From NCBI RefSeq assembly GCF_027359925.1, contig NZ_CP114767.1, positions 2,790,001 through 2,854,000 of the forward strand: 64,000 bases of DNA. The letters run 5' to 3'. The stretch comes from Hymenobacter canadensis (GTDB taxonomy: Bacteria > Bacteroidota > Bacteroidia > Cytophagales > Hymenobacteraceae). A program made the translations under genes and the position numbers. Of this stretch, positions 1 to 64,000 are shown in pieces (position 1 is the first letter of the stretch; each line of letters begins with the position of its first letter). The notes beneath the pieces are model-generated. The model did no database searches, was not told where the DNA came from, and saw nothing but the letters and a program-made list of their open reading frames with translations.

Positions 1-178
1 TGGCGGACGGCAGCTTGGTTTCCACGCTTGCGGCTTTCGCCTTGTTGCCGCTGCCCACTACCGGGCCGGCCAACGGGGTGGCCATGAACAGAGCGGCTAC
101 GAACGGTAATACCCGGCGCGCCATGCGGCGGGCCCGGCGCTTCAGCCGCTGGCGACGAACTACACTATGATTTTCCAT
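1..178 (-). CDS. N-terminal fragment of an exported protein of unknown function
   Basis: The gene is cut by the left edge of the window; only its first 59 codons are present, reading from an ATG at 178 with no stop. The N-terminus is strongly basic (about ten Arg/Lys in the first 28 residues) and is followed by a hydrophobic stretch around LPFVAALFMATPLAG, which fits an export signal or a membrane anchor. The visible remainder is Lys/Ala/Ser-rich and has no motif that I recognise. It is divergent from the amylase gene and shares its upstream region. Function cannot be assigned from this fragment. Confidence 0.6.
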   Translation of the reverse strand, partial: MENHSVVRRQRLKRRARRMARRVLPFVAALFMATPLAGPVVGSGNKAKAASVETKLPSA

Positions 179-513
179 CGACACACTTCGGTTTCGGTTG
201 TACAAAAGATGTCTTTCGTGCTCTGAAAGCCATCTTGAAAAGCCTATACGCAAATAGCTTGCATCCGGATGATAGTGGCACTACCTCCGGCATTGGAACA
301 GGCACAACATAGCGCTACCACGATTAATTCCCTCGGCTTGCGGCCACTGCGCCAGCTTGCGGCAGCAGCAGGGCCGGCAGCAAAATTTTGGCCAAGGACT
401 TAATAGCGGAATTTTCTTATTTATCTTGTAGCCCGGCATTTCCCAAAATTGCCGGCACAAGCGAATTTTCGCCGCTTCCGACCCGCTTCACCAACCAATT
501 CCCCCAACCCCAT
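179..513. other. Divergent intergenic region, 335 bp
   Basis: This stretch lies between the truncated minus-strand gene and the amylase. No open frame with coding character is visible; the in-frame upstream extension of the amylase begins at a TTG (388) and lacks any domain. There is a short imperfect inverted repeat at 433-455 (CCGGCA and TGCCGG arms) about 60 bp before the amylase start. I find no good TAnnTTTG promoter box on either strand, so the promoters are not identified. Confidence 0.5.
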
Positions 514-2886
514 ATGCTCAATTGTACAAACGCATGGTGGCGCAAGCTCACCCTGGCCGCAGCTGCCCTTTTAGTGCTGGGCGGCCAACCCGCCAAAGCC
601 CAAAAAGTAGTGCTGCAAGGCTACTGGTGGGACTACTGGAACACCAACTACCCCAACGGCTGGGCCAACTACATTGCCCTGCTGGCCCCGCGCCTGAAAG
701 CCATGGGCATTGATGCCGTGTGGCTGCCGCCCACCATCAAGAACGGCAACCAGGGCAACGGCTACTCGCCCTTCGACAACTACGACCTGGGCGACAAGTA
801 CCAGAAAGGCTTCACGGCCACCCGCATGGGCAACAAGGATGAGCTGCTGCGCGCTGTGGCCGTGCTGCACGCCAACGGCATTGAGGTGGTGCAGGACATC
901 GTACTGAACCACAACGACGGGGCCGGCTCCCAAACCGGCGGCGGTGGCCAGGACCCGGCCGCCTGGGAAGATGGCTCGACCAGCAAGTACAAGAACTTCC
1001 GGTACGTGAGCTACAGCAAGCCCGCCACCGACGAAACGGCTGCCAACTACCTGGCCCGCAACGGCCGCTTCCCCAAAAACTGGCAGAACTTCAACCCCAA
1101 CCCCGGCAACAACTCCACCTCCGGCGACCAGAACCAGATTCTGTTCGGGCCCGATATCAGCTACTACAACGGCTCGTATGGGCAGAGCTCCAACGCCACC
1201 TTCAACCCGGCGCAGGGCGCAGACTATATGCGCAACAACCAGCGCAACTGGCTGGTGTGGTACAAAAAGCAGGAAGGCTTTGATGGCGTGCGCCTGGATG
1301 CCGTGAAGCACTTCCCAGAGTTTGCCATGGAGGATTTCCTCTACAACATGCAAAGCAACGCCGGCTGGGCCAACGGCGGCGCCACCATGTACGCCGTGGG
1401 CGAATGGGTGGGCGGCAGCGGCCAAATGGACAGCTGGGTGGCGGGCGTGCAGAACCGCGCCGGCACCTTCGATTTCTCGCTGCGCAATGCCCTGTATAGC
1501 ATCGTGAGCGGGGGCGGCAACTTCGATATCGGCTCGCTGCCGACTTATCAGCAGGGCACGCGGGTGGTGCAGATCAACGGCACTTTTGTGCACCGCACGG
1601 TGCCGTTCGTGAACAACCACGACACGTTCCGGCCCCAGGTAAGCACCACCGGCAACTACACTGGCTGGAACTCCGGCTCGGAGCTGGCCCCGCACATTGA
1701 CCCGTTCGATCCGCGTTTGTCGGCTGCGTATGCTGCCGCGCTGGCTGTGGATGGCTCGCCGCAGATTTTCTTCGAAGACCTGTTTAATATCGGCAACACG
1801 GGCAAGCGCTACTCGCACCAGCCCACCAGCACCGTCGATTTGCCCCAGCGTTCCGACATCGAGAACCTGATCTGGTGCCACCAGAATCTGCGCTTCAAGG
1901 ACGGCGCCTACAAAGTGCGCTGGCAGGCCGCCGACCACCTCGTAATTGAGCGCAGCACCAAAGCCATCATCGGCATCAACGACAACTTCTCGACCTGGCA
2001 GAACAGCACGGTTTCGTGTGATTTCGCGCCGGGCACCGTGCTCAAGGACTATTCCGGCGCCAACGGCACGGCTACCGTGACGGTGAGCGGCTCGCAGACG
2101 GTGAGCATCAACACGCCGCCCTGCAACGGCACGGCCACCGGCGGCCGCCGCGGCTACTCGGTGTGGGCCCCTGCCGGCATCGGCACCAACTATGTGCGCG
2201 CCGCCATGGCCACCACCCAGGAATGGGAGCTGGCCGATGACCTGGGCGACAGTGACAGCCGCTCCTTGCGGCAGGGTGGGCAGCTGCCGGCCTCATCCAC
2301 GGCCTACCGCACGGCGGGCCGCATCTACGTGCAATCGGGCAAAACCGTCACCTACACCCTGTTCCCCACGGATGCTACCCGCAGCCTCGCGGTGGAGCTG
2401 GTGAGCGGCACGAGTACCATCGTGAGCAGCAAAACCGGCACCGGCAACCTGGTGGGCACCTACACGCCCACGGCCACCGGCTGGCTGACGCTGCGCGCTA
2501 AGAACGCTGTGGCCACCAACCCGGCCCAGCGCGCCTTCATCAAGGCCACCTACACCGCTCCGGCCGTACTCACCAGCACCGCCCTGCGCGAAACCGGCGT
2601 GCTGGCCACCGCCAACGCCCGCACGCCGCTGGCCGGCGCCGACCTGACGGTGTACCCCAACCCCACCGCCGCCAATCGCATCGACGTGGTGCTGCAGTCG
2701 CCGACGGACGTAACGGCTACGCTGCGCCTCACGGACCTGATGGGCCGCCTCGTGCACGAGCAGAAAGTACGCCTCTACCCCGGCTCCACCGAGCAGCGCC
2801 TCCGCATCGAGCGGGCGCTGCCGGCCGGGGTATACCAGTTGAACGTGCCGGAACTGGGCCTGAGCCGCAAAGTAGCGGTGCAGTAA
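514..2886 (+). CDS. Secreted alpha-amylase (GH13) with type IX sorting domain
   Basis: This predicted enzyme of 790 residues should hydrolyse alpha-1,4-glucans outside the cell. The ATG at 514 is chosen because it gives a clear signal peptide (LTLAAAALLVLGG, cut near AKA-QK); upstream in-frame codons only offer TTG. GH13 motifs are all visible: DIVLNH at 128-133, RLDAVKH with nucleophile Asp262, GEW with acid/base Glu297, and NNHD with Asp370. After the barrel and its beta domain (to about 480) comes a Thr/Ser/Ala-rich region of unknown fold. The last 75 residues (from LTVYPNPTA) match the type A C-terminal sorting domain used by the type IX secretion system. The gene appears monocistronic and ends at a strong terminator. 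The exact product specificity cannot be read from the sequence. Confidence 0.93.
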   Translation: MLNCTNAWWRKLTLAAAALLVLGGQPAKAQKVVLQGYWWDYWNTNYPNGWANYIALLAPRLKAMGIDAVWLPPTIKNGNQGNGYSPFDNYDLGDKYQKGFTATRMGNKDELLRAVAVLHANGIEVVQDIVLNHNDGAGSQTGGGGQDPAAWEDGSTSKYKNFRYVSYSKPATDETAANYLARNGRFPKNWQNFNPNPGNNSTSGDQNQILFGPDISYYNGSYGQSSNATFNPAQGADYMRNNQRNWLVWYKKQEGFDGVRLDAVKHFPEFAMEDFLYNMQSNAGWANGGATMYAVGEWVGGSGQMDSWVAGVQNRAGTFDFSLRNALYSIVSGGGNFDIGSLPTYQQGTRVVQINGTFVHRTVPFVNNHDTFRPQVSTTGNYTGWNSGSELAPHIDPFDPRLSAAYAAALAVDGSPQIFFEDLFNIGNTGKRYSHQPTSTVDLPQRSDIENLIWCHQNLRFKDGAYKVRWQAADHLVIERSTKAIIGINDNFSTWQNSTVSCDFAPGTVLKDYSGANGTATVTVSGSQTVSINTPPCNGTATGGRRGYSVWAPAGIGTNYVRAAMATTQEWELADDLGDSDSRSLRQGGQLPASSTAYRTAGRIYVQSGKTVTYTLFPTDATRSLAVELVSGTSTIVSSKTGTGNLVGTYTPTATGWLTLRAKNAVATNPAQRAFIKATYTAPAVLTSTALRETGVLATANARTPLAGADLTVYPNPTAANRIDVVLQSPTDVTATLRLTDLMGRLVHEQKVRLYPGSTEQRLRIERALPAGVYQLNVPELGLSRKVAVQ

Positions 2887-2907
2887 AAATCAGGCTTAGT
2901 AACTTAT

Positions 2908-2944
2908 AAAAAGCGCCTCCGGAGTTTCCGGAGGCGCTTTTTTT
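2908..2944. terminator. Bidirectional intrinsic terminator
   Basis: A perfect hairpin has 16-bp arms (2908-2923 and 2927-2942) with a GTT loop; its A-rich start and T-rich end serve both strands. It terminates the amylase from the left and the orphan gene at 2943-3395 from the right, whose TAA stop lies inside the T tract. Confidence 0.9.
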
Positions 2945-3395
2945 ATGCTCTTTTCTTCAATAATTCGATAACGTTTGACAGACGAGCTAGTTGCTTTTCT
3001 TCGAGACTGGGCCAGTCCTGCTCGTCATACTTATAGGAATCCAGATTTTTGATAGCCCGGCAAAATGGCAGGATGATGTCGGCAGCATTGCCTGTTGTTT
3101 CGTGCAGGAATTCTGGTGTTTGGCTATCTGAATGGTAGCTGATAACCAGACGATATAGTCCTGGCTGTGGCTGGGTGAAATCGAAATAATAGCCAGCTGG
3201 CTCCAGATGCCACCACACCTTCGACGCTATTCCATCAACCACATCAAGAATTGCCGCATACAACAGATAGATGGGATTGACTGGAACGTCCGAAGCGTCA
3301 ATATCAAGATCAAAGCCATTCATAACGACTTTGACCGGTAGCCAACCGTGGCTTGGCTGCTCAAAGTCGACACGAATACGGTTATCGGATTTCAT
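2943..3395 (-). CDS. Hypothetical protein, 150 aa, low-GC orphan
   Basis: I do not recognise a family. The 150-residue product is soluble, without signal peptide or membrane segment, mixed alpha/beta in look, with a conserved-looking core (YYFDFTQPQPGLYRLVISYH, residues about 78-97) and a charged helical C-terminus rich in Glu/Leu/Lys. The ATG at 3395 is 14 bp after the stop of the L,D-transpeptidase gene, so both are probably one transcript ending at the hairpin 2908-2944. By eye its base composition is clearly lower in GC than either neighbour and its codons are more AT-rich, which suggests recent acquisition. The size and composition resemble immunity or antitoxin-like orphan proteins, but this is only a guess. 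Confidence 0.75.
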   Translation of the reverse strand: MKSDNRIRVDFEQPSHGWLPVKVVMNGFDLDIDASDVPVNPIYLLYAAILDVVDGIASKVWWHLEPAGYYFDFTQPQPGLYRLVISYHSDSQTPEFLHETTGNAADIILPFCRAIKNLDSYKYDEQDWPSLEEKQLARLSNVIELLKKRA

Positions 3396-3409
3396 AAAGC
3401 TGATGGTGC

Positions 3410-4261
3410 TTACTGCCAGCCCCGCGCCGCCAGCTGCCGGGCGGCGGCGGCGCCATCCAGCCACTTCGATTCCAGGCCGGGGCCGGCCAGCAGCAGGCAG
3501 GCGCCTTCGGGCAGGCTTCGGATGATGGCGCGGTACTGGTCGGGGGGCAGGGCGGGGCAGCCGCGGCTGTAGCCGGCCTGGCCGTAGCGCTGCAGGTGCT
3601 GGCGGCTCACGTAGTCGGCGGCGTGTAGTACCACGTAGCGGCGCAGGGCGTTGTCGTTCTGGCCCGCGTCGAGGCCGCGCAGGCGGCGCGAGAGGCCGTG
3701 CTTGCCGCCGTAGGTATCCTGGGTGCGGTAGAAGCCCAGCGCCGTGCACGCCGACTTGATGGTGTTGGAGAAGCGCCGGGCCCGCAACCGGCCCGAGCCC
3801 CGGCCGTGCGCGACATGGCTGCGGTGCAGCACCTGGCCCTGGCGCAGATCCAGTACCCAGAGGCGCTTTTCTGAGGAGGGCAGATCCATGTCGGCCACGG
3901 CCAGTACGCCGCCCTGCTGGATGCGGCCTTCATGGCGCAAGGCGAGGTAGCCGACGCAGGCGCGTTCTAACACTTCGGGCCGCAGTGCGGCGGCCTCGGG
4001 GCCCAGCTGCTTGTGCAACAGTTGCACCGCCTGGCGCACTGAATCGGGCAGGGCGGGCAGCGGCGCCACGGACGTGAGGGCCAGCGAATCGGGAACAGCG
4101 GCAGCCGCAGCGGCGGTATCGGCGGCAACGGGATGCACAAAGGCCGCCGGAGCATTGCTTTCAGTAGCAGCGGCGTGGCACCCAGCCAGACCAAGCAGTA
4201 CTGCCAGCGCGGCCAGCTTCGTCCTCTGTATCCCTGCCCCGGTTTTTGCCTGCATCATCAT
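3410..4261 (-). CDS. Lipoprotein of the murein L,D-transpeptidase (YkuD_2-like) family
   Basis: Predicted 283 residues from the first of three consecutive ATG codons (4261, 4258, 4255). The N-terminus carries a lipoprotein signal with lipobox LAGC, so Cys28 should be lipidated and the protein anchored in an envelope membrane. The C-terminal half has the features of the L,D-transpeptidase catalytic fold: a strand LWVLDLRQGQVLH, the segment TYGGKHGLSRRL, the motif VVLHAADYV, and SRGCPALP with likely catalytic Cys235. Such enzymes make or remodel peptidoglycan cross-links or attach proteins to it. It lies 109 bp downstream of the TonB receptor gene and 14 bp upstream of the orphan gene. Family assignment rests on these motifs; the substrate is unknown. 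Confidence 0.82.
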   Translation of the reverse strand: MMMQAKTGAGIQRTKLAALAVLLGLAGCHAAATESNAPAAFVHPVAADTAAAAAAVPDSLALTSVAPLPALPDSVRQAVQLLHKQLGPEAAALRPEVLERACVGYLALRHEGRIQQGGVLAVADMDLPSSEKRLWVLDLRQGQVLHRSHVAHGRGSGRLRARRFSNTIKSACTALGFYRTQDTYGGKHGLSRRLRGLDAGQNDNALRRYVVLHAADYVSRQHLQRYGQAGYSRGCPALPPDQYRAIIRSLPEGACLLLAGPGLESKWLDGAAAARQLAARGWQ

Positions 4262-4370
4262 GCCGCCAAGGTACTGCAGCGGTGGGCAAATAGCCAATCC
4301 AGACGCTGTTTGCGGCCAAGTTGCGCGGGACAGAACCCGGGGCGGCAGCGTGGCGGGGCCGCTCCGGTTC

Positions 4371-6677
4371 CTAAAACAGCACGCTCACGCTGCCTTTCAC
4401 GAAAAATGGCGTGCCGGGCGTGTAGTGCAGCTCCGAGACGCCCTCGGCCGGTTCACCGGGCAGGCGGCTCAGCGTGTCAAACTGCGCTTGATTCCACTCC
4501 ACATTCAGTAGGTTTTCGGCGGTAGCCCCGAGCACGAAGCGGCCCACGGCGTAGCTGGCCACGGCATCCAGCAGGAAATAGCCTCGGGCCTGCACCGTGT
4601 TGGCCTCGTTGGCGGGGCGGGTATTGAGGTGGCGGTAGCGCAGGCTGGCGCTCAGGCCGCGCGGCTGCCTGAGCGTGAGCCCGCCCACGGTGGTGAAGCT
4701 GGGCGCCAGCGGAATGTAGTTCTCCCCTTTCGGCGCCCCCACCAGCCGGCCGTGCGCATAGTTCAGGTCTACATCGGCAAAAAGTACGCGGCTGAGCTGG
4801 TAGCGCAGCGCCACATCGGCCCCGAAGCGGCGGGTGCGGCCGGCGCTTTCCGTGAAACCCCCGTCGCCGACGTACACCAGCTCGTCCTGCAGGTGCAGGG
4901 CCCAGAAGGCGGCATTCACCACCAGCGCCGGCAGCGGCTTGAAGGTGCTGCCCACCTCGTAGCCAATGGCCCGCGGCAGCGCCGGCAACGAGTCGGCACG
5001 GTTCACGACTACGGCGCGGGCATCGTTGGAGTGAAAGCCCAGGCCCGAGCGCACGAATAGCTGCGTGTTAGGCGTGAGGTCGTAGTAGAGATTCAGCTTG
5101 GGGCTGACGCGCGCCTTAGTGGCCCGGCCCGAGGTTTCGGTATCCTGCGCATCGCGGTAGCGAAACACGAAATAATCGGCCCGCAGCGCCGCATTGAGCG
5201 TGAGCTGGTCGGTGAGCGTGAGCGTCTCGTCGAGGTAGGCGTTCAGGTTCTGCTCGAAAACCCGGCCGGCCACGATGGTGCCCGTCACCTGCCGCTTCAC
5301 CGAGTTGCGCAGGGCCACATCCACGGCATCAATGCGGGTGCCCAGGCCAAAGGTGGAGCGCAGCGCCCGGCTGCCCAGCTGGCTGGTACGCTCGTAGGTG
5401 CCGGTGTAGCCGTATATGTTGCGGCCATCGGTTTGCCGGATCTGGTCGCCCTGGTCGGGGTTTTCGAGGAAGAAGGTGAAGTTGGAAAACAGGTTGAAAT
5501 CGTAGCGCGAGTAGTAGGCCTGCTGGCGCAGCACGGCCTCGTGGGGCAGCGCAGTGGTGAGCACGGCCGTGGCGTTGGTGCGACTGGTGCTGCCGCCCTC
5601 GGTGTTGTCGATGGCGCCGAAGCGCGAAATCCGGCCGTCGCGCACGGCCCGTTCCGGCACCTGCCCTGAGGCATCCCAGCGCGAGGTGAAGTGCGAGCCC
5701 AGCAGCATCAACGACGTGCGGTCGGACAGGATACCGGTGTATTTTCCCAACCCGTTGAAGCGCCGGAAGTGCTGCGGGCTGTCGAAATAGGCGTTGGTGA
5801 AGGTATACTCGGTGGCCAGGTAGGCGCTTTCGGTCTGGTTGGACAGCAGGTGCGTGCCGGCGGGCAGCAGGTTCAGCAGGGCCACGGCGCGGCGCGTATT
5901 AAACCGCCCGATTTCCACCTTGGCCAGGCTGCTTTCCAGGGTGGTTTTGGTGCTAAACTCGCCGGAGCCGGCCGTGGCAAAATCGCCGAAACGGGCCGTG
6001 TAGGGCCCTTTGTACACGCGCAGCGCGTCCACGGTTTCGGGTATCACGAAGTGCATGTCGGCGTAGCCCTGGCCGTGGGCGTGGCTCACCATGTTCACCG
6101 GCAGCCCATCGATGCTCACGTTGAAATCGGTACCGTGGTCGACATCGAAGCCCCGGATGAAAATTTGCTCGGCCTTGCCGCCACCGGCGTGCTGGGCAAT
6201 AACCAAACCCGGCACCAGCGGCAGTAGGTCCTGCGCCGAATTCACGGGCCGCAGTAGTTGGTCGATGCGGCTGATAGCGGCCAGGCTCTGGTTGGGGTCG
6301 CGAGGCTGGGCCACGGTTACTTCGCGCAGGTTTAGGGCCACGGCAGGCAGAACCAGCGTGAGGGTTTGGGTTTCACCGGCGGCCAGCGTGAGTTGCTGAC
6401 GGCGGGTGCCATAGCCGAGCCCGGTAGCTTGGAGCGTGTAGGTGCCGGCCGCCAGTCCGCCGAGCCGGAAGTGGCCCAGGGCATCGGTGGCCGTGCCGGT
6501 AGTGCCGGCAGGCCCTTCGAGCTGCAGGCCAGTGCCCGGCAGCGGCTGCCCGGAAATAGAGTCGGTGATGGTGCCACGCAGCATGGCCAGAGTCCAGGAT
6601 TGCGCGTACGCCGGACTGCTGCTCAGGGCCAGCAGCGCCAGCCCAAGCAGGTAAATTCGTAAAAAGTAAAGGTGCAT
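4371..6677 (-). CDS. TonB-dependent outer-membrane receptor
   Basis: Predicted 768 residues from ATG 6677. A signal peptide (YLLGLALLALSSSPAYA) is followed by a carboxypeptidase-regulatory-like domain (about 30-110, GTITDSISGQPLPGTGLQLE), a plug domain (about 120-240) and a long beta barrel ending in an aromatic residue (VSVLF), as barrel proteins do. The plug contains a histidine-rich stretch (VSHAHGQGYADMHF) that could bind a metal. It should import a ligand into the periplasm using TonB energy. It is the last member of a minus-strand cluster containing HupE-like and DUF4331 genes, which suggests a metal or metal-complex ligand, but the ligand is inferred only from context. Confidence 0.9.
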   Translation of the reverse strand: MHLYFLRIYLLGLALLALSSSPAYAQSWTLAMLRGTITDSISGQPLPGTGLQLEGPAGTTGTATDALGHFRLGGLAAGTYTLQATGLGYGTRRQQLTLAAGETQTLTLVLPAVALNLREVTVAQPRDPNQSLAAISRIDQLLRPVNSAQDLLPLVPGLVIAQHAGGGKAEQIFIRGFDVDHGTDFNVSIDGLPVNMVSHAHGQGYADMHFVIPETVDALRVYKGPYTARFGDFATAGSGEFSTKTTLESSLAKVEIGRFNTRRAVALLNLLPAGTHLLSNQTESAYLATEYTFTNAYFDSPQHFRRFNGLGKYTGILSDRTSLMLLGSHFTSRWDASGQVPERAVRDGRISRFGAIDNTEGGSTSRTNATAVLTTALPHEAVLRQQAYYSRYDFNLFSNFTFFLENPDQGDQIRQTDGRNIYGYTGTYERTSQLGSRALRSTFGLGTRIDAVDVALRNSVKRQVTGTIVAGRVFEQNLNAYLDETLTLTDQLTLNAALRADYFVFRYRDAQDTETSGRATKARVSPKLNLYYDLTPNTQLFVRSGLGFHSNDARAVVVNRADSLPALPRAIGYEVGSTFKPLPALVVNAAFWALHLQDELVYVGDGGFTESAGRTRRFGADVALRYQLSRVLFADVDLNYAHGRLVGAPKGENYIPLAPSFTTVGGLTLRQPRGLSASLRYRHLNTRPANEANTVQARGYFLLDAVASYAVGRFVLGATAENLLNVEWNQAQFDTLSRLPGEPAEGVSELHYTPGTPFFVKGSVSVLF

Positions 6678-6810
6678 AGTGCCACAGCCATGACGGGCCT
6701 CATGCCGCACAGGAGGCGGGCAGAAGGCGCGTCGGGTGATAAGAAGTTGACAGAATCCGGCTTGTCAGGCAGGCCGGAAATTTCGGGCACGATGCGGCCC
6801 GAAGCACTTC

Positions 6811-7197
6811 TTATCCGTGGCGCGGCGGCGCGTAGGGCTGCTTCCCAAAACCTGCCGGCGCGGCCGGCCGCAGGCGCGGCGCCTGGGGCTTCGGGGCATA
6901 GATAAACACCGCAACCGAAGCTGGTTCGGCGGCGGCGAGGCAATGCACATCCAGCCCCTTCAGGTTACTCAGGAAGTGCAGCGGCGTTTCAGACGCGCCC
7001 GGTTTGCGCGTGGCGTACTGCTCGCCGTTGCAGTGGTCGAAGCAGTCGATTTGCAGGTAGTGGCGCTGCTGGCAGTCGGCGCTGTGCACGTAGGCGGTGG
7101 CGCGCTGCGGCGCGGGCTCCGGCCGGCCCACGAGGCCCGCACCAACTACCAGCAGGTAGTTGAGCAGCAACAGCCAGATGAGGACGGAGCGGAGCAT
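6811..7197 (-). CDS. Small Cys/His-rich exported or membrane-anchored protein
   Basis: A 128-residue product from ATG 7197. Residues 4-24 form a hydrophobic segment (SVLIWLLLLNYLLVVGAG) that should be a signal anchor or signal peptide. The following domain has closely spaced potential metal ligands: Cys42, His46, Cys52, His55, Cys56 (segment DCQQRHYLQIDCFDHC) and His85-Cys86. The C-terminus is Pro/Ala/Arg-rich. It sits between the HupE-like gene and the TonB receptor gene on the same strand, so a role as an envelope metal-binding partner of the receptor is plausible. I cannot place it in a named family. Confidence 0.7.
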   Translation of the reverse strand: MLRSVLIWLLLLNYLLVVGAGLVGRPEPAPQRATAYVHSADCQQRHYLQIDCFDHCNGEQYATRKPGASETPLHFLSNLKGLDVHCLAAAEPASVAVFIYAPKPQAPRLRPAAPAGFGKQPYAPPRHG

Positions 7198-7225
7198 GAG
7201 AGTTGTTTACTTTTTGTTGTTTGGC

Positions 7226-7302
7226 TGTCATTCCGAGCAGCGCGAGGAATCTGAGTTTGCTTGGTGTGTCTCCTCAGATTCCTCCCTGCGGTCGGAATGA
7301 CA
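7226..7302. repeat. Interspersed inverted repeat, family B copy 1
   Basis: The 77-bp unit has outer arms TGTCATTCCGA (7226-7236) and TCGGAATGACA (7292-7302), with inner arms GAGGAATCTGAG and CTCAGATTCCTC. It fills the gap between the HupE-like gene and the small Cys/His protein. A second, longer copy of the same family lies at 15421-15520. It would fold into a long hairpin in RNA or single-stranded DNA. Confidence 0.85.
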
Positions 7303-7307
7303 TATTA

Positions 7308-7967
7308 TCAAGCGAAAAACACCCGCTCCACCGTCCAGTAGGCGGCAATGAGGCCGATGACGATGGAAGCCGGCACCACGACGCGCTGCTTGTACCAGGG
7401 CTTGCCACTGAACCAGTAGCCTACCAGCCCCCAGGCCAGCAGAATCACGGCCACCTGGCCCAGCTCCACGCCCACATTGAACGCCAGCAGCGACTCCAGA
7501 AACAGCCGCCGCGGCAGCCCCAACCCGGTCAGTACGCTGGCGAAACCCATGCCGTGCACCAAGCCAAAGCCGAACACCACCACCACCCGCCACGGATTCA
7601 GCTTGCTGACGAGGATGTTTTCCAGCGCCACAAACAGGATCGACAGCGCAATAATGGGCTCAATAATGCCCGGCGGCGGCGAAATCAGCCCGTACATGGC
7701 CAGCCCCAGCGTGATGGAGTGCGCCACCGTAAAGGCCGTAGCCTGCACCAGCACCGACTTCAGACGCGGCTCCAGCAGCGCAATGCTCAGCACGAACAGG
7801 ATATGGTCGAGGCCCAGCGGGATGATGTGCTCGAAGCCCAGCTTGAGGTAAATCCAGACCGCATCGGCCTGCGAGAGTTTGCTGACGTCTACGCCGTCCA
7901 GCGCGTGGGCGCTGGCGGCGGCCGGAGCCAGCAGCAGCAACGGCAGCAGCAAACGAAAATGTAGCAT
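7308..7967 (-). CDS. HupE/UreJ-family membrane protein
   Basis: Predicted 219 residues. The ATG at 7967 gives a signal peptide (LLLPLLLLAPAAASAHA) and lies inside a REP repeat, which supplies the start codon. About six membrane segments follow. Conserved-looking motifs for this family are GLDHILFVLS, AHSITLGL and VHGMGFASVL, whose His and Asp residues could coordinate a metal in the membrane. Known members are linked to nickel or cobalt handling, although the longer Bacteroidota forms are not well studied. It lies between a TPR gene upstream and the Cys/His protein and TonB receptor genes downstream on the same strand, consistent with a shared envelope uptake function. Confidence 0.85.
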   Translation of the reverse strand: MLHFRLLLPLLLLAPAAASAHALDGVDVSKLSQADAVWIYLKLGFEHIIPLGLDHILFVLSIALLEPRLKSVLVQATAFTVAHSITLGLAMYGLISPPPGIIEPIIALSILFVALENILVSKLNPWRVVVVFGFGLVHGMGFASVLTGLGLPRRLFLESLLAFNVGVELGQVAVILLAWGLVGYWFSGKPWYKQRVVVPASIVIGLIAAYWTVERVFFA

Positions 7968-8070
7968 AGGCTTCAGCCTGTGCCGGACCAGAAGCTGCGA
8001 GCTTTTCTCTGTGCTCATATACAATGTTGCTTGAAGCTGCCAGGGCGGCACAGACTAAAGCCTATGCTAC
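7961..8070. repeat. REPIN-like element: paired GTAG-type REP sequences
   Basis: Two 24-bp units face each other: 7961-7984 on the plus strand (starting GTAGCATAGGC, ending CCTGTGCC) and 8047-8070 on the minus strand with two differences. Each unit is an imperfect hairpin (GCATAGGCT and AGCCTGTGC arms) preceded by GTA(G). The inner spacer is 62 bp. The left unit contains the start codon of the HupE-like gene; the right unit contains the TAG stop of the TPR gene, so the whole intergenic space is repeat. A second pair occurs at 16390-16496. Confidence 0.85.
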
Positions 8071-9392
8071 AAGCCAGCCAGCAGCTGCTTGCCTTCCTCG
8101 GCCAGCTCCAGGCTCAGGTGCGGGTTGATGGCTAGCGCCTGCCGGATCAGAGCCTGGCCCTCGGCGGCGTGGCCGGTTTTGGTGGCAATCAGGCCGGCGC
8201 GGCAGAGCAGCGTGGGGTTTTGGGAGTTGGTGCGGCGGGCCTGCGTGATAAGCTTGCGGGCCGCGGCGTATTCGCCGCGCTTGTAGTGCACCCAGGCCAG
8301 CGTTTCCTGCACGTCGATGTTGTCGGGGCGGCGCTCGTACTCGGCTTTGGCGTGCTCGAGGGCTTTGTCGGGCTCGTTGGTTTTGAGGTAGGCGTAGGCC
8401 AGCTCCCGGTCGGCGTAGTGGCCCATCTGCTCGTTGTCGTCGGCTTCCTTGGCGTCGGTAGCCAGCATTTTGATGGCCTCGCGGGCCATGGCGTTGGCTT
8501 TAGCCGGCTCGTGGTTGAGGCGGTAGAGGTCGGTCAGCTCATCGGCAAAAGCATAGTCTTTCACCGTGGCGCGGGCCTTAAGAAAGTGCGCAATGGCCGC
8601 CGGGTAGTCGTGGCGGGCTTTGGCAATGCGGCCGAGGCCGGCCAGCGCGTAGGCGTAGCCAGGGCGGGCGGCTAGGGAAGTCTGGTACTGCTGCTCGGCA
8701 CGGGCAAGGTCGCCGGTGGTTTCGTAGAGGTGGCCCAGCGTGATGCGCGACCATTCGGTTTGTTCCAGACCGCCCACGCCGGCCTTGGTGGCCATATCCA
8801 TGGCCTCAATGGCGCCGGGCGCGTCGCCGTGGATTTCGCGCAGGTACGACACCCGGGCGTAGGCCCGCAGGTCGGGGCGCACGGTGTTCATCTTGTCGGC
8901 CATGCGGACGGCTTCGGGGTAGCGGCCCAGCTCCACGTTGGCGTCGCAGAGCAGCCCATACACGAAGGCGTTGTTGGGGTTGAGCTGCACGGCTTGTTCG
9001 GCCAGGGCCAGGCCTTCGGTGAAGTGGTGCTGGGTGAGGCTGAGCGAGGCTTTGCAGCACAGCGCCTCAAAGTTGTCGGGCTCCCGGCGCAGAATCTCGT
9101 CGAGCAGCTTCACGGCGGCCATGTCGTAGTATGGATGGTCGCCGGTCACGCGGCCTTCCTGCATGTAGGCCTGGGCCAGCAGCAGCTGGGCCTTGGTGTC
9201 GTCGGGCTGTTCGCGCAGGCGGGCCAGCAGGCCGCCCACGGCTTGCTGGGTGTTCACCCACTCGCCGCCCAGGGCCAAGTCGCCGTGCCGGGGCTTGAGG
9301 GCGGGCACCGGCTCGGGCTTCCGAAAGAAAACCAGCGCCGCCACCGCCGCCATAAAGCTCAGCAGTAAAATCGGGTAAAGATATTTTCGCAC
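8067..9392 (-). CDS. Membrane-anchored tetratricopeptide repeat protein
   Basis: Predicted 441 residues from a GTG at 9392; the frame extends upstream to a TTG at 9464, but the GTG places a signal anchor (YLYPILLLSFMAAVAALVFF) right at the N-terminus. The rest is a run of TPR-like helical pairs from about residue 60 to the end, such as LLAQAYMQEGR, YGLLCDANVELGRYPEA and LAYAYLKTNEPDKALEHA. Such proteins act as scaffolds for other proteins. It lies between DUF4331 and HupE-like genes, a combination I recall as recurrent in Bacteroidota genomes. Its TAG stop falls inside a REP unit. Partner and function are unknown. Confidence 0.85.
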   Translation of the reverse strand: MRKYLYPILLLSFMAAVAALVFFRKPEPVPALKPRHGDLALGGEWVNTQQAVGGLLARLREQPDDTKAQLLLAQAYMQEGRVTGDHPYYDMAAVKLLDEILRREPDNFEALCCKASLSLTQHHFTEGLALAEQAVQLNPNNAFVYGLLCDANVELGRYPEAVRMADKMNTVRPDLRAYARVSYLREIHGDAPGAIEAMDMATKAGVGGLEQTEWSRITLGHLYETTGDLARAEQQYQTSLAARPGYAYALAGLGRIAKARHDYPAAIAHFLKARATVKDYAFADELTDLYRLNHEPAKANAMAREAIKMLATDAKEADDNEQMGHYADRELAYAYLKTNEPDKALEHAKAEYERRPDNIDVQETLAWVHYKRGEYAAARKLITQARRTNSQNPTLLCRAGLIATKTGHAAEGQALIRQALAINPHLSLELAEEGKQLLAGL

Positions 9393-9462
9393 AGAAACGG
9401 GAGTTGAGGGTTCGGCAGGAAAGACAGGACGATGGTGCTGCCGGTTGCGCCGGCTACCGCCC

Positions 9463-9496
9463 AAAAGATAGCCGGACTCATCCGAGCCCGGCTATC
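9463..9496 (-). terminator. Weak internal terminator or attenuator
   Basis: A hairpin with arms GATAGCCGG-CTC (9467-9479) and GAG-CCGGCTATC (9484-9496) is followed on the minus strand by only four T residues. It lies just downstream of the DUF4331 gene and could lower transcription into the TPR and HupE-like genes without stopping it. Confidence 0.6.
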
Positions 9497-9560
9497 AATC
9501 TATTCAGCTGGTAAGCAGAGCACCCGGCCGGGGCCGGATGCTGCGCCTGGGTAGTTCAGG

Positions 9561-11630
9561 CTAGCGCTGGTGCGCAAGCCGGATGGTTTGCAGCACCGTC
9601 GAACCGTTCGACAGGGTGGCTACATAGATACCAGCGGCCGTGCCGGACGGCATGCGCCATTCGTACTCGAAGGCGCCGGGCTTGTGGGCTTTGCCTTTCA
9701 TCGGCGTGGCAATCACGCGGCCGTTCAGGTCGGTGATGCGCAGCGTCAGGTCCGACTTCACGCCTACTTCGTAGCGGAACGTGGTCTGGTCAACTACCGG
9801 ATTCGGGAAAGCCACGAAGTTGTCAACCGTGTTAGGCTGCAAACCGAGGCCGCCGGTGGCGTTGCGCTGCGACAGAGCTACACGCTGGGCTTTCGTGCCG
9901 CTCCAAGGAGTCTGGGCATACGGGAAGCCGGCTTTGAACGTGGTATCGTTGGCTTCGATGCCGGTACGGAACCCCACTACGCCGAGCAACTGCGCCGTTA
10001 CCGGGCTAGTGGCCGTGGCCGTGTAGTCGTCATAGAACAGGCCAATGGCGGCCAGTACGGCACCACCTACGGCTTGCAGCTCAATGCGCGTCACGTCATC
10101 TTCCAAACGACGACCGTTCGGGAAGCCGTCCATGTTCGGGATGTTCTGCAGCGTGGCCGTTGTGTTGTAGCGTGGATCTGTCAGACCCAGTACGGCTGCC
10201 TGCAGCAGACCTTCGGAGCTGAAATCAGCCGAGTTGCGGGGCGTAACAGGCACGGCCATGTTCAGGCGGAGCATGTCGCCGAGCACGGGCAGGAAGTTAC
10301 TGACGAACGGCTTGCCAGCGGCCAGCGGATTGCGGGCAGGCTTGCCCGTAGCCAGCTGGTACGGCGGCAGGTTGGGCACACCGGTATGGAAGATCGGCAG
10401 GATATCGACGGAGCGAGGCTTGCCGGCACGCAACAAATACGGACCGAACGTAGCATCAGCAAACACGGTACCGGCGCGCTGGGCAGCCGTCAGGCCCGAT
10501 ACGCCATTGGCGCCGTTGCGGAAGTCGAAAGCCTGCAGCGAGTTGCTCTGGATGCGCAGCGGCGACAAACCGGGTACGGCAGCGCCGTAGTAGGTGGTGC
10601 CGTTGGCCGTGCCTTCAGCCATATACAGGCCGAGCTCGGGGTTGGAGAGGTAGTCGTCGGTGGTGGCGTCCTCGGTGTACGGCGTGCGCGAGTTCCAGCG
10701 GTCCTTGCCGCCGATGGGCACGATTACTTCGTTGGTGAGCGGCATACCGATGCGCGACACCTGAATCCAGTTGCCGGAGTGCGCCTGCGTGCCATCAGCA
10801 TTGAGCGTGCGCAGGGCGGGACGGCTGGCCGAAGCCCACACGCCAATCACGAAGTCCGGATCGAGGATGGTAGTGGCCTGCGCGGCCGTTTTGCCGTCTT
10901 TCTGCAGCAACGAAATCGGAATCTGCAGGGCAATGGCGTGGGTGTTCTTGCGGGCCAGCCCGTCGCGGGCGCTGGCCGTCCGGATACCGCCCAAATCGAA
11001 AATACCGCCCAGATCTGCAAAGAACGGATCATCGGTCGGGCCGCAGAATACTTTCACACCGTTGGCCGCCGTCTGGATAGCGCCGGTCATCAGGGCCTCA
11101 TAGGTAGTGTTGAGGCCAGCGGCGCTGGTGATGGAGCGCGGGCCTACGTTGGTAGGCGGCACGATGCCGTTGGTCACCAGCGTGGTGGTGGCCCCACCGC
11201 GGATGGCCTCCAGCGTGTAGGTGGTTTTCAGGTTCTGCTGCCCCAGCCGAATGTTGAAGAACGTGGTGGGGTCTTGGTTGATGCGCGAGAACGTGAAGCG
11301 GTAGGTGATGTCGTCGCCGGTAGTGGTGGCGCTGTTCTTCACGTGAATCTCGTAGCGCACGTTTTCGCCGAACGTGTTGTAGTTGGGGCCGCCCTGGGGC
11401 AGCTCCAACGGTATGTAGTTGGCGATGATGGTTACGGTTTCCGCGGCGTCGGGGCTACGGAAGGCATACAGGTCGGTGTTGTCGGCCAACGGGTCATCGG
11501 CAATAAGGGGGGCTTCGCGGTGGCTGGAAGCTTCCAGACGGGTGCCCTGGCCACTCCAGGCGACGGCGCCTACCACAGCGGTGGTAGCGGCGGCCAGCAT
11601 GAGAATGGGACGCGTAATGTTTTTTGCCAT
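9561..11630 (-). CDS. Secreted DUF4331 protein with type IX sorting domain
   Basis: Predicted 689 residues from ATG 11630, which gives a clear signal region (ILMLAAATTAVVGAVAW). The mature part starts with the DUF4331 hallmark ASSHREAPLIADDPLADNTD, followed by YAFRSPD and a long beta-rich region with repeated references to the same fold (residues about 50-600). The last 80 residues (from VAFPNPVVDQTTF) form a type A C-terminal sorting domain, so the protein should be carried to the cell surface by the type IX system. The biochemical role of DUF4331 proteins is not known to me. It is the first gene of the cluster with TPR, HupE-like, Cys/His and TonB receptor genes. Confidence 0.9.
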   Translation of the reverse strand: MAKNITRPILMLAAATTAVVGAVAWSGQGTRLEASSHREAPLIADDPLADNTDLYAFRSPDAAETVTIIANYIPLELPQGGPNYNTFGENVRYEIHVKNSATTTGDDITYRFTFSRINQDPTTFFNIRLGQQNLKTTYTLEAIRGGATTTLVTNGIVPPTNVGPRSITSAAGLNTTYEALMTGAIQTAANGVKVFCGPTDDPFFADLGGIFDLGGIRTASARDGLARKNTHAIALQIPISLLQKDGKTAAQATTILDPDFVIGVWASASRPALRTLNADGTQAHSGNWIQVSRIGMPLTNEVIVPIGGKDRWNSRTPYTEDATTDDYLSNPELGLYMAEGTANGTTYYGAAVPGLSPLRIQSNSLQAFDFRNGANGVSGLTAAQRAGTVFADATFGPYLLRAGKPRSVDILPIFHTGVPNLPPYQLATGKPARNPLAAGKPFVSNFLPVLGDMLRLNMAVPVTPRNSADFSSEGLLQAAVLGLTDPRYNTTATLQNIPNMDGFPNGRRLEDDVTRIELQAVGGAVLAAIGLFYDDYTATATSPVTAQLLGVVGFRTGIEANDTTFKAGFPYAQTPWSGTKAQRVALSQRNATGGLGLQPNTVDNFVAFPNPVVDQTTFRYEVGVKSDLTLRITDLNGRVIATPMKGKAHKPGAFEYEWRMPSGTAAGIYVATLSNGSTVLQTIRLAHQR

Positions 11631-12060
11631 GATGGATAATGGGGTTGGAAAGGGTAGGAATTGGGAAACGCAACACACCAGTGGCAACTAGCCAGTGGTG
11701 TAAAAAAGCAAGGCCAGGTAAGCAGAGCGGTGCGCGGAGCGGATAAACAGAGCAATACAGGGGACAGAAGGTCTGTGAGCCTGTAGTATCACTGCCGAAG
11801 TAGCATAAGGGCCGGCAGTATTGAGTAGCAGATATATAAAGCCCTACGTCAGGACCCAGCCTGATGGTTTGGCAAAGGCTGGAATTATGTACATCTAATT
11901 CTGAACTCTTCGCTGCTCTGCTTTCGCCACCGATACTGTGGGGGCGGCGGCCGGGTTTTCTTCCGTACTTTTGGGCCCTTTACGCACCGGGCCGGTTGTT
12001 CTCGCCCACGCCCCTTCTGCCTCACCGTGCGCGCCCCCGTGGCGCGCTGTCTTTATCCGC
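11631..12060. promoter_or_regulatory. Divergent promoter region between DUF4331 gene and hscA
   Basis: The 430-bp gap holds no convincing gene. On the plus strand TACTTTTG at 11966-11973 matches the Bacteroidota -7 box TAnnTTTG exactly and would start transcription about 85 bp before hscA; no TTTG is found at the expected -33 position. For the minus-strand DUF4331 gene I see no matching box. The segment 12000-12060 has an unusual C-rich run before the hscA start. Confidence 0.5.
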
Positions 12061-13920
12061 ATGGCCAAAGTCGCAATCAACCTCTCCACCGGGAGCATAC
12101 AGCAGGAAGAAATCATCGTTGGCATCGACCTGGGCACCACCAACTCGCTGGTGGCCTACATCCAGCCCGACACCCGCCAGCCCCGCGCCATCAACGACCA
12201 GGGCCGCGGTACCATCGTGCCGTCGGTGGTGCACTTTCCGCAGGGCGGCGAAACGCCCATCGTCGGCACCGACGCCAAGCAATACCTGCTCACCGACTCC
12301 GAAAACACGATTTACTCGGTGAAGCGCCTGCTGGGCAAGAGCTACAAAGACCTCGGCGAGCACGCCCGCGAGTTGGGCTACAAGGTCATCGACGACAACT
12401 CGGAAGGCCTGGTGAAAATCCGAGTCGGCGACAAGTTCTACTCCCCCGTCGAGCTGTCGGCCGAGATTCTGCGGGAGCTGCGGGCCCGCGCCGAGCACGC
12501 CCTGAAAACGCCCGTCAACAAGGCCGTGATTACGGTGCCAGCTTACTTCAACGACTCGCAGCGCCAGGCCACCCGCGACGCCGGCCGTCTGGCGGGCCTG
12601 GAGGTGCTGCGCATCGTGAATGAGCCCACGGCGGCCGCGCTGGCCTACGGCATTGGCCTGAGCCCCGACGACGAGAAAACCGTGGCCGTGTACGACCTCG
12701 GTGGCGGCACCTTCGACGTGAGCATTCTGCGCATTCAGCAGGGCATTTTTGAGGTACTGAGCACCAACGGCGACACCTACCTGGGCGGCGACGACCTGGA
12801 CCGCGCCATCTACGACCACTGGGCCACCGAATACCAGCTCTCCACGACGCTTTTCCAGAGCGCCGAAACCCAGCAGCAGCTCCGTCTGCTGGCCGAGGAA
12901 GCCAAAAAGCAGCTCAGCCAGCATGACACCTTCGAGGCAGACTTCAACGGCACCACACTGCCGCTGAGCAAGGCGAAGTTCAACGAGCTGATTGGACCCA
13001 TGGTGGAGCGCACCATCGACAGCTGCCGTCAGGCTCTTGCCGACGCAAATTTCACGCCCCAAAGCCTCGACGCCGTGCTGCTGGTAGGCGGTTCTACGCG
13101 GGTGCCGCTGGTCTACGATTCGGTGTCGGAGTTCTTCCAGCAGCCCGCCAACAGCTCTCTCAACCCCGACGAAGTGGTAGCGCTGGGCGCCGCCATCCAG
13201 GCCGACATCCTGGCCGGCAACCGCCGCGACGTACTGCTGCTCGACGTGACGCCGCTTACGCTCGGCATCGAAACCCTGGGCGGCCTGATGGACCCCATCA
13301 TCCCGCGCAACTCCAAAATCCCGACCAAGGCCGGCCGCCAATACACCACCAGCGTGGACGGGCAGGTGAACCTGAAGATTTCGGTGTACCAAGGTGAGCG
13401 GGATTTGGTGCAGGAAAACCGCAAGCTGGCCGAGTTCGATTTGCGCGGCATTCCGGCCATGCCCGCCGGCCTGCCCAAGGTCGATGTGAACTTCATCCTG
13501 AACGCCGACGGTATTCTGAAAGTAGAAGCCGTTGAATTGCGCTCAAACACGCGCCAGGCTGTGGAAATCAAGCCTCAGTACGGCCTCACCGATGAGCAAG
13601 TGGAGCAGATGCTGATGGACTCGCTCACGCACGCCCGCGAAGACGTGGCGGCCCGCATGGTGATTGAAGCCCGCACCGTGGCCGAGCAGATGCTCTACCA
13701 GGTGGAGCGGTTCGTGGAGAAAAACCAGCTGCACCTCTCCGAAGACGAAATCACGCAGACGGCTGCCGCCACCCAGCGCCTGCGCGAGTCGCTGGAAACC
13801 CGCGACAAAGACACCATCCTGAAAGCCGTCGACGAACTCGAAGCCCTCACCAGCCCCTACGCCGAGCGGGTGATGAACATCTCCATCAAGCAGGCCATGA
13901 CCGGCAAGAAAATCGAGTAG
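12061..13920 (+). CDS. hscA: Hsp70-family chaperone, HscA-like
   Basis: Predicted 619 residues. The ATG at 12061 gives the N-terminus [14 protein letters not shown] that precedes the first phosphate-binding motif [11 protein letters not shown], a start typical of Bacteroidota HscA rather than DnaK. Phosphate 2 ([11 protein letters not shown]) and adenosine ([10 protein letters not shown]) motifs are intact. The substrate-binding half is shorter than in DnaK and lacks its long acidic lid end. HscA assists transfer of Fe-S clusters from the scaffold IscU with the co-chaperone HscB. No isc or hscB gene is seen here, so it is a stand-alone gene with its own terminator at 14011-14045. DnaK is the main alternative, less likely by length and N-terminus. 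Confidence 0.85.
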
Positions 13921-14010
13921 AAGTGAGCACGCCACGGCCCGGCGGCTTTTTCCAGCCGTCGGGCCGGTCGCCGCATGCTGATGTTGTTTGCTCCAATAGA
14001 TAATCTCCTG

Positions 14011-14045
14011 AAAATGCCCTTGCTGTAATCAGCAAGGGCATTTTT
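14011..14045 (+). terminator. Intrinsic terminator after hscA
   Basis: A perfect hairpin with 15-bp arms (AAAATGCCCTTGCTG and CAGCAAGGGCATTTT) around a TAAT loop is followed by T residues. It lies 90 bp after the hscA stop codon. Confidence 0.88.
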
Positions 14046-14165
14046 ACTTTCTTTGCATTCGACGATCTGGCTGGCCTGCGGCGCCCTATTGGTACTAAAC
14101 AGTACAAAAAATGTTTCAGCATATCCGCAGCCTCTGACTGCGGTAGTAAACGGCACAAAACTTCT

Positions 14166-15383
14166 ATGAACGCACACCTCCACCGCCTTTGCCAGCTAGC
14201 GCAGCAGCCCAGCCGGCGCATCATCGGCCTGATGTCGGGAACTTCGCTGGACGGGCTGGATGTGGCACTGTGCCGGCTGCACGGCCACGGCCCGGCTACC
14301 CGGCTGGAGCTGGAGCATTTCACTACCGTACCCTACGATGACGACGTGCGCCGCCGCATCCGGGCGGTGTTTGCGGGCGGCCCCACGGGCCAGATCAGCC
14401 TTGAGCATCTGACGCTGCTCAATCCCTGGCTGGGCGCGCTACACGCGGATATGGTGCTGGCCTGCCTGCGCGACTGGCAGCTGGCCCCCACGGAAGTGGA
14501 CCTTGTAGCCAGCCACGGCCAGACCGTCTACCACGCCCCTGCCCACCAGTACCAGCACCCAGATTTCACGGGCCTGAACGCCACGCTGCAGCTCGGCGAC
14601 GGCGACCAGGTAGCGGTGCGCACCGGTATCATCACGCTCAGCGACTTCCGGCAGAAACACATTGCGGCCGGCGGCGAAGGCGCCCCCCTGGCCGCTTACG
14701 GCGACTATCTGCTGCTCAGCAGCCCGACCGAGGAACGGCTGCTGCTCAACCTGGGCGGCATTGCCAACTTCACCTACCTGCCCCGCACCGGCCACGATGC
14801 CAGCGCCGCCTTCAGCACCGACACCGGCCCCGGCAACACCCTGCTCGACGCCACCGTGCGGGCCCGCTGTGGCCTGCCCTATGATGAGAATGGGCGCCTG
14901 GCACTGGCCGGGCGCATCCACGCACTGCTGCTGCAGGCACTGCTGGAGCATCCGTTTTTTGGGGCTTCGCTGCCCAAAACCACCGGCCCGGAGCTGTTCG
15001 GGCCCGAATATCTGCAGCAGGCTCAGCAGCGCACCGGCACTGAGAACTTAGGCACCGAAGATCTACTGGCCACGCTGGTGGAGCTGAGTGCCGCCGGCGT
15101 TGCCCGGGCGGCCCAACAGGTGTTTGGCGAGCAGCCGGCGCTGGCAGTCTACTGCAGCGGTGGCGGCGCCCACAATCCGGCGCTGCAGGCGGCATTACAG
15201 CGTCACCTCCCTCACTGCCGTTTCGCCACTACCGATGCTTTGGGCGTGCTGCCTGACGCCAAAGAAGCCATCCTGTTTGCAGTGCTGGCCAATGAAGCCG
15301 TGGCTGGCCAGCCGGTTTCGATTGGCGCGGGCCGTCAGCGCGTGCCGGCCGTAAGTATGGGGAAGATTTCGCTCCCGGGGTGA
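14166..15383 (+). CDS. anmK: Anhydro-N-acetylmuramic acid kinase
   Basis: Predicted 405 residues, near the usual 370-390. The enzyme phosphorylates and opens 1,6-anhydro-N-acetylmuramic acid to MurNAc-6-phosphate in cell-wall recycling. Family motifs are visible: GLMSGTSLDGLD at 21-32, VASHGQTVYH, LNLGGIANFTYL and DTGPGNTLLDA. The ATG at 14166 places the nucleotide-binding motif at the expected distance. The gene lies alone between the hscA terminator and a repeat region. No other recycling gene is adjacent, although the L,D-transpeptidase at 3410-4261 also acts on peptidoglycan. Confidence 0.95.
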   Translation: MNAHLHRLCQLAQQPSRRIIGLMSGTSLDGLDVALCRLHGHGPATRLELEHFTTVPYDDDVRRRIRAVFAGGPTGQISLEHLTLLNPWLGALHADMVLACLRDWQLAPTEVDLVASHGQTVYHAPAHQYQHPDFTGLNATLQLGDGDQVAVRTGIITLSDFRQKHIAAGGEGAPLAAYGDYLLLSSPTEERLLLNLGGIANFTYLPRTGHDASAAFSTDTGPGNTLLDATVRARCGLPYDENGRLALAGRIHALLLQALLEHPFFGASLPKTTGPELFGPEYLQQAQQRTGTENLGTEDLLATLVELSAAGVARAAQQVFGEQPALAVYCSGGGAHNPALQAALQRHLPHCRFATTDALGVLPDAKEAILFAVLANEAVAGQPVSIGAGRQRVPAVSMGKISLPG

Positions 15384-15388
15384 TTTTT

Positions 15389-15416
15389 GGTGACAGGTGA
15401 CAGGTGACAGGTGACA
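15389..15416 (+). repeat. Heptamer tandem repeat, four copies
   Basis: GGTGACA is repeated four times without interruption directly after the anmK stop. It could vary in copy number between strains. It directly precedes the family B inverted repeat. Confidence 0.9.
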
Positions 15417-15420
15417 AGGA

Positions 15421-15520
15421 AAAGAACGTCATTCCGAGCGGAGCGAGGAATCTTGCCAGCGTAGTAACTGATTCTACCACACTGGCGAGATTCCTCGCTC
15501 CGCTCGGAATGACGTTCTTT
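15421..15520. repeat. Interspersed inverted repeat, family B copy 2
   Basis: This 100-bp element has 39-bp arms (15421-15459 and 15482-15520) with a single mismatch, around a 22-bp centre. The arms contain GTCATTCCGAGCGGAGCGAG. It shares the core GTCATTCCGAGC..GCGAGGAATCT with 7226-7302. It may serve as a terminator between the convergent anmK and 15544-16017 genes. Confidence 0.9.
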
Positions 15521-15543
15521 CTTTGCCTTACCTCATCACCCCA

Positions 15544-16017
15544 TTACTTCTTCACCTCTCCCAACGGCACGAGGCCAAAACTGAGAACCTGCCGGGCGAT
15601 GGTGTCGCGGAACGTGACGTCAAGCTGCAGGTGGGGGCGCGGGGCCAGCGTATCGCTGCGGAACATGAAGGCCACGAAGGCGCGGGTGCTGTTGTCGGCA
15701 CTGATGCGGAAGCCCAGCTTGTAGAGGTCGATGGTGGGCTGGTAGCGCTGCCCTTGCCGGTAGAGCGGCTCAGCGGTGGTCTGAAACCGCGCCAGTGGCA
15801 CGTTGCGGCTGACTTCGGGCGCGAGCAGGGCGTAGGCGGCCGGGTAGTTGCCGGCCAGCACGGCCAGCAGAAACTGCCGCGCCACCTGAATCTGCGACGA
15901 TATAGCCACGGGCTTCACGGCTACAGCCGGCCCTGGCTGCTGCGCCGCCAAGGGGCCGGCAACCGCCAACAGAGCACTCAACACGCAGCAAAACCAACAA
16001 AACGGGGCAGACTTCAT
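15544..16017 (-). CDS. Small exported protein of unknown function
   Basis: Predicted 157 residues from ATG 16017 (an ATG three codons upstream at 16026 is also possible). The N-terminus is a signal peptide (FCWFCCVLSALLAVAGPLAA) cut near AQQ. The mature part has helices around QVARQFLLAVLAGNYPAAYALLAPEV and a beta segment FRISADNSTRAFVAFMF, a layout resembling NTF2-like or DUF3887-type domains, but I cannot be certain. It lies 40 bp downstream of the divIC gene and may be co-transcribed with it. Confidence 0.75.
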   Translation of the reverse strand: MKSAPFCWFCCVLSALLAVAGPLAAQQPGPAVAVKPVAISSQIQVARQFLLAVLAGNYPAAYALLAPEVSRNVPLARFQTTAEPLYRQGQRYQPTIDLYKLGFRISADNSTRAFVAFMFRSDTLAPRPHLQLDVTFRDTIARQVLSFGLVPLGEVKK

Positions 16018-16057
16018 ACCATGCATACGGCAAAGGCTGTGCCGCAGCGGCCAAGGG

Positions 16058-16372
16058 CTATTCTTCGGCCTGGGGCACGAGCACGAATACGTCTTCGCCG
16101 GGGCGTTTCATGATGTACTTTTCCCGCGCAAATTTCTCCAGCAACTCGGGGCTGCTCAGCAGCTCGGCCCGCTCGCGCTTCACCACGTCTATATTGTCGA
16201 GGTAGTATTGCTTCTCTGTTTGCAGTTCCTGCAGCTTGGCGTACATGTCGTACTGCTTCAGCAGGTCATTAGAGTCGAAAAGGAACATCCAGACCAGAAA
16301 ACCCAGCCCGGTGTAGAAGTAGAAGCTGCGCAGAAAGCGCGGCACGCGCGCCGTCAGATCAGAGAGTTGCAT
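16058..16372 (-). CDS. Septum formation initiator, FtsB/DivIC family
   Basis: Predicted 104 residues from ATG 16372. A short cytoplasmic start is followed by one membrane segment (FYFYTGLGFLVWMFLF, about 20-35) and a coiled coil (LLKQYDMYAKLQELQTEKQY and on to about 85), then the motif SSPELLEKFAREKYIMKRPGEDVFVL found in this family, where the periplasmic part contacts FtsL/FtsQ in the divisome. It is the gene after eno on the minus strand, separated by the eno terminator and a REPIN-like element. The eno-divIC order is common among bacteria. Confidence 0.88.
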   Translation of the reverse strand: MQLSDLTARVPRFLRSFYFYTGLGFLVWMFLFDSNDLLKQYDMYAKLQELQTEKQYYLDNIDVVKRERAELLSSPELLEKFAREKYIMKRPGEDVFVLVPQAEE

Positions 16373-16389
16373 AGCCAAAGATAGAAAAC

Positions 16390-16496
16390 GTAGCGCAGGC
16401 TTTTGCCTGGGCCGGGCCGGGTGGCAAAAACAAAGCCCGCCCGATGCAGCATCGGGCGGGCTCGTGGTTTGTGGCACAGGCTGAAGCCTATGCTAC
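16390..16496. repeat. REPIN-like element, second copy
   Basis: Two 24-bp REP units face each other: 16390-16413 (GTAGCGCAGGCTTTTGCCTG and on) and 16473-16496 on the minus strand, which is identical to the unit at 7961-7984. The spacer is 59 bp and contains the eno terminator. Both ends begin with GTAG when read inward. Confidence 0.85.
16422..16462 (-). terminator. Intrinsic terminator of eno
   Basis: The hairpin AGCCCGCCCGAT / ATCGGGCGGGCT (16434-16462) is followed on the minus strand by a T-rich tract (16422-16433). It lies 38 bp after the eno stop and inside the REPIN-like element. Confidence 0.88.
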
Positions 16497-16500
16497 ACGC

Positions 16501-17874
<1,374 letters not shown>

Positions 17875-17944
17875 TCAGGCCAGCACTGGGCTACCAGATG
17901 CAAAGTCAGCACCGGAAAAAGCGCATGCCGCAACAGTCTGGTTC

Positions 17945-18739
17945 CTACCCTTCCAGCCACCGGCGGAACTCCGGCGTCTGGGCGGCGCTGGTGATGAGGG
18001 TGAGGTCGGGCTTGCCTCGCAGCCGCACGGCCAGCCGGTTGTTGAAGTACGGCTCCACGCGCTCCACAAACGCAATGTTCACCAGCTCCGAACGGTTGAG
18101 GCGGCCGAAGCGGGCGGGGTCGAGCTGGCGCTCCAGCTCCGTGAGCGTGCCGCTGAGTGGGTAGCGCACGCCGGCCGCGTCCACGGCAAAGGTCACGCCC
18201 TCGTCGGCCTGCACGTAGGCCACGTCGTCCACCTGCAGCACGTACAGGCCGTTGCGCATCCGCACCGAAAACCGCTGCTTGTACTGGGGCAGGCTGTTTT
18301 GGCGCAACGCCTGGCTTAGCTCGCGCAGCACCTCGGGCGTCAGAACCGGGGCCGGTACAGGACTGCCCAGACTGGTTTTCAGGCCGTGGTATTTGGCCAA
18401 AGCTTCCTGAAACTGCTCGTAGGTGAAGGGTTTGAGCAGATACGCAATGCCGTTACCCCGAAAAGCGGGCAGCAGAAACTGGTCGTAGGCGGTGGTGAAG
18501 ATGATGGGGCAGGTCACCGTAAACCGCTCGTAGAGCAGGAACACGTTGCCGTCCAGCAGCTCAATGTCGGAGAAAATCAGGTCGGGCATGTCGTGGTTTT
18601 GCAGCCACGTTAGGGCCTTTTCCACGCTCCGCAGCACGGGCGGCGGGGCCTCGGTTTCGGCCACCGCGCCGGCCTGCCGCAGAAACTGCACCGTCTGGCG
18701 CGCGGCCAGCTCCTCGTCTTCCAGAATCAGAATGTTCAT
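17945..18739 (-). CDS. LytTR-type response regulator
   Basis: Predicted 264 residues. An N-terminal receiver domain (1-120) has the acidic pocket EDEE (7-10), phosphate-accepting Asp58 in FSDIELLDG, and the later Lys in YLLKPFTYEQF. The C-terminal LytTR DNA-binding domain (about 160-264) contains FSVRMRNGLYVLQVDDVAYV and RLNRSELVNIAFVERVEPYF. Its ATG overlaps the stop of the kinase gene by four bases (ATGA), so the two are translationally coupled. It should bind direct repeats near its target promoters; the regulon is unknown. Confidence 0.93.
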   Translation of the reverse strand: MNILILEDEELAARQTVQFLRQAGAVAETEAPPPVLRSVEKALTWLQNHDMPDLIFSDIELLDGNVFLLYERFTVTCPIIFTTAYDQFLLPAFRGNGIAYLLKPFTYEQFQEALAKYHGLKTSLGSPVPAPVLTPEVLRELSQALRQNSLPQYKQRFSVRMRNGLYVLQVDDVAYVQADEGVTFAVDAAGVRYPLSGTLTELERQLDPARFGRLNRSELVNIAFVERVEPYFNNRLAVRLRGKPDLTLITSAAQTPEFRRWLEG

Positions 18740-19782
18740 GCGTGTGTGCGTTGAGCCAACGGCCCGGTTTTTCCCAGTGGCACTACCGGCACCGTCACGG
18801 TAAAGAGAATGGGGCTTTGCGCTACCTCAATGCTGCGGCCAAACAGCAGCCGGTACCGCTCGCGCAGGTTGGCCAGCCCCGTCCCCATCGACTCGACGGC
18901 CGTGAGCTTGGGCCGGTGCGGGTGCGAAACCGTCAGGGCCACCGGCGCTACCACAATGGTGATGACCAGCGGGTTTTCCTCGTCGCCGGCGTTGTGCTTG
19001 ATGGCGTTTTCCACCAGTAGCTGCAGCGTACCGGGCACCACCAGCAGCTGCCCCAAATTGGCGCTGGCGGCTATTTCCTCCCGAAACTCATACGCCGCCC
19101 CGAAACGGTGCCGCAGCAGGTAGATGTATTCCTGGGCGAACTGCAGCTCCTCGCTCAGCGGCACCACGTCCTCGTCTTTGTAGCGGATAAGAAACCGGTA
19201 CAGTGCGGCAAAGCGGTTCAGAAACTCGTGGGCCTCCGCCGGGTCGTGCTGAATCAGGCCGCGCAGCACATTGAGGTTGTTGAACAGAAAATGCGGATCG
19301 AGCTGGGCCTTGAGGTTGCGCAGCTCACTTTCGGTCTGGGCCTGACGGGTGCGTAGCAGCATCTGCTGCAACCCCACGTACCGTTTGCCAGTGAGCAGCA
19401 CGGCCAGCAGCCCGTAGCTTTTGGCGTGGGCCACCACCCCCAGCACAAGCCGCCCACCCGATAAATCGATGCGGTGCCCCAGCAGACATCCGTACAACAC
19501 TAGGTACAATCCGCCGCTCAGCAGCAGCAGCACCGGCAGTTGCACCAGCCCCCGCCACCACTTCCGGCTCAGGAACAGTGGCAGAAACCGCTCTACCAGC
19601 ACGGCCACCATGGCCGTATCCAGCAGCACCGTCACGGCCACCACCGGCAGCACCCGCCACCACATCCAGCCCGTATCGGCCACGTATTGCAGCAGCAGCA
19701 CCGGCACCACCACGGCCCAGTAGCCGCCCACCAGCTTGCCATCGGAGCCGGGGCTCCACTGGCGCAAACCGGAAAGTTTCAT
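18736..19782 (-). CDS. LytS-type sensor histidine kinase
   Basis: Predicted 348 residues from ATG 19782 (a GTG two codons earlier is possible). Four membrane segments (about 20-37, 44-66, 80-100, 110-132) are followed by a short linker and a His_kinase domain with phosphoacceptor His164 in QLDPHFLFNNLNVL. The ATP-binding part contains LLVENAIKHN and GTGLANLRERY. It pairs with the overlapping LytTR regulator. There is no extracytoplasmic sensor domain, so the signal may be perceived in the membrane. Confidence 0.92.
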   Translation of the reverse strand: MKLSGLRQWSPGSDGKLVGGYWAVVVPVLLLQYVADTGWMWWRVLPVVAVTVLLDTAMVAVLVERFLPLFLSRKWWRGLVQLPVLLLLSGGLYLVLYGCLLGHRIDLSGGRLVLGVVAHAKSYGLLAVLLTGKRYVGLQQMLLRTRQAQTESELRNLKAQLDPHFLFNNLNVLRGLIQHDPAEAHEFLNRFAALYRFLIRYKDEDVVPLSEELQFAQEYIYLLRHRFGAAYEFREEIAASANLGQLLVVPGTLQLLVENAIKHNAGDEENPLVITIVVAPVALTVSHPHRPKLTAVESMGTGLANLRERYRLLFGRSIEVAQSPILFTVTVPVVPLGKTGPLAQRTHA

Positions 19783-19824
19783 AGTCACGTATTCAATAGT
19801 GCGTAAGATACTGCCTGCCGCCGA

Positions 19825-21111
19825 CTACGGCACCAACGGCGTAAGCGCCCGCGAATTACGCACCAGCACCAGATATTGCACGTACGCCGTGTTCGGCAGG
19901 TCGCTTCTGAACCTTATTTGCTGGCCCGCCGGAATGCCCGGCGCGTACGTCACCCGGATAGGCTGCCGGTTGGCCGCGGCCGCCGGGGCGTTCAGCTGGA
20001 AAATGGTGCTGCTGCCCGGCTGCGTGCGGCGCTTCAGTTCTTCCAGACCCACAATCCGCGTCAGAGGACCGTCGTGGTTGAACTTATCGGTGGGCGTAAA
20101 CCGCTGGCCGGGAGCCTGCCAGGCGGCGGGCAGAGAACTGGTCGGCATGAGTAGCTGACACTCAGAAAACACGCACAGCAACGACACCACCTTATCCCGC
20201 ACCGGCAAATCGCTCTGGCGCACCAGCCCGGCAAACAGCGTCGTTCCGCCCTCCAGTGGGCTTTGCAGCACGTGCGCCAGCCCCCACATACCGTACAGCT
20301 TCTCCCGCTCCAGGTGCAGCCCTTGGTACAGCTCCCGGAAATTGGCGAAGATATTCTGCTCGCGCACCGTCATGTTGCGCCGGTCGTAAGCCACGTTACG
20401 CAGCAGATGCGTTAGATCGAACAGCTCCTTGCCGGATTTACTCGTTGCCAATGCCCGCACGGCTCGCGTAGCCCCGGCCGCCGCCTGAGCGCCTTCCGTC
20501 CGTTGCAACCAAGTGGCTACCGAATCGAGCTGCGCCCGCACTGCCGGCTGCAAAGCCAAGCCGCGCGTCAGTACCTTCAGATAATCGGCGGCCAAGGGCA
20601 GATCCTGTAACTGGTCAATACCCAGCACCCGAATCCGGCGCTTAGCCGGCAACGTCTGGTTCCAGCTACGCAGCCGCTGAAACTTGGCACGCAGGGCCGT
20701 GTTGGCCCACTGCGAGCCCTCGGCCTGCCAGCTGCGGAAAACCAGATCCAGGGTTGCCTCCTGGCCGGTGCGCAGGTACTCATTCAGGAAGTACGCCTTA
20801 GCACAGTCTATTTCCCCCACGTACGTCCGCACGCCCGTCCGCTGGTTCAGGTGCTGTAGTAAGGCCAGGTCAATTTCCTGCGGCCGCTCCGTACCATGTG
20901 CTTCCCCCAGTAGAAACAACTGATTATCATAAAAGCCCGCCTCAAACTCCGGAAACACGGCGGCCTCCCCAAGAGAAACCGTGGCTTGCGGAACACCCGC
21001 GAATACCGCCGTGTCCTGTCCCATACTTTGGGCCCAACTCGAATGGGCGAGGCAGCAATGAATCAAGAGCGCAAATGCAGCAAGTCGGAAGTTGGACAGG
21101 AAGTACAGCAT
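19825..21111 (-). CDS. Exported EreA/ChaN-like protein
   Basis: Predicted 428 residues with a signal peptide (LAAFALLIHCCLAHSSWA, cut before QSM). The motif LLGEAHGTERPQEID (Glu70, His72) resembles the GE-H-T motif of erythromycin-esterase-like and ChaN-like hydrolases, and VGEIDCAKAYFLNEYLRTG follows with a second acidic position. The C-terminal 100 residues look like a small beta domain. No esterase activity can be claimed: the other family ligands are not certain and the protein is exported. It stands between the kinase gene (42 bp) and the rplQ terminator. Confidence 0.72.
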   Translation of the reverse strand: MLYFLSNFRLAAFALLIHCCLAHSSWAQSMGQDTAVFAGVPQATVSLGEAAVFPEFEAGFYDNQLFLLGEAHGTERPQEIDLALLQHLNQRTGVRTYVGEIDCAKAYFLNEYLRTGQEATLDLVFRSWQAEGSQWANTALRAKFQRLRSWNQTLPAKRRIRVLGIDQLQDLPLAADYLKVLTRGLALQPAVRAQLDSVATWLQRTEGAQAAAGATRAVRALATSKSGKELFDLTHLLRNVAYDRRNMTVREQNIFANFRELYQGLHLEREKLYGMWGLAHVLQSPLEGGTTLFAGLVRQSDLPVRDKVVSLLCVFSECQLLMPTSSLPAAWQAPGQRFTPTDKFNHDGPLTRIVGLEELKRRTQPGSSTIFQLNAPAAAANRQPIRVTYAPGIPAGQQIRFRSDLPNTAYVQYLVLVRNSRALTPLVP

Positions 21112-21230
21112 GGTCAGGAAGAATAAGTGGTTGGATGTCTCAAATCACCCGTTTCTCCCTCCTTTTTCCTCCCCTGTTTCCTTCAGTTCACTGATAAACC
21201 TCCTGAACCAGGTAAAACAGCTGGTGAAGT

Positions 21231-21270
21231 AAAACAGAAAGGGGCCGCACCTTGTGGTGCAGCCCCTTTC
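21231..21270 (-). terminator. Intrinsic terminator of rplQ
   Basis: Hairpin arms GAAAGGGGC-GCACC (21237-21250) and GGTGC-GCCCCTTTC (21256-21270) are followed on the minus strand by CTGTTTTAC. It ends the long ribosomal gene block. Confidence 0.9.
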
Positions 21271-21300
21271 AATTCGTAAGCCTGATGCTTACCAAAGCAA

Positions 21301-21894
21301 CTACTCGGCAGCTCTCTCCTCGCGGGTTTCGCCGTCTTTCAGCGTTTCGGTAGCCGTATCCTCGGGGGCCGAAACCTCCGTAGTGGCAGCCTTGGCTTTC
21401 TTGGCAGGCTTCTCAGCCACTACCTCAGCCGACGACTCGCCTTCAGCAGTAGTCGTATCAGCTTTTTTCTTGCCGCGCGAACGACGGGTAGTGGTTTTTG
21501 CTTCGCCGGCCGTCTTGGCTTCCAGCATGGTTTCGTTGTAGTCAACCAACTCGATGATGCACATCTGCGAGTTGTCACCCAGACGGGTTTCGCTCAGCTT
21601 GATGATGCGGGTGTAGCCGCCGGGACGGGTAGCAATTTTAGCAGCTACGTCGCCAAACAGCTCTTTCAACACGTCCTTCTGCTCCAGTACGGCAAATACG
21701 AGGCGGCGCGAGTGCGTCGTGTCGTTCTTGGCTTTGGTCAGCAGGGGCTCTACAAACTTGCGCAGGGCTTTGGCTTTGGCAACGGTCGTGGTGATGCGCT
21801 TGTGCAGGATCAGCGACGAGGCCATGTTCGAAAGCATGGCGTTGCGGTGCGAGGCCGTGCGGCCGAGGTGGTTGATGGTTTTACCGTGACGCAT
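21301..21894 (-). CDS. rplQ: 50S ribosomal protein L17 with C-terminal extension
   Basis: Predicted 197 residues against about 127 in E. coli. The conserved core ([20 protein letters not shown] and [20 protein letters not shown]) occupies about residues 1-120. The extra 75 residues are rich in Lys, Ala, Thr and Glu ([19 protein letters not shown]) and should be disordered. L17 lies near the polypeptide exit tunnel. The gene ends the alpha operon and has a candidate promoter of its own at 22018-22025. Confidence 0.97.
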
Positions 21895-22017
21895 AAAAAA
21901 GGAGATGTGTAAGCTTGCGGACGACGACCACGGCGGAAAAGCTGCTGTAAGGCACCTTTCTCATTAGAACCGTCGCCCCTTCGGGCTCACTGGTTATGAA
22001 AGTGTGAAAATGGAGTG

Positions 22018-22025
22018 CAAAGGTA
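22018..22025 (-). promoter_or_regulatory. Candidate -7 box for rplQ
   Basis: On the minus strand TACCTTTG matches the TAnnTTTG consensus exactly. The expected -33 position shows only a T-rich stretch (ATTTTTTA). It lies 124 bp before rplQ, after the hairpin at 22044-22098, so rplQ may be transcribed separately from rpoA. Confidence 0.55.
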
Positions 22026-22043
22026 CGGAATGTACAGGCATAA

Positions 22044-22098
22044 AAAATGTGCTGAAGTGGAATATGTGACCAGCACATCAACCACATTCAGCACATTT
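22044..22098 (-). terminator. Double palindrome between rpoA and rplQ
   Basis: Outer arms AAAATGTGCTGAAGTGG (22044-22060) and CCACATTCAGCACATTTT (to 22098) pair with one mismatch. Inside is a second small hairpin ATGTG / CACAT. The octamer CAGCACAT occurs three times, once inverted. It could terminate rpoA transcripts in part; on the minus strand it ends in ATTTTTTAT. Confidence 0.6.
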
Positions 22099-22110
22099 TC
22101 TGTTTGCTGT

Positions 22111-23100
22111 CTATTCTTCGTCGAGCTTGTACTTGCTCAGATCCATGCCGAAATTCAGGCCCTTCTCTTCTACAAGGTTTTCCAGCTCGGTCAGCGACTT
22201 CTTACCGAAGTTGCGGAACTTCATCATGTCGGCCATGTCCAGCTGCACCAAGTCGCCGAGGGTTTTGATGTCGGCGGCTTTGAGGCAGTTGTAAGCGCGT
22301 ACGCTCAGGTCCATGTCCGCCAGCGGCGTCTTCAGAACTTTGCGCATGTGCAGCGTCTCCTCGTCTACCGTCTCCTCTTCTTCGGCTTTAGCCGTTTCGA
22401 AGGTCATAGTGCTGTCGGAGAACAGCATGAAGTGTTGAATCAGGATGTTGGCGGCGCCTTTCAGCGCATCCTCCGGGTGGATAGAGCCGTCCGTGTGAAT
22501 CTCGATGAGGAGCTTCTCATAGTCAGTCTTCTGCTCTACGCGGGTGTTTTCAATGCTGTACTTCACGTTTTTAATAGGCGTGAAGATGGCATCAATGGCA
22601 ATCTGACCGAAAACCTGATCGGCAGGCTTGTTTTCCTCTGCAGGAACGTAGCCGCGGCCTTTCTGGATCGTGAATTCAAATTCCAGCTCGGTGCTGGCGT
22701 CCACGTGGCAAATCACCAGGTCCGGGTTCAGCACCTGGAAGCCGTTGGTGAATTTGCTGATGTCGCCGGCCGTGAAGGTTTCCTGGCCTTTGATGCGCAC
22801 CGTAATCTTGTCCTCGATGGCGTCGCTCACCTTCTTGAAGCGGACCTGCTTCAGGTTGAGGATGATTTCGGACATGTCCTCAATCACGCCTTCGATGGTC
22901 ATGAACTCGTGCAGTACGCTGCTGGTGCGAACCGACGTGATGGCATAGCCCTCCAGCGACGACAGCAGGATGCGGCGCAGAGCGTTGCCGATCGTGACGC
23001 CGTAGCCTTTCTCCAGCGGTTTGAATTCAAACGTTCCGTAGAAGTCGTCGGATTTCTCCATCACCACCTTCTCCGGCATTTGAAAAGCTAAGATTGACAT
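22111..23100 (-). CDS. rpoA: RNA polymerase alpha subunit
   Basis: Predicted 329 residues, the usual length. The N-terminal assembly domain contains [20 protein letters not shown], and the C-terminal DNA/activator-contact domain contains [20 protein letters not shown] and [16 protein letters not shown]. An acidic linker ([10 protein letters not shown]) joins the two. The gene is between rpsD and rplQ as in most bacteria, but it is set apart by hairpins on both sides. Confidence 0.98.
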
Positions 23101-23117
23101 AAGTGGGGCGGTTTTTA

Positions 23118-23182
23118 GTATTGAGTAATGGGTAGTGAGTAAAAAGACCTCTCAGAGCGTCTTGATACCCATTACCCAATAC
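23118..23182 (-). repeat. Inverted repeat in the rpsD-rpoA gap
   Basis: Arms GTATTGAGTAATGGGTA (23118-23134) and TACCCATTACCCAATAC (23166-23182) pair with one mismatch. The 31-bp loop contains AAAAAGACC..GGTCTT-like arms that on the minus strand would end in five T residues. It lies 18 bp before the rpoA start and could form a large hairpin in the message. Confidence 0.7.
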
Positions 23183-23210
23183 CTGAATCCAATTAAAAAG
23201 GTCGAAGCAA

Positions 23211-23239
23211 GGAAACGGCCCGGGCGTCCGGGCCGTTCC
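23211..23239 (-). terminator. GC-rich hairpin directly after rpsD
   Basis: Perfect 10-bp arms AACGGCCCGG (23214-23223) and CCGGGCCGTT (23228-23237) with a four-base loop lie six bases after the rpsD stop. The following minus-strand sequence is only TTTCC, so termination is probably partial. Confidence 0.55.
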
Positions 23240-23244
23240 AAGAA

Positions 23245-23850
23245 TTACTTCGAGTACAGTTCGACGATGAGCTGCTCGGTGATCTTCTCCGGTATCAGCT
23301 CACGGGCGGGGGCGTTGAGGAACTTGCCCACCATGTCTTTGCCGTCCCACTCCAGCCACGAAAAAGCACGCGCGTTGCGGGCGCTCAGGCTCGTGGTAAT
23401 AGCTTCCAGCGACTTCGACTTCTCACGTACGGCAACAACGTCACCAGCGCGGAGTTTGTACGAAGCAATGTTTACTACATCACCGTTTACGGTGATGTGC
23501 TTGTGCAGAACGAGCTGACGAGCAGCACGGCGCGTTGGAGCAATGCCCAGACGGTATACCGTGTTGTCGAGGCGCGACTCCAGCAAGGCCAGCAGGTTGT
23601 CGCCGGTGATGCCGGGCAGCGTAGCAGCTTTGTGGAACAGATTCTCGAACTGCTTTTCCAGTACACCGTACATATACTTCACTTTCTGCTTCTCCATCAG
23701 CTGGACAGCGTACTCGCTCTGCTTCTTACGACGACCACGGCCATGCTGGCCTGGAGGATATGCTTTCTTGGTGAGTGCCTTGCTTGGGCCGAAGATCGGC
23801 TCATTGAAGCGACGGGCAATCTTGGTTTTAGGACCAGTATAACGTGCCAT
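23245..23850 (-). CDS. rpsD: 30S ribosomal protein S4
   Basis: Predicted 201 residues with [21 protein letters not shown] at the N-terminus and the S4 RNA-binding domain (about 92-155, [20 protein letters not shown] and [18 protein letters not shown]). No Cys cluster is present, so this is the zinc-independent form. S4 nucleates 30S assembly on 16S rRNA and in many bacteria also represses the alpha operon. It follows rpsK after a 128-bp gap that contains a hairpin. Confidence 0.98.
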
Positions 23851-23887
23851 TTCGGGGTTGTTGAGTGTTGAGGGGGTTGAACCGCGC

Positions 23888-23946
23888 GTGTCGGGCTCCG
23901 GAGGCGCACCTTGCAGGGGTGAAAAGGCGCATCAGAAACCCGACAC
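23888..23946 (-). promoter_or_regulatory. Intercistronic hairpin between rpsK and rpsD
   Basis: Arms GTGTCGGG (23888-23895) and CCCGACAC (23939-23946) enclose a second small stem (CACC and GGTG). It lies 38 bp before the rpsD start in the message and could be an S4 feedback site or an RNA processing site; no homologous site is known to me. Confidence 0.45.
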
Positions 23947-23978
23947 CGGTGGCCGGCAGAGCCAGCCTGTTCAATAAA

Positions 23979-24371
23979 CTAAACGCGACGACGTTTGGGA
24001 GGACGGCAGCCGTTGTGGGGCAGCGGCGTCACGTCCTTGATGGTCGTTACCTCAATACCCACGTTACCCAGCGTACGAATAGCCGACTCGCGGCCAGCGC
24101 CCGGGCCCTTCACGAACACCTCAGCTTTGCGCATGCCCAGATCATGAGCTACTTTACCGCAGTCGGTAGCAGCCATCTGAGCGGCGTAAGGCGTGTTCTT
24201 CTTGGAACCGCGGAAACCCATCTTACCAGCCGAAGCCCAGGAAATAACCTGGCCATTGTTGTTGGTGATGGAGATGATGATGTTGTTGAACGAGGCCTTG
24301 ATGTGAACTTGGCCTACCGGCTCGACAACGACAACGCGCTTCTTGGCTTTGTCTTTTCTCTTTTGTGCCAT
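23979..24371 (-). CDS. rpsK: 30S ribosomal protein S11
   Basis: Predicted 130 residues. The ATG at 24371 gives [20 protein letters not shown] and the usual length; the upstream in-frame extension has no family match. Core motifs [30 protein letters not shown] and [11 protein letters not shown] are present. S11 forms part of the platform near the mRNA exit. It follows rpsM by 79 bp. Confidence 0.98.
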
Positions 24372-24450
24372 TTGGTTATCGCAAAAATACGCGGGAGGTG
24401 TTGTTGCCTGCCCCGAACGTATCAGAGCAGGCAACGATTCCCACTACGGG

Positions 24451-24828
24451 TTATTTAGTAGCCTTTTTCTTACCAGCAACGGTCTTACGCTTGCCCTTGC
24501 GGGTACGCGAGTTGTTCTTGGTGCGCTGACCACGAACTGGCAGACCTTTGCGGTGACGCAGACCCCGGTAGCAACCGATGTCCATGAGGCGCTTGATGTT
24601 GAGCTGCACTTCGGAGCGCAGCACACCTTCGGTTTTGAATTCGGCAGCAATTACGCTACGGATTTCACCGGCTTCCGCTTCGGTCCAGTCTTTCACCTTC
24701 TTATTCAGGTCTACACCTGCTTTAACAAGGATCTGCTGAGCAGATGGACGGCCAATGCCGAAAATGTAGGTCAGCGCGATTTCACCGCGCTTGTTGTCTG
24801 GGATGTCTACCCCTGCAATACGAGCCAT
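24451..24828 (-). CDS. rpsM: 30S ribosomal protein S13
   Basis: Predicted 125 residues with N-terminus [19 protein letters not shown], the helix-hairpin part [15 protein letters not shown], and the basic tail [21 protein letters not shown]13 contacts the 50S subunit and P-site tRNA. It follows rpmJ after a 112-bp gap with an imperfect hairpin. Confidence 0.98.
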
Positions 24829-24849
24829 GTGTTGAGTTTGGGTTTTTGG

Positions 24850-24930
24850 CGAGTTAGGGTCTTGGGGACCTGGTTTCGGTTAGGACAGTTTTCCTTCAAA
24901 AACCAAGTCCTCAGGACCCGAGTCCCCAAC
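24850..24930 (-). promoter_or_regulatory. Intercistronic hairpin between rpmJ and rpsM
   Basis: The arms GAGTTAGGGTCTTGGGGACC (from 24851) and the region AAGTCCTCAGGACCCGAGTC (to about 24925) are complementary with few mismatches, around a loop containing GGACAGTTTTCC. It would form an RNA stem of about 25 pairs just upstream of rpsM. In E. coli the alpha operon leader upstream of rpsM is the S4 control site; whether this plays the same role is unknown. Confidence 0.5.
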
Positions 24931-24940
24931 TTCCAGATGT

Positions 24941-25057
24941 CTAGCCCTGACGCTGTTTGTAGCGGGGGTTCTTTTTGTTGATAACGTAGAGCTTGCCGTT
25001 GCGGCGGACCAGCTTGCAGTCAACACTACGCTTCTTAACCGAGGTTTTGACTTTCAT
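24941..25057 (-). CDS. rpmJ: 50S ribosomal protein L36, zinc-ligand-poor form
   Basis: A 38-residue product, [17 protein letters not shown] at the N-terminus and NPRYKQRQG at the end. The family normally holds zinc with three Cys and one His near positions 11, 14, 27 and 32/33. Here only Cys14 remains; the others read Ser11, Asn27 and Arg32, so zinc binding should be lost. It is nine bases after infA, in the usual infA-rpmJ-rpsM order. Confidence 0.95.
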
Positions 25058-25066
25058 GTCGTCGGG

Positions 25067-25285
25067 TTATTTGTAACGGTACACAATTCGGCCCTTCGAC
25101 AAATCGTAGGGCGACATTTCCAACTTTACCTTATCTCCCGGCAGAATCTTGATGTAGTGCATCCGCATCTTGCCCGAGATATGGGCAATCAGCTGGTGAC
25201 CGTTCTCCAGCTCCACGCGGAACATGGCGTTGGAAAGGGCTTCCAGAATGACTCCGTCCTGCTCAATGGAAGTTTGTTTGGCCAT
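25067..25285 (-). CDS. infA: Translation initiation factor IF-1
   Basis: Predicted 72 residues, the standard length, with the OB fold motifs [39 protein letters not shown] and [15 protein letters not shown]-1 covers the ribosomal A site during initiation. It is located four bases after map. Confidence 0.98.
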
Positions 25286-25289
25286 AAGG

Positions 25290-26060
25290 CTACTGTAAGG
25301 CTTTTTCTATGTATTCGAAGGAGGTAAGTATTTCCGCCTTGTCTTTTCGTACTACTACCGTATGCTCGAAGTGCGCGGAAGGCTTGAGGTCTTTGGTCCG
25401 GATGGTCCAGCCGTCCTTCTCCTGTATCACGCTCTTCGTACCCAGATTCACCATCGGCTCGATAGCCAGTGTGAGGCCAGTCTGCAGCTTCAGTCCCGAG
25501 CCACGCTTACCGTAGTTCGGTACTTCCGGCCGCTCGTGCAGCTTCTTTCCAATCCCGTGGCCGACCAACTCCCGAACCACTCCGTAACCTTGTTTCTCAA
25601 CGTGGTTCTGAATGGCAAAGCTGACGTCGCCCATCCGATTGCCCGCCACTGCCTGCTCGATACCGAGATACAGCGACTTCTTGGTTTCTTCCAACAGCTG
25701 CAGCACCTCCGGTGCCACCTCCCCAATCGGGTAGGTGTAGGCACTGTCCGCGTGGTAGCCGTTGAGTAGCACTCCGCAGTCCACCGAAACGATATCACCG
25801 CTTTTCAGCGTGTAGTCGCTCGGAAAACCGTGCACCACTACCGAGTTGGGCGAGATGCAGAGGCTGTATTCGAATCCATTGTACCCCTTGAAGGAAGGAC
25901 TTCCACCATGGTCCCGGATGAACTCCTCGGCGCGCTGATCCAGCTCTCGCGTTGTAATTCCTTCCCGGATCATGCCGGCCACTTCTCCGTGGGCCTGAGC
26001 CAGCACCTTCGCGCTGGCCCGCATGAACTCTATTTCTTCTTCGGTCTTGTAAACAATCAT
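25290..26060 (-). CDS. map: Methionine aminopeptidase, type I
   Basis: Predicted 256 residues. It removes the starting methionine from new proteins. Dimetal ligands are visible in [19 protein letters not shown] (two Asp), [11 protein letters not shown] (His) and [10 protein letters not shown] (Glu), with a second Glu near the C-terminus. There is no N-terminal zinc-finger extension. It lies between secY (6 bp) and infA (4 bp), the usual order in the spc operon of many bacteria. Confidence 0.97.
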
Positions 26061-26066
26061 GAGTGC

Positions 26067-27386
26067 TTACGAAGCCATGGCAATGTTCTGCGAACGGCCA
26101 CGCACTTTACCAGTTTTCATCATGCCATCGTAGTGGCGCATCAGCAGGTAGCTTTCCACCTGGTTCAGCGTATCCAGCACTACCCCTACCATGATGATGA
26201 GGGAAGTACCGCCATAGAAGGCCGAGAAAGGCCGCGTGACACCACCCAGCAGCGCAAGCGCCGGGAAGATGGCAATCAGCGCCAATGCCACGGCACCAGG
26301 CAAAGTGATGCGGGTCAGAATCTCGTCAATGTGCTCCGACGTATCGCGGCCGGGCTTAACCCCGGGTACGAAACCACCGCTACGCTTCAGGTCATCCGCA
26401 ATCTGGTTAGGGTTGACGCTGATGGCTGTGTAGAAGTAGGTGAAGACAATGATGAGCGTTGCAAATACCACGTTATACTGCCACGACGTGTAGTCCGAGA
26501 ACTTCACGCCAATGTAGCTGGCCAGGTCACTGTCGTTCTGCCAAACCGAAGCCACGATAGCGGGCACGAACATCAGCGACTGGGCGAAGATGATCGGCAT
26601 TACGCCGGCCGCATTCACTTTCATCGGGATGAACTGCCGCTGGGCATTCAGTTGAGCGGTGCTGCCTACCTGCTTGGCATACTGCACCGGAATCCGGCGA
26701 ACAGCCTGCGTCAGCACGATAACTGCCATTACCACCAGGAAAAGCACGACCAGCTCAATCAGGAAGATCAGCGAGCCACGCATGCCTTTGGCGGCAGCCT
26801 CACCGATAATGGCACCGGGCAGGCGCGATACAATCCCGATCATAATGATCATGGAAATACCGTTGCCGATACCCTTATCCGTAATTTTCTCTCCCAGCCA
26901 CATGCAAAACAGCGTTCCAGCCGTGATGATGAGCATAGTGGAGATTGTAAAGAACGTACCAGGCTCCAGGATTGCGTCAGCACTGATGGTAGCAATGAAA
27001 CCGACCGACTGCGCCATTACAATCGGAATTGTAAGGATACGCGTGTACTGGTTGATTTTCTTGCGGCCCGACTCTCCTTCTTTCTGCAGCTTCTGGAAAT
27101 AAGGAACTGCAATAGTAAGCAGCTGCAATACGATAGATGCCGAGATGTACGGCATGATACCCAATGCAAAGATGGAAGCATTGCTGAATGCGCCGCCAAG
27201 CAGCGTGTCCAGAATGCCAAACACCCCCGAAGCTCCACCGCTTTTCAGACGAGTAGCGTCGACGCCCGGCAGCACTACGAAAGAGCCCAACCGGTAGATG
27301 GCAATGAAAAACAGCGTATTGAAGATCCGCATACGCAGATCTTCAATCGCAAAAATGTTCTTTATCGTTTCGATAAACTTTTTCAT
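26067..27386 (-). CDS. secY: Protein translocase subunit SecY
   Basis: Predicted 439 residues from ATG 27386 (a GTG two codons upstream is also in frame). Ten membrane segments are recognisable, with a plug-region sequence SGGASGVFGILDTLLGGAF and the conserved loop FVPGVKPGRDTSEHID ahead of TM8. SecY forms the protein-conducting channel of the inner membrane with SecE (53093-53287). It follows rplO by 12 bp. Confidence 0.98.
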   Translation of the reverse strand: MKKFIETIKNIFAIEDLRMRIFNTLFFIAIYRLGSFVVLPGVDATRLKSGGASGVFGILDTLLGGAFSNASIFALGIMPYISASIVLQLLTIAVPYFQKLQKEGESGRKKINQYTRILTIPIVMAQSVGFIATISADAILEPGTFFTISTMLIITAGTLFCMWLGEKITDKGIGNGISMIIMIGIVSRLPGAIIGEAAAKGMRGSLIFLIELVVLFLVVMAVIVLTQAVRRIPVQYAKQVGSTAQLNAQRQFIPMKVNAAGVMPIIFAQSLMFVPAIVASVWQNDSDLASYIGVKFSDYTSWQYNVVFATLIIVFTYFYTAISVNPNQIADDLKRSGGFVPGVKPGRDTSEHIDEILTRITLPGAVALALIAIFPALALLGGVTRPFSAFYGGTSLIIMVGVVLDTLNQVESYLLMRHYDGMMKTGKVRGRSQNIAMAS

Positions 27387-27398
27387 CGCCACAAGAAC

Positions 27399-27842
27399 TT
27401 ACAGCGTCACGGCTTTGCCACCTGCTTTCTCAATAGCTTCAACAGCCGACTTGGAGAATGCATGAGCATGAACTTCTACGGCAGTGGTGAGTTCACCACG
27501 GCCCAGAACTTTAATTTTGGCGTTTTTCGAAGCCAGACCAGCCTGCACGAAGTAGGCATTGTCGAAGGTAGTTACACCACCTTCAGTCAGGCCAGCGAGT
27601 ACGTCCAAGTTGATGGCTTTGTACTCCACGCGGTTGATATTCTTGAAACCGAACTTCGGTACGCGGCGCTGCAGGGGCATTTGGCCACCTTCAAAGCCCG
27701 ACTTCTTGGAGTAACCCGAACGGGACTTGGCACCTTTGTGGCCACGCGTCGAGGTGCCGCCACGGCCGGAACCCGTACCACGACCAATGCGCTTGACATT
27801 GCGGGTAGAGCCTACGGCAGGTTTGAGATTGCTGAGATTCAT
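27399..27842 (-). CDS. rplO: 50S ribosomal protein L15
   Basis: Predicted 147 residues. The Gly/Arg-rich N-terminal part ([20 protein letters not shown]) and [14 protein letters not shown] are typical. The C-terminal globular part contains [24 protein letters not shown] sequence. It lies between rpmD (13 bp) and secY. Confidence 0.97.
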
Positions 27843-27855
27843 TTTCGGGAGATTC

Positions 27856-28035
27856 CTAGAGTTCGGTTACTTCCAACAGGTGCTGAACGGCTTTGATCAT
27901 GCCAGCAACCTGGGGCGTGTTTTCCACGCTCTTGGTGCTACCCATTTTGCCGAGGCCCAGGGCCTGCACAGTACGCTTCTGACGCTCGGGGCGGTCGATA
28001 ACGCTTTTTACGAGTTTGATTTGGATCTGCGCCAT
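27856..28035 (-). CDS. rpmD: 50S ribosomal protein L30
   Basis: A 59-residue product read from ATG 28035 to TAG 27856. The sequence starts [20 protein letters not shown] and contains [20 protein letters not shown], the family core. Length is normal. It lies between rpsE (6 bp) and rplO (13 bp), the usual spc operon position. Confidence 0.96.
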
Positions 28036-28041
28036 CGTCTC

Positions 28042-28647
28042 TTAACCGTTGAAAACTTGAGCGAGGGTGATGCCACGAGCCTGTGCAATCTGCATCGGGT
28101 CGCGCATTTTCAGCAGGGCGTCGAAGGTAGCCTTTACCACGTTGTGGGGGTTCGACGAGCCTTTCGACTTAGCGAGTACGTCTTTGATACCGGCGCTTTC
28201 GAAAACGGCACGCATAGCGCCACCAGCAATTACACCCGTACCAGCAGCAGCTGGCTGAACCAGCACGAAGCCGCCCGAGTATTTGCCTTCCATGATGTGG
28301 GGAACCGTGTGCTTATACAGCGGAACCTTCACCAGGTTTTTCTTCGCGTCATCAATGCCTTTGGCAATGGCGTCGGTTACTTCGTTGGCTTTGCCGAGGC
28401 CGTAGCCTACGGTGCCGTTGCCGTCACCTACTACCACGATGGCCGAGAAGCTGAAGCGACGACCGCCTTTTACTACTTTGGCTACGCGGTTAATAGCAAC
28501 CACTTTTTCTTTCAGATCGGAGTCACCGGTACGCGACTCTTCCTTCCGGTCATTGCCGCGACGGTCATTGCCACCACCACGACGGTCATTGCCACCGCCA
28601 CGGTTATCGCCGCTACCACCACGAGGGCCGTTGTTAAATTCTGCCAT
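28042..28647 (-). CDS. rpsE: 30S ribosomal protein S5 with N-terminal Gly/Arg/Asp extension
   Basis: Predicted 201 residues against about 167 in E. coli. The core starts near residue 45 ([20 protein letters not shown]) and includes [20 protein letters not shown]. The first 44 residues are a low-complexity run of Gly, Asn, Asp and Arg with the units GGNDRR repeated. S5 helps line the mRNA entry channel with S3 and S4. The extension may touch mRNA; see also S3. It follows rplR by 6 bp. Confidence 0.96.
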
Positions 28648-28653
28648 GATGAT

Positions 28654-29004
28654 TTAGAAATTGAGGCCGCCTTCGCGGGCTCCTTCTGCCAATGATTTTA
28701 CGCGGCCGTGGTAGAGGTAACCGGAACGGTCAAATACCACTTTCGAAATTCCTTTTCCTGTAGCACGGGCAGCAAGTTCTTTGCCGACTGCGGCAGCGAG
28801 GGCGACTCCGTTGCCCCCTTCCACCGAAACGTGCTTCGAGGAAGCAGACGCCAGCGTGCGGCCGGTAGTGTCGTCAATAATCTGAGCATAAATGCCCGTA
28901 TTGCTGCGGAACACCGACAAACGTGGACGCTCGGACGTGCCAGCCACCTTAGTGCGGATGATGCGCTGGATCCGTTTTCTTCTAGTTGCTTTATCGAAAG
29001 CCAT
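28654..29004 (-). CDS. rplR: 50S ribosomal protein L18
   Basis: Predicted 116 residues with [35 protein letters not shown] and the ending [21 protein letters not shown]18 binds 5S rRNA in the central protuberance. It lies between rplF (9 bp) and rpsE (6 bp). Confidence 0.98.
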
Positions 29005-29013
29005 GGTGTGATG

Positions 29014-29568
29014 TTATTTCGAAGCTGTTTTACCAGCCTTACGACGAATCTGCTCACCCACGAAGCGCACGCCTTTGCCTTTGTAAGGCTCAACTTTGCG
29101 CAACGAGCGAATTTTGGCAGCTACCTGACCCAACAATTGCTTGTCGATGCTGGTCAGTGTAACGATAGGGTTTTTGCCTTTCTCGGTCAGAGCCGTAGCA
29201 GTCACCTCTTTTGGCAGAGCCAAGAAGATGTTGTGCGAGTAGCCCAGCGACAGTTCCAGCGTGGTACCAGCCATTGCGGCTTTGTAACCTACACCTACCA
29301 GCTCCAGCTTCTCTTCCAGGCCGTTGCTCACGCCATTAACGGCGTTGTTGAGCAGGGAGCGGTAGAGGCCGTGCATGGCTTTATGACGCTTCTGTTCGGT
29401 TGGGCGGGTCACTACCAGCTGGCCGTCTTCGGTCGCTACGGTAATGTCGCGGTCAACCGGAACCACCAAAGTGCCTTTCGGGCCCTTCACGGTTACCGTG
29501 TTTTCGTTGCTCACTTCAATCTGCACGTTGGCGGGCAGGCTGATGGGCAGTTTACCAATGCGTGACAT
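29014..29568 (-). CDS. rplF: 50S ribosomal protein L6
   Basis: Predicted 184 residues with MSRIGKLPISLPANVQIEVS, VKGPKGTL and the C-terminal GPYKGKGVRF-like segment (VEPYKGKGVRFVGEQIRRKA). L6 has two similar domains and lies near the factor-binding site. It follows rpsH by 20 bp. Confidence 0.98.
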   Translation of the reverse strand: MSRIGKLPISLPANVQIEVSNENTVTVKGPKGTLVVPVDRDITVATEDGQLVVTRPTEQKRHKAMHGLYRSLLNNAVNGVSNGLEEKLELVGVGYKAAMAGTTLELSLGYSHNIFLALPKEVTATALTEKGKNPIVTLTSIDKQLLGQVAAKIRSLRKVEPYKGKGVRFVGEQIRRKAGKTASK

Positions 29569-29588
29569 AGTCTCGGTTTCCTTTCAGA

Positions 29589-29987
29589 TTAGTAGACGTA
29601 GCACAGCACTTCGCCGCCCACGTTTTCAGCTTTCGCCTCTTTCTCCGTCATCACCCCTTTCGAGGTCGACAGGATGGCGACACCCAGACCACTCAGTACG
29701 CGCGGCAGGTTCTCCACGTGGGCATACTGACGCAAACCGGGCGTGCTCACACGCTGCAGCTTGGTGATGGCGGGTTGTTTGGTTACCGGGTTGTACTTCA
29801 GCGCGATTTTAATCGTGCCCTGTACTGCGGCATCATCAAAACGGTAGCTCTGAATGTAGCCCTTCTTGTAGAGCACCTTCGTGATTTCCTTTTTGATGTT
29901 GCTGGCCGGGATTTCCACTACCCGGTGATTTGCCTTGATGGCATTGCGTACCCGGGTCAGGTAGTCAGCAATTGGATCTGTGTTCAT
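29589..29987 (-). CDS. rpsH: 30S ribosomal protein S8
   Basis: Predicted 132 residues from ATG 29987 (the frame extends upstream without a family match). It starts MNTDPIADYLTRVRNAIKAN and ends GVMTEKEAKAENVGGEVLCY, both conserved. S8 binds the central domain of 16S rRNA and represses the spc operon in E. coli. A strong hairpin precedes it at 30035-30074. Confidence 0.98.
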   Translation of the reverse strand: MNTDPIADYLTRVRNAIKANHRVVEIPASNIKKEITKVLYKKGYIQSYRFDDAAVQGTIKIALKYNPVTKQPAITKLQRVSTPGLRQYAHVENLPRVLSGLGVAILSTSKGVMTEKEAKAENVGGEVLCYVY

Positions 29988-30034
29988 GTGACTTAGTAAA
30001 AGCGCCACCCTTTTTTAGGGAGCCGCAAAGATAT

Positions 30035-30074
30035 GAAAATTTCGCCGCCGCAGAAATGCGGCAGCGAAATTTTC
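30035..30074 (-). promoter_or_regulatory. Intercistronic hairpin between rpsN and rpsH
   Basis: Arms GAAAATTTCGC-GCCGCA (30035-30052) and TGCGGC-GCGAAATTTTC (30057-30074) pair over 17 positions with one mismatch around GAAA. On the minus strand it ends CATATCTTTGC rather than in a T tract, so it is not a typical terminator. The gap of 186 bp is long for this operon. Confidence 0.6.
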
Positions 30075-30173
30075 GGTTAAGACTTCTTGACTCGAATGCG
30101 GCCAATGGTTTCTCTCGGCAACCTGCCAAGTAATGTTACGTCAACAGCCGAGGCTATTTGGTAACGGGTCGAA

Positions 30174-30443
30174 CTACCAGCTCGACTTGGTTACGCCGGG
30201 GATTTTGCCAGCCAGCGCCATCTCGCGGAAACGTACCCGGCTAATGCCGAACTTACGCATGTAACCACGGGGGCGGCCGTCAATCATGTCCCGGTTGTGC
30301 AGGCGCACAGGCGAAGCATCCTTGGGCAGCTTGTCCAGACCTTCGTAGTCGCCGGCGGCCTTCAGCGCTTTGCGCTTCTCAGCATAGCGGGCAACCGTAG
30401 CGATGCGCTTGCGCGCTCTTGCTTTCGCGGATTCCTTAGCCAT
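30174..30443 (-). CDS. rpsN: 30S ribosomal protein S14, zinc-independent
   Basis: Predicted 89 residues, the long form without Cys, with [20 protein letters not shown] and the end [19 protein letters not shown]. Its ATG shares one base with the rplE stop (TAATG), which suggests coupled translation. S14 is in the 30S head. Confidence 0.98.
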
Positions 30444-31000
30444 TAGTCGTTTTGTTTCTTGGCGTTAGCGAACGGCATACCAAAAGCTTTGAGAAGCTCA
30501 TAGCTCTGCTCGTCGTTTTCGGCCGACGTTACGAAGGTAATATCCATACCCGAAATCGACTTGATCTTGTCAATCGAAATTTCAGGGAAGATGATCTGCT
30601 CCTTAACGCCCAGGGTGTAGTTACCACGGCCGTCAAAGCCTTTGTCGTTGATGCCTTTGAAGTCACGAACGCGGGGCAGAGCAATAGACAGCAAACGGTC
30701 CATGAACTCGTACATCCGCTCGCCACGCAGCGTTACGCGGGCGCCGATTGGCATACCCTCGCGCAGCTTGAAGTTCGATACCGAACGCTTGGCAATAGTA
30801 GCAACTGCTTTCTGACCAGCAATGGTCGTCAGCTCGTCCACTCCATTGTCCACCAGCTTCTTGTCGGCTACAGCAGCACCAATACCGCGGTTGATGCAGA
30901 TCTTGGTGATGCGTGGAACCTGCATGATGCTTTTGAACTGGAATTTCTCCTGGAGCAGCGGCACCACTTCTTTCTTGTATTTCTCTTTGAATCGAGCCAT
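30443..31000 (-). CDS. rplE: 50S ribosomal protein L5
   Basis: Predicted 185 residues with [36 protein letters not shown], and [21 protein letters not shown]5 binds 5S rRNA and touches P-site tRNA. It follows rplX by 15 bp and overlaps rpsN by one base. Confidence 0.98.
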
Positions 31001-31015
31001 TGTCGTCGTACCGGG

Positions 31016-31279
31016 TTAGGCGTTTGTCGAGGCAATTGCTTTCACGTTGCTCACGTGAATACCAGCTTCGATTTTGGTAATGCCACCCTGGGGGTTCTTC
31101 GCACTTGGTTTGTTGTGCTTGGTCACCAGGTTCAGGCCTTCCACGATAACACGCTGCGTCGAGCGGTTCACCGACTTGATAACGCCGGTTTTGCCTTTTT
31201 CGTCGCCGGCAATTACCTGTACGGTATCGCCGGTTTTCACATGCAGTTTCGCGGGTGCTGCTTTCGTTTTCGTTGCCAT
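31016..31279 (-). CDS. rplX: 50S ribosomal protein L24
   Basis: Predicted 87 residues, slightly shorter than in E. coli, with the KOW motif [18 protein letters not shown] and [21 protein letters not shown]24 is an early assembly protein near the exit tunnel. It follows rplN by 3 bp. Confidence 0.97.
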
Positions 31280-31282
31280 TGC

Positions 31283-31651
31283 TTAGAGAACTTCAGGAGC
31301 CAGCGAAACGATCTTCATGAACTGCTTCTCGCGCAGTTCACGGGCCACGGGGCCGAAGATGCGGGTACCGCGGGGCTCGTCGTTATTGTTGAGCAGTACG
31401 GCAGCATTGTCGTCGAAACGAATGTAAGAACCGTCTTTGCGACGTACTTCTTTCTTCGTGCGAACAACCACTGCTTTCGATACAGTGCCTTTTTTAGCGT
31501 TGCCGGAAGGAATAGCCGATTTGATGGCTACTACAATCTTGTCGCCTACGCTGGCATATTTCTTGCCCGTGCCACCGAGGACACGAATGCAAAGAACTTC
31601 TTTGGCGCCGCTGTTATCAGCGACGGTCAGACGGGATTCTTGCTGTATCAT
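31283..31651 (-). CDS. rplN: 50S ribosomal protein L14
   Basis: Predicted 122 residues, the standard length, with [40 protein letters not shown] and the end [17 protein letters not shown]14 lies at the subunit interface. It is one base after the rpsQ stop. Confidence 0.98.
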
Positions 31652-31652
31652 C

Positions 31653-31946
31653 TTACTTGGCGCGTTCTACGATTTCTACCAGTCTCCAGCGTTTGTTCTT
31701 GCTCAGCGGACGCGTGCTCATGATGCGTACCGTGTCGCCTTCGCCGCATTCGTTATTCTCGTCGTGGGCCATGAATTTGGTCGACTTGGTAACGAACTTG
31801 CCGTAGATCGGGTGCTTCATTTTGCTTTCCACCATCACCGTGATGGACTTATCCATCTTGGAGGAGGTGACGCGCCCGATGATTTCTTTGCGCAGGTTCC
31901 GCTCTTCCGTGGCGGAGGTAGCCTGCTGTTCTTCGTTGCTTGCCAT
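31653..31946 (-). CDS. rpsQ: 30S ribosomal protein S17
   Basis: Predicted 97 residues; the OB-fold core begins near residue 17 ([20 protein letters not shown]) and includes THFMAH-type sequence [19 protein letters not shown]. The first 16 residues are a polar Glu/Gln/Ala-rich addition. It follows rpmC by two bases. Confidence 0.97.
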
Positions 31947-31948
31947 CG

Positions 31949-32161
31949 TTAGTTAGCAGTGTTATTAGCCTGCTCGTTCTCGCGACGGGTCAGCTCGGTC
32001 AACAGACGGGCGACGTTCTTGCGGCTTTGCTTCAGGCGAATCGGGTTTTCCAGGGGCGAAATGGCATGCGCGAAGCGCAACGTCTGGCCACTGGCTTTTT
32101 CGGTCTTTACTTGCTGGTTCAGTTCTTCCAGCGAGAGGGCGCGGATATCGGCGTTCTTCAT
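31949..32161 (-). CDS. rpmC: 50S ribosomal protein L29
   Basis: Predicted 70 residues, mainly two helices, with [20 protein letters not shown] and [21 protein letters not shown]29 surrounds the exit tunnel with L23. It is one base after rplP. Confidence 0.97.
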
Positions 32162-32162
32162 C

Positions 32163-32588
32163 TTACTTGCTTTCTACGTAGTCGCGACGAACAACAAACT
32201 GAGTCCGAACCGGCAGCTTTTGGGCAGCCAAGCGCAGCGACTCCTGCGCCACTTCCAGCGTAACGCCGTCTGACTCAAACATGATAGTGCCGGGCTTCAC
32301 GCAGGCTACCCAATACTCGGGCGAACCTTTGCCTTTACCCATCCGCACTTCAGCCGGCTTCTTGGTGATCGGCTTATCAGGGAAAATGCGAATCCAAACT
32401 TGCCCTTCGCGTTTCATAGCGCGGGTCATGGCGATACGGGCTGCCTCAATCTGGCGAGCCGTAATCCAAGCCACTTCCAACGACTTAATAGCGAAAGAAC
32501 CGAAGTCAATGGAGCTGCCGCGGTAGGCGAGGCCTGTTACGCGACCCTTTTGCATCTTGCGATACTTGGTCCTTTTCGGTTGTAACAT
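32163..32588 (-). CDS. rplP: 50S ribosomal protein L16
   Basis: Predicted 141 residues with [40 protein letters not shown] and [17 protein letters not shown]16 helps position A-site tRNA. It follows rpsC after 37 bp. Confidence 0.98.
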
Positions 32589-32625
32589 GATTTATTGAAA
32601 TTGAATTTCTGAAGAAAAGAAACGA

Positions 32626-33510
32626 CTAGCGACGCGGAGCGCCACCGCCTTGACCACCACGGTTAGTACCACCTGGGGCACCACCGCCACGGCGCTGACC
32701 ACCACCGGCGGCACCACCGGCACCTGGAGCACCACCGCCACGGTTGTCACCGCCACGGTCGTTACGGTCGCGGCGCGGGCCACGGTCGCCGCCACGGTCG
32801 CCACGCTCACCGCGTGGGCCACGGTCGCCACCACGGGTGTCGTTGCCTTGGTTAGCAGGAACCTGGTTAGGCGACAGGTCGGGCTTGCCGAACACTTCAC
32901 CACGCATGATCCATACTTTGATACCGATTTTGCCATACACGGTCTGAGCTTCCGACAAAGCGTAGTCGATATCGGCGCGCAGCGTGTGCAGCGGCGTACG
33001 ACCTTCTTTGTACTGCTCGGAACGGGCAATTTCAGCACCGCCCAAACGGCCACCGCACTGGATCTTGATGCCTTCGGCACCAACGCGGATAGCAGCCTGA
33101 ATGCTCATCTTCATGGCACGGCGGAACGAGATACGAGCCTGCAGCTGCTGAGCAATGCTCTCACCTACCAGCTTGGCGTCGAGTTCCGGACGCTTAATTT
33201 CGAAGATGTTGATCTGAACGTCCTTGCTGGTGATCTGCTTCAGTTCGTCTTTGATCTTATCCACTTCAGCGCCACCCTTGCCGATTACCACACCCGGACG
33301 AGCCGTGTTGATGGTAATGGTGATGCGCTTCAGCGTACGCTCAATCACGATGCGGCTGATGCCACCTTTCGGGATACGAGCCATGATGTATTTGCGGATT
33401 TTTTCGTCCTCCACCAGCTTGTCGGCAAAGTCCTTGCCGCCGTACCAGTTCGAGTCCCATCCTTTAATGACGCCCAGACGGAAGCCAACCGGATTTACTT
33501 TCTGTCCCAT
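32626..33510 (-). CDS. rpsC: 30S ribosomal protein S3 with C-terminal RGG-rich tail
   Basis: Predicted 294 residues against about 233 in E. coli. The KH domain ([20 protein letters not shown], 74-93) and the C-terminal core ending [14 protein letters not shown] (about 197-210) are complete. Residues 222-294 are a low-complexity tail made of Arg, Gly, Asp and Asn ([18 protein letters not shown]), ending in Gly/Ala-rich [18 protein letters not shown]3 with S4 and S5 surrounds the mRNA entry and has helicase activity. It follows rplV by 5 bp. Confidence 0.97.
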
Positions 33511-33515
33511 AGTGC

Positions 33516-33998
33516 TTATGCGGAGGCTTCTGCCTTGGTTTCAGTGGATTTCTTAGCCGAGCTACGACGCGTGGTCTTTGGCTTGGCTTCAGCGTTGGCT
33601 TCGGTGGTCTTCGTCTCAGCAGCTTTCTGGGTAGCAGCTTTGCTGCCCAGACGCTCTACTTTCGTATCAAGCACCAGCGTCACGTGGTTGCTGCGCTTGC
33701 GGATGCGGTGGCCACGGCCCTGAGGGGCGGGGCGCAGACGCTTCAACTGACGACCTTCATCCACGAAAATCTCTTTGATATAAAGGTTAGCGTCTTCGAT
33801 GCGCTCATCCTCGTTGTGCTGCTGCCAGTTGGCAAGGGCCGAGAGGAGAAGCTTCTCAACGCGGGCAGCGCCCGAGTTGGCTTCGAATTTCAGCAGACCC
33901 AACGCACGGGTCACTTTCTGACCACGAACCATGTCGGCCACCAAGCGCATCTTGCGCGGCGAGGTGGGAACGTTGCGGAGTTTAGCGGTTGCTTCCAT
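33516..33998 (-). CDS. rplV: 50S ribosomal protein L22 with C-terminal extension
   Basis: Predicted 160 residues against about 110. The core ([20 protein letters not shown] to [16 protein letters not shown]) ends near 112; the remaining 48 residues are rich in Lys, Ala, Thr and Glu ([20 protein letters not shown]). L22 has a loop in the exit tunnel. Its N-terminus follows rpsS by two bases. Confidence 0.97.
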
Positions 33999-34000
33999 GA

Positions 34001-34279
34001 TTAGCGCTTGCCTTTATCTTTCTTGGCAATGTGTCCACGGAAGTTCCGGGTCGGGGCAAACTCACCGAGCTTGTGTCCTACCATGTTCTCCGTAACATAT
34101 ACCGGGATGAACTTATTGCCGTTGTGAACGGCGAAGGTGTGGCCAACGAAATCAGGCGAAATCATCGAGCGGCGAGACCAAGTCTTCACCACCGACTTTT
34201 TGCCGGACTCATCCATTGCCGTTACTTTCTTCTCGAGCCGGAAGTCAATGTACGGCCCTTTTTTTAGTGAACGTGCCAT
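34001..34279 (-). CDS. rpsS: 30S ribosomal protein S19
   Basis: Predicted 92 residues, standard, with [40 protein letters not shown] and [21 protein letters not shown]19 is in the 30S head with S13. It follows rplB by 3 bp. Confidence 0.98.
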
Positions 34280-34282
34280 TGC

Positions 34283-35110
34283 TTACTTCTTGCCTTTGCG
34301 GTTAACGATGAGCTGCTCGGAGTACTTGTTCTTGTTACGGGTCTTCTGACCTTTCGCGAAGATACCGTTACGGCTACGTGGGTGACCACCCGACGATTTG
34401 CCTTCGCCACCACCCATTGGGTGATCGACAGGGTTCATGGCGACACCACGAACACGTGGGCGACGACCCAACCAGCGGTTACGGCCGGCTTTGCCCAAAC
34501 GAACGTTCATGTGGTCGCCGTTGGATACCGTGCCTACCGTGGCCATGCACGTAACAAGCACCATACGCATCTCGCCGGAAGGCAATTTCAGCGTGGCGTA
34601 CTTGTCTTCGCGGGCCACCAGCTGAGCGTAGGTGCCAGCCGAACGAGCCATAGCGGCACCGTTACCGGGCATCAGCTCGATGTTGTGGACGATGGTACCG
34701 AGCGGGATTTCGCGCAGCGGCAGGGCGTTGCCTACCTCTGGGGCTACACCCGAACCGGAAACGACCGTAGCACCTACCTCAACGCCCGCAGGAGCGATGA
34801 TGTAACGCTTCTCGCCATCGGCGTACTGAAGCAGGGCGATACGGGCCGTACGGTTCGGATCGTACTCAATCGTCTTCACCGTAGCAGGCACCGAGGCCTT
34901 GTCACGCTTGAAGTCGATGATACGATACTTGGCTTTGTGTCCACCACCGATGTAGCGGTTGGACATTTTGCCCGAGTTGTTGCGGCCACCGGAGTTTTTC
35001 ATGGGTGCCAACAGCGACTTCTCCGGCGTCGACGTCGTAATCTCGTCGAAGGCCGGTGCAATGCGGAAGCGCTGACCCGGTGATGTTGGTCTTAGTTTTT
35101 TGAGTGCCAT
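34283..35110 (-). CDS. rplB: 50S ribosomal protein L2
   Basis: Predicted 275 residues with [20 protein letters not shown], the SH3-like part and the catalytic-centre-near segment [21 protein letters not shown]2 is required for subunit joining. It follows rplW by 43 bp. Confidence 0.98.
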
Positions 35111-35153
35111 TACTCTTGCTTAGGAAATGCTCTTATGCAGAAAAGGGCGCAGC

Positions 35154-35441
35154 TTAGATGCCGCTGTAGAAGTCGATAACCTCGCCTTCCTTCACCGTCA
35201 CGATGGCTTTCTTGCCATGTGCGCGGCGGCCCGATACCGAACCACCTTTGGTGAACTTGGACTTCACTTTTCCATTGGTGCGGATCGTGCTGATGCTCGT
35301 TACCGTCACGCCATAGAATTGCTCAACGTCCTTCTTAATCTGAACTTTGTTGGCGCTACGCTCTACTTCGAAAACGTATTTACCTTGCTCGTTCAGGCCT
35401 GTGGCCTTCTCGGTCACGATGGGTTTTTTCAGCGTGCTCAT
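35154..35441 (-). CDS. rplW: 50S ribosomal protein L23
   Basis: Predicted 95 residues with KKPIVTEKATGLNEQGKYVF and VEQFYGVTVTSISTIRTNGK. L23 is the docking site for trigger factor and SRP at the tunnel exit. Its start shares one base with the rplD stop (TAATG). Confidence 0.98.
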   Translation of the reverse strand: MSTLKKPIVTEKATGLNEQGKYVFEVERSANKVQIKKDVEQFYGVTVTSISTIRTNGKVKSKFTKGGSVSGRRAHGKKAIVTVKEGEVIDFYSGI

Positions 35442-36079
35442 TATTCAGCAGTGGTATAGAGTTGTTCCAATGCCGTCAGGCCAGCTTCCGACAGCAGCAG
35501 CGTGTCGGTGTTCAGCAGGTCGTGGGTGTTCAGCGCGATAGGCGTCGATACTTTTACCTTCTGAATGTTGCGGGCCGACAGAACCACGTTCTTGTCTACT
35601 TCGCCGGTCACCAGCAGGGTCTTCTTGCCGTTGTTCAGCTTCAGACCTGCGAGGATAGAGAGGAAGTCTTTGGTCTTGGGAGCCGACAGGGAGATGTTCT
35701 CCACCAGGGCTACCTTGCCGTCTTTGGCCAGCGTTGAGAGAGCCGACAGACGGGCCAGACGCTTGGTCTTTTTGTTGAGCTTGAAGCCGTAGTCGCGGGG
35801 CTCAGGACCGAAAATCCGGCCACCACCTACGAACACACCCGATTTCATCGAGCCAGCACGAGCGCCGCCCGTACCTTTCTGCTTCTTCAGTTTCTTGGTG
35901 GTGCCGTGCACTTCGTTGCGCTGCTTCGACTTGTGCGTGCCTTGGCGCTGGTTGGCCAGGTACTGCTTCACGTCGAGGTACATCACGTGCTCGTTCGGCT
36001 CCAGACCGAAGATGGCGTCAGACAGCGTAACCTTGCGGCCGGTGTCTTCGCCTTTGATGTTAAATACTGACAGTTCCAT
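35441..36079 (-). CDS. rplD: 50S ribosomal protein L4
   Basis: Predicted 212 residues from ATG 36079 (MELSVFNIKGEDTGRKVTLS); the longer open frame upstream overlaps rplC and has no match. The tunnel loop region KKLKKQKGTGGARAGSMKSG and RIFGPEPRDYGFKLNKKTKR are typical. In E. coli L4 represses the S10 operon. It follows rplC by 8 bp. Confidence 0.98.
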   Translation of the reverse strand: MELSVFNIKGEDTGRKVTLSDAIFGLEPNEHVMYLDVKQYLANQRQGTHKSKQRNEVHGTTKKLKKQKGTGGARAGSMKSGVFVGGGRIFGPEPRDYGFKLNKKTKRLARLSALSTLAKDGKVALVENISLSAPKTKDFLSILAGLKLNNGKKTLLVTGEVDKNVVLSARNIQKVKVSTPIALNTHDLLNTDTLLLSEAGLTALEQLYTTAE

Positions 36080-36087
36080 CTTCAAGG

Positions 36088-36708
36088 TTATTTTTCCAGG
36101 ACCACGAATGAATTTCTGGCACCGGGAATCGAGCCGCTCACCACAATGAGGTTTTTCTCGGCTACAATGCGCATCACCTTCAGGTTCTGCACTTTCACCC
36201 GGTCGTTGCCCATGCGGCCACCCATGCGCATTCCTTTGAATACGCGCGAAGGCCACGAGCAAGCCCCGATAGAACCGGGGTGACGGCCGCGGTTGTGCTG
36301 ACCGTGAGTCTGGCCACCAACACCGGCGAAGTTGTAGCGCTTCACAACGCCCTGGAAACCTTTGCCTTTCGAGGTGCCTACTACGTCAACGAATTCGCCT
36401 TCCTCGAAGAGGGAAGCATTGATTTCGCTGCCAGCAGTGAACTGGGCTACCTCATCCGTGCGGAACTCAACGAGTTTACGCTTAGGAGTAGTTCCGGCTT
36501 TCGCAAAATGACCTGCCAATGCTTTGGTGGTGTTCTTTGCTTTTTTCTCGCCGTAACCGAGCTGGATGGCCGTGTAGCCGTCCGTTTCGATAGTTTTAAC
36601 CTGCGTCACCACACACGGACCTGCTTCGATGAGCGTGCAGGGAATGTTCTTCCCGTCCGGAGTGAAGAGGCTTGTCATACCGATTTTTTTACCGATGATG
36701 CCAGGCAT
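36088..36708 (-). CDS. rplC: 50S ribosomal protein L3
   Basis: Predicted 206 residues from ATG 36708 ([20 protein letters not shown]). The core [20 protein letters not shown] and [24 protein letters not shown] segment are present. It is the first gene after the terminator that separates it from rpsJ, so here the S10 operon proper starts at rplC, with a promoter box at 36773-36780. Confidence 0.98.
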
Positions 36709-36736
36709 TCTGTTTGGGTTTAGTAAAAGACGCACA

Positions 36737-36780
36737 CGAAAACGCCCGAGTGGCGTTTTCGGAATGGGAGTGCAAAGCTA
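36737..36780 (-). promoter_or_regulatory. Candidate rplC promoter box and 5'-leader hairpin
   Basis: On the minus strand TAGCTTTG (36780-36773) matches TAnnTTTG. Immediately downstream is a perfect 10-bp hairpin, CGAAAACGCC and GGCGTTTTCG with a five-base loop (36737-36761), which would stand almost at the 5' end of the message and 29 bases before the rplC ATG. No -33 TTTG is seen. The hairpin may protect the message or serve control by a ribosomal protein. Confidence 0.6.
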
Positions 36781-36911
36781 GGAAATTGTTATGTTATATA
36801 ATAGCTACCTTCTGAAATATTTTCAGTGTCACCGCTTTAGCCCTTCTTTGCCCCTCTCCTACTAGGTTTCTGCGGCGCATAAATTGACTTATCCCGTTTC
36901 CGAGCTCAGCC

Positions 36912-36957
36912 AAAAGCAAAACACCCCACCAGTTCCGAAGAACCAGTGGGGTGTTTT
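36912..36957 (-). terminator. Terminator between rpsJ and rplC
   Basis: Arms AAAACACCCCAC and GTGGGGTGTTTT, with inner pairs GTTC and GAAC, are followed on the minus strand by GCTTTTGGC. It lies about 26 bp after the rpsJ stop, so rpsJ belongs to the str operon transcript. Confidence 0.85.
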
Positions 36958-36982
36958 GGTGATTAGTTGACTAACTCAGTCC

Positions 36983-37288
36983 TCAGACTTTGATTTCAAC
37001 GTCAACGCCGCTTGGCAACTCCAGCTTCATCAGCGCATCTACGGTCTTCGACGAAGTCGAGTAGATGTCAACGAGACGCTTGTAAGTGCAGAGCTGGAAT
37101 TGCTCCCGGCTCTTCTTGTTCACGTGGGGCGAACGGAGCACGGTGAATTTTTCCTTGACGGTCGGCAAGGGAATCGGACCGCTTACGATAGCGCCCGTAG
37201 CCTTCACCGCCTTCACAATCTTCTCCGACGATTTGTCCACCAAGTTGTGGTCGTAGGATTTGAGTTTGATGCGAATCTTCTGGTTCAT
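36983..37288 (-). CDS. rpsJ: 30S ribosomal protein S10
   Basis: Predicted 101 residues with [40 protein letters not shown] and [21 protein letters not shown]10 is also the transcription antitermination partner NusE. It follows fusA by 21 bp and ends the str operon. Confidence 0.98.
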
Positions 37289-37309
37289 GTCTATTGAATG
37301 AAAGCGGTG

Positions 37310-39454
37310 TTAGCGAATGGCGTTACCCTTCTGCTTGGCAATGATGCCTTCAGCAAGGTTGTTGGGCACCTGGTCGTAGTGCGAGAAGGTCAGCGAAGCC
37401 GAAGCCCGACCCGACGAGATGGTACGCAGCGTAGTTACGTAGCCGAACAGTTCCGACAGCGGAACGTCAGCCTTGATTACGTTGGCGCCACCTTTGGTGT
37501 CCATGCCTTTCATGATACCACGGCGACGGTTCAGGTCACCGGTTACCGAACCCGTGTACTCGTCGGGCGAAACAACTTCTACCGCCATAATTGGCTCGAG
37601 CAGTTTCGGACCAGCTTGCTTGCCGGCTTCACGGAAACCACCACGGGCAGCAAGTTCGAACGACAGGGCGTCCGAGTCAACATCGTGGTAAGAACCGTAA
37701 TACAGGCGCACGCGCATGCCTTCGATGGGGAAGCCTGCCAGCGGACCATTCTTCATAGCTTCTTCGAAGCCTTTCTGAACTGGTGCGATGAATTCGCGTG
37801 GGATAACACCACCGGTGATATCGTTTACGAACTCCAGACCTGGTTTCTCCGGATCGGTGATTTTCGGACCAAGTTCGAACACGATGTCGCCAAACTTACC
37901 ACGACCACCGGTCTGCTTCTTGTAAGTTTCGCGGTGCTCTACCGACTTGGTCAGAATCTCTTTGTAGGCTACCTGAGGAGCACCTTGGTTGATTTCCACC
38001 TTGAACTCCCGACGCATCCGGTCGATGATGATTTCGAGGTGAAGCTCGCCCATGCCTTTCAGAACAGTCTGGCCCGTCTCGGGGTCGGTCTGAACTACCA
38101 GCGTTGGGTCTTCCTCCACGAGTTTGGCAATAGCCATACCCATTTTGTCCATATCGGCCTGGGTCTTAGGCTCAATGGCGTAGCCGATTACCGGCTCCGG
38201 GAAGCTCATCGACTCCAGTACCACGCGCGACTTCTCGTCGGTCAGCGTGTCACCGGTTTTGATGTCTTTGAAACCAACACCTGCAGCAATATCACCCGCC
38301 TGGATTTTGTCAATCGGGTTCTGCTTGTTGGAGTGCATCTGCATAAGGCGCGAGATACGCTCTTTCTTGTTCGTACGGTTGTTGTGCACGTACGAGCCAG
38401 CGTCCAGCACGCCGCTGTAGCAGCGGAAGAAGCACAGACGGCCCACGAAGGGGTCGGTAGCAATCTTGAACGCCAGGGCAGTGAAGGGCTCCGAGTTGTC
38501 GGGGTGACGCGTCACCTCAGCACCAGTGTCCGGATCGGTACCGATGATGGGGGGCATGTCCAGCGGCGACGGCAGGTAGGCCATTACGCCATCCAGCATC
38601 GACTGTACACCTTTGTTCTTGAACGCCGAACCACACATTACGGGCGAGAACTTCATGTCGATAACCGCCTGGCGGATAACGACCATCATTTCCTCTTTCG
38701 TGATGGAGTCTGGGTCGTCGAAGAATTTCTCCAGCAACGCGTCGTCGTACTCGGCTACGCTTTCCACCAGCTTCTGGCGCCACTCGGCTACGGTCTCCAC
38801 CAGATCCTCGGGAACCGGGATTTCGTGGTAGGCTTTGCCTTGGGTAGCGTCGTCCCACACGATGGCTTTGCCAGTCAGCAGGTCAACTACGCCTTTGAAG
38901 GTATCTTCAGCGCCAATCGGAATCTGGAGCGGCACGGGGTTAGCACCCAGCTTGTCCTTGATTTCGTTAACGGCTTTGAAGAAGTCAGCGCCGGCACGGT
39001 CCATCTTGTTGACGAAGCAGATGCGGGGCACCTTGTACTTGTCAGCCTGACGCCATACGGTTTCCGACTGGGGCTCTACACCGGATACGGCGCAGAACAG
39101 GGCCACAGCACCATCAAGTACACGCAGCGAACGTTCAACTTCTACCGTGAAGTCAACGTGGCCAGGGGTATCGATGAGGTTGATCTTGTACTGCTTGGTG
39201 TCCGGGGTTGGATCACCCTGCGCATCGGTTGGGTAGTTCCAGAAGGTAGTAGTAGCAGCCGACGTGATAGTGATACCACGCTCCTGCTCCTGCTCCATCC
39301 AGTCCATCGTGGCGGCACCTTCGTGCACTTCCCCGATTTTATGGGTCTTACCGGTATAGTAGAGAATGCGCTCCGACGTGGTGGTTTTACCAGCATCGAT
39401 GTGCGCCATAATCCCGATATTCCGGAGGTATTGCAGATCTTTATTAACAGCCAT
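37310..39454 (-). CDS. fusA: Elongation factor G
   Basis: Predicted 714 residues. GTPase motifs: G1 [15 protein letters not shown] (17-31), G3 [11 protein letters not shown] and G4 [11 protein letters not shown]. Domain IV contains [23 protein letters not shown] moves tRNA and mRNA on the ribosome and acts with RRF (59710-60273) in recycling. It lies between rpsG (102 bp) and rpsJ (21 bp). Confidence 0.98.
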
Positions 39455-39462
39455 GTCTAGTT

Positions 39463-39553
39463 GAATGAGTGAATGTGTGTTTGGTGAGCAGGCAGCAACC
39501 GAGGTGTGGAGTTAACCAAATCAACGGGCGGCCCATTCACTTAGGCACTCATT
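39463..39553 (-). promoter_or_regulatory. Competing inverted repeats in the rpsG-fusA gap
   Basis: The segment GAATGAGTGAATG (39463-39475) can pair either with CATTCAC (39534-39540) or with CACTCATT (39546-39553); both partners overlap on the same left arm. This could give two alternative RNA folds just before fusA. No function is known. Confidence 0.4.
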
Positions 39554-39556
39554 TAT

Positions 39557-40024
39557 TTAGAAGCGGAAGTGCGAGAAGGCCTTGTTAGCCTCTGCCATCC
39601 GGTGCGTGTCGTCTTTCTTCTTCACGGCAGCACCTTCACCTTTCGCGGCGGCGATGATTTCACCGGCCAGCTTGTCCTTCATGGTCTTTTCGCCACGACG
39701 ACGAGCGTACTGAATCAGCCACTTCGAGCCAACAGCAATACGACGGTCGGGACGAACTTCAATTGGAACCTGGAAGGTAGCACCACCTACGCGGCGGCTC
39801 TTCACTTCTACGGTCGGCATGACGTTGTTGAGGGCTTTGCGCCACATCTCCACGCCGCTTTCCTTGGTGCGCTGCTCAACAAGCTCGCAGGCATCATAGA
39901 AAATGGTGTAGGCGAGGTTTTTCTTCCCGTCGTACATCATGTAGTTAACGAACCGGGTAACCAGCGTCTCCTTGAACTTGGGGTCGGGCAGGAGGATGCG
40001 CTTCTTTGGTTTTGACTTTCTCAT
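39557..40024 (-). CDS. rpsG: 30S ribosomal protein S7
   Basis: Predicted 155 residues with [40 protein letters not shown], and the end [10 protein letters not shown]7 organises the 30S head and in E. coli binds the rpsL-rpsG spacer. Here the spacer (86 bp) holds a long hairpin. Confidence 0.98.
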
Positions 40025-40040
40025 GGGTGTAGAAATGAGC

Positions 40041-40099
40041 TGAGGTAGCGGGCCAGTGGGATAAGAACCATGTGCTATCCGGCACGGCGCGCTACCTCA
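40041..40099 (-). promoter_or_regulatory. Long hairpin in the rpsL-rpsG spacer, candidate S7 control site
   Basis: Outer arms TGAGGTAGCG (40041-40050) and CGCTACCTCA (40090-40099) pair perfectly; inner arms CC-GTGGGATA and TATCCGGCACGG continue the stem, leaving a 12-base loop. Its position equals the site where S7 represses translation in the E. coli str operon. The role here is inferred from position only. Confidence 0.55.
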
Positions 40100-40110
40100 C
40101 TCGGTTTCAA

Positions 40111-40533
40111 TTACTTTTTCTTCTTAGCAGGAGCGCCTTTGCCGGCTGGAGCAGCCTGGCCTGGCTTCGGACGCTTGGCACCGTACTTCGAGCGGCGCTG
40201 CGTACGGCCGTTCACACCAGCGGTGTCAAGGGCACCACGGATGATGTGGTAACGCACGCCGGGAAGGTCTTTCACACGACCACCACGAATCAGCACGATG
40301 CTGTGCTCCTGCAGGTTGTGGCCTTCACCGGGAATGTAGGCGTTAACTTCTTTGCCGTTGGTCAGGCGCACACGGGCCACTTTACGCATAGCCGAGTTCG
40401 GCTTCTTAGGCGTGGTGGTGTACACACGGGTGCAAACGCCACGGCGCTGCGGGCACGAGTCAAGAGCCGGCGACTTCGACTTCGTCGTCAGCTTCTCGCG
40501 GCCTTTTCGTACTAACTGGTTGATGGTAGGCAT
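40111..40533 (-). CDS. rpsL: 30S ribosomal protein S12
   Basis: Predicted 140 residues with [40 protein letters not shown] and [18 protein letters not shown]. The Lys of KKPNSA and the Lys of RVKDLPG, where streptomycin resistance changes occur in other bacteria, are wild type. The tail is Lys-rich. It is the first gene of the str operon, with a strong promoter at 40582-40613. Confidence 0.98.
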
Positions 40534-40581
40534 CTACGGTATGTTTTGTCAAGGAGGGTTCTCTCCCAAAAATTAGGCTTG

Positions 40582-40613
40582 CAAAGGTAGAAAAGTCAGG
40601 GTGAAATAGCAAA
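40582..40613 (-). promoter_or_regulatory. Bacteroidota-type promoter of rpsL
   Basis: On the minus strand TTTG (40613-40610) is followed after 20 bases by TACCTTTG (40589-40582). This is a full match to the TTTG-N19/21-TAnnTTTG consensus of the primary sigma factor in Bacteroides. Transcription should start near 40575, about 40 bases before the ATG. Confidence 0.82.
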
Positions 40614-40758
40614 CGAGTTGGAATAGTTTGTTTTAGGGAATTGCCCGAAGCCATTTCAGACAATTTCAGAGCTGATAATTCTCGTTTTCCCAAAGCCAAG
40701 CTATATGGTGCCGTTTGCGTGGTTTCGTTCCTTCTCGGGTCAGCCAAGGATTGCACCT

Positions 40759-40800
40759 AAAAAGGTCAGGGCTTCTATCATCCCGATAAAAGCCCTGACC
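40759..40800 (-). terminator. Terminator after the DUF3467 gene
   Basis: Arms GGTCAGGGCTT (40764-40774) and AAGCCCTGACC (40790-40800), with inner TATC and GATA, are followed by TTTTT on the minus strand. It closes the rpoBC-DUF3467 region. Confidence 0.9.
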
Positions 40801-40821
40801 AGCGTGGTACTATTTGAATTA

Positions 40822-41166
40822 TTAGGCCTCCCCTATTTTCCCGCCGAAGCCCATCGGGTACATCGGCGAGTCGTTTTGCTGCTTGATGGGGCCGTTGGCC
40901 TGCTCGTACCGCTCCAGGTTTTCAGCAAGGGCTGCCTGCAGGCGCTTGGCGTGCTCAGGCGTGAGGATGATGCGCGCCTTCACCTTGGCCTTAGGCAGGC
41001 CCGGCATCAGCCGAATGAAGTCGATGACGAATTCGCTGCTGCTGTGCGCAATCATGGCCAGGTTGGCATACTCTCCCTCGGCAATGTCTTCCGACAGCTC
41101 GATGTTGATGGCGTTCGGGTCTTGCGGCTGAGGCGCGTCGGCGTCGGGTTGGTTGGGTTGGTTCAT
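40822..41166 (-). CDS. DUF3467 family protein
   Basis: Predicted 114 residues. A polar N-terminus (NQPDADAPQPQDPNA) is followed by the compact core IELSEDIAEGEYANLAMIAH, SSSEFVIDFIRLMPG and VKARIILTPEHAKRLQAAL. This is the DUF3467 pattern, in which I know no biochemical activity. It lies between the rpoC terminator and the rpsL operon, a place I recall it holding in other Bacteroidota, which suggests a link to transcription or translation. Confidence 0.85.
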   Translation of the reverse strand: MNQPNQPDADAPQPQDPNAINIELSEDIAEGEYANLAMIAHSSSEFVIDFIRLMPGLPKAKVKARIILTPEHAKRLQAALAENLERYEQANGPIKQQNDSPMYPMGFGGKIGEA

Positions 41167-41222
41167 TGGAAGGGGTTACGGGAACGGCTACCGTGTTGGT
41201 GGGCCGAATGGTTAAAACTACC

Positions 41223-41260
41223 AAAAAAGAAAAAGCCGGCCAGATTTCTCCGGCCGGCTT
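41223..41260 (-). terminator. Terminator after rpoC
   Basis: Perfect arms AAGCCGGCC (41233-41241) and GGCCGGCTT (41252-41260) are followed on the minus strand by TTTTTCTTTTTT. It lies 25 bp after the rpoC stop. Confidence 0.9.
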
Positions 41261-41284
41261 CTCCTAATTTAAGCAGCTACTAGC

Positions 41285-44200
41285 TTACTCCGAAACGGAC
41301 TCGCGGCGCGAGGCACGGGCGGGGCGCTTGGTAGGTGCAGGCGTCTCGTCGGCTTTGGCGGCCTGTTGGGCCTCCAGTTCCTCTTTCGAGCCCACGATCT
41401 GACGCGTGTATTCGCGCAGACCGGTACCGGCCGGAATGAGGTGACCTACGATTACGTTCTCCTTCAGGCCCAGCAGTTCATCGGCCTTGCCACGGATGGC
41501 AGCTTCCGACAGCACCTTGGTCGTCTCCTGGAAGGAGGCAGCCGAGATGAACGACTGAGTGCCCAGCGAAGCCTGGGTGATACCCTGCAGCGTAGGACGG
41601 GATACCGAAGGCTGCGCGTCGCGCACTTCCACCAGGGCCAGGTCGCGGCGGCGCAGGCTGCTGTTCTCGTCGCGCAGGCGACGAGCCGTTACAATCTGGC
41701 CGGGCTTCAGGTTGGTCGAATCGCCGGAGTTCGTTACCACCTTCATGTCGATGATGGTATCGTTTTCCTCCATGAACACGATTTTGTCGATTACCTGGTG
41801 CTCCAGGAACGTCGTGTCGCCAGCGTCGAGAATCACAACTTTCTGCATCATCTGGCGAACTACCACCTCGATGTGCTTATCGTTGATTTTCACACCCTGC
41901 AAGCGGTATACTTCCTGAATCTCGTTCACGAGGTATTCCTGCACGGCGCCGGGGCCCTGAATGCTCAGGATGTCGGAAGGCGTGATGGCACCATCCGACA
42001 GCGGTGAGCCAGCGCGGATGAAGTCGTTGTCCTGCACCAGAATGTGCTTGGACAGCGGCACCATGTACTTCTTCTTGACGCCGTCTTTCGACTCCACGAA
42101 GATTTCGCGGTTGCCACGCTTCACCGTACCGTAGGTTACCACACCATCGATTTCGGCCACTACGGCCGGGTTCGACGGGTTACGGGCTTCGAAGAGTTCC
42201 GTAACGCGGGGCAGACCACCGGTAATGTCGCGGGTTTTACCCACAGCACGCGGAATCTTGGCCAGAATCTGACCGGCCTTGATTTTCTCGCCGTTCTCGA
42301 CGTTGATGTGCGAGCCAACCGGAATGCTGTATGCTTTCTGGCCTTCTGCGTCACCTTTCTTGCCGGGACGAACGATGATGGCCGGGTTCTGGTCCTTGGC
42401 CTTCGATTCGATAATCACTTTCTCGCGGTGACCGGTCTGTTCGTCCGACTCCTCACGGTAAGTGATGCCTTCGGTGATGGCATCGTACTGAATGTTACCA
42501 TCAAACTCGGCCAGAATAACGGCGTTGTAAGGGTCCCAGTTGTTCAGCTCGTGGCCTTTCTCCACCTCCTGGCCTTCGTTCACCAGCAGGAAAGAGCCGT
42601 AGGGAACGTGGTTGGAGATGAACACCTTGCCAGTGCCTTTCTCTACGATGCGGATTTCGCCCGAGCGACCCATTACCACTTTCACCATCTCGCCGTCGGC
42701 GTTAGCGGTTTCCACGGTCCGGATGTCTTCGAACTCTACTACACCGGCGAATTTGGCCTTGAGGCTGGCTTCTACGGCGATGTTAGAGGCCGTACCACCT
42801 ACGTGGAAGGTACGCAGCGTGAGCTGGGTACCGGGCTCCCCGATGGACTGAGCAGCAATTACGCCAACAGCTTCACCCTTCTGGACCATGCGGCCCGACG
42901 ACAGGTTACGGCCGTAGCACTTACCGCAGATACCACGCTTGGATTCGCAGGTCAGTACCGAGCGGATTTCCACCGATTCGATGCTGGTCTGGTCGATGCG
43001 ACGGGTAACTTCCTCGGTGATTTCGTCACCGGCGGTCAGGATTACTTCGTCCGTCAGCGGGTCGATGATATCGTGCACCGCTACGCGACCCAGGATACGC
43101 TCGGCCAGGGGCTCTACTACGTCCTCGTTGTCTTTCAACGCGAAGGTTTCGATACCCCGCAGCGTGCCGCAGTCTACCTCGTTCACGATTACGTCCTGCG
43201 ATACGTCTACCAGACGACGGGTCAGGTAGCCGGCGTCGGCCGTCTTCAGTGCCGTATCGGCAAGACCTTTACGAGCACCGTGAGTCGAGATGAAATACTC
43301 GATTACATCGAGGCCTTCTTTGAAGTTCGACAGAATCGGGTTTTCGATAATCTCGCCTACCGAACCTTGGAGCGACTTCTGTGGCTTAGCCATCAGACCC
43401 CGCATACCGCCGAGCTGACGAATCTGCTCACGCGAGCCACGAGCACCGGAGTGCATCATCATGTAAATCGAGTTGAAGCCCTGATCCTCTTTTTCAAGAC
43501 GACCCATGAGGGTTTCCGTGATTTGGTTGTTGATGCGGGTCCAGATGTCGATAACCTGGTTGTAACGCTCGTTGTCGGTAATCAGACCCATCTGGTAGTT
43601 CTGAGTAACGGCCTTCACGTCGTTCTGCGCTTGCAGAATCAGGGCATCCTTCTCTTTCGGAATCTGGATGTCGCCCAGACCCATCGACAGACCACCTTTG
43701 TAAGCCGACTGGAAGCCTAGCGTCTTGATGTCGTCGAGGAACTGTGCAGTGCGGGCCATGCCGGTCCGCTTGAACACCATCGAAATGATCTGCTGCAGCT
43801 TCTTCTTCGTCAGCAGCTCATCCACGAAACCTACCTCGGTTGGCACGAGCTGGTTGAACAGCACGCGGCCGGCTACGGTCTCGATGATCTTGGTTACAAG
43901 GTTATCGTCCTCGTCGCGAACCAGCGTGCGCACCTTGATGTAGGCGTGCTTGGACAGCTGACCTTCGTTGAGGGCAATTACTACTTCCTCATCGGAGTAG
44001 AAAATGCGGCCTTCACCTTGGATGCTCTCCTCGGGCGTGGTACGCTTGCCTTTGGTTACGTAGTACAAGCCCAGAACCATGTCCTGCGACGGTACCGCAA
44101 TCGGCGCGCCATTGGCGGGGTTCAAGATGTTGTGCGACGCCAGCATGAGCATGGAGGCTTCCAGGATAGCGGCCGGTCCCAGGGGAACGTGCACAGCCAT

Positions 44201-45637
44201 CTGGTCACCGTCAAAGTCAGCGTTGAAGGCCGTACAGACGAGCGGGTGCAGCTGGATAGCCTTGCCCTCGATGAGGCGCGGCTGGAACGCCTGGATACCC
44301 AGACGGTGAAGCGTAGGAGCCCGGTTAAGCAATACTGGGTGGCCTTTCAGCACGTTCTCCAGGATGTCCCAAACTACTGCGTCCTTGCGGTCCACAATCT
44401 TCTTAGCCGATTTCACCGTCTTCACAATGCCGCGCTCGATGAGCTTGCGGATGATGAACGGCTTGAACAGCTCGGCCGCCATGTTCTTGGGCAGACCGCA
44501 CTCGTGCAGCTTCAGCTCAGGACCAACGACGATAACCGAACGACCCGAGTAATCGACACGCTTACCGAGCAGGTTCTGACGGAAGCGGCCCTGCTTGCCT
44601 TTCAGCATATCGGACAGCGACTTCAGGGCGCGGTTGCCTTCGGCGCGCACGGCATTCACCTTACGCGAGTTGTCGAACAGCGAGTCTACAGCTTCCTGCA
44701 GCATGCGCTTCTCGTTCCGCAGAATCACCTCGGGAGCCTTGATTTCGATCAGGCGCTTGAGGCGGTTGTTGCGGATGATTACGCGACGGTACAGGTCGTT
44801 CAGGTCGGAAGTGGCAAAACGGCCACCGTCGAGCGGAACAAGCGGACGTAACTCCGGTGGAATCACCGGAACCATGCGGATTACCATCCACTCAGGCTTG
44901 TTTTCCACGCGGGTCGAGGCGTCGCGGAACGCTTCCACTACACGCAGACGCTTCAACGCTTCAGCCTTACGCTGCTGCGAAGTTTCGTGAGCGGCAGAGT
45001 CACGCAGCGAGTAGCTCAGCTCGTCCAGGTTGATGCGCTCCAACAGGAGTTGCAAGGCATCGGCACCCATGCGGGCGATGAACTTGTTGGGGTCCTCGTT
45101 CGGCAGCATCTGGTTCTCGCGGGGGAGCTTGTCGATGATGTCGAGGTATTCGTCTTCGGTGAGGAAGTCGAGCTGCTGCACGCCTTCGTCGCCCAATACG
45201 CCGGGCTGTACAACTACGTACCGCTCGTAATAGATAATCTGATCGAGCTTCTTGGTGGGCAGGCCCAGTAGGTAGCCGATTTTATTTGGCAGGGACTTGA
45301 AGTACCAGATATGCGCAACAGGCACCACCAGTTCGATGTGGCCCATCCGCTCCCGGCGTACTTTCTTCTCGGTCACCTCCACGCCGCAACGGTCGCAGAT
45401 GATGCCTTTATAGCGAATCCGCTTGTATTTGCCGCAGTGGCATTCCCAGTCCTTCACGGGACCGAAAATCCGCTCGCAAAACAGGCCGCCCATCTCGGGC
45501 TTGTACGTCCGGTAGTTGATCGTCTCGGGCTTCACAACTTCACCGTTCGACCGCTCCAGAATGGATTCGGGCGAGGCCAGCGAAATGGTGACTTTCGAGA
45601 AGTCCTGTACCAGTTTCTTGTTTTTTGCAAACGCCAT
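41285..45637 (-). CDS. rpoC: RNA polymerase beta' subunit
   Basis: Predicted 1450 residues, a length usual in Bacteroidota. The N-terminal zinc site ([14 protein letters not shown]), the catalytic triple Asp motif [13 protein letters not shown] near residue 470, and the second zinc site ([13 protein letters not shown]) are present. The C-terminal 40 residues are a Lys/Ala/Thr-rich tail ([20 protein letters not shown]). It is separated from rpoB by an unusual 348-bp gap and followed by a strong terminator. Confidence 0.99.
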
Positions 45638-45985
45638 GTAGGGTAGCTGTTAGCTGTTGGCTTGTGGCTGTTAGTTGGTTCCGCTGGTCTTAAGACCAGT
45701 CGGAAAGAACAGAACAGTTCGACTCTGCGAAAAGTGCTCTGCGGGTCGGATAGGTACGCCGCGCAGTAGGTTTTGCTAGGTCTGATTGGGTACTCGTTCG
45801 TCTTTGGGCAAACACGAACCCTTGTGCAGCCAACCAATGCCGGTATCAGCTGTCGTTCTGACCTTATCTCGGAACGACGCCGGCAGCAGTTGTTTTCGGT
45901 TTCCCGAACTGCGGATACTTTATATAAGCAGGACTTGAAAAGTGGCTGCCGATACTCGCGCATCAGCAGCCACTACTTTCAAACC
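45638..45985 (-). other. rpoB-rpoC spacer, 348 bp, with hairpins
   Basis: No gene is seen. Just after the rpoB stop is a hairpin AGTGGCTGC / GCAGCCACT (45941-45949 and 45966-45974) followed by TTTTC on the minus strand. In the middle lies a perfect 16-bp palindrome CTGGTCTTAAGACCAG (45684-45699). Near rpoC a degenerate run of AGCTGTT/GGCTGTTAG units occurs (45645-45678). The spacer is long for rpoBC, which in most bacteria is under 100 bp. Confidence 0.7.
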
Positions 45986-49888
<3,903 letters not shown>

Positions 49889-50084
49889 TGTATGTGGGGT
49901 TAGGAAATGGACACTGGGAGAATCCAGAACAGGGTAGTAACAGGGCCACTACCTTGAAAAATCAGAAAGTTGCGGGCGCACGAAAGCGCAAAGCAGAACC
50001 TTGCGCTTGTGGCGTCCGTAGGCACGAAAAGCCGCAAAGCGGCGTGCAAACGAACTTCCGGCTGGTTTGTTGCCTACAAACAGG

Positions 50085-50110
50085 AAAAGACCTGGCTTAG
50101 TTGCCAGGCC
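50085..50110 (-). terminator. Partial terminator between rplL and rpoB
   Basis: Arms GACCTGGC (50089-50096) and GCCAGGCC (50103-50110) are followed by TTTTCC on the minus strand. A partial terminator at this place is known in E. coli to set the ratio of L7/L12 to RNA polymerase; the same is likely here. Further small hairpins follow at 50032-50044 and around 50000. Confidence 0.7.
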
Positions 50111-50148
50111 TCTCCTTATTTGCTGGTTTTAAGAGCAGGCAGCAGAAA

Positions 50149-50526
50149 TTACTTAACTTCTACTTCAGCGCCGGCTTCTTCCAGTTGCTTTTTCAGCGAC
50201 TCAGCTTCGTCTTTGGCAACACCTTCTTTCAGGGCCTTAGGGGCACCGTCAACCAGTTCTTTGGCTTCTTTCAGGCCCAGACCGGTCAGGTCTTTCACCA
50301 GTTTCACAACGGCCAGTTTAGCCGAACCAGCCGACTTCAGGATCACGTCGAACGTGGTCTTCTCCTCAGGAGCGTCAGCAGCGGCAGCGCCACCACCGGC
50401 CATCATTACCGGAGCAGCAGCAGCAGGCTCAATGCCGTACTCGTCCTTCAGGATGGTAGCCAGTTCGTTTACTTCTTTTACCGTCAGGCTAACGAGCTGC
50501 TCGGCGAATGCTTTCAAATCTGCCAT
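50149..50526 (-). CDS. rplL: 50S ribosomal protein L7/L12
   Basis: Predicted 125 residues: N-terminal dimer helix ([20 protein letters not shown]), an Ala/Gly hinge, and the C-terminal domain [20 protein letters not shown] to [10 protein letters not shown]. It forms the stalk that recruits translation factors. It follows rplJ after 62 bp. Confidence 0.98.
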
Positions 50527-50588
50527 TTCTGTAGATTGTTAAAAAGGGGTTGTTGGAGGAAATTGAAGGTGAAAAAGATGAGCAGCGG

Positions 50589-51143
50589 TTAGCCTGCAAC
50601 CTCTTCTTTTTCGGCAAGTGTTTTGAGGATACCAGCCAGTTTGGCACCGCCGCTCGACAGAGCAGAGATAACATTCTTGGCAGGTGACTGGAGCAGACCG
50701 ATAACATCACCGATGAGCTCGTTTTTACCTTTCAGCGTGCTGAGGGTGCTCAGCTGATCGGCTCCAACGTATACGCCGGAGTCAATGTAAGCACCTTTGA
50801 AAGCTGGGCGAATCACAGCAGTTTTGCTGTAGTTCTGCGACTTGTAGAAGTCCTGCAACAGCTTGGCTGGAGCGTTACCCGACTCTTTCGAGAACAGGAT
50901 GCCCGACTGGCCTACCAGCGCCGCGTCCATCTCCGAAGTGTCGCCACCGAGGGTGTCGAGGGCCTTACGGATGAACGTGTTCTTGTACACCTTGAACTCC
51001 ATGCCGCGGTTGTAGCACAGGCGACGGAATTCGTTGATTTTCGCCACTGACATTCCCGAAGCATCGGCAATGTAGAACGCGTTGTGCGATTGGAACTTCT
51101 CGCTCAACTCGTCGACGAGGGCTTGTTTTTCTTCCCGGATCAT
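50589..51143 (-). CDS. rplJ: 50S ribosomal protein L10
   Basis: Predicted 184 residues with EEKQALVDELSEKFQSHNAF, SGMSVAKINEFRRLCYNRGM and EFKVYKNTFIRKALD. L10 anchors L7/L12 dimers and with them represses its own operon in E. coli. It follows rplA by only 19 bp, so there is no long L10 leader of the E. coli type. Confidence 0.98.
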   Translation of the reverse strand: MIREEKQALVDELSEKFQSHNAFYIADASGMSVAKINEFRRLCYNRGMEFKVYKNTFIRKALDTLGGDTSEMDAALVGQSGILFSKESGNAPAKLLQDFYKSQNYSKTAVIRPAFKGAYIDSGVYVGADQLSTLSTLKGKNELIGDVIGLLQSPAKNVISALSSGGAKLAGILKTLAEKEEVAG

Positions 51144-51162
51144 ATCGTCGTGTTGATTTAGA

Positions 51163-51858
51163 TTATGCGGAAGTTACCGACGTGTCAACCGGAACAGCAG
51201 GCGACATCGTGCTCGAGAGCGTGATGCTCTTGATGTACGTGCCCTTAGCCGAGGAAGGCTTCAAACGCAGCAGCGTCTGAATTACTTCGATGGCGTTTTC
51301 AGCCAGCTTCTGGTCATCGAACGACACTTTACCAACCGAGCAGTGAATGATACCGGTTTTGTCGACTTTGAAGTCGATTTTACCAGCTTTCACTTCCTGC
51401 ACCGCTTTAGCTACGTCCGTCGTTACCGTGCCCGACTTCGGGTTAGGCATCAGACCACGGGGACCGAGCACGCGGCCCAGACGACCCACTTTAGCCATTA
51501 CGGCCGGCATGGTGATGATAACGTCGATGTCAGTCCAGCCTTTTTCAATCTTGGCGATATAGTCGTCCAAACCAACGAAATCAGCACCAGCAGCAGTAGC
51601 TTCGGCTTCTTTGTCGGGCGTAACGAGGGCCAGAACACGAACGGTTTTGCCAGTACCGTGGGGCAGCGTAGCGACGCCACGTACCATCTGGTCGGCTTTG
51701 CGAGGATCCACGCCCAGACGAACGTCGATATCTACCGAGGCGTCAAATTTGGTATAGGTAATATCCTTTACCACTTTGGCCGCTTCTACCAGATTCCGAA
51801 CTTCGGTCAGGTCATGCTTGGCAAGGGCTTCCTTGCGCTTTTTGCTTACTTGTGCCAT
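51163..51858 (-). CDS. rplA: 50S ribosomal protein L1
   Basis: Predicted 231 residues with [40 protein letters not shown] and [21 protein letters not shown]1 forms the mobile stalk at the E site and represses the L11 operon by binding its leader in E. coli. It follows rplK by 18 bp. Confidence 0.98.
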
Positions 51859-51876
51859 GTCTACTCCGTCGTTAAA

Positions 51877-52320
51877 TTATTCAGCGAAAGGAGAAGTGCC
51901 CGACACAGTGATGCCCATGCTACGAGCCGTACCGGCTACCTGCAGCATTGCCGACTCCACTTTGAAAGCATTCAGGTCTGGCATCTTCGTTTCAGCGATG
52001 GTGCGCACCTGGTCCCACGACACTGAGCCTACCTTATTACGGTTGGGCTCTTTCGAACCGCTCTGGAGCTTGGCAGCCTCCATCAGGAGAACCGGCACCG
52101 GAGGGGTCTTCACAACGAAGTCGAACGACTTGTCGGTGTACATGGTGATGAGTACAGGACAAACTTGGCCGGCCTTATCTTGGGTGCGAGCATTGAACTG
52201 CTTGCAGAATTCCATGATGTTAAGGCCTTTGCTACCAAGTGCAGGTCCAACCGGCGGCGCAGGGTTTGCGGCGCCTCCCTTTATCTGAAGCTTCAGATAA
52301 CCTCTAATTTCCTTGGCCAT
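51877..52320 (-). CDS. rplK: 50S ribosomal protein L11
   Basis: Predicted 147 residues from ATG 52320 ([20 protein letters not shown]). [20 protein letters not shown] and the C-terminal RNA-binding part are typical. It is needed for the stringent response and GTPase centre. A 193-bp leader with hairpins separates it from nusG. Confidence 0.98.
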
Positions 52321-52379
52321 TGGGTTTGTAAGGCTTCGGACGCTGCATCGTAACACGCATTGTCCTCAGTTTTTTGATT

Positions 52380-52502
52380 GCTCCGAAGTGGAAGCACCAC
52401 CGGTCCGGAGCGGATAACCGATGACGTTTGCTTGGCAGTAGGTGAAACTTGAGCTAGAAACAGTCAGAAACGTGTCGTTCCGACTGTCCCTAGCTCAAGT
52501 TC
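52380..52502 (-). promoter_or_regulatory. Structured rplK leader with two hairpins
   Basis: In the nusG-rplK gap, the first RNA hairpin pairs AACTTGAGCTAG (52446-52457) with CTAGCTCAAGTT (52490-52501), with further pairing of ACAGTC and GACTGT inside. The second pairs GCTCCG (52380-52385) with CGGAGC (52406-52411), with GTGG and CCAC inside. In E. coli the rplK leader carries the L1 binding site; the second hairpin is the better candidate here by position. No T tract follows the second, so it is not a standard terminator. Confidence 0.55.
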
Positions 52503-52513
52503 GCTCTATACTA

Positions 52514-53080
52514 CTATGAGTCCTTTTCGACCTGTGTGTAGCTCAACTCCATCGGAGTGCTACGGCCAAATATTTTTACGATTACGTTGAGTTTCTTGCG
52601 CTCCTCGAATACTTCCGAGACAGTGCCCAGCATGCCGGCGAAACCACCATCTACAATCTTCACCAACTCGTTTACTACGAATGGTGTTTCCAGCGTGGCC
52701 GTCTGCTCTTCTGCCTCGTCTACGATACCGAGGATGTTATTCACCTCCGAAAGACGCAACGGGATAGGCTTGGTGTTCTGGTTGGCAGCTTTGCCTTCCT
52801 TATCACTCAGAAAACCCAGAATACCCGGAGTGCTGGTAATGATGTGGTCTACCTCACCGTGCGTCAGATCCGCGTGAATGATGATGTAGCCGGGATACAG
52901 ATTCCGCTCCCGTACGCGCTTCTTGCCGTTGCGCATCTCGTACACCTTCTCCGCCGGAATCAGTACCTGAGGCACCAGGTCGGAGAGACCATGCCGGCCA
53001 ATTTCCGTTTCGAGATAGGTCTTGGCCTTTTTCTCCTGTCCGCTCACCGAGCGGACCACATACCATTTCAACTCTCCCAT
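52514..53080 (-). CDS. nusG: Transcription factor NusG
   Basis: Predicted 188 residues with NGN domain (MGELKWYVVRSVSGQEKKAK, PGYIIIHADLTHGEVDHII) and KOW domain (NELVKIVDGGFAGMLGTVSE). It binds RNA polymerase and couples it to Rho or the ribosome. It follows secE by 12 bp. Confidence 0.98.
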   Translation of the reverse strand: MGELKWYVVRSVSGQEKKAKTYLETEIGRHGLSDLVPQVLIPAEKVYEMRNGKKRVRERNLYPGYIIIHADLTHGEVDHIITSTPGILGFLSDKEGKAANQNTKPIPLRLSEVNNILGIVDEAEEQTATLETPFVVNELVKIVDGGFAGMLGTVSEVFEERKKLNVIVKIFGRSTPMELSYTQVEKDS

Positions 53081-53092
53081 CTTCGCTGCCGA

Positions 53093-53287
53093 TTAACGGA
53101 ATGAGTTGTAAAACGCTTCCAGACCAGTTTTAAATACCACGTCCATCAAACCAACAACAGCAGCGAATACCAGCGAACCGATGAGCACTAAGCCAGCGCT
53201 CTTCTGGAGTTCCTCGAAAGATGGCCACGTTACTTTGTAGCGCATCTCCTCGACGGTGTCGCGGAAGTAATTCGGTTTCTTGTCCAT
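53093..53287 (-). CDS. secE: Preprotein translocase subunit SecE
   Basis: Predicted 64 residues from ATG 53287 (MDKKPNYFRDTVEEMRYKVT), with the conserved VTWPSFEELQKSAGLVLIGS and one membrane segment. This is the short, single-helix form. It lies directly between tRNA-Trp and nusG. Confidence 0.95.
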   Translation of the reverse strand: MDKKPNYFRDTVEEMRYKVTWPSFEELQKSAGLVLIGSLVFAAVVGLMDVVFKTGLEAFYNSFR

Positions 53288-53353
53288 TGCTCGTCGCCTG
53301 GTTAGTGGCTTCTGATTACTCGCAGGCTGCGAATGCAGCAACCTGTATTAAAG

Positions 53354-53424
53354 CACGGGCGGAGAGATTCGAACTCCCATCAAAGGTTTTGGAGACCTCT
53401 ATTCTACCCTTGAACTACGCCCGT
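53354..53424 (-). tRNA. tRNA-Trp (anticodon CCA)
   Basis: A cloverleaf can be drawn with acceptor ACGGGCG / CGCCCGT, anticodon loop CTCCAAA, and T loop GTTCGAATC. The 3' CCA is not encoded. It starts the secE-nusG transcript, as in many bacteria. Confidence 0.95.
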
Positions 53425-53463
53425 GTATGCGTCCGTTACCAGCTTGCTACTGGATTGGGACTG

Positions 53464-53494
53464 CAAATGTATGGAACTCTATTTACAAAACAAA
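53464..53494 (-). promoter_or_regulatory. Promoter of the tRNA-Trp-secE-nusG operon
   Basis: On the minus strand TTTG (53494-53491), a 19-base spacer, and TACATTTG (53471-53464) match the Bacteroidota consensus fully. The -33 box lies in the lower arm and T tract of the tuf terminator, so terminator and promoter share bases. Confidence 0.8.
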
Positions 53495-53523
53495 TCCGCC
53501 TCTGAAAAAATCAGAGGCGGATT
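53486..53523 (-). terminator. Intrinsic terminator of tuf
   Basis: Perfect 13-bp arms AATCCGCCTCTGA (53493-53505) and TCAGAGGCGGATT (53511-53523) are followed by TGTTTTGT on the minus strand, 30 bp after the tuf stop. Confidence 0.9.
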
Positions 53524-53552
53524 GCATTGATTTGCTAGAATCCAGCTGAAAT

Positions 53553-54740
53553 CTACTCAGTGATTTCGGTTACCTGACCAGCACCTACCGTACGGCCACC
53601 CTCACGGATAGCGAAACGCAGGCCTTTCTCCATAGCTACCGAGTTGATCAGCTCAACCGAGATAGTTACGTTGTCACCAGGCATTACCATTTCCACGCCT
53701 TCGCCCAGCGTGATGATGCCGGTTACGTCGGTGGTGCGGAAATAGAACTGAGGACGGTAGTTGTTGAAGAACGGCGTGTGACGACCACCTTCTTCTTTCG
53801 ACAGCACGTACACCTCGGCTTTAAACTTGGTGTGAGGCTTAACGGAACCGGGCTTGCAGATAACCATACCACGACGGATGGCTTCTTTTTCAATACCACG
53901 GAGCAACAGACCTACGTTGTCACCAGCTTCACCACGGTCAAGGATTTTGCGGAACATCTCAACGCCAGTTACGGTCGACTTGAGGTTCTCAGCACCCATA
54001 CCGAGGATTTCAACTTGCTCACCCGAGTTGATTATACCGCGCTCGATACGGCCGGTTGCTACCGTACCACGACCCGTGATAGAGAATACGTCCTCTACTG
54101 GCATCAGGAAGGGCAGGTCGGTCAGACGAGCTGGAATTGGAATGTAGCTGTCAACAGCGTCCATCAACTCCTCGATCTTCGGAACCCAGTTGGCATCGCC
54201 GTTCAGGCCGCCCAGAGCCGAGCCCTGAATAACCGGAATGTTGTCGCCATCGAAGTCATAGAACGAGAGCAGCTCACGGATTTCCATTTCCACCAGCTCG
54301 AGGAGCTCGGGGTCATCCACCATGTCTACTTTGTTCATGAACACTACCAGCTGAGGAACACCTACCTGGCGAGCGAGCAGGATGTGCTCACGCGTCTGGG
54401 GCATTGGGCCGTCGGTAGCAGCTACCACGAGGATAGCACCGTCCATCTGGGCAGCACCCGTAACCATGTTCTTCACGTAGTCAGCGTGACCTGGGCAGTC
54501 AACGTGAGCATAGTGACGGTTTACGGTAGAGTACTCTACGTGCGACGTGTTGATGGTGATACCACGCTCTTTTTCTTCGGGAGCGTTGTCGATCGACGAG
54601 AAGTCACGCTTGGCGGCCAAACCTTTGTTCGCCAGTACCATGGTGATAGCAGCGGTCAGGGTGGTTTTGCCGTGGTCGACGTGCCCGATCGTACCGATGT
54701 TCACGTGCGGCTTGGAACGATCAAAATTTTCTTTGGCCAT
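53553..54740 (-). CDS. tuf: Elongation factor Tu
   Basis: Predicted 395 residues. GTPase motifs [15 protein letters not shown] (19-33), [11 protein letters not shown] and [12 protein letters not shown] are intact; domains II and III follow with [13 protein letters not shown]. It delivers aminoacyl-tRNA to the ribosome. It lies between tRNA-Thr and tRNA-Trp, the order also found around tufB of E. coli. Confidence 0.99.
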
Positions 54741-54899
54741 TGTAAGTGAGATTAGAGAACTATGTTGTGAGGAGGAAAACGCGACTTGCTTATACTGAAA
54801 GAAAGCGAAACGCAGCTCCGCTTAGTGGGGACTGCACGTCGCTTTGCTTTTCAGACTGGCCCAAACAGAGCAGCCGCGCTGCACCGCCGGTATAATGTG

Positions 54900-54971
<72 letters not shown>

Positions 54972-55062
54972 TGATACTATAGATTTCAACAAAGGTACGA
55001 CAGGAGAAGTACAATCGCCGTTGCGGCTGTATCTGTTTCTTTGCGCAACTCTGCGAATGTTG

Positions 55063-55135
55063 AGCGGGAGACGAGGTTCGAACCCGCGACCTGCAGCTTG
55101 GAAGGCTGCCGCTCTACCAGCTGAGCTACTCCCGC
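55063..55135 (-). tRNA. tRNA-Gly (anticodon TCC)
   Basis: The acceptor GCGGGAG pairs with CTCCCGC; D arm AGCTCAGCTGGTAGAGC, anticodon loop CTTCCAA, T loop GTTCGAACC. CCA is not encoded. It lies between tRNA-Tyr and tRNA-Thr. Confidence 0.95.
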
Positions 55136-55208
55136 GTAGTGTAAATAAAGAAACTCGTAGGCGGCCAATCTGATTCATTGCCTTGCGAGTTTCTCTACTT
55201 ATCAATCG

Positions 55209-55291
55209 TGGGGGGAGAAGGATTCGAACCTTCGAAAGCTTACGCTAACAGAGTTACAGTCTGTCCCATTTGGCCGCTCTGGAACCCCCCC
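55209..55291 (-). tRNA. tRNA-Tyr (anticodon GTA)
   Basis: A class II tRNA with a long variable arm (GTTAGCGTAAGCTTTC region), acceptor GGGGGGG / TCCCCCC, and anticodon loop CTGTAAC. CCA is not encoded. It is the first gene of the tRNA-tuf transcript. Confidence 0.94.
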
Positions 55292-55373
55292 GATTGTTAT
55301 TTCTCCGCCGTTTGCGAAGAAATTTTCGCTTCAACCTTTCTGCCTTAGTCGGCTACTGTGTCGAATTGAGTTG

Positions 55374-55404
55374 CAAAATTAGGGGCTTTCTGATGCAAGT
55401 CAAG
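55374..55404 (-). promoter_or_regulatory. Promoter of the tRNA-Tyr-Gly-Thr-tuf operon
   Basis: On the minus strand CTTG (55404-55401), 19 bases, then TAATTTTG (55381-55374) follow the consensus with one mismatch in the -33 box. It lies 83 bp before tRNA-Tyr. Confidence 0.65.
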
Positions 55405-55541
55405 CGCAGCCCTGAAAATCGTTTAATATTTTTTCTGCCGGCGTTCAGAATCCCCTGTTTTTCCGGGGCTAACCTGCTGATTGCTTTTAGGAAACCTGCT
55501 ACTCTGGAGAGCGAATAAATTTTTGCGTTTTTTCTTAGCAG

Positions 55542-58133
55542 CTACTGCATCATGGCATAATATGCCTTCACCTGTTCGTCTTTTTCCTTACTGCGGATAT
55601 CCTGCAACGTTGCTTTAAGTGCGGGCATGCTGGAGGCCAGAATGCTCAGGCCCCGGTAAGCGCCCAACCGAACGAACGTGCTGGGAGCCGTGCGCGCTAG
55701 GCTTTCTAGTCGTTGAATGCCTTTTTCCCGCTCGATGGGAGGCATGCGGAGCATGAAAGTGGCAAAGTCGGGCAGATAGCTGCGGTAGAGGTCGGCGTCG
55801 CTGACGTCGGGCAGGCGGCGCATGAACCACTGGTACTGCTCGTTGCTGCTGCCATTGAGAGAATAATAGGTGGCAATGGAGGTCAGCACTTCTGCATTCC
55901 GGCTTTCCTGCATGGCCGCAATCTTCTCTTGCGAATCGGCCGTTGGGGTTTTGGCCAAGGCCTGAATACCGGCACTGACCACTCTGTAGGAACTATCGTT
56001 GAGCGCCGTCAGGAAGGCACTGGCGTAGTTTTCGTTGGGGAGAGAGGCCAGGGCATTCAGCGCAGTAGCGCGTACTTGGCTATTTTTATCCTTCAGGGCT
56101 ACCTGCTGCAGATCCTGGCGTACGGCGTTGCCTTCAGGGCCCTTATACCGGCGCAACGCCTGCACGGCCGCCTGACGCACAGCCCAGAAAGGGTCGTTGA
56201 GGGCAGTGCGCAGCAGGGCGCTTACGGGCAGCTCGGCGCTTTTAACCTTCAGCTGGGTTACGGCTTCATACCGCTGCAGATAGCCTTTCGCGTGGGTGTA
56301 CTGGTACATCAACTCGTCCTGCGTGCGCTCTTCTTCGATTTCGGCCAGCAGTTGCGCTTGGCTGTCGAATTTCACGAGGCTGGGGCGCTGGGCAGAAGAC
56401 AGCCGGAAAGTCTGGTCGGCTTTCGTGATGGTGATGCGGTGGTCGGTGGGCTGGTTGTTGGCCCATACAGTTACGGTTACGGGCAGCCGGTAGACAGGCG
56501 TGAAGGTGGAATCCTGCAACTGTTGCACGCGCATGCTCACTTGGCCGTTAGCAAAGCTGTGCGTCACTTTCAGTTCGGGATGGCCGCGCTGCATAAACCA
56601 CTGGTCGAAAAACCACATCAGGTCTTCACCGGTGGTTTCTTCGAAGGCGATGCGCAGCTTAGCTATTTCCGAGGTGGAAAATTTATTCTGGGTGAGGTAG
56701 CGGTTCAGGGAAGCGAAGAAGGCTTCGTCGCCGACATAGTTGCGCAGCATGTGCAGTACGCGGCCGCCTTTGTCGTAGGAGTGCCGGTCGAACATGTCTT
56801 CCTGCTTGGCGTAGCGGTAGCGAATCAGTGGCTCGCGCTTGCTCTGGGCTTCTTCCAGGTAGCGGCCCAGCTTCTGCTGCTGCACCAGGTCGGCGGCATC
56901 GGCGCCATACTTGTGCTCGGCCCAGAGCAGCTCCGAGTAGTCGGCGAAAGACTCGTTAAGCGGCAGGTTGGCCCACGATTCGGTGGTTACATAGTCGCCG
57001 AACCAGTGGTGGAACAGCTCGTGCGCTACCGTAGACTCGGCATCGTAGCCCACATCGGCCAGCTCGCGAGGCGAGAACTGCACCAGGCTTTGCTCGAACG
57101 TGACGGCCGTGGTGTTTTCCATAGCCCCCGACACGAAATCGTGTACGGCTACCTGCGTGTATTTTTCCCACGGGAAGTCAACACCCAGTTTTTTGGAAAA
57201 GTAGTCCAGCATCTGGGGCGTGTTGCCGAACACCGCCCGGGCCGTGTTGCTGAACTTGGCATCGACGTAGTAGTCTACCGGCTTGCCCCGCCAGGTGTCG
57301 CTGATGACGGCGAAGTCGCCTACGGCCAGCATAGCGAGGTACGGCGCGTGCGGCAGGCTCTGCTTCCAGGTATCGGTTCGGGTGCCGTCGTTGTTTTTGC
57401 GCGACGACACCAGCAGCCCGTTGGAAAGGGTTTTCTGCCCCGCTTCCACCGTGAGGCTGACTTCCTGGGTCATGCGCTGGTTGGGCCGGTCGATGGTGGG
57501 AAACCAGCAGGAGTTGCCCTCCGTTTCGCCCTGGGTCCAGAGCTGGCGCGGCTTGGTTTTGTCGGTGCCCAGCGGATTGATGAAGTACAGGCCCTTGTCC
57601 TGGGTGATGGCCGCGCTGCCGCCTACTTCCAGCTCATTGGGTTTGGCCACGTACTGAATCCGAACCTGGCAAAGCTCGGTGCGGGAGTAGGTGCGGTCCA
57701 GCGCAATGGTCAGCTTTTTCTTGTCGTAAGTATAGGTCAGGTTCTTTTCTTTTCCCCCGTTTACAAGGCGCACGTTTTTCACGTCGAAGCCCTTGGCGTC
57801 AAGCACAAGCTGATTTTGCGGGTAGAAATGCGGCCGGACAGTGAGCGTAGCCGTTCCCAGCAGCCATTGTTTGGCCCAGTCGAAACGGACGTCGAGTTTG
57901 GTATCTAGCAGGTCGTGGAGAATGGTGGCGGCTGGCTGCACCGGATTGGTAGGCGGTAGCCACGAGGGTACTACCAGAATAGACGATGCCGCTTCAGGGG
58001 CCGGGGTCGATTCAGATTTCTTGTGCGTAGCTGCTTTGCTGCCTGCCGGCTTAATGCTCCTAACAACCTGGGCAGAAGCTTGAAACTGACACGCAAGGAC
58101 CAGTCCCAGAATGCTGAGAACCGAATATTTCAT
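55542..58133 (-). CDS. Exported M1 family aminopeptidase with HEAT-like repeats
   Basis: Predicted 863 residues with a signal peptide (SVLSILGLVLACQFQASA, cut near AQV). The M1 substrate motif GAMEN is at 336-340; the zinc motif HELFHHWFGD has His371, Glu372 and His375, with the third ligand Glu394 in LNESFADYSELLWA. The C-terminal third (about 600-863) consists of helical HEAT-like repeats (DPFWAVRQAAVQALRRYKGP, NSQVRATALNALASL). It should trim peptides in the periplasm or at the surface. No sorting domain is seen. It diverges from the biotin carrier gene. Confidence 0.92.
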   Translation of the reverse strand: MKYSVLSILGLVLACQFQASAQVVRSIKPAGSKAATHKKSESTPAPEAASSILVVPSWLPPTNPVQPAATILHDLLDTKLDVRFDWAKQWLLGTATLTVRPHFYPQNQLVLDAKGFDVKNVRLVNGGKEKNLTYTYDKKKLTIALDRTYSRTELCQVRIQYVAKPNELEVGGSAAITQDKGLYFINPLGTDKTKPRQLWTQGETEGNSCWFPTIDRPNQRMTQEVSLTVEAGQKTLSNGLLVSSRKNNDGTRTDTWKQSLPHAPYLAMLAVGDFAVISDTWRGKPVDYYVDAKFSNTARAVFGNTPQMLDYFSKKLGVDFPWEKYTQVAVHDFVSGAMENTTAVTFEQSLVQFSPRELADVGYDAESTVAHELFHHWFGDYVTTESWANLPLNESFADYSELLWAEHKYGADAADLVQQQKLGRYLEEAQSKREPLIRYRYAKQEDMFDRHSYDKGGRVLHMLRNYVGDEAFFASLNRYLTQNKFSTSEIAKLRIAFEETTGEDLMWFFDQWFMQRGHPELKVTHSFANGQVSMRVQQLQDSTFTPVYRLPVTVTVWANNQPTDHRITITKADQTFRLSSAQRPSLVKFDSQAQLLAEIEEERTQDELMYQYTHAKGYLQRYEAVTQLKVKSAELPVSALLRTALNDPFWAVRQAAVQALRRYKGPEGNAVRQDLQQVALKDKNSQVRATALNALASLPNENYASAFLTALNDSSYRVVSAGIQALAKTPTADSQEKIAAMQESRNAEVLTSIATYYSLNGSSNEQYQWFMRRLPDVSDADLYRSYLPDFATFMLRMPPIEREKGIQRLESLARTAPSTFVRLGAYRGLSILASSMPALKATLQDIRSKEKDEQVKAYYAMMQ

Positions 58134-58230
58134 GCGTTGATGCGATAGGTATATGGGTCCTCAAGTTCCGAAATTATTTGAGATTTGGCCTATCTTTAAG
58201 CCCATTTCCGCCCCTCCTCCTCCCCTTCCT

Positions 58231-58734
58231 ATGCTACAGGTTAGCACCAGCCCCACCCAAACTTGGGCCGTAGATTATCGTGCCACCGGCGCCATCACCC
58301 TAGACGGCCAGCCGTTTGCCTGGGATTTGGTGGTGCTGGGTCCGGGCCGCTTTCATGTACTGCACGACGGCCGCTCGTACGTGGCCGAAGTGGTTAGCGC
58401 GGATTACGCTACCAAATCGTTTCAGTTTAAGCTCAACGGGCAGCAGCTGGAAGTGCAGGCCAAAGACCGGTTCGATTTGCTGCTCGACAAGCTGGGCATG
58501 AACAACGCAGCCGCCAGCAAAGTAAACGAGCTGAAGGCCCCCATGCCGGGCCTGATCGTGGATATCCGGGTGGCCCCGGGCCAGCAAGTGCAAAAGGGCG
58601 ACCCGCTGCTGGTGCTGGAGGCCATGAAGATGGAGAACATTCTGAAAGCGCCCGGCGACGGCACTGTGGGGGCCATCAAAATCGGCCTGCGCGACAACGT
58701 AACCAAGGGCCAGGTGCTGATTCAGTTCAGCTAA
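58231..58734 (+). CDS. Biotin carboxyl carrier protein (acyl-CoA carboxylase type)
   Basis: Predicted 167 residues from ATG 58231. The C-terminal 75 residues form the biotinyl domain with KAPMPGLIVDIRVAPGQQV and biotin site EAMKMEN (Lys133). The N-terminal part is unlike AccB and resembles the carrier region of propionyl/acetyl-CoA carboxylase alpha or oxaloacetate decarboxylase carriers. The carboxylase partners are not in the window. The start has CCTATGCTAC in common with a REP end, which I take as chance. Confidence 0.9.
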   Translation: MLQVSTSPTQTWAVDYRATGAITLDGQPFAWDLVVLGPGRFHVLHDGRSYVAEVVSADYATKSFQFKLNGQQLEVQAKDRFDLLLDKLGMNNAAASKVNELKAPMPGLIVDIRVAPGQQVQKGDPLLVLEAMKMENILKAPGDGTVGAIKIGLRDNVTKGQVLIQFS

Positions 58735-58806
58735 CCAGCCTGCTCAGGCCCTGCGCCCAGCGAGGGTGCGCACCTCATACCGTTTTTACACTTAATTCCT
58801 CCGACG

Positions 58807-59592
58807 TTGAAGTACACCCGAATTCTGCTTAAGCTAAGCGGCGAAGCCCTGATGGGCCAACAGCAATACGGCATTGATGCCGTCCGGCTGATGCAATACG
58901 CTGAGGAAATCAAGAAAGTAGCCGCCACCGGTACCCAGGTAGCGGTGGTGATTGGCGGCGGCAATATCTTCCGGGGTGTGCAGGCCGAAGCCTTTGGCCT
59001 CGACCGGGTGCAGGGCGACTACATGGGCATGCTGGCCACGGTCATCAACTCCATGGCGCTGCAGAGCGCTCTGGAGAAGCTCAACGTGAATACGCGCCTG
59101 CTGTCGGGCGTTACCATTCAGCGGGTGTGCGAGCCGTATATCCGCCGGCGGGCCCTGCGCCATTTGGAGAAAGGCCGGGTCGTGATTTTCGGGGCCGGTA
59201 TCGGCTCGCCGTATTTCACCACCGACTCGGCGGCTTCGCTGCGGGCCATCGAAATTGAGGCAGATGTGGTGCTGAAGGGCACCCGCGTGGATGGCATCTA
59301 TACGGCCGACCCGGAGAAAGACCCCACCGCCGTGCGCTACCCCACCATTACGTTTGATGAGGTGATGGCCAAAAACCTGAACGTGATGGACATGACGGCC
59401 TTCACGCTCTGCAAGGAAAACAACCTGCCCATCATCGTTTTCGATATGAACAAGGAAGGCAACCTGCAGCGGCTTATCGAGGGCGAAACAGTGGGCACCT
59501 TGGTGACGATGGAACACCCGAAGCCAACGGAAACCAACAGCACCTCCAGCGGCCTGCATCCTTCGCTGGACACTCCTTCCGAACAAGCCTGA
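58807..59592 (+). CDS. pyrH: UMP kinase
   Basis: Predicted 261 residues. The conserved start [17 protein letters not shown] is only reached from a TTG at 58807; no in-frame ATG is suitable. Motifs [28 protein letters not shown] and [16 protein letters not shown] are present. It makes UDP from UMP. The C-terminus has about 20 extra Ser/Thr/Pro residues ([20 protein letters not shown]). It is upstream of frr, a common order. Confidence 0.96.
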
Positions 59593-59596
59593 AAAG

Positions 59597-59701
59597 AATT
59601 AAAAATTAAAAGTTGAGAATTAAAAGTAGGTGGACGGCAATGCAGAAGCGCCATTCACCACTTGACAATTTTTAATTTTTAATTCTCAATTTTTAATTTT
59701 C
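59597..59701. repeat. AT-rich imperfect inverted repeat between pyrH and frr
   Basis: Left part AATTAAAAATTAAAAGTTGAG and right part CTCAATTTTTAATTTT are complementary, with nested copies of AATTTTTAATT. The centre is GC-richer (GGTGGACGGCAATGCAGAAG). The composition differs sharply from the coding context. Confidence 0.75.
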
Positions 59702-59709
59702 TTACACTC

Positions 59710-60273
59710 ATGGACGAAGAAATTCAGTTTTATCTAAGCGAAGCCGAAGAATCGATGGCTAAGTCGCTGCAGCACACCGGCCTGGAACTCAGCCGTATTC
59801 GCGCCGGCAAGGCCTCGCCGGCCATGCTCGATTCGCTGCGCGTAGATTATTACGGCACGCCCACTCCTATTGCGCAGGTGGCCAACGTCTCGACGCCGGA
59901 CGCGCGCACGTTGTTCATCAAGCCTTGGGAGAAGAACATCATTGCGGAAGTGGTGAAAGCCATCAAAAACAGTGACTTGGGCCTGAATCCGCAGTCTGAT
60001 GCAGAAGGCGTACGCCTGAACATTCCGCCCATGACCGAGGAGCGCCGCCGCGACCTGGTAAAGCAGGTAAAGCAGGAGTCGGAAAGCGGCAAGGTGCGCA
60101 TCCGGGGCATCCGCAAGGACGTGAACGAGTCGTTGCGTAAGCTGCAGAAAGACGGAGCCGCTGAGGACGCCATCAAGGATGCCGAAGCCAAGGTGCAGAA
60201 AGCCACTGATAGCTACATCGTGCAGATTGATAGCCTGACCACCAAGAAGGAATCGGAAATCATGACCATCTGA
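59710..60273 (+). CDS. frr: Ribosome recycling factor
   Basis: Predicted 187 residues with LELSRIRAGKASPAMLDSLR, VANVSTPDARTLFIKPWEK and NIPPMTEERRRDLVKQVKQE. It splits post-termination ribosomes with EF-G. It ends at a very strong bidirectional terminator. Confidence 0.98.
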   Translation: MDEEIQFYLSEAEESMAKSLQHTGLELSRIRAGKASPAMLDSLRVDYYGTPTPIAQVANVSTPDARTLFIKPWEKNIIAEVVKAIKNSDLGLNPQSDAEGVRLNIPPMTEERRRDLVKQVKQESESGKVRIRGIRKDVNESLRKLQKDGAAEDAIKDAEAKVQKATDSYIVQIDSLTTKKESEIMTI

Positions 60274-60285
60274 TCCGGCAACGAA

Positions 60286-60355
60286 CGCAAAAAAGGAGCG
60301 GCTCCTGTTTCAACGCCCGATTGGGCGTTGAAACAGGAGCCGCTCCTTTTTTGCG
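60286..60355. terminator. Perfect 33-bp-arm bidirectional terminator
   Basis: Arms 60286-60318 and 60323-60355 are exactly complementary around a GATT loop; each arm carries AAAAAAGGAGCGG or its complement at its outer part, giving a T run on both strands. It separates the convergent frr and nadD genes (nadD stop at 60363). Confidence 0.93.
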
Positions 60356-60362
60356 GATCAAA

Positions 60363-60977
60363 CTACTGCTGCCAATAGCCGTTTTTGGCAATTAGCTTCT
60401 CAACGGCATCGGGCACCAGATACCGGATGGACTTGCCTTCCTGCAGACTTTGCCGAATGAGCGTAGCGGAGATATCCAGCAACGGCGCGTCCACCACCTT
60501 GATGTTGGCACCAGCCACGGCAGCAGATTCTACCGGATGGCCGGGCCGCGGGTAGACGTAGATGCCGAATTCCTGCCGGATGCGGCCGGCGTCGCGCCAG
60601 CCATCAAGCCCCAAGAGGTTGTCGCTGCCCATGAGCAGCACAAACTCCCGACCGGGATGCAGGCGGCGGATTTCGTCGAGGGTGGTGATGGTATAGCTGG
60701 GCTTGGGCAGCCGCAGTTCCACGTCTGACACCGACAGCAACTCATTGTCGGCGGTGGCGTCCTGCGCCAGAGCCAGACGGTCCTGCTCCGGCAGCAGGTC
60801 ATGCCCCAGCTTGTACGGGCTCTGCGGCGACACCACCAGCCACACCGCCGACAGATCGGTGTGCGTGGCCATGTACTGCGCCAGAATCAGATGGCCGGTA
60901 TGGATGGGGTTAAAGGAGCCAAACAGCAGCCCGATCTTGCCGGAAGAGCCGGTTTGGGCGCCTGCTTCCGAACTCAC
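60363..60977 (-). CDS. nadD: Nicotinate-nucleotide adenylyltransferase
   Basis: Predicted 204 residues from a GTG at 60977 that overlaps the gmk stop by four bases (GTGA). The nucleotidyl transferase motifs GLLFGSFNPIHTGHLILAQY and LDISATLIRQSLQEGKSIRY are present. It forms deamido-NAD from nicotinate mononucleotide and ATP. It is the last gene of the sigma operon. Confidence 0.96.
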   Translation of the reverse strand: MSSEAGAQTGSSGKIGLLFGSFNPIHTGHLILAQYMATHTDLSAVWLVVSPQSPYKLGHDLLPEQDRLALAQDATADNELLSVSDVELRLPKPSYTITTLDEIRRLHPGREFVLLMGSDNLLGLDGWRDAGRIRQEFGIYVYPRPGHPVESAAVAGANIKVVDAPLLDISATLIRQSLQEGKSIRYLVPDAVEKLIAKNGYWQQ

Positions 60978-61558
60978 AAGATAGCCGACTCGGCCGTGAT
61001 GAAGTCGCGCACCAGCTTTTCGGCCTGGGCGGTGGCTTCGTCGAGGTCATCGTTGACAACGGTGACGTCGAAACGGTCCTCGAAGGTCAGCTCGAAGTTG
61101 GCCTTGTAGAGCCGCGCCGAGATGCTGGAAGCCGAGTCGGTAGCACGATGGCGCAACCGCTCTTCGAGCACCTCAATGGACGGCGGCTTCACGAAGACGG
61201 CCAAGGCCCGGTCTTTGTAAAACTCTTTGATGCTTAAGCCACCCTTCACGTCCACATCCAGGACGGCGTGTTTACCGCTTTCCCAGATGCGCTCTATCTC
61301 CGACTTGAGCGTGCCATAAAAGGCGCCTTCGTACACTTCCTCCCACTCCACAAACTCGTCGTGGCGGATTTTCTCCTGGAATTCCTGGACGGAGATGAAG
61401 TAGTAGTCTTTTCCGTTGGCTTCGGTACGGCCGCGCTTGTCGCGCGTGCAGGCCGAAATGGAAAAGCTCAGATCCGGTATGGCCGCCATCAGGCGGTGGA
61501 CGATGGTGGTTTTGCCGGCTCCGGAAGGAGCTGAAAAGGCAATGATTTTACCCTGCAT
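60974..61558 (-). CDS. gmk: Guanylate kinase
   Basis: Predicted 194 residues with P-loop FSAPSGAGKTTIVHRLM, SISACTRDKRGRTEANGKDY and VLDVDVKGGLSIKEFY. It turns GMP to GDP. It follows the anti-sigma gene by 9 bp and overlaps nadD. Confidence 0.98.
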   Translation of the reverse strand: MQGKIIAFSAPSGAGKTTIVHRLMAAIPDLSFSISACTRDKRGRTEANGKDYYFISVQEFQEKIRHDEFVEWEEVYEGAFYGTLKSEIERIWESGKHAVLDVDVKGGLSIKEFYKDRALAVFVKPPSIEVLEERLRHRATDSASSISARLYKANFELTFEDRFDVTVVNDDLDEATAQAEKLVRDFITAESAIL

Positions 61559-61567
61559 CGAGCAAAA

Positions 61568-61858
61568 TTAGGCCATTTCTGTTTGCAAACGAGACATTAT
61601 GGTTTGCGGAAGCGAATTTGGGGCGCCTTTGCGGCTGACATGGGTCATCAAAAACCCAATAAACACCCGTTGTTTTTCGATGCTATCGAAGCAGGGCGAG
61701 CAATCATCGGCGTGGTGCACGATGTACTGTTCGTCGGCTTCGGTGGGTCGCTGACCCACAACTAGCTGGTCTAGTATCGTATTCACACGTTCACAGTCAG
61801 CAACGGGCGCTTGCGCCTGATGGGTGGAGGATGAGGAGTGGGTAGAGGTGTTTTCCAT
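61568..61858 (-). CDS. Small zinc-binding anti-sigma factor
   Basis: Predicted 96 residues, soluble, with Hx3Cx2C motif at His49, Cys53 and Cys56 (VHHADDCSPCFDS), the ZAS signature of many anti-sigma factors. There is no membrane segment. It follows the ECF sigma gene by 24 bp, so it likely binds and holds that sigma factor; a redox trigger is possible because of the Cys ligands. Confidence 0.8.
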   Translation of the reverse strand: MENTSTHSSSSTHQAQAPVADCERVNTILDQLVVGQRPTEADEQYIVHHADDCSPCFDSIEKQRVFIGFLMTHVSRKGAPNSLPQTIMSRLQTEMA

Positions 61859-61882
61859 GGTGCAACCCGTTGCGGTTAGCGG

Positions 61883-62545
61883 TTAGTAATTGTCGGTATC
61901 GTCCTCCGGCTCTGCCTCCGGCTCTGCCTCCGTGTTGCCGGAGTCGGCACCGTAGCCCATCGATTGGGCGTACTTTTCAAGCTTTTCTTTCAGGAAATTG
62001 CGGGCCCGGTGCAACCGGGACCGTACCGTACCGATAGGGATATCCAGCACTTTGGCCATTTCCTCGTAGGTGAACCCTTCCAGGTCGCAGAGGATGATGA
62101 CGGTGCGGAAATCCACGGGCAGCGAGTTGAGTGCGCTAGCCACTTCGTCGCCGATGAGGTCGCGCACGGCTTGCTGCCGCATATCAGACGAGGTACCACC
62201 CGCGTCGCTGTCGGACTCGACGTCTTCCGAATTGTAGTAGCCCTCAATTTCGCTGTAGTCGACCTTGGCGGGTTGTTTACTCTTCTTCCGGAAGTCGTTG
62301 ATGAACGAGTTTTTCAGGATGCGAAACAGCCATGCCTTGGCGTTGGTTCCCTGCTCGAAGTACTCGAAGAAGCGGTACGCCTTCAGATAGGTCTCCTGCA
62401 CAAGGTCGTTGGCGTCGTCTTCATCGAGGGTGAGACGGAACGCGAAATTGTACAGAGAGTCGATTACAGGCATCAATTCGGCCTGAAACCGGCGGTCTTT
62501 TTCTTCTTTACTAAGCTTCGGAACCCGTTCGGGAGAGTCGCTCAT
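61883..62545 (-). CDS. ECF-type RNA polymerase sigma factor
   Basis: Predicted 220 residues. Region 2 (LYNFAFRLTLDEDDANDLVQ, AWLFRILKNSFINDFRKKSK) and region 4 (LPVDFRTVIILCDLEGFTYE, IPIGTVRSRLHRARNFLKEK) are clear. The linker is longer than usual and acidic (YYNSEDVESDSDAGGTSSD), and the C-terminus is a Glu/Asp-rich tail (NTEAEPEAEPEDDTDNY). It is the first gene of the set with the anti-sigma, gmk and nadD genes. Confidence 0.94.
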   Translation of the reverse strand: MSDSPERVPKLSKEEKDRRFQAELMPVIDSLYNFAFRLTLDEDDANDLVQETYLKAYRFFEYFEQGTNAKAWLFRILKNSFINDFRKKSKQPAKVDYSEIEGYYNSEDVESDSDAGGTSSDMRQQAVRDLIGDEVASALNSLPVDFRTVIILCDLEGFTYEEMAKVLDIPIGTVRSRLHRARNFLKEKLEKYAQSMGYGADSGNTEAEPEAEPEDDTDNY

Positions 62546-62597
62546 AAGGGGGGCGCGGCAAAGTACGGCGGGGGTGAAATAAAATCCGCCATGTAAA

Positions 62598-62628
62598 CAA
62601 ATGTACTGATTATCCTATCTCGCTCAAG
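62598..62628 (-). promoter_or_regulatory. Promoter of the sigma factor operon
   Basis: On the minus strand CTTG (62628-62625), 19 bases, then TACATTTG (62605-62598) match the Bacteroidota consensus apart from one base in -33. The -33 box overlaps the stop of the O-antigen ligase-like gene. The start codon is 52 bp downstream. Confidence 0.7.
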
Positions 62629-63916
62629 CAGTTTGAGCCAAGTGCGTATTGCGGGTCTGCCGCTCGGCAGCTACAACCAGAAAGCCGTAGAGAAACACGA
62701 ACAGGCTGAACCCAATCTGCATCTGTAACAGCGTATCGACCAGATTGGCGATGCCCATCATCAGCAGGAAGTGTACAACGTACGGGTTTTGGCGGAGCGC
62801 AGGTTGCAAAAATGGTCCGAATAGCACAAAAAGCCAGAGCAATAAGCCCACAATGCCGCCGCCTACCAAGGCCTCCAGGTACTGATTGTGGGTCATTACC
62901 CAGTTTTTGGGCAGCAAGCCGTAATCCTGGTAGCTGTACTGGTCCAGCATGGCGGCATCTACATCTGCGGGGGCCACGCCCGCAACCGGATACTGGCTGA
63001 TGATGACGGTGGCCGTTTTCCAGGCGGCAAAGCGCTTGGCCAGGGAGTAGTCATTGATGTCGCGGCCGGAGCGGTACTGGTTGACGTCGTCGAGGGTAAC
63101 GTTGACGCGCTGCTGGATGGGTTCGAGGGTATAGTAGGTCAGAAGCGGCACTCCAATCAGCGCCAGCACTACCACGGCGCCCAGCACGTAGCGGCGCCGC
63201 AATACAACCAGCAGGCCGGCATCGAGCAGCAGCATGCCGTAGAGCACCATGAGCCCAGTGCGGTAAGCCAGCACATGCATCACCACAAACAAAATGGCCG
63301 AGCAGGCCAGCAGCACGTTGCGCACTACCGGCAGAGCCAGCACGCTACGCCGCATCAGCAGCGCGAAGAAGAAGGCCAGCGCCAGCATGATGCTGAAGTG
63401 GATATGAAAGACGCCCGTGATGGCCGGCACATTGTGGCCGATGCTGATTTCGTAGTTGGCCGTTTCCGGGTCGAGCAGGTAGCGGCCGAGCGTACCCAGC
63501 GCCAGCAACGTGCCCAGCCCGACGAACAGGAGCCCTACCCCAAACCGCTGCCGCAGACTCAGGGGCACCGCCACGGCAAAAGCCAGCGGCACAATTACCA
63601 GGGGCAGCTTGCGGTAGACTTCGTGGCGCCAGATGTCGGTTTCGGATGTGTAGACCACGCTCAGCAGCCAGAACAGGTACATCAGGGCCATGCCCAGCAC
63701 GGTTTGCAGGCGGGTGCAGGCCCGTAGCTGCTGGCGCAGGTGCGGCTGGGCTAGCACGGCCAGCACCCCCACCACCGAGCTGAGCGCTACGAGGGCCCGC
63801 GACGCAAACAGCCCCGTAACGGCGGCCAGGCTTCCCAGCAGCAACAGGTATTGCGACAAACGACCATCAGCATAGAGCTGGCGCAGGGAGAAAGGTGAGA
63901 CGGAAGTTGTAGTCAT
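62624..63916 (-). CDS. O-antigen ligase/polymerase-like membrane protein
   Basis: Predicted 430 residues from ATG 63916, with about ten membrane segments. A large outside loop between residues about 265 and 355 holds RFAAWKTATVIISQYPVAGV and NWVMTHNQYLEALVGGGIVG, the pattern of the Wzy_C/WaaL family, where a conserved His (in THNQYLE) takes part in glycan transfer. Ligase and polymerase cannot be told apart here. It probably overlaps the gene before it. Confidence 0.85.
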   Translation of the reverse strand: MTTTSVSPFSLRQLYADGRLSQYLLLLGSLAAVTGLFASRALVALSSVVGVLAVLAQPHLRQQLRACTRLQTVLGMALMYLFWLLSVVYTSETDIWRHEVYRKLPLVIVPLAFAVAVPLSLRQRFGVGLLFVGLGTLLALGTLGRYLLDPETANYEISIGHNVPAITGVFHIHFSIMLALAFFFALLMRRSVLALPVVRNVLLACSAILFVVMHVLAYRTGLMVLYGMLLLDAGLLVVLRRRYVLGAVVVLALIGVPLLTYYTLEPIQQRVNVTLDDVNQYRSGRDINDYSLAKRFAAWKTATVIISQYPVAGVAPADVDAAMLDQYSYQDYGLLPKNWVMTHNQYLEALVGGGIVGLLLWLFVLFGPFLQPALRQNPYVVHFLLMMGIANLVDTLLQMQIGFSLFVFLYGFLVVAAERQTRNTHLAQTA

Positions 63917-64000
63917 AAACAATGAAATGAGCGGAGCGCGGAGCCCTCCCTCAGCTTGGCAAGATAAGCGGCGGCCAAGCAAGAACCCGGCCGGCCACTT
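63913..64000 (-). CDS. Possible C-terminal end of another gene
   Basis: One frame runs open from the window edge to a TGA that overlaps the ligase-like start codon (ATGA). The 28 visible residues end LAKLREGSALRSFHCL. The coupling geometry suggests an upstream gene in the same operon, perhaps for a surface glycan, but the piece is too short to identify. Confidence 0.35.
   Translation of the reverse strand, partial: SGRPGSCLAAAYLAKLREGSALRSFHCL

Follow-up and report, generated by a model that had tools for sequence, protein, structure and literature searches.

Genes and hairpins of the locus

The window, which means here the whole 64-kb stretch of DNA analyzed (C1:2790001-2854000 of a 5.09-Mb genome that resembles Hymenobacter in its protein matches), carries five consecutive genes on the minus strand between positions 4371 and 11630, and all five open reading frames (ORFs) named by the initial annotation were confirmed. 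The gene at 9561 to 11630 encodes a DUF4331 protein of 689 amino acids with ATG 11630 as the likelier start by eye, which is covered by PF14224 over positions 1 to 421 of the 421 profile positions with 430 bits (cut-off 27). A type IX C-terminal sorting domain, encoded by positions 9585 to 9809 of the same strand, was recognized by TIGR04183 with 28.1 bits (cut-off 23), and PF18962 reached 20.7 bits, which is below its cut-off of 27. The AlphaFold model of this protein is mediocre, with a mean pLDDT of 63.4, and the matches from its structure comparison are taken up by the C-terminal beta-sandwich; a search of the PDB yielded no sequence relative of DUF4331 at an E value of 1 or better.

The next gene (8067 to 9392, minus strand) encodes a tetratricopeptide repeat (TPR) protein that matches PF14559 with 76 bits and other TPR families and has, by eye, one hydrophobic membrane helix at the N terminus; its ORF opens at 9464, and GTG 9392 is the likelier start by eye. 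It is followed by a permease gene (7308 to 7967, minus strand; ORF opening at 8051, likelier start by eye ATG 7967), the product of which passes the HupE/UreJ_2 profile PF13795 with 157.2 bits at a cut-off of 24.5 and contains the motifs HX6DH and VHGMGFA. HX6DH was also found in its kin, and HX5DH, the nickel motif of HupE, in the permeases of four other loci (L009, L018, L023, and L038).

A small gene at 6811 to 7197 (minus strand) encodes a Cys/His envelope protein of 128 amino acids that gave no Pfam or NCBIfam match at an E value of 0.1. In 32 aligned sequences, C42, C52, C56, H38, and H85 are invariant. There were 111 homologues, 19 of which carry an organism name: 14 from Hymenobacter, 4 from metagenome bins labeled “Janthinobacterium lividum,” and 1 from “Microvirga sp. 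STR05,” which is a Hymenobacter in UniRef. Nearly all named kin are thus from one genus, and the protein, previously taken for a fixed member of the set, is better described as a genus-level accessory outside the core that may assist the receptor locally.

The last gene, at 4371 to 6677 of the minus strand (ORF opening at 6710, likelier start by eye ATG 6677), encodes a TonB-dependent receptor with matches to PF00593, PF07715, and PF13620 (CarboxypepD_reg). Its plug had been claimed to be rich in histidines, and this was borne out for the segment of ORF residues 174 to 220 (6051 to 6191, minus strand): in the numbering of the 779-amino-acid ORF, of 22 aligned receptors, 21 have H174, H192, H210, and H212 and 19 have H220, and the first four residues were invariant in a separate alignment of 16 receptors.

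Two hairpins interrupt the gene run, so that a single transcript should not be assumed. A terminator-like hairpin followed by TTTT is located between the DUF4331 and TPR genes (9463 to 9496, minus strand; RNA fold of 51 nucleotides, −24.9 kcal/mol), and it could make the DUF4331 mRNA much more abundant than that of the downstream genes. Between the permease gene and the small gene is a long REP-like hairpin (7227 to 7301, assigned to neither strand; 118-nucleotide stretch, −44.1 kcal/mol, z −6.7). The inverted repeat, GTCATTCCGAGC..., occurs in two copies in the window, at 7227 to 7301 and at 15428 to 15513, the first of which has the very stable fold. Rfam predicted no metal riboswitch within the window, the sole matches being four tRNAs.

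An HscA/DnaK-like gene is located divergently upstream of the cassette, as in both other fetched genomes of the genus, and a YkuD_2 protein is encoded downstream. Near the cluster, window positions 388 to 2886 encode an alpha-amylase that carries a type IX sorting tail.

Distribution of the gene set

DUF4331 was present in 38 of 296 sampled Bacteroidota genomes. The gene is full-length in 19 of them, among which is the genome studied here, and in the other 19 the matches are spread over short frames. The counts exclude the window's own locus; the remaining 18 loci with a full-length gene were retrieved. The exact order of five genes was present in 2 of these 18, both from the same genus (G072 and G166), and all five genes as a conserved unit, as originally proposed, were dropped as a candidate. 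A TPR gene follows DUF4331 in 17 of the 18 full-length loci and in 18 of the 19 split loci, although the match at one of the latter (L140) is weak, with 22 bits; HupE is part of the set in 7 of the 18 full-length loci, and a receptor gene is located within the same-strand run in 9 of these 18 and in 8 of the 19 split loci, with a divergent receptor gene in L127. The association of DUF4331, TPR protein, permease, and receptor is beyond chance. The core is DUF4331-TPR-permease or DUF4331-TPR-receptor, three or four genes, for which gene order is conserved; the conservation of the five-gene order is at the level of the genus.

The 19 split cases (L113 to L124 and L125 to L143) are composed of an N-terminal half of 216 to 239 amino acids and an adjacent C-terminal half that begins like a lipoprotein; in L130, both halves match PF14224. 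Tandem pairs of DUF4331 genes were observed at L002, L004, and L007, with one copy per pair fused to or carrying additional C-terminal sequence.

The receptor is an optional and not, as had been assumed, a constant member. With a profile of 16 receptors, and with at most 28 or at most 9 candidates per genome scored in the receptor searches, it was found as a single copy in 25 of the 38 DUF4331 genomes, with nothing weaker down to an E value of 1e-40; in six of them (G033, G126, G130, G158, G178, and G254), this copy is away from DUF4331. No receptor was found anywhere in the remaining 13 of the 38, including all six genomes of one family with the split type, which indicates that import across the outer membrane is not universal. 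In a sample of 119 genomes of the class, which overlaps the first sample in this genome and two others, the receptor was present in all 7 DUF4331 genomes and in 5 of 112 genomes lacking DUF4331 (Fisher p 1.4e-8, with no correction for relatedness of the genomes). The five genomes that have the receptor family in the absence of DUF4331 are G025, G099, G304, G312, and G397.

Similar sets are present outside Bacteroidota. A tblastn search of plasmid records returned 34 with DUF4331, 13 of which were opened. Streptomyces loci on plasmids contain DUF4331, TPR, and a “nickel transporter,” and one of these loci has a class F sortase as well; those of Comamonadaceae, Marinobacter, and Lichenicola contain DUF4331, a TPR-like protein, and HupE; and a Nostoc locus contains DUF4331, TPR, and NicO. 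A HupE or NicO permease is joined to the cassette in Actinobacteria, Chloroflexi, Proteobacteria, and one Nostoc, and the NicO family PF03824 fills the permease slot in the Streptomyces and Nostoc cassettes.

From a scan of the contigs of named genomes, the best 80 of 579 relatives were retained. This selection is biased toward sequences close to the Miltoncostaea query and contains many Streptomyces loci, which are kin and not independent cases. In these best 80 of 579, a TPR gene follows DUF4331 in 60 and a permease gene is present in addition in 47 (59 and 46 by a stricter count of distance). Another 17 have no recognized downstream partner, some of them owing to contig ends, and 3 show a sortase downstream, with TPR and NicO upstream; 12 of the 80 loci have less than 3 kb of sequence downstream. 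An acidobacterial contig (L058) has the order DUF4331-TPR-HupE-TonB receptor, which is that of the window minus the small gene. Apart from synteny among Streptomyces loci, clustering of the neighboring ORFs pointed to no clear additional partner. In some Actinobacteria (L031, L089, L108, and L110), a gene for a class F sortase adjoins that for DUF4331, which hints at anchoring to the cell wall.

A separate search, using two reference proteins and a 50-bit limit under which misextended ORFs may hide some cases, detected an ECF sigma factor gene upstream of DUF4331, at a distance of no more than 2 kb, in 40 of 130 loci. Of these, 31 were in the first kilobase (125 loci with that much sequence) and 9 in the second (124 loci); none were found 2 to 8 kb upstream in the 130 loci, and there were seven scattered matches downstream. 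By set, they occurred in 3 of 18 full-length Bacteroidota loci, 1 of 13 plasmid loci, 30 of the 80 contig loci (best 80 of 579), and 6 of 19 split loci. The link recurs in Bacteroidota, in Pseudoalteromonas (a plasmid locus with ECF sigma factor, anti-sigma factor, and DUF4331), and on contigs titled Actinobacteria, Chloroflexi, and Acidobacteria, and RskA_C is one anti-sigma partner. No such gene is located beside the cassette in the window, where the sole ECF-like ORF in this search is at 61883 to 62545. The ECF system treated in the passages of PMC7730460 is another one.

Histidines at the predicted mature N termini

The DUF4331 family has a single invariant histidine across three alignments, and this residue is in the third position of the predicted mature protein. 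All 53 DUF4331 proteins that had been found by profile or tblastn, thus with no motif filter, display an X-X-His sequence at the predicted mature N terminus, the triplet being SSH in 33, ADH in 19, and SDH in 1. Directly before the triplet, the −3/−1 rule for signal peptidase is satisfied in 52 of 53 proteins; at other cut positions within eight residues of it, at most 33 of 53 satisfy this rule. Sequence conservation begins abruptly. In the window, the codons for Ser35-Ser36-His37 are at 11520 to 11528 of the minus strand, and the predicted cut site follows a long polar stretch (SGQGTRLEA/SSH), which makes it weaker than in relatives.

These counts exclude the loci L033 to L112, because one of the two patterns used to find them contains ASSHREAP; including them does not change the picture but makes it partly circular. 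Likewise, SSHRE was present in 117 of the 120 matches listed (8,000 candidates scored), which share words with the query and are not independent. A free N terminus with X-X-His is the ATCUN arrangement, which binds Cu(II) and Ni(II). If the signal peptide is removed before the triplet, as predicted, the DUF4331 chain would start with a putative ATCUN site for Cu(II) or Ni(II).

A histidine is also predicted at the N terminus of the permeases. In 11 of 14 HupE proteins of the cassettes, including that of the window (ASA/HALDG by eye, codon at 7905 to 7907, minus strand), it is the first residue after the predicted signal peptide, versus 1 of 20 controls, which were HupE proteins from other places in Bacteroidota genomes; the one positive control (L154) was negative by script and was counted because a signal peptide and histidine were visible by eye. 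The cassette HupE proteins of L009, L018, and L019 are without a signal peptide, and this genome encodes a second HupE, which lacks both a signal peptide and an N-terminal histidine. In NicO/TauE-type permeases of the cassettes, a histidine follows the predicted signal peptide in 47 of 52.

Metal, mechanism, and comparison with known systems

The initial annotation had read the genes as an uptake system and left the metal open. This reading was upheld in spirit and revised with respect to the unit, which is the core of three or four genes; what was supported is a conserved set, seemingly not described before, the features of which suggest that it handles a transition metal at the cell surface. 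The open-access full texts that were searched yielded neither a paper recognized as describing the DUF4331 cassette nor one naming DUF4331. The genes may represent a cassette for capture and transfer of a metal at the cell surface, most likely copper(II), with a probability of about 45%. DUF4331 would reach the cell surface, in this genome through type IX secretion, and its N-terminal Ser-Ser-His would grip Cu(II) or Ni(II) after removal of the signal peptide. The loaded protein, or the metal freed from it, would be taken by the TonB receptor with its conserved plug histidines, and the metal would enter the periplasm. At the inner membrane, the TPR protein might hold the partners together, a scaffold role that is the weakest step of the model, and the HupE permease, starting with a free histidine, would move the metal into the cell. 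Cells lacking an outer membrane would do without the receptor, and the NicO or HupE permease would follow directly. Control of the set by an ECF sigma factor is probable in some lineages.

The choice of the metal depends on the gene content of the DUF4331 genomes and on the proteins related to the permease. Strong matches to urease were present in 4 of the 38 genomes (G072, G166, G033, and G154) and to NiFe hydrogenase in 3 (G103, G150, and G190), one of which was partial; CbiC was found in 1 of 38, with its controls positive in 7 of 14. Ni-SOD was found in none of the 38, with its positive control silent too. COX1 was present in all 38, which is only permissive because COX1 is universal in aerobes. 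Users of nickel or cobalt are thus rare among these genomes and all of them possess COX1, which favors copper and speaks against a general role of nickel or cobalt as the cargo. In the passages of PMC12537917 from 2025, domains with an N-terminal histidine on HupE/UreJ-2 permeases, named anglerases, bind Cu(II) with Kd values of 74 and 62 nM and Ni(II) more weakly; for the N-terminal-His families DUF4198 and DUF6702, the same passages indicate a preference for Ni(II). Copper is favored as first choice, and nickel, or both metals, may be the cargo. Nickel on the strength of the name of the permease alone was dropped.

An uptake of nickel, or cobalt, with DUF4331 and receptor gathering Ni(II) and HupE or NicO importing it, nevertheless deserves consideration, since the permeases match PF13795 or PF03824, Ni(II) is also bound by ATCUN sites and N-terminal histidines, and both sister genomes with the five-gene order carry urease. 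HupE is moreover said to be a nickel transporter in Rhizobium, by a report of Brito from 2010. This reading is nevertheless rather unlikely: this genome has no match for urease, NiFe hydrogenase, or CbiC, and strong urease or NiFe matches occur in only 7 of the 38 DUF4331 genomes. A slightly better chance, on the unlikely side as well, is given to protection from the metal, by which DUF4331 would sequester excess copper or nickel outside and the permease would export it. NicO relatives include exporters such as RcnA, and the long His-rich loops and PGHGKT motifs of the NicO-type permeases in the cassettes presumably resemble those of RcnA; the ECF sigma genes upstream and the one third of DUF4331 genomes without a receptor would also fit. 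A TonB receptor works inward, however, and its family tracks DUF4331, and the relatives of HupE are importers.

Least probable of all is that no metal is involved and that DUF4331, once exported, serves as an enzyme or coat protein, the production or export of which is aided by the TPR protein and a membrane protein of the LysE clan, with the histidine having a structural role. Proteins of this clan have varied roles, and three Rhodobacterales plasmid loci (L022, L028, and L030) have DUF4331 adjoining a type II secretion cluster and an A24 peptidase, with no TPR protein or permease recognized. Conservation also continues past the histidine (SSHREAP), so that this segment may pack into the fold. 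On the other hand, the histidine is kept while its neighbors change between SSH, SDH, and ADH, and the permeases carry an N-terminal histidine of their own.

Capture and transfer of copper at the surface, as preferred here, would unite DUF4331, the TPR protein, the permease and, in outer-membrane bacteria, the receptor into one testable system over many phyla; the prediction is precise to one residue and joins several unannotated families. In passages of PMC12914433 and PMC8610252, acquisition of copper by bacteria is described as poorly known, with few outer-membrane copper importers identified. A broader proposal, to be regarded as tentative and held with less conviction than the cassette itself, is that DUF4331 is the founding member of a class of protein metallophores that spans the bacteria. 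Its members would use the sole invariant histidine at mature position 3 as an ATCUN claw, would be exported by the route of the respective lineage (type IX tail, sortase, or type II neighbors), and would be paired with a TPR protein and a His-first permease, so that the metal may pass between two free N termini.

The cassette is, in its predicted way of working, like protein-assisted metal uptake, and it has the defining features of none of the described uptake systems that were tested. The exported hemophore HasA is a capture protein that feeds the TonB receptor HasR, which is alike in working and likened by function alone, with a different ligand. The NicO permeases (PF03824), which occupy the same slot in the Streptomyces and Nostoc cassettes, possess a long N-terminal HPLGN domain, whereas the window uses HupE. 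The receptor of the window scored 24.7 bits with the OprC/NosA model TIGR01778, compared with a cut-off of 472, and is by eye without cysteine from its likely start onward, so that the CxxxM-HxM site of OprC/NosA is absent. In the passages of PMC8610252, azurin, which binds copper and is secreted by Pseudomonas aeruginosa, is in a similar manner proposed to load the TonB receptor OprC; azurin is a cupredoxin, unlike DUF4331, and its contact to OprC is disputed there. CrtA/BfrG, likened by description, is a TonB receptor for copper complexes with an essential histidine, and HupE does not appear in the passages of PMC12914433 on it. For the anglerases Ang-1 and Ang-2, the passages of PMC12537917 name neither DUF4331 nor TPR as neighbors and describe the permease as preceded by an Ang domain of about 175 residues, whereas the window permease is without such a domain and has about 30 residues between its histidine and the first membrane helix. 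Like the anglerases, which are proposed in these passages to fish copper or nickel, the window combines a PF13795 permease with a histidine that, as predicted, directly follows the signal peptide.
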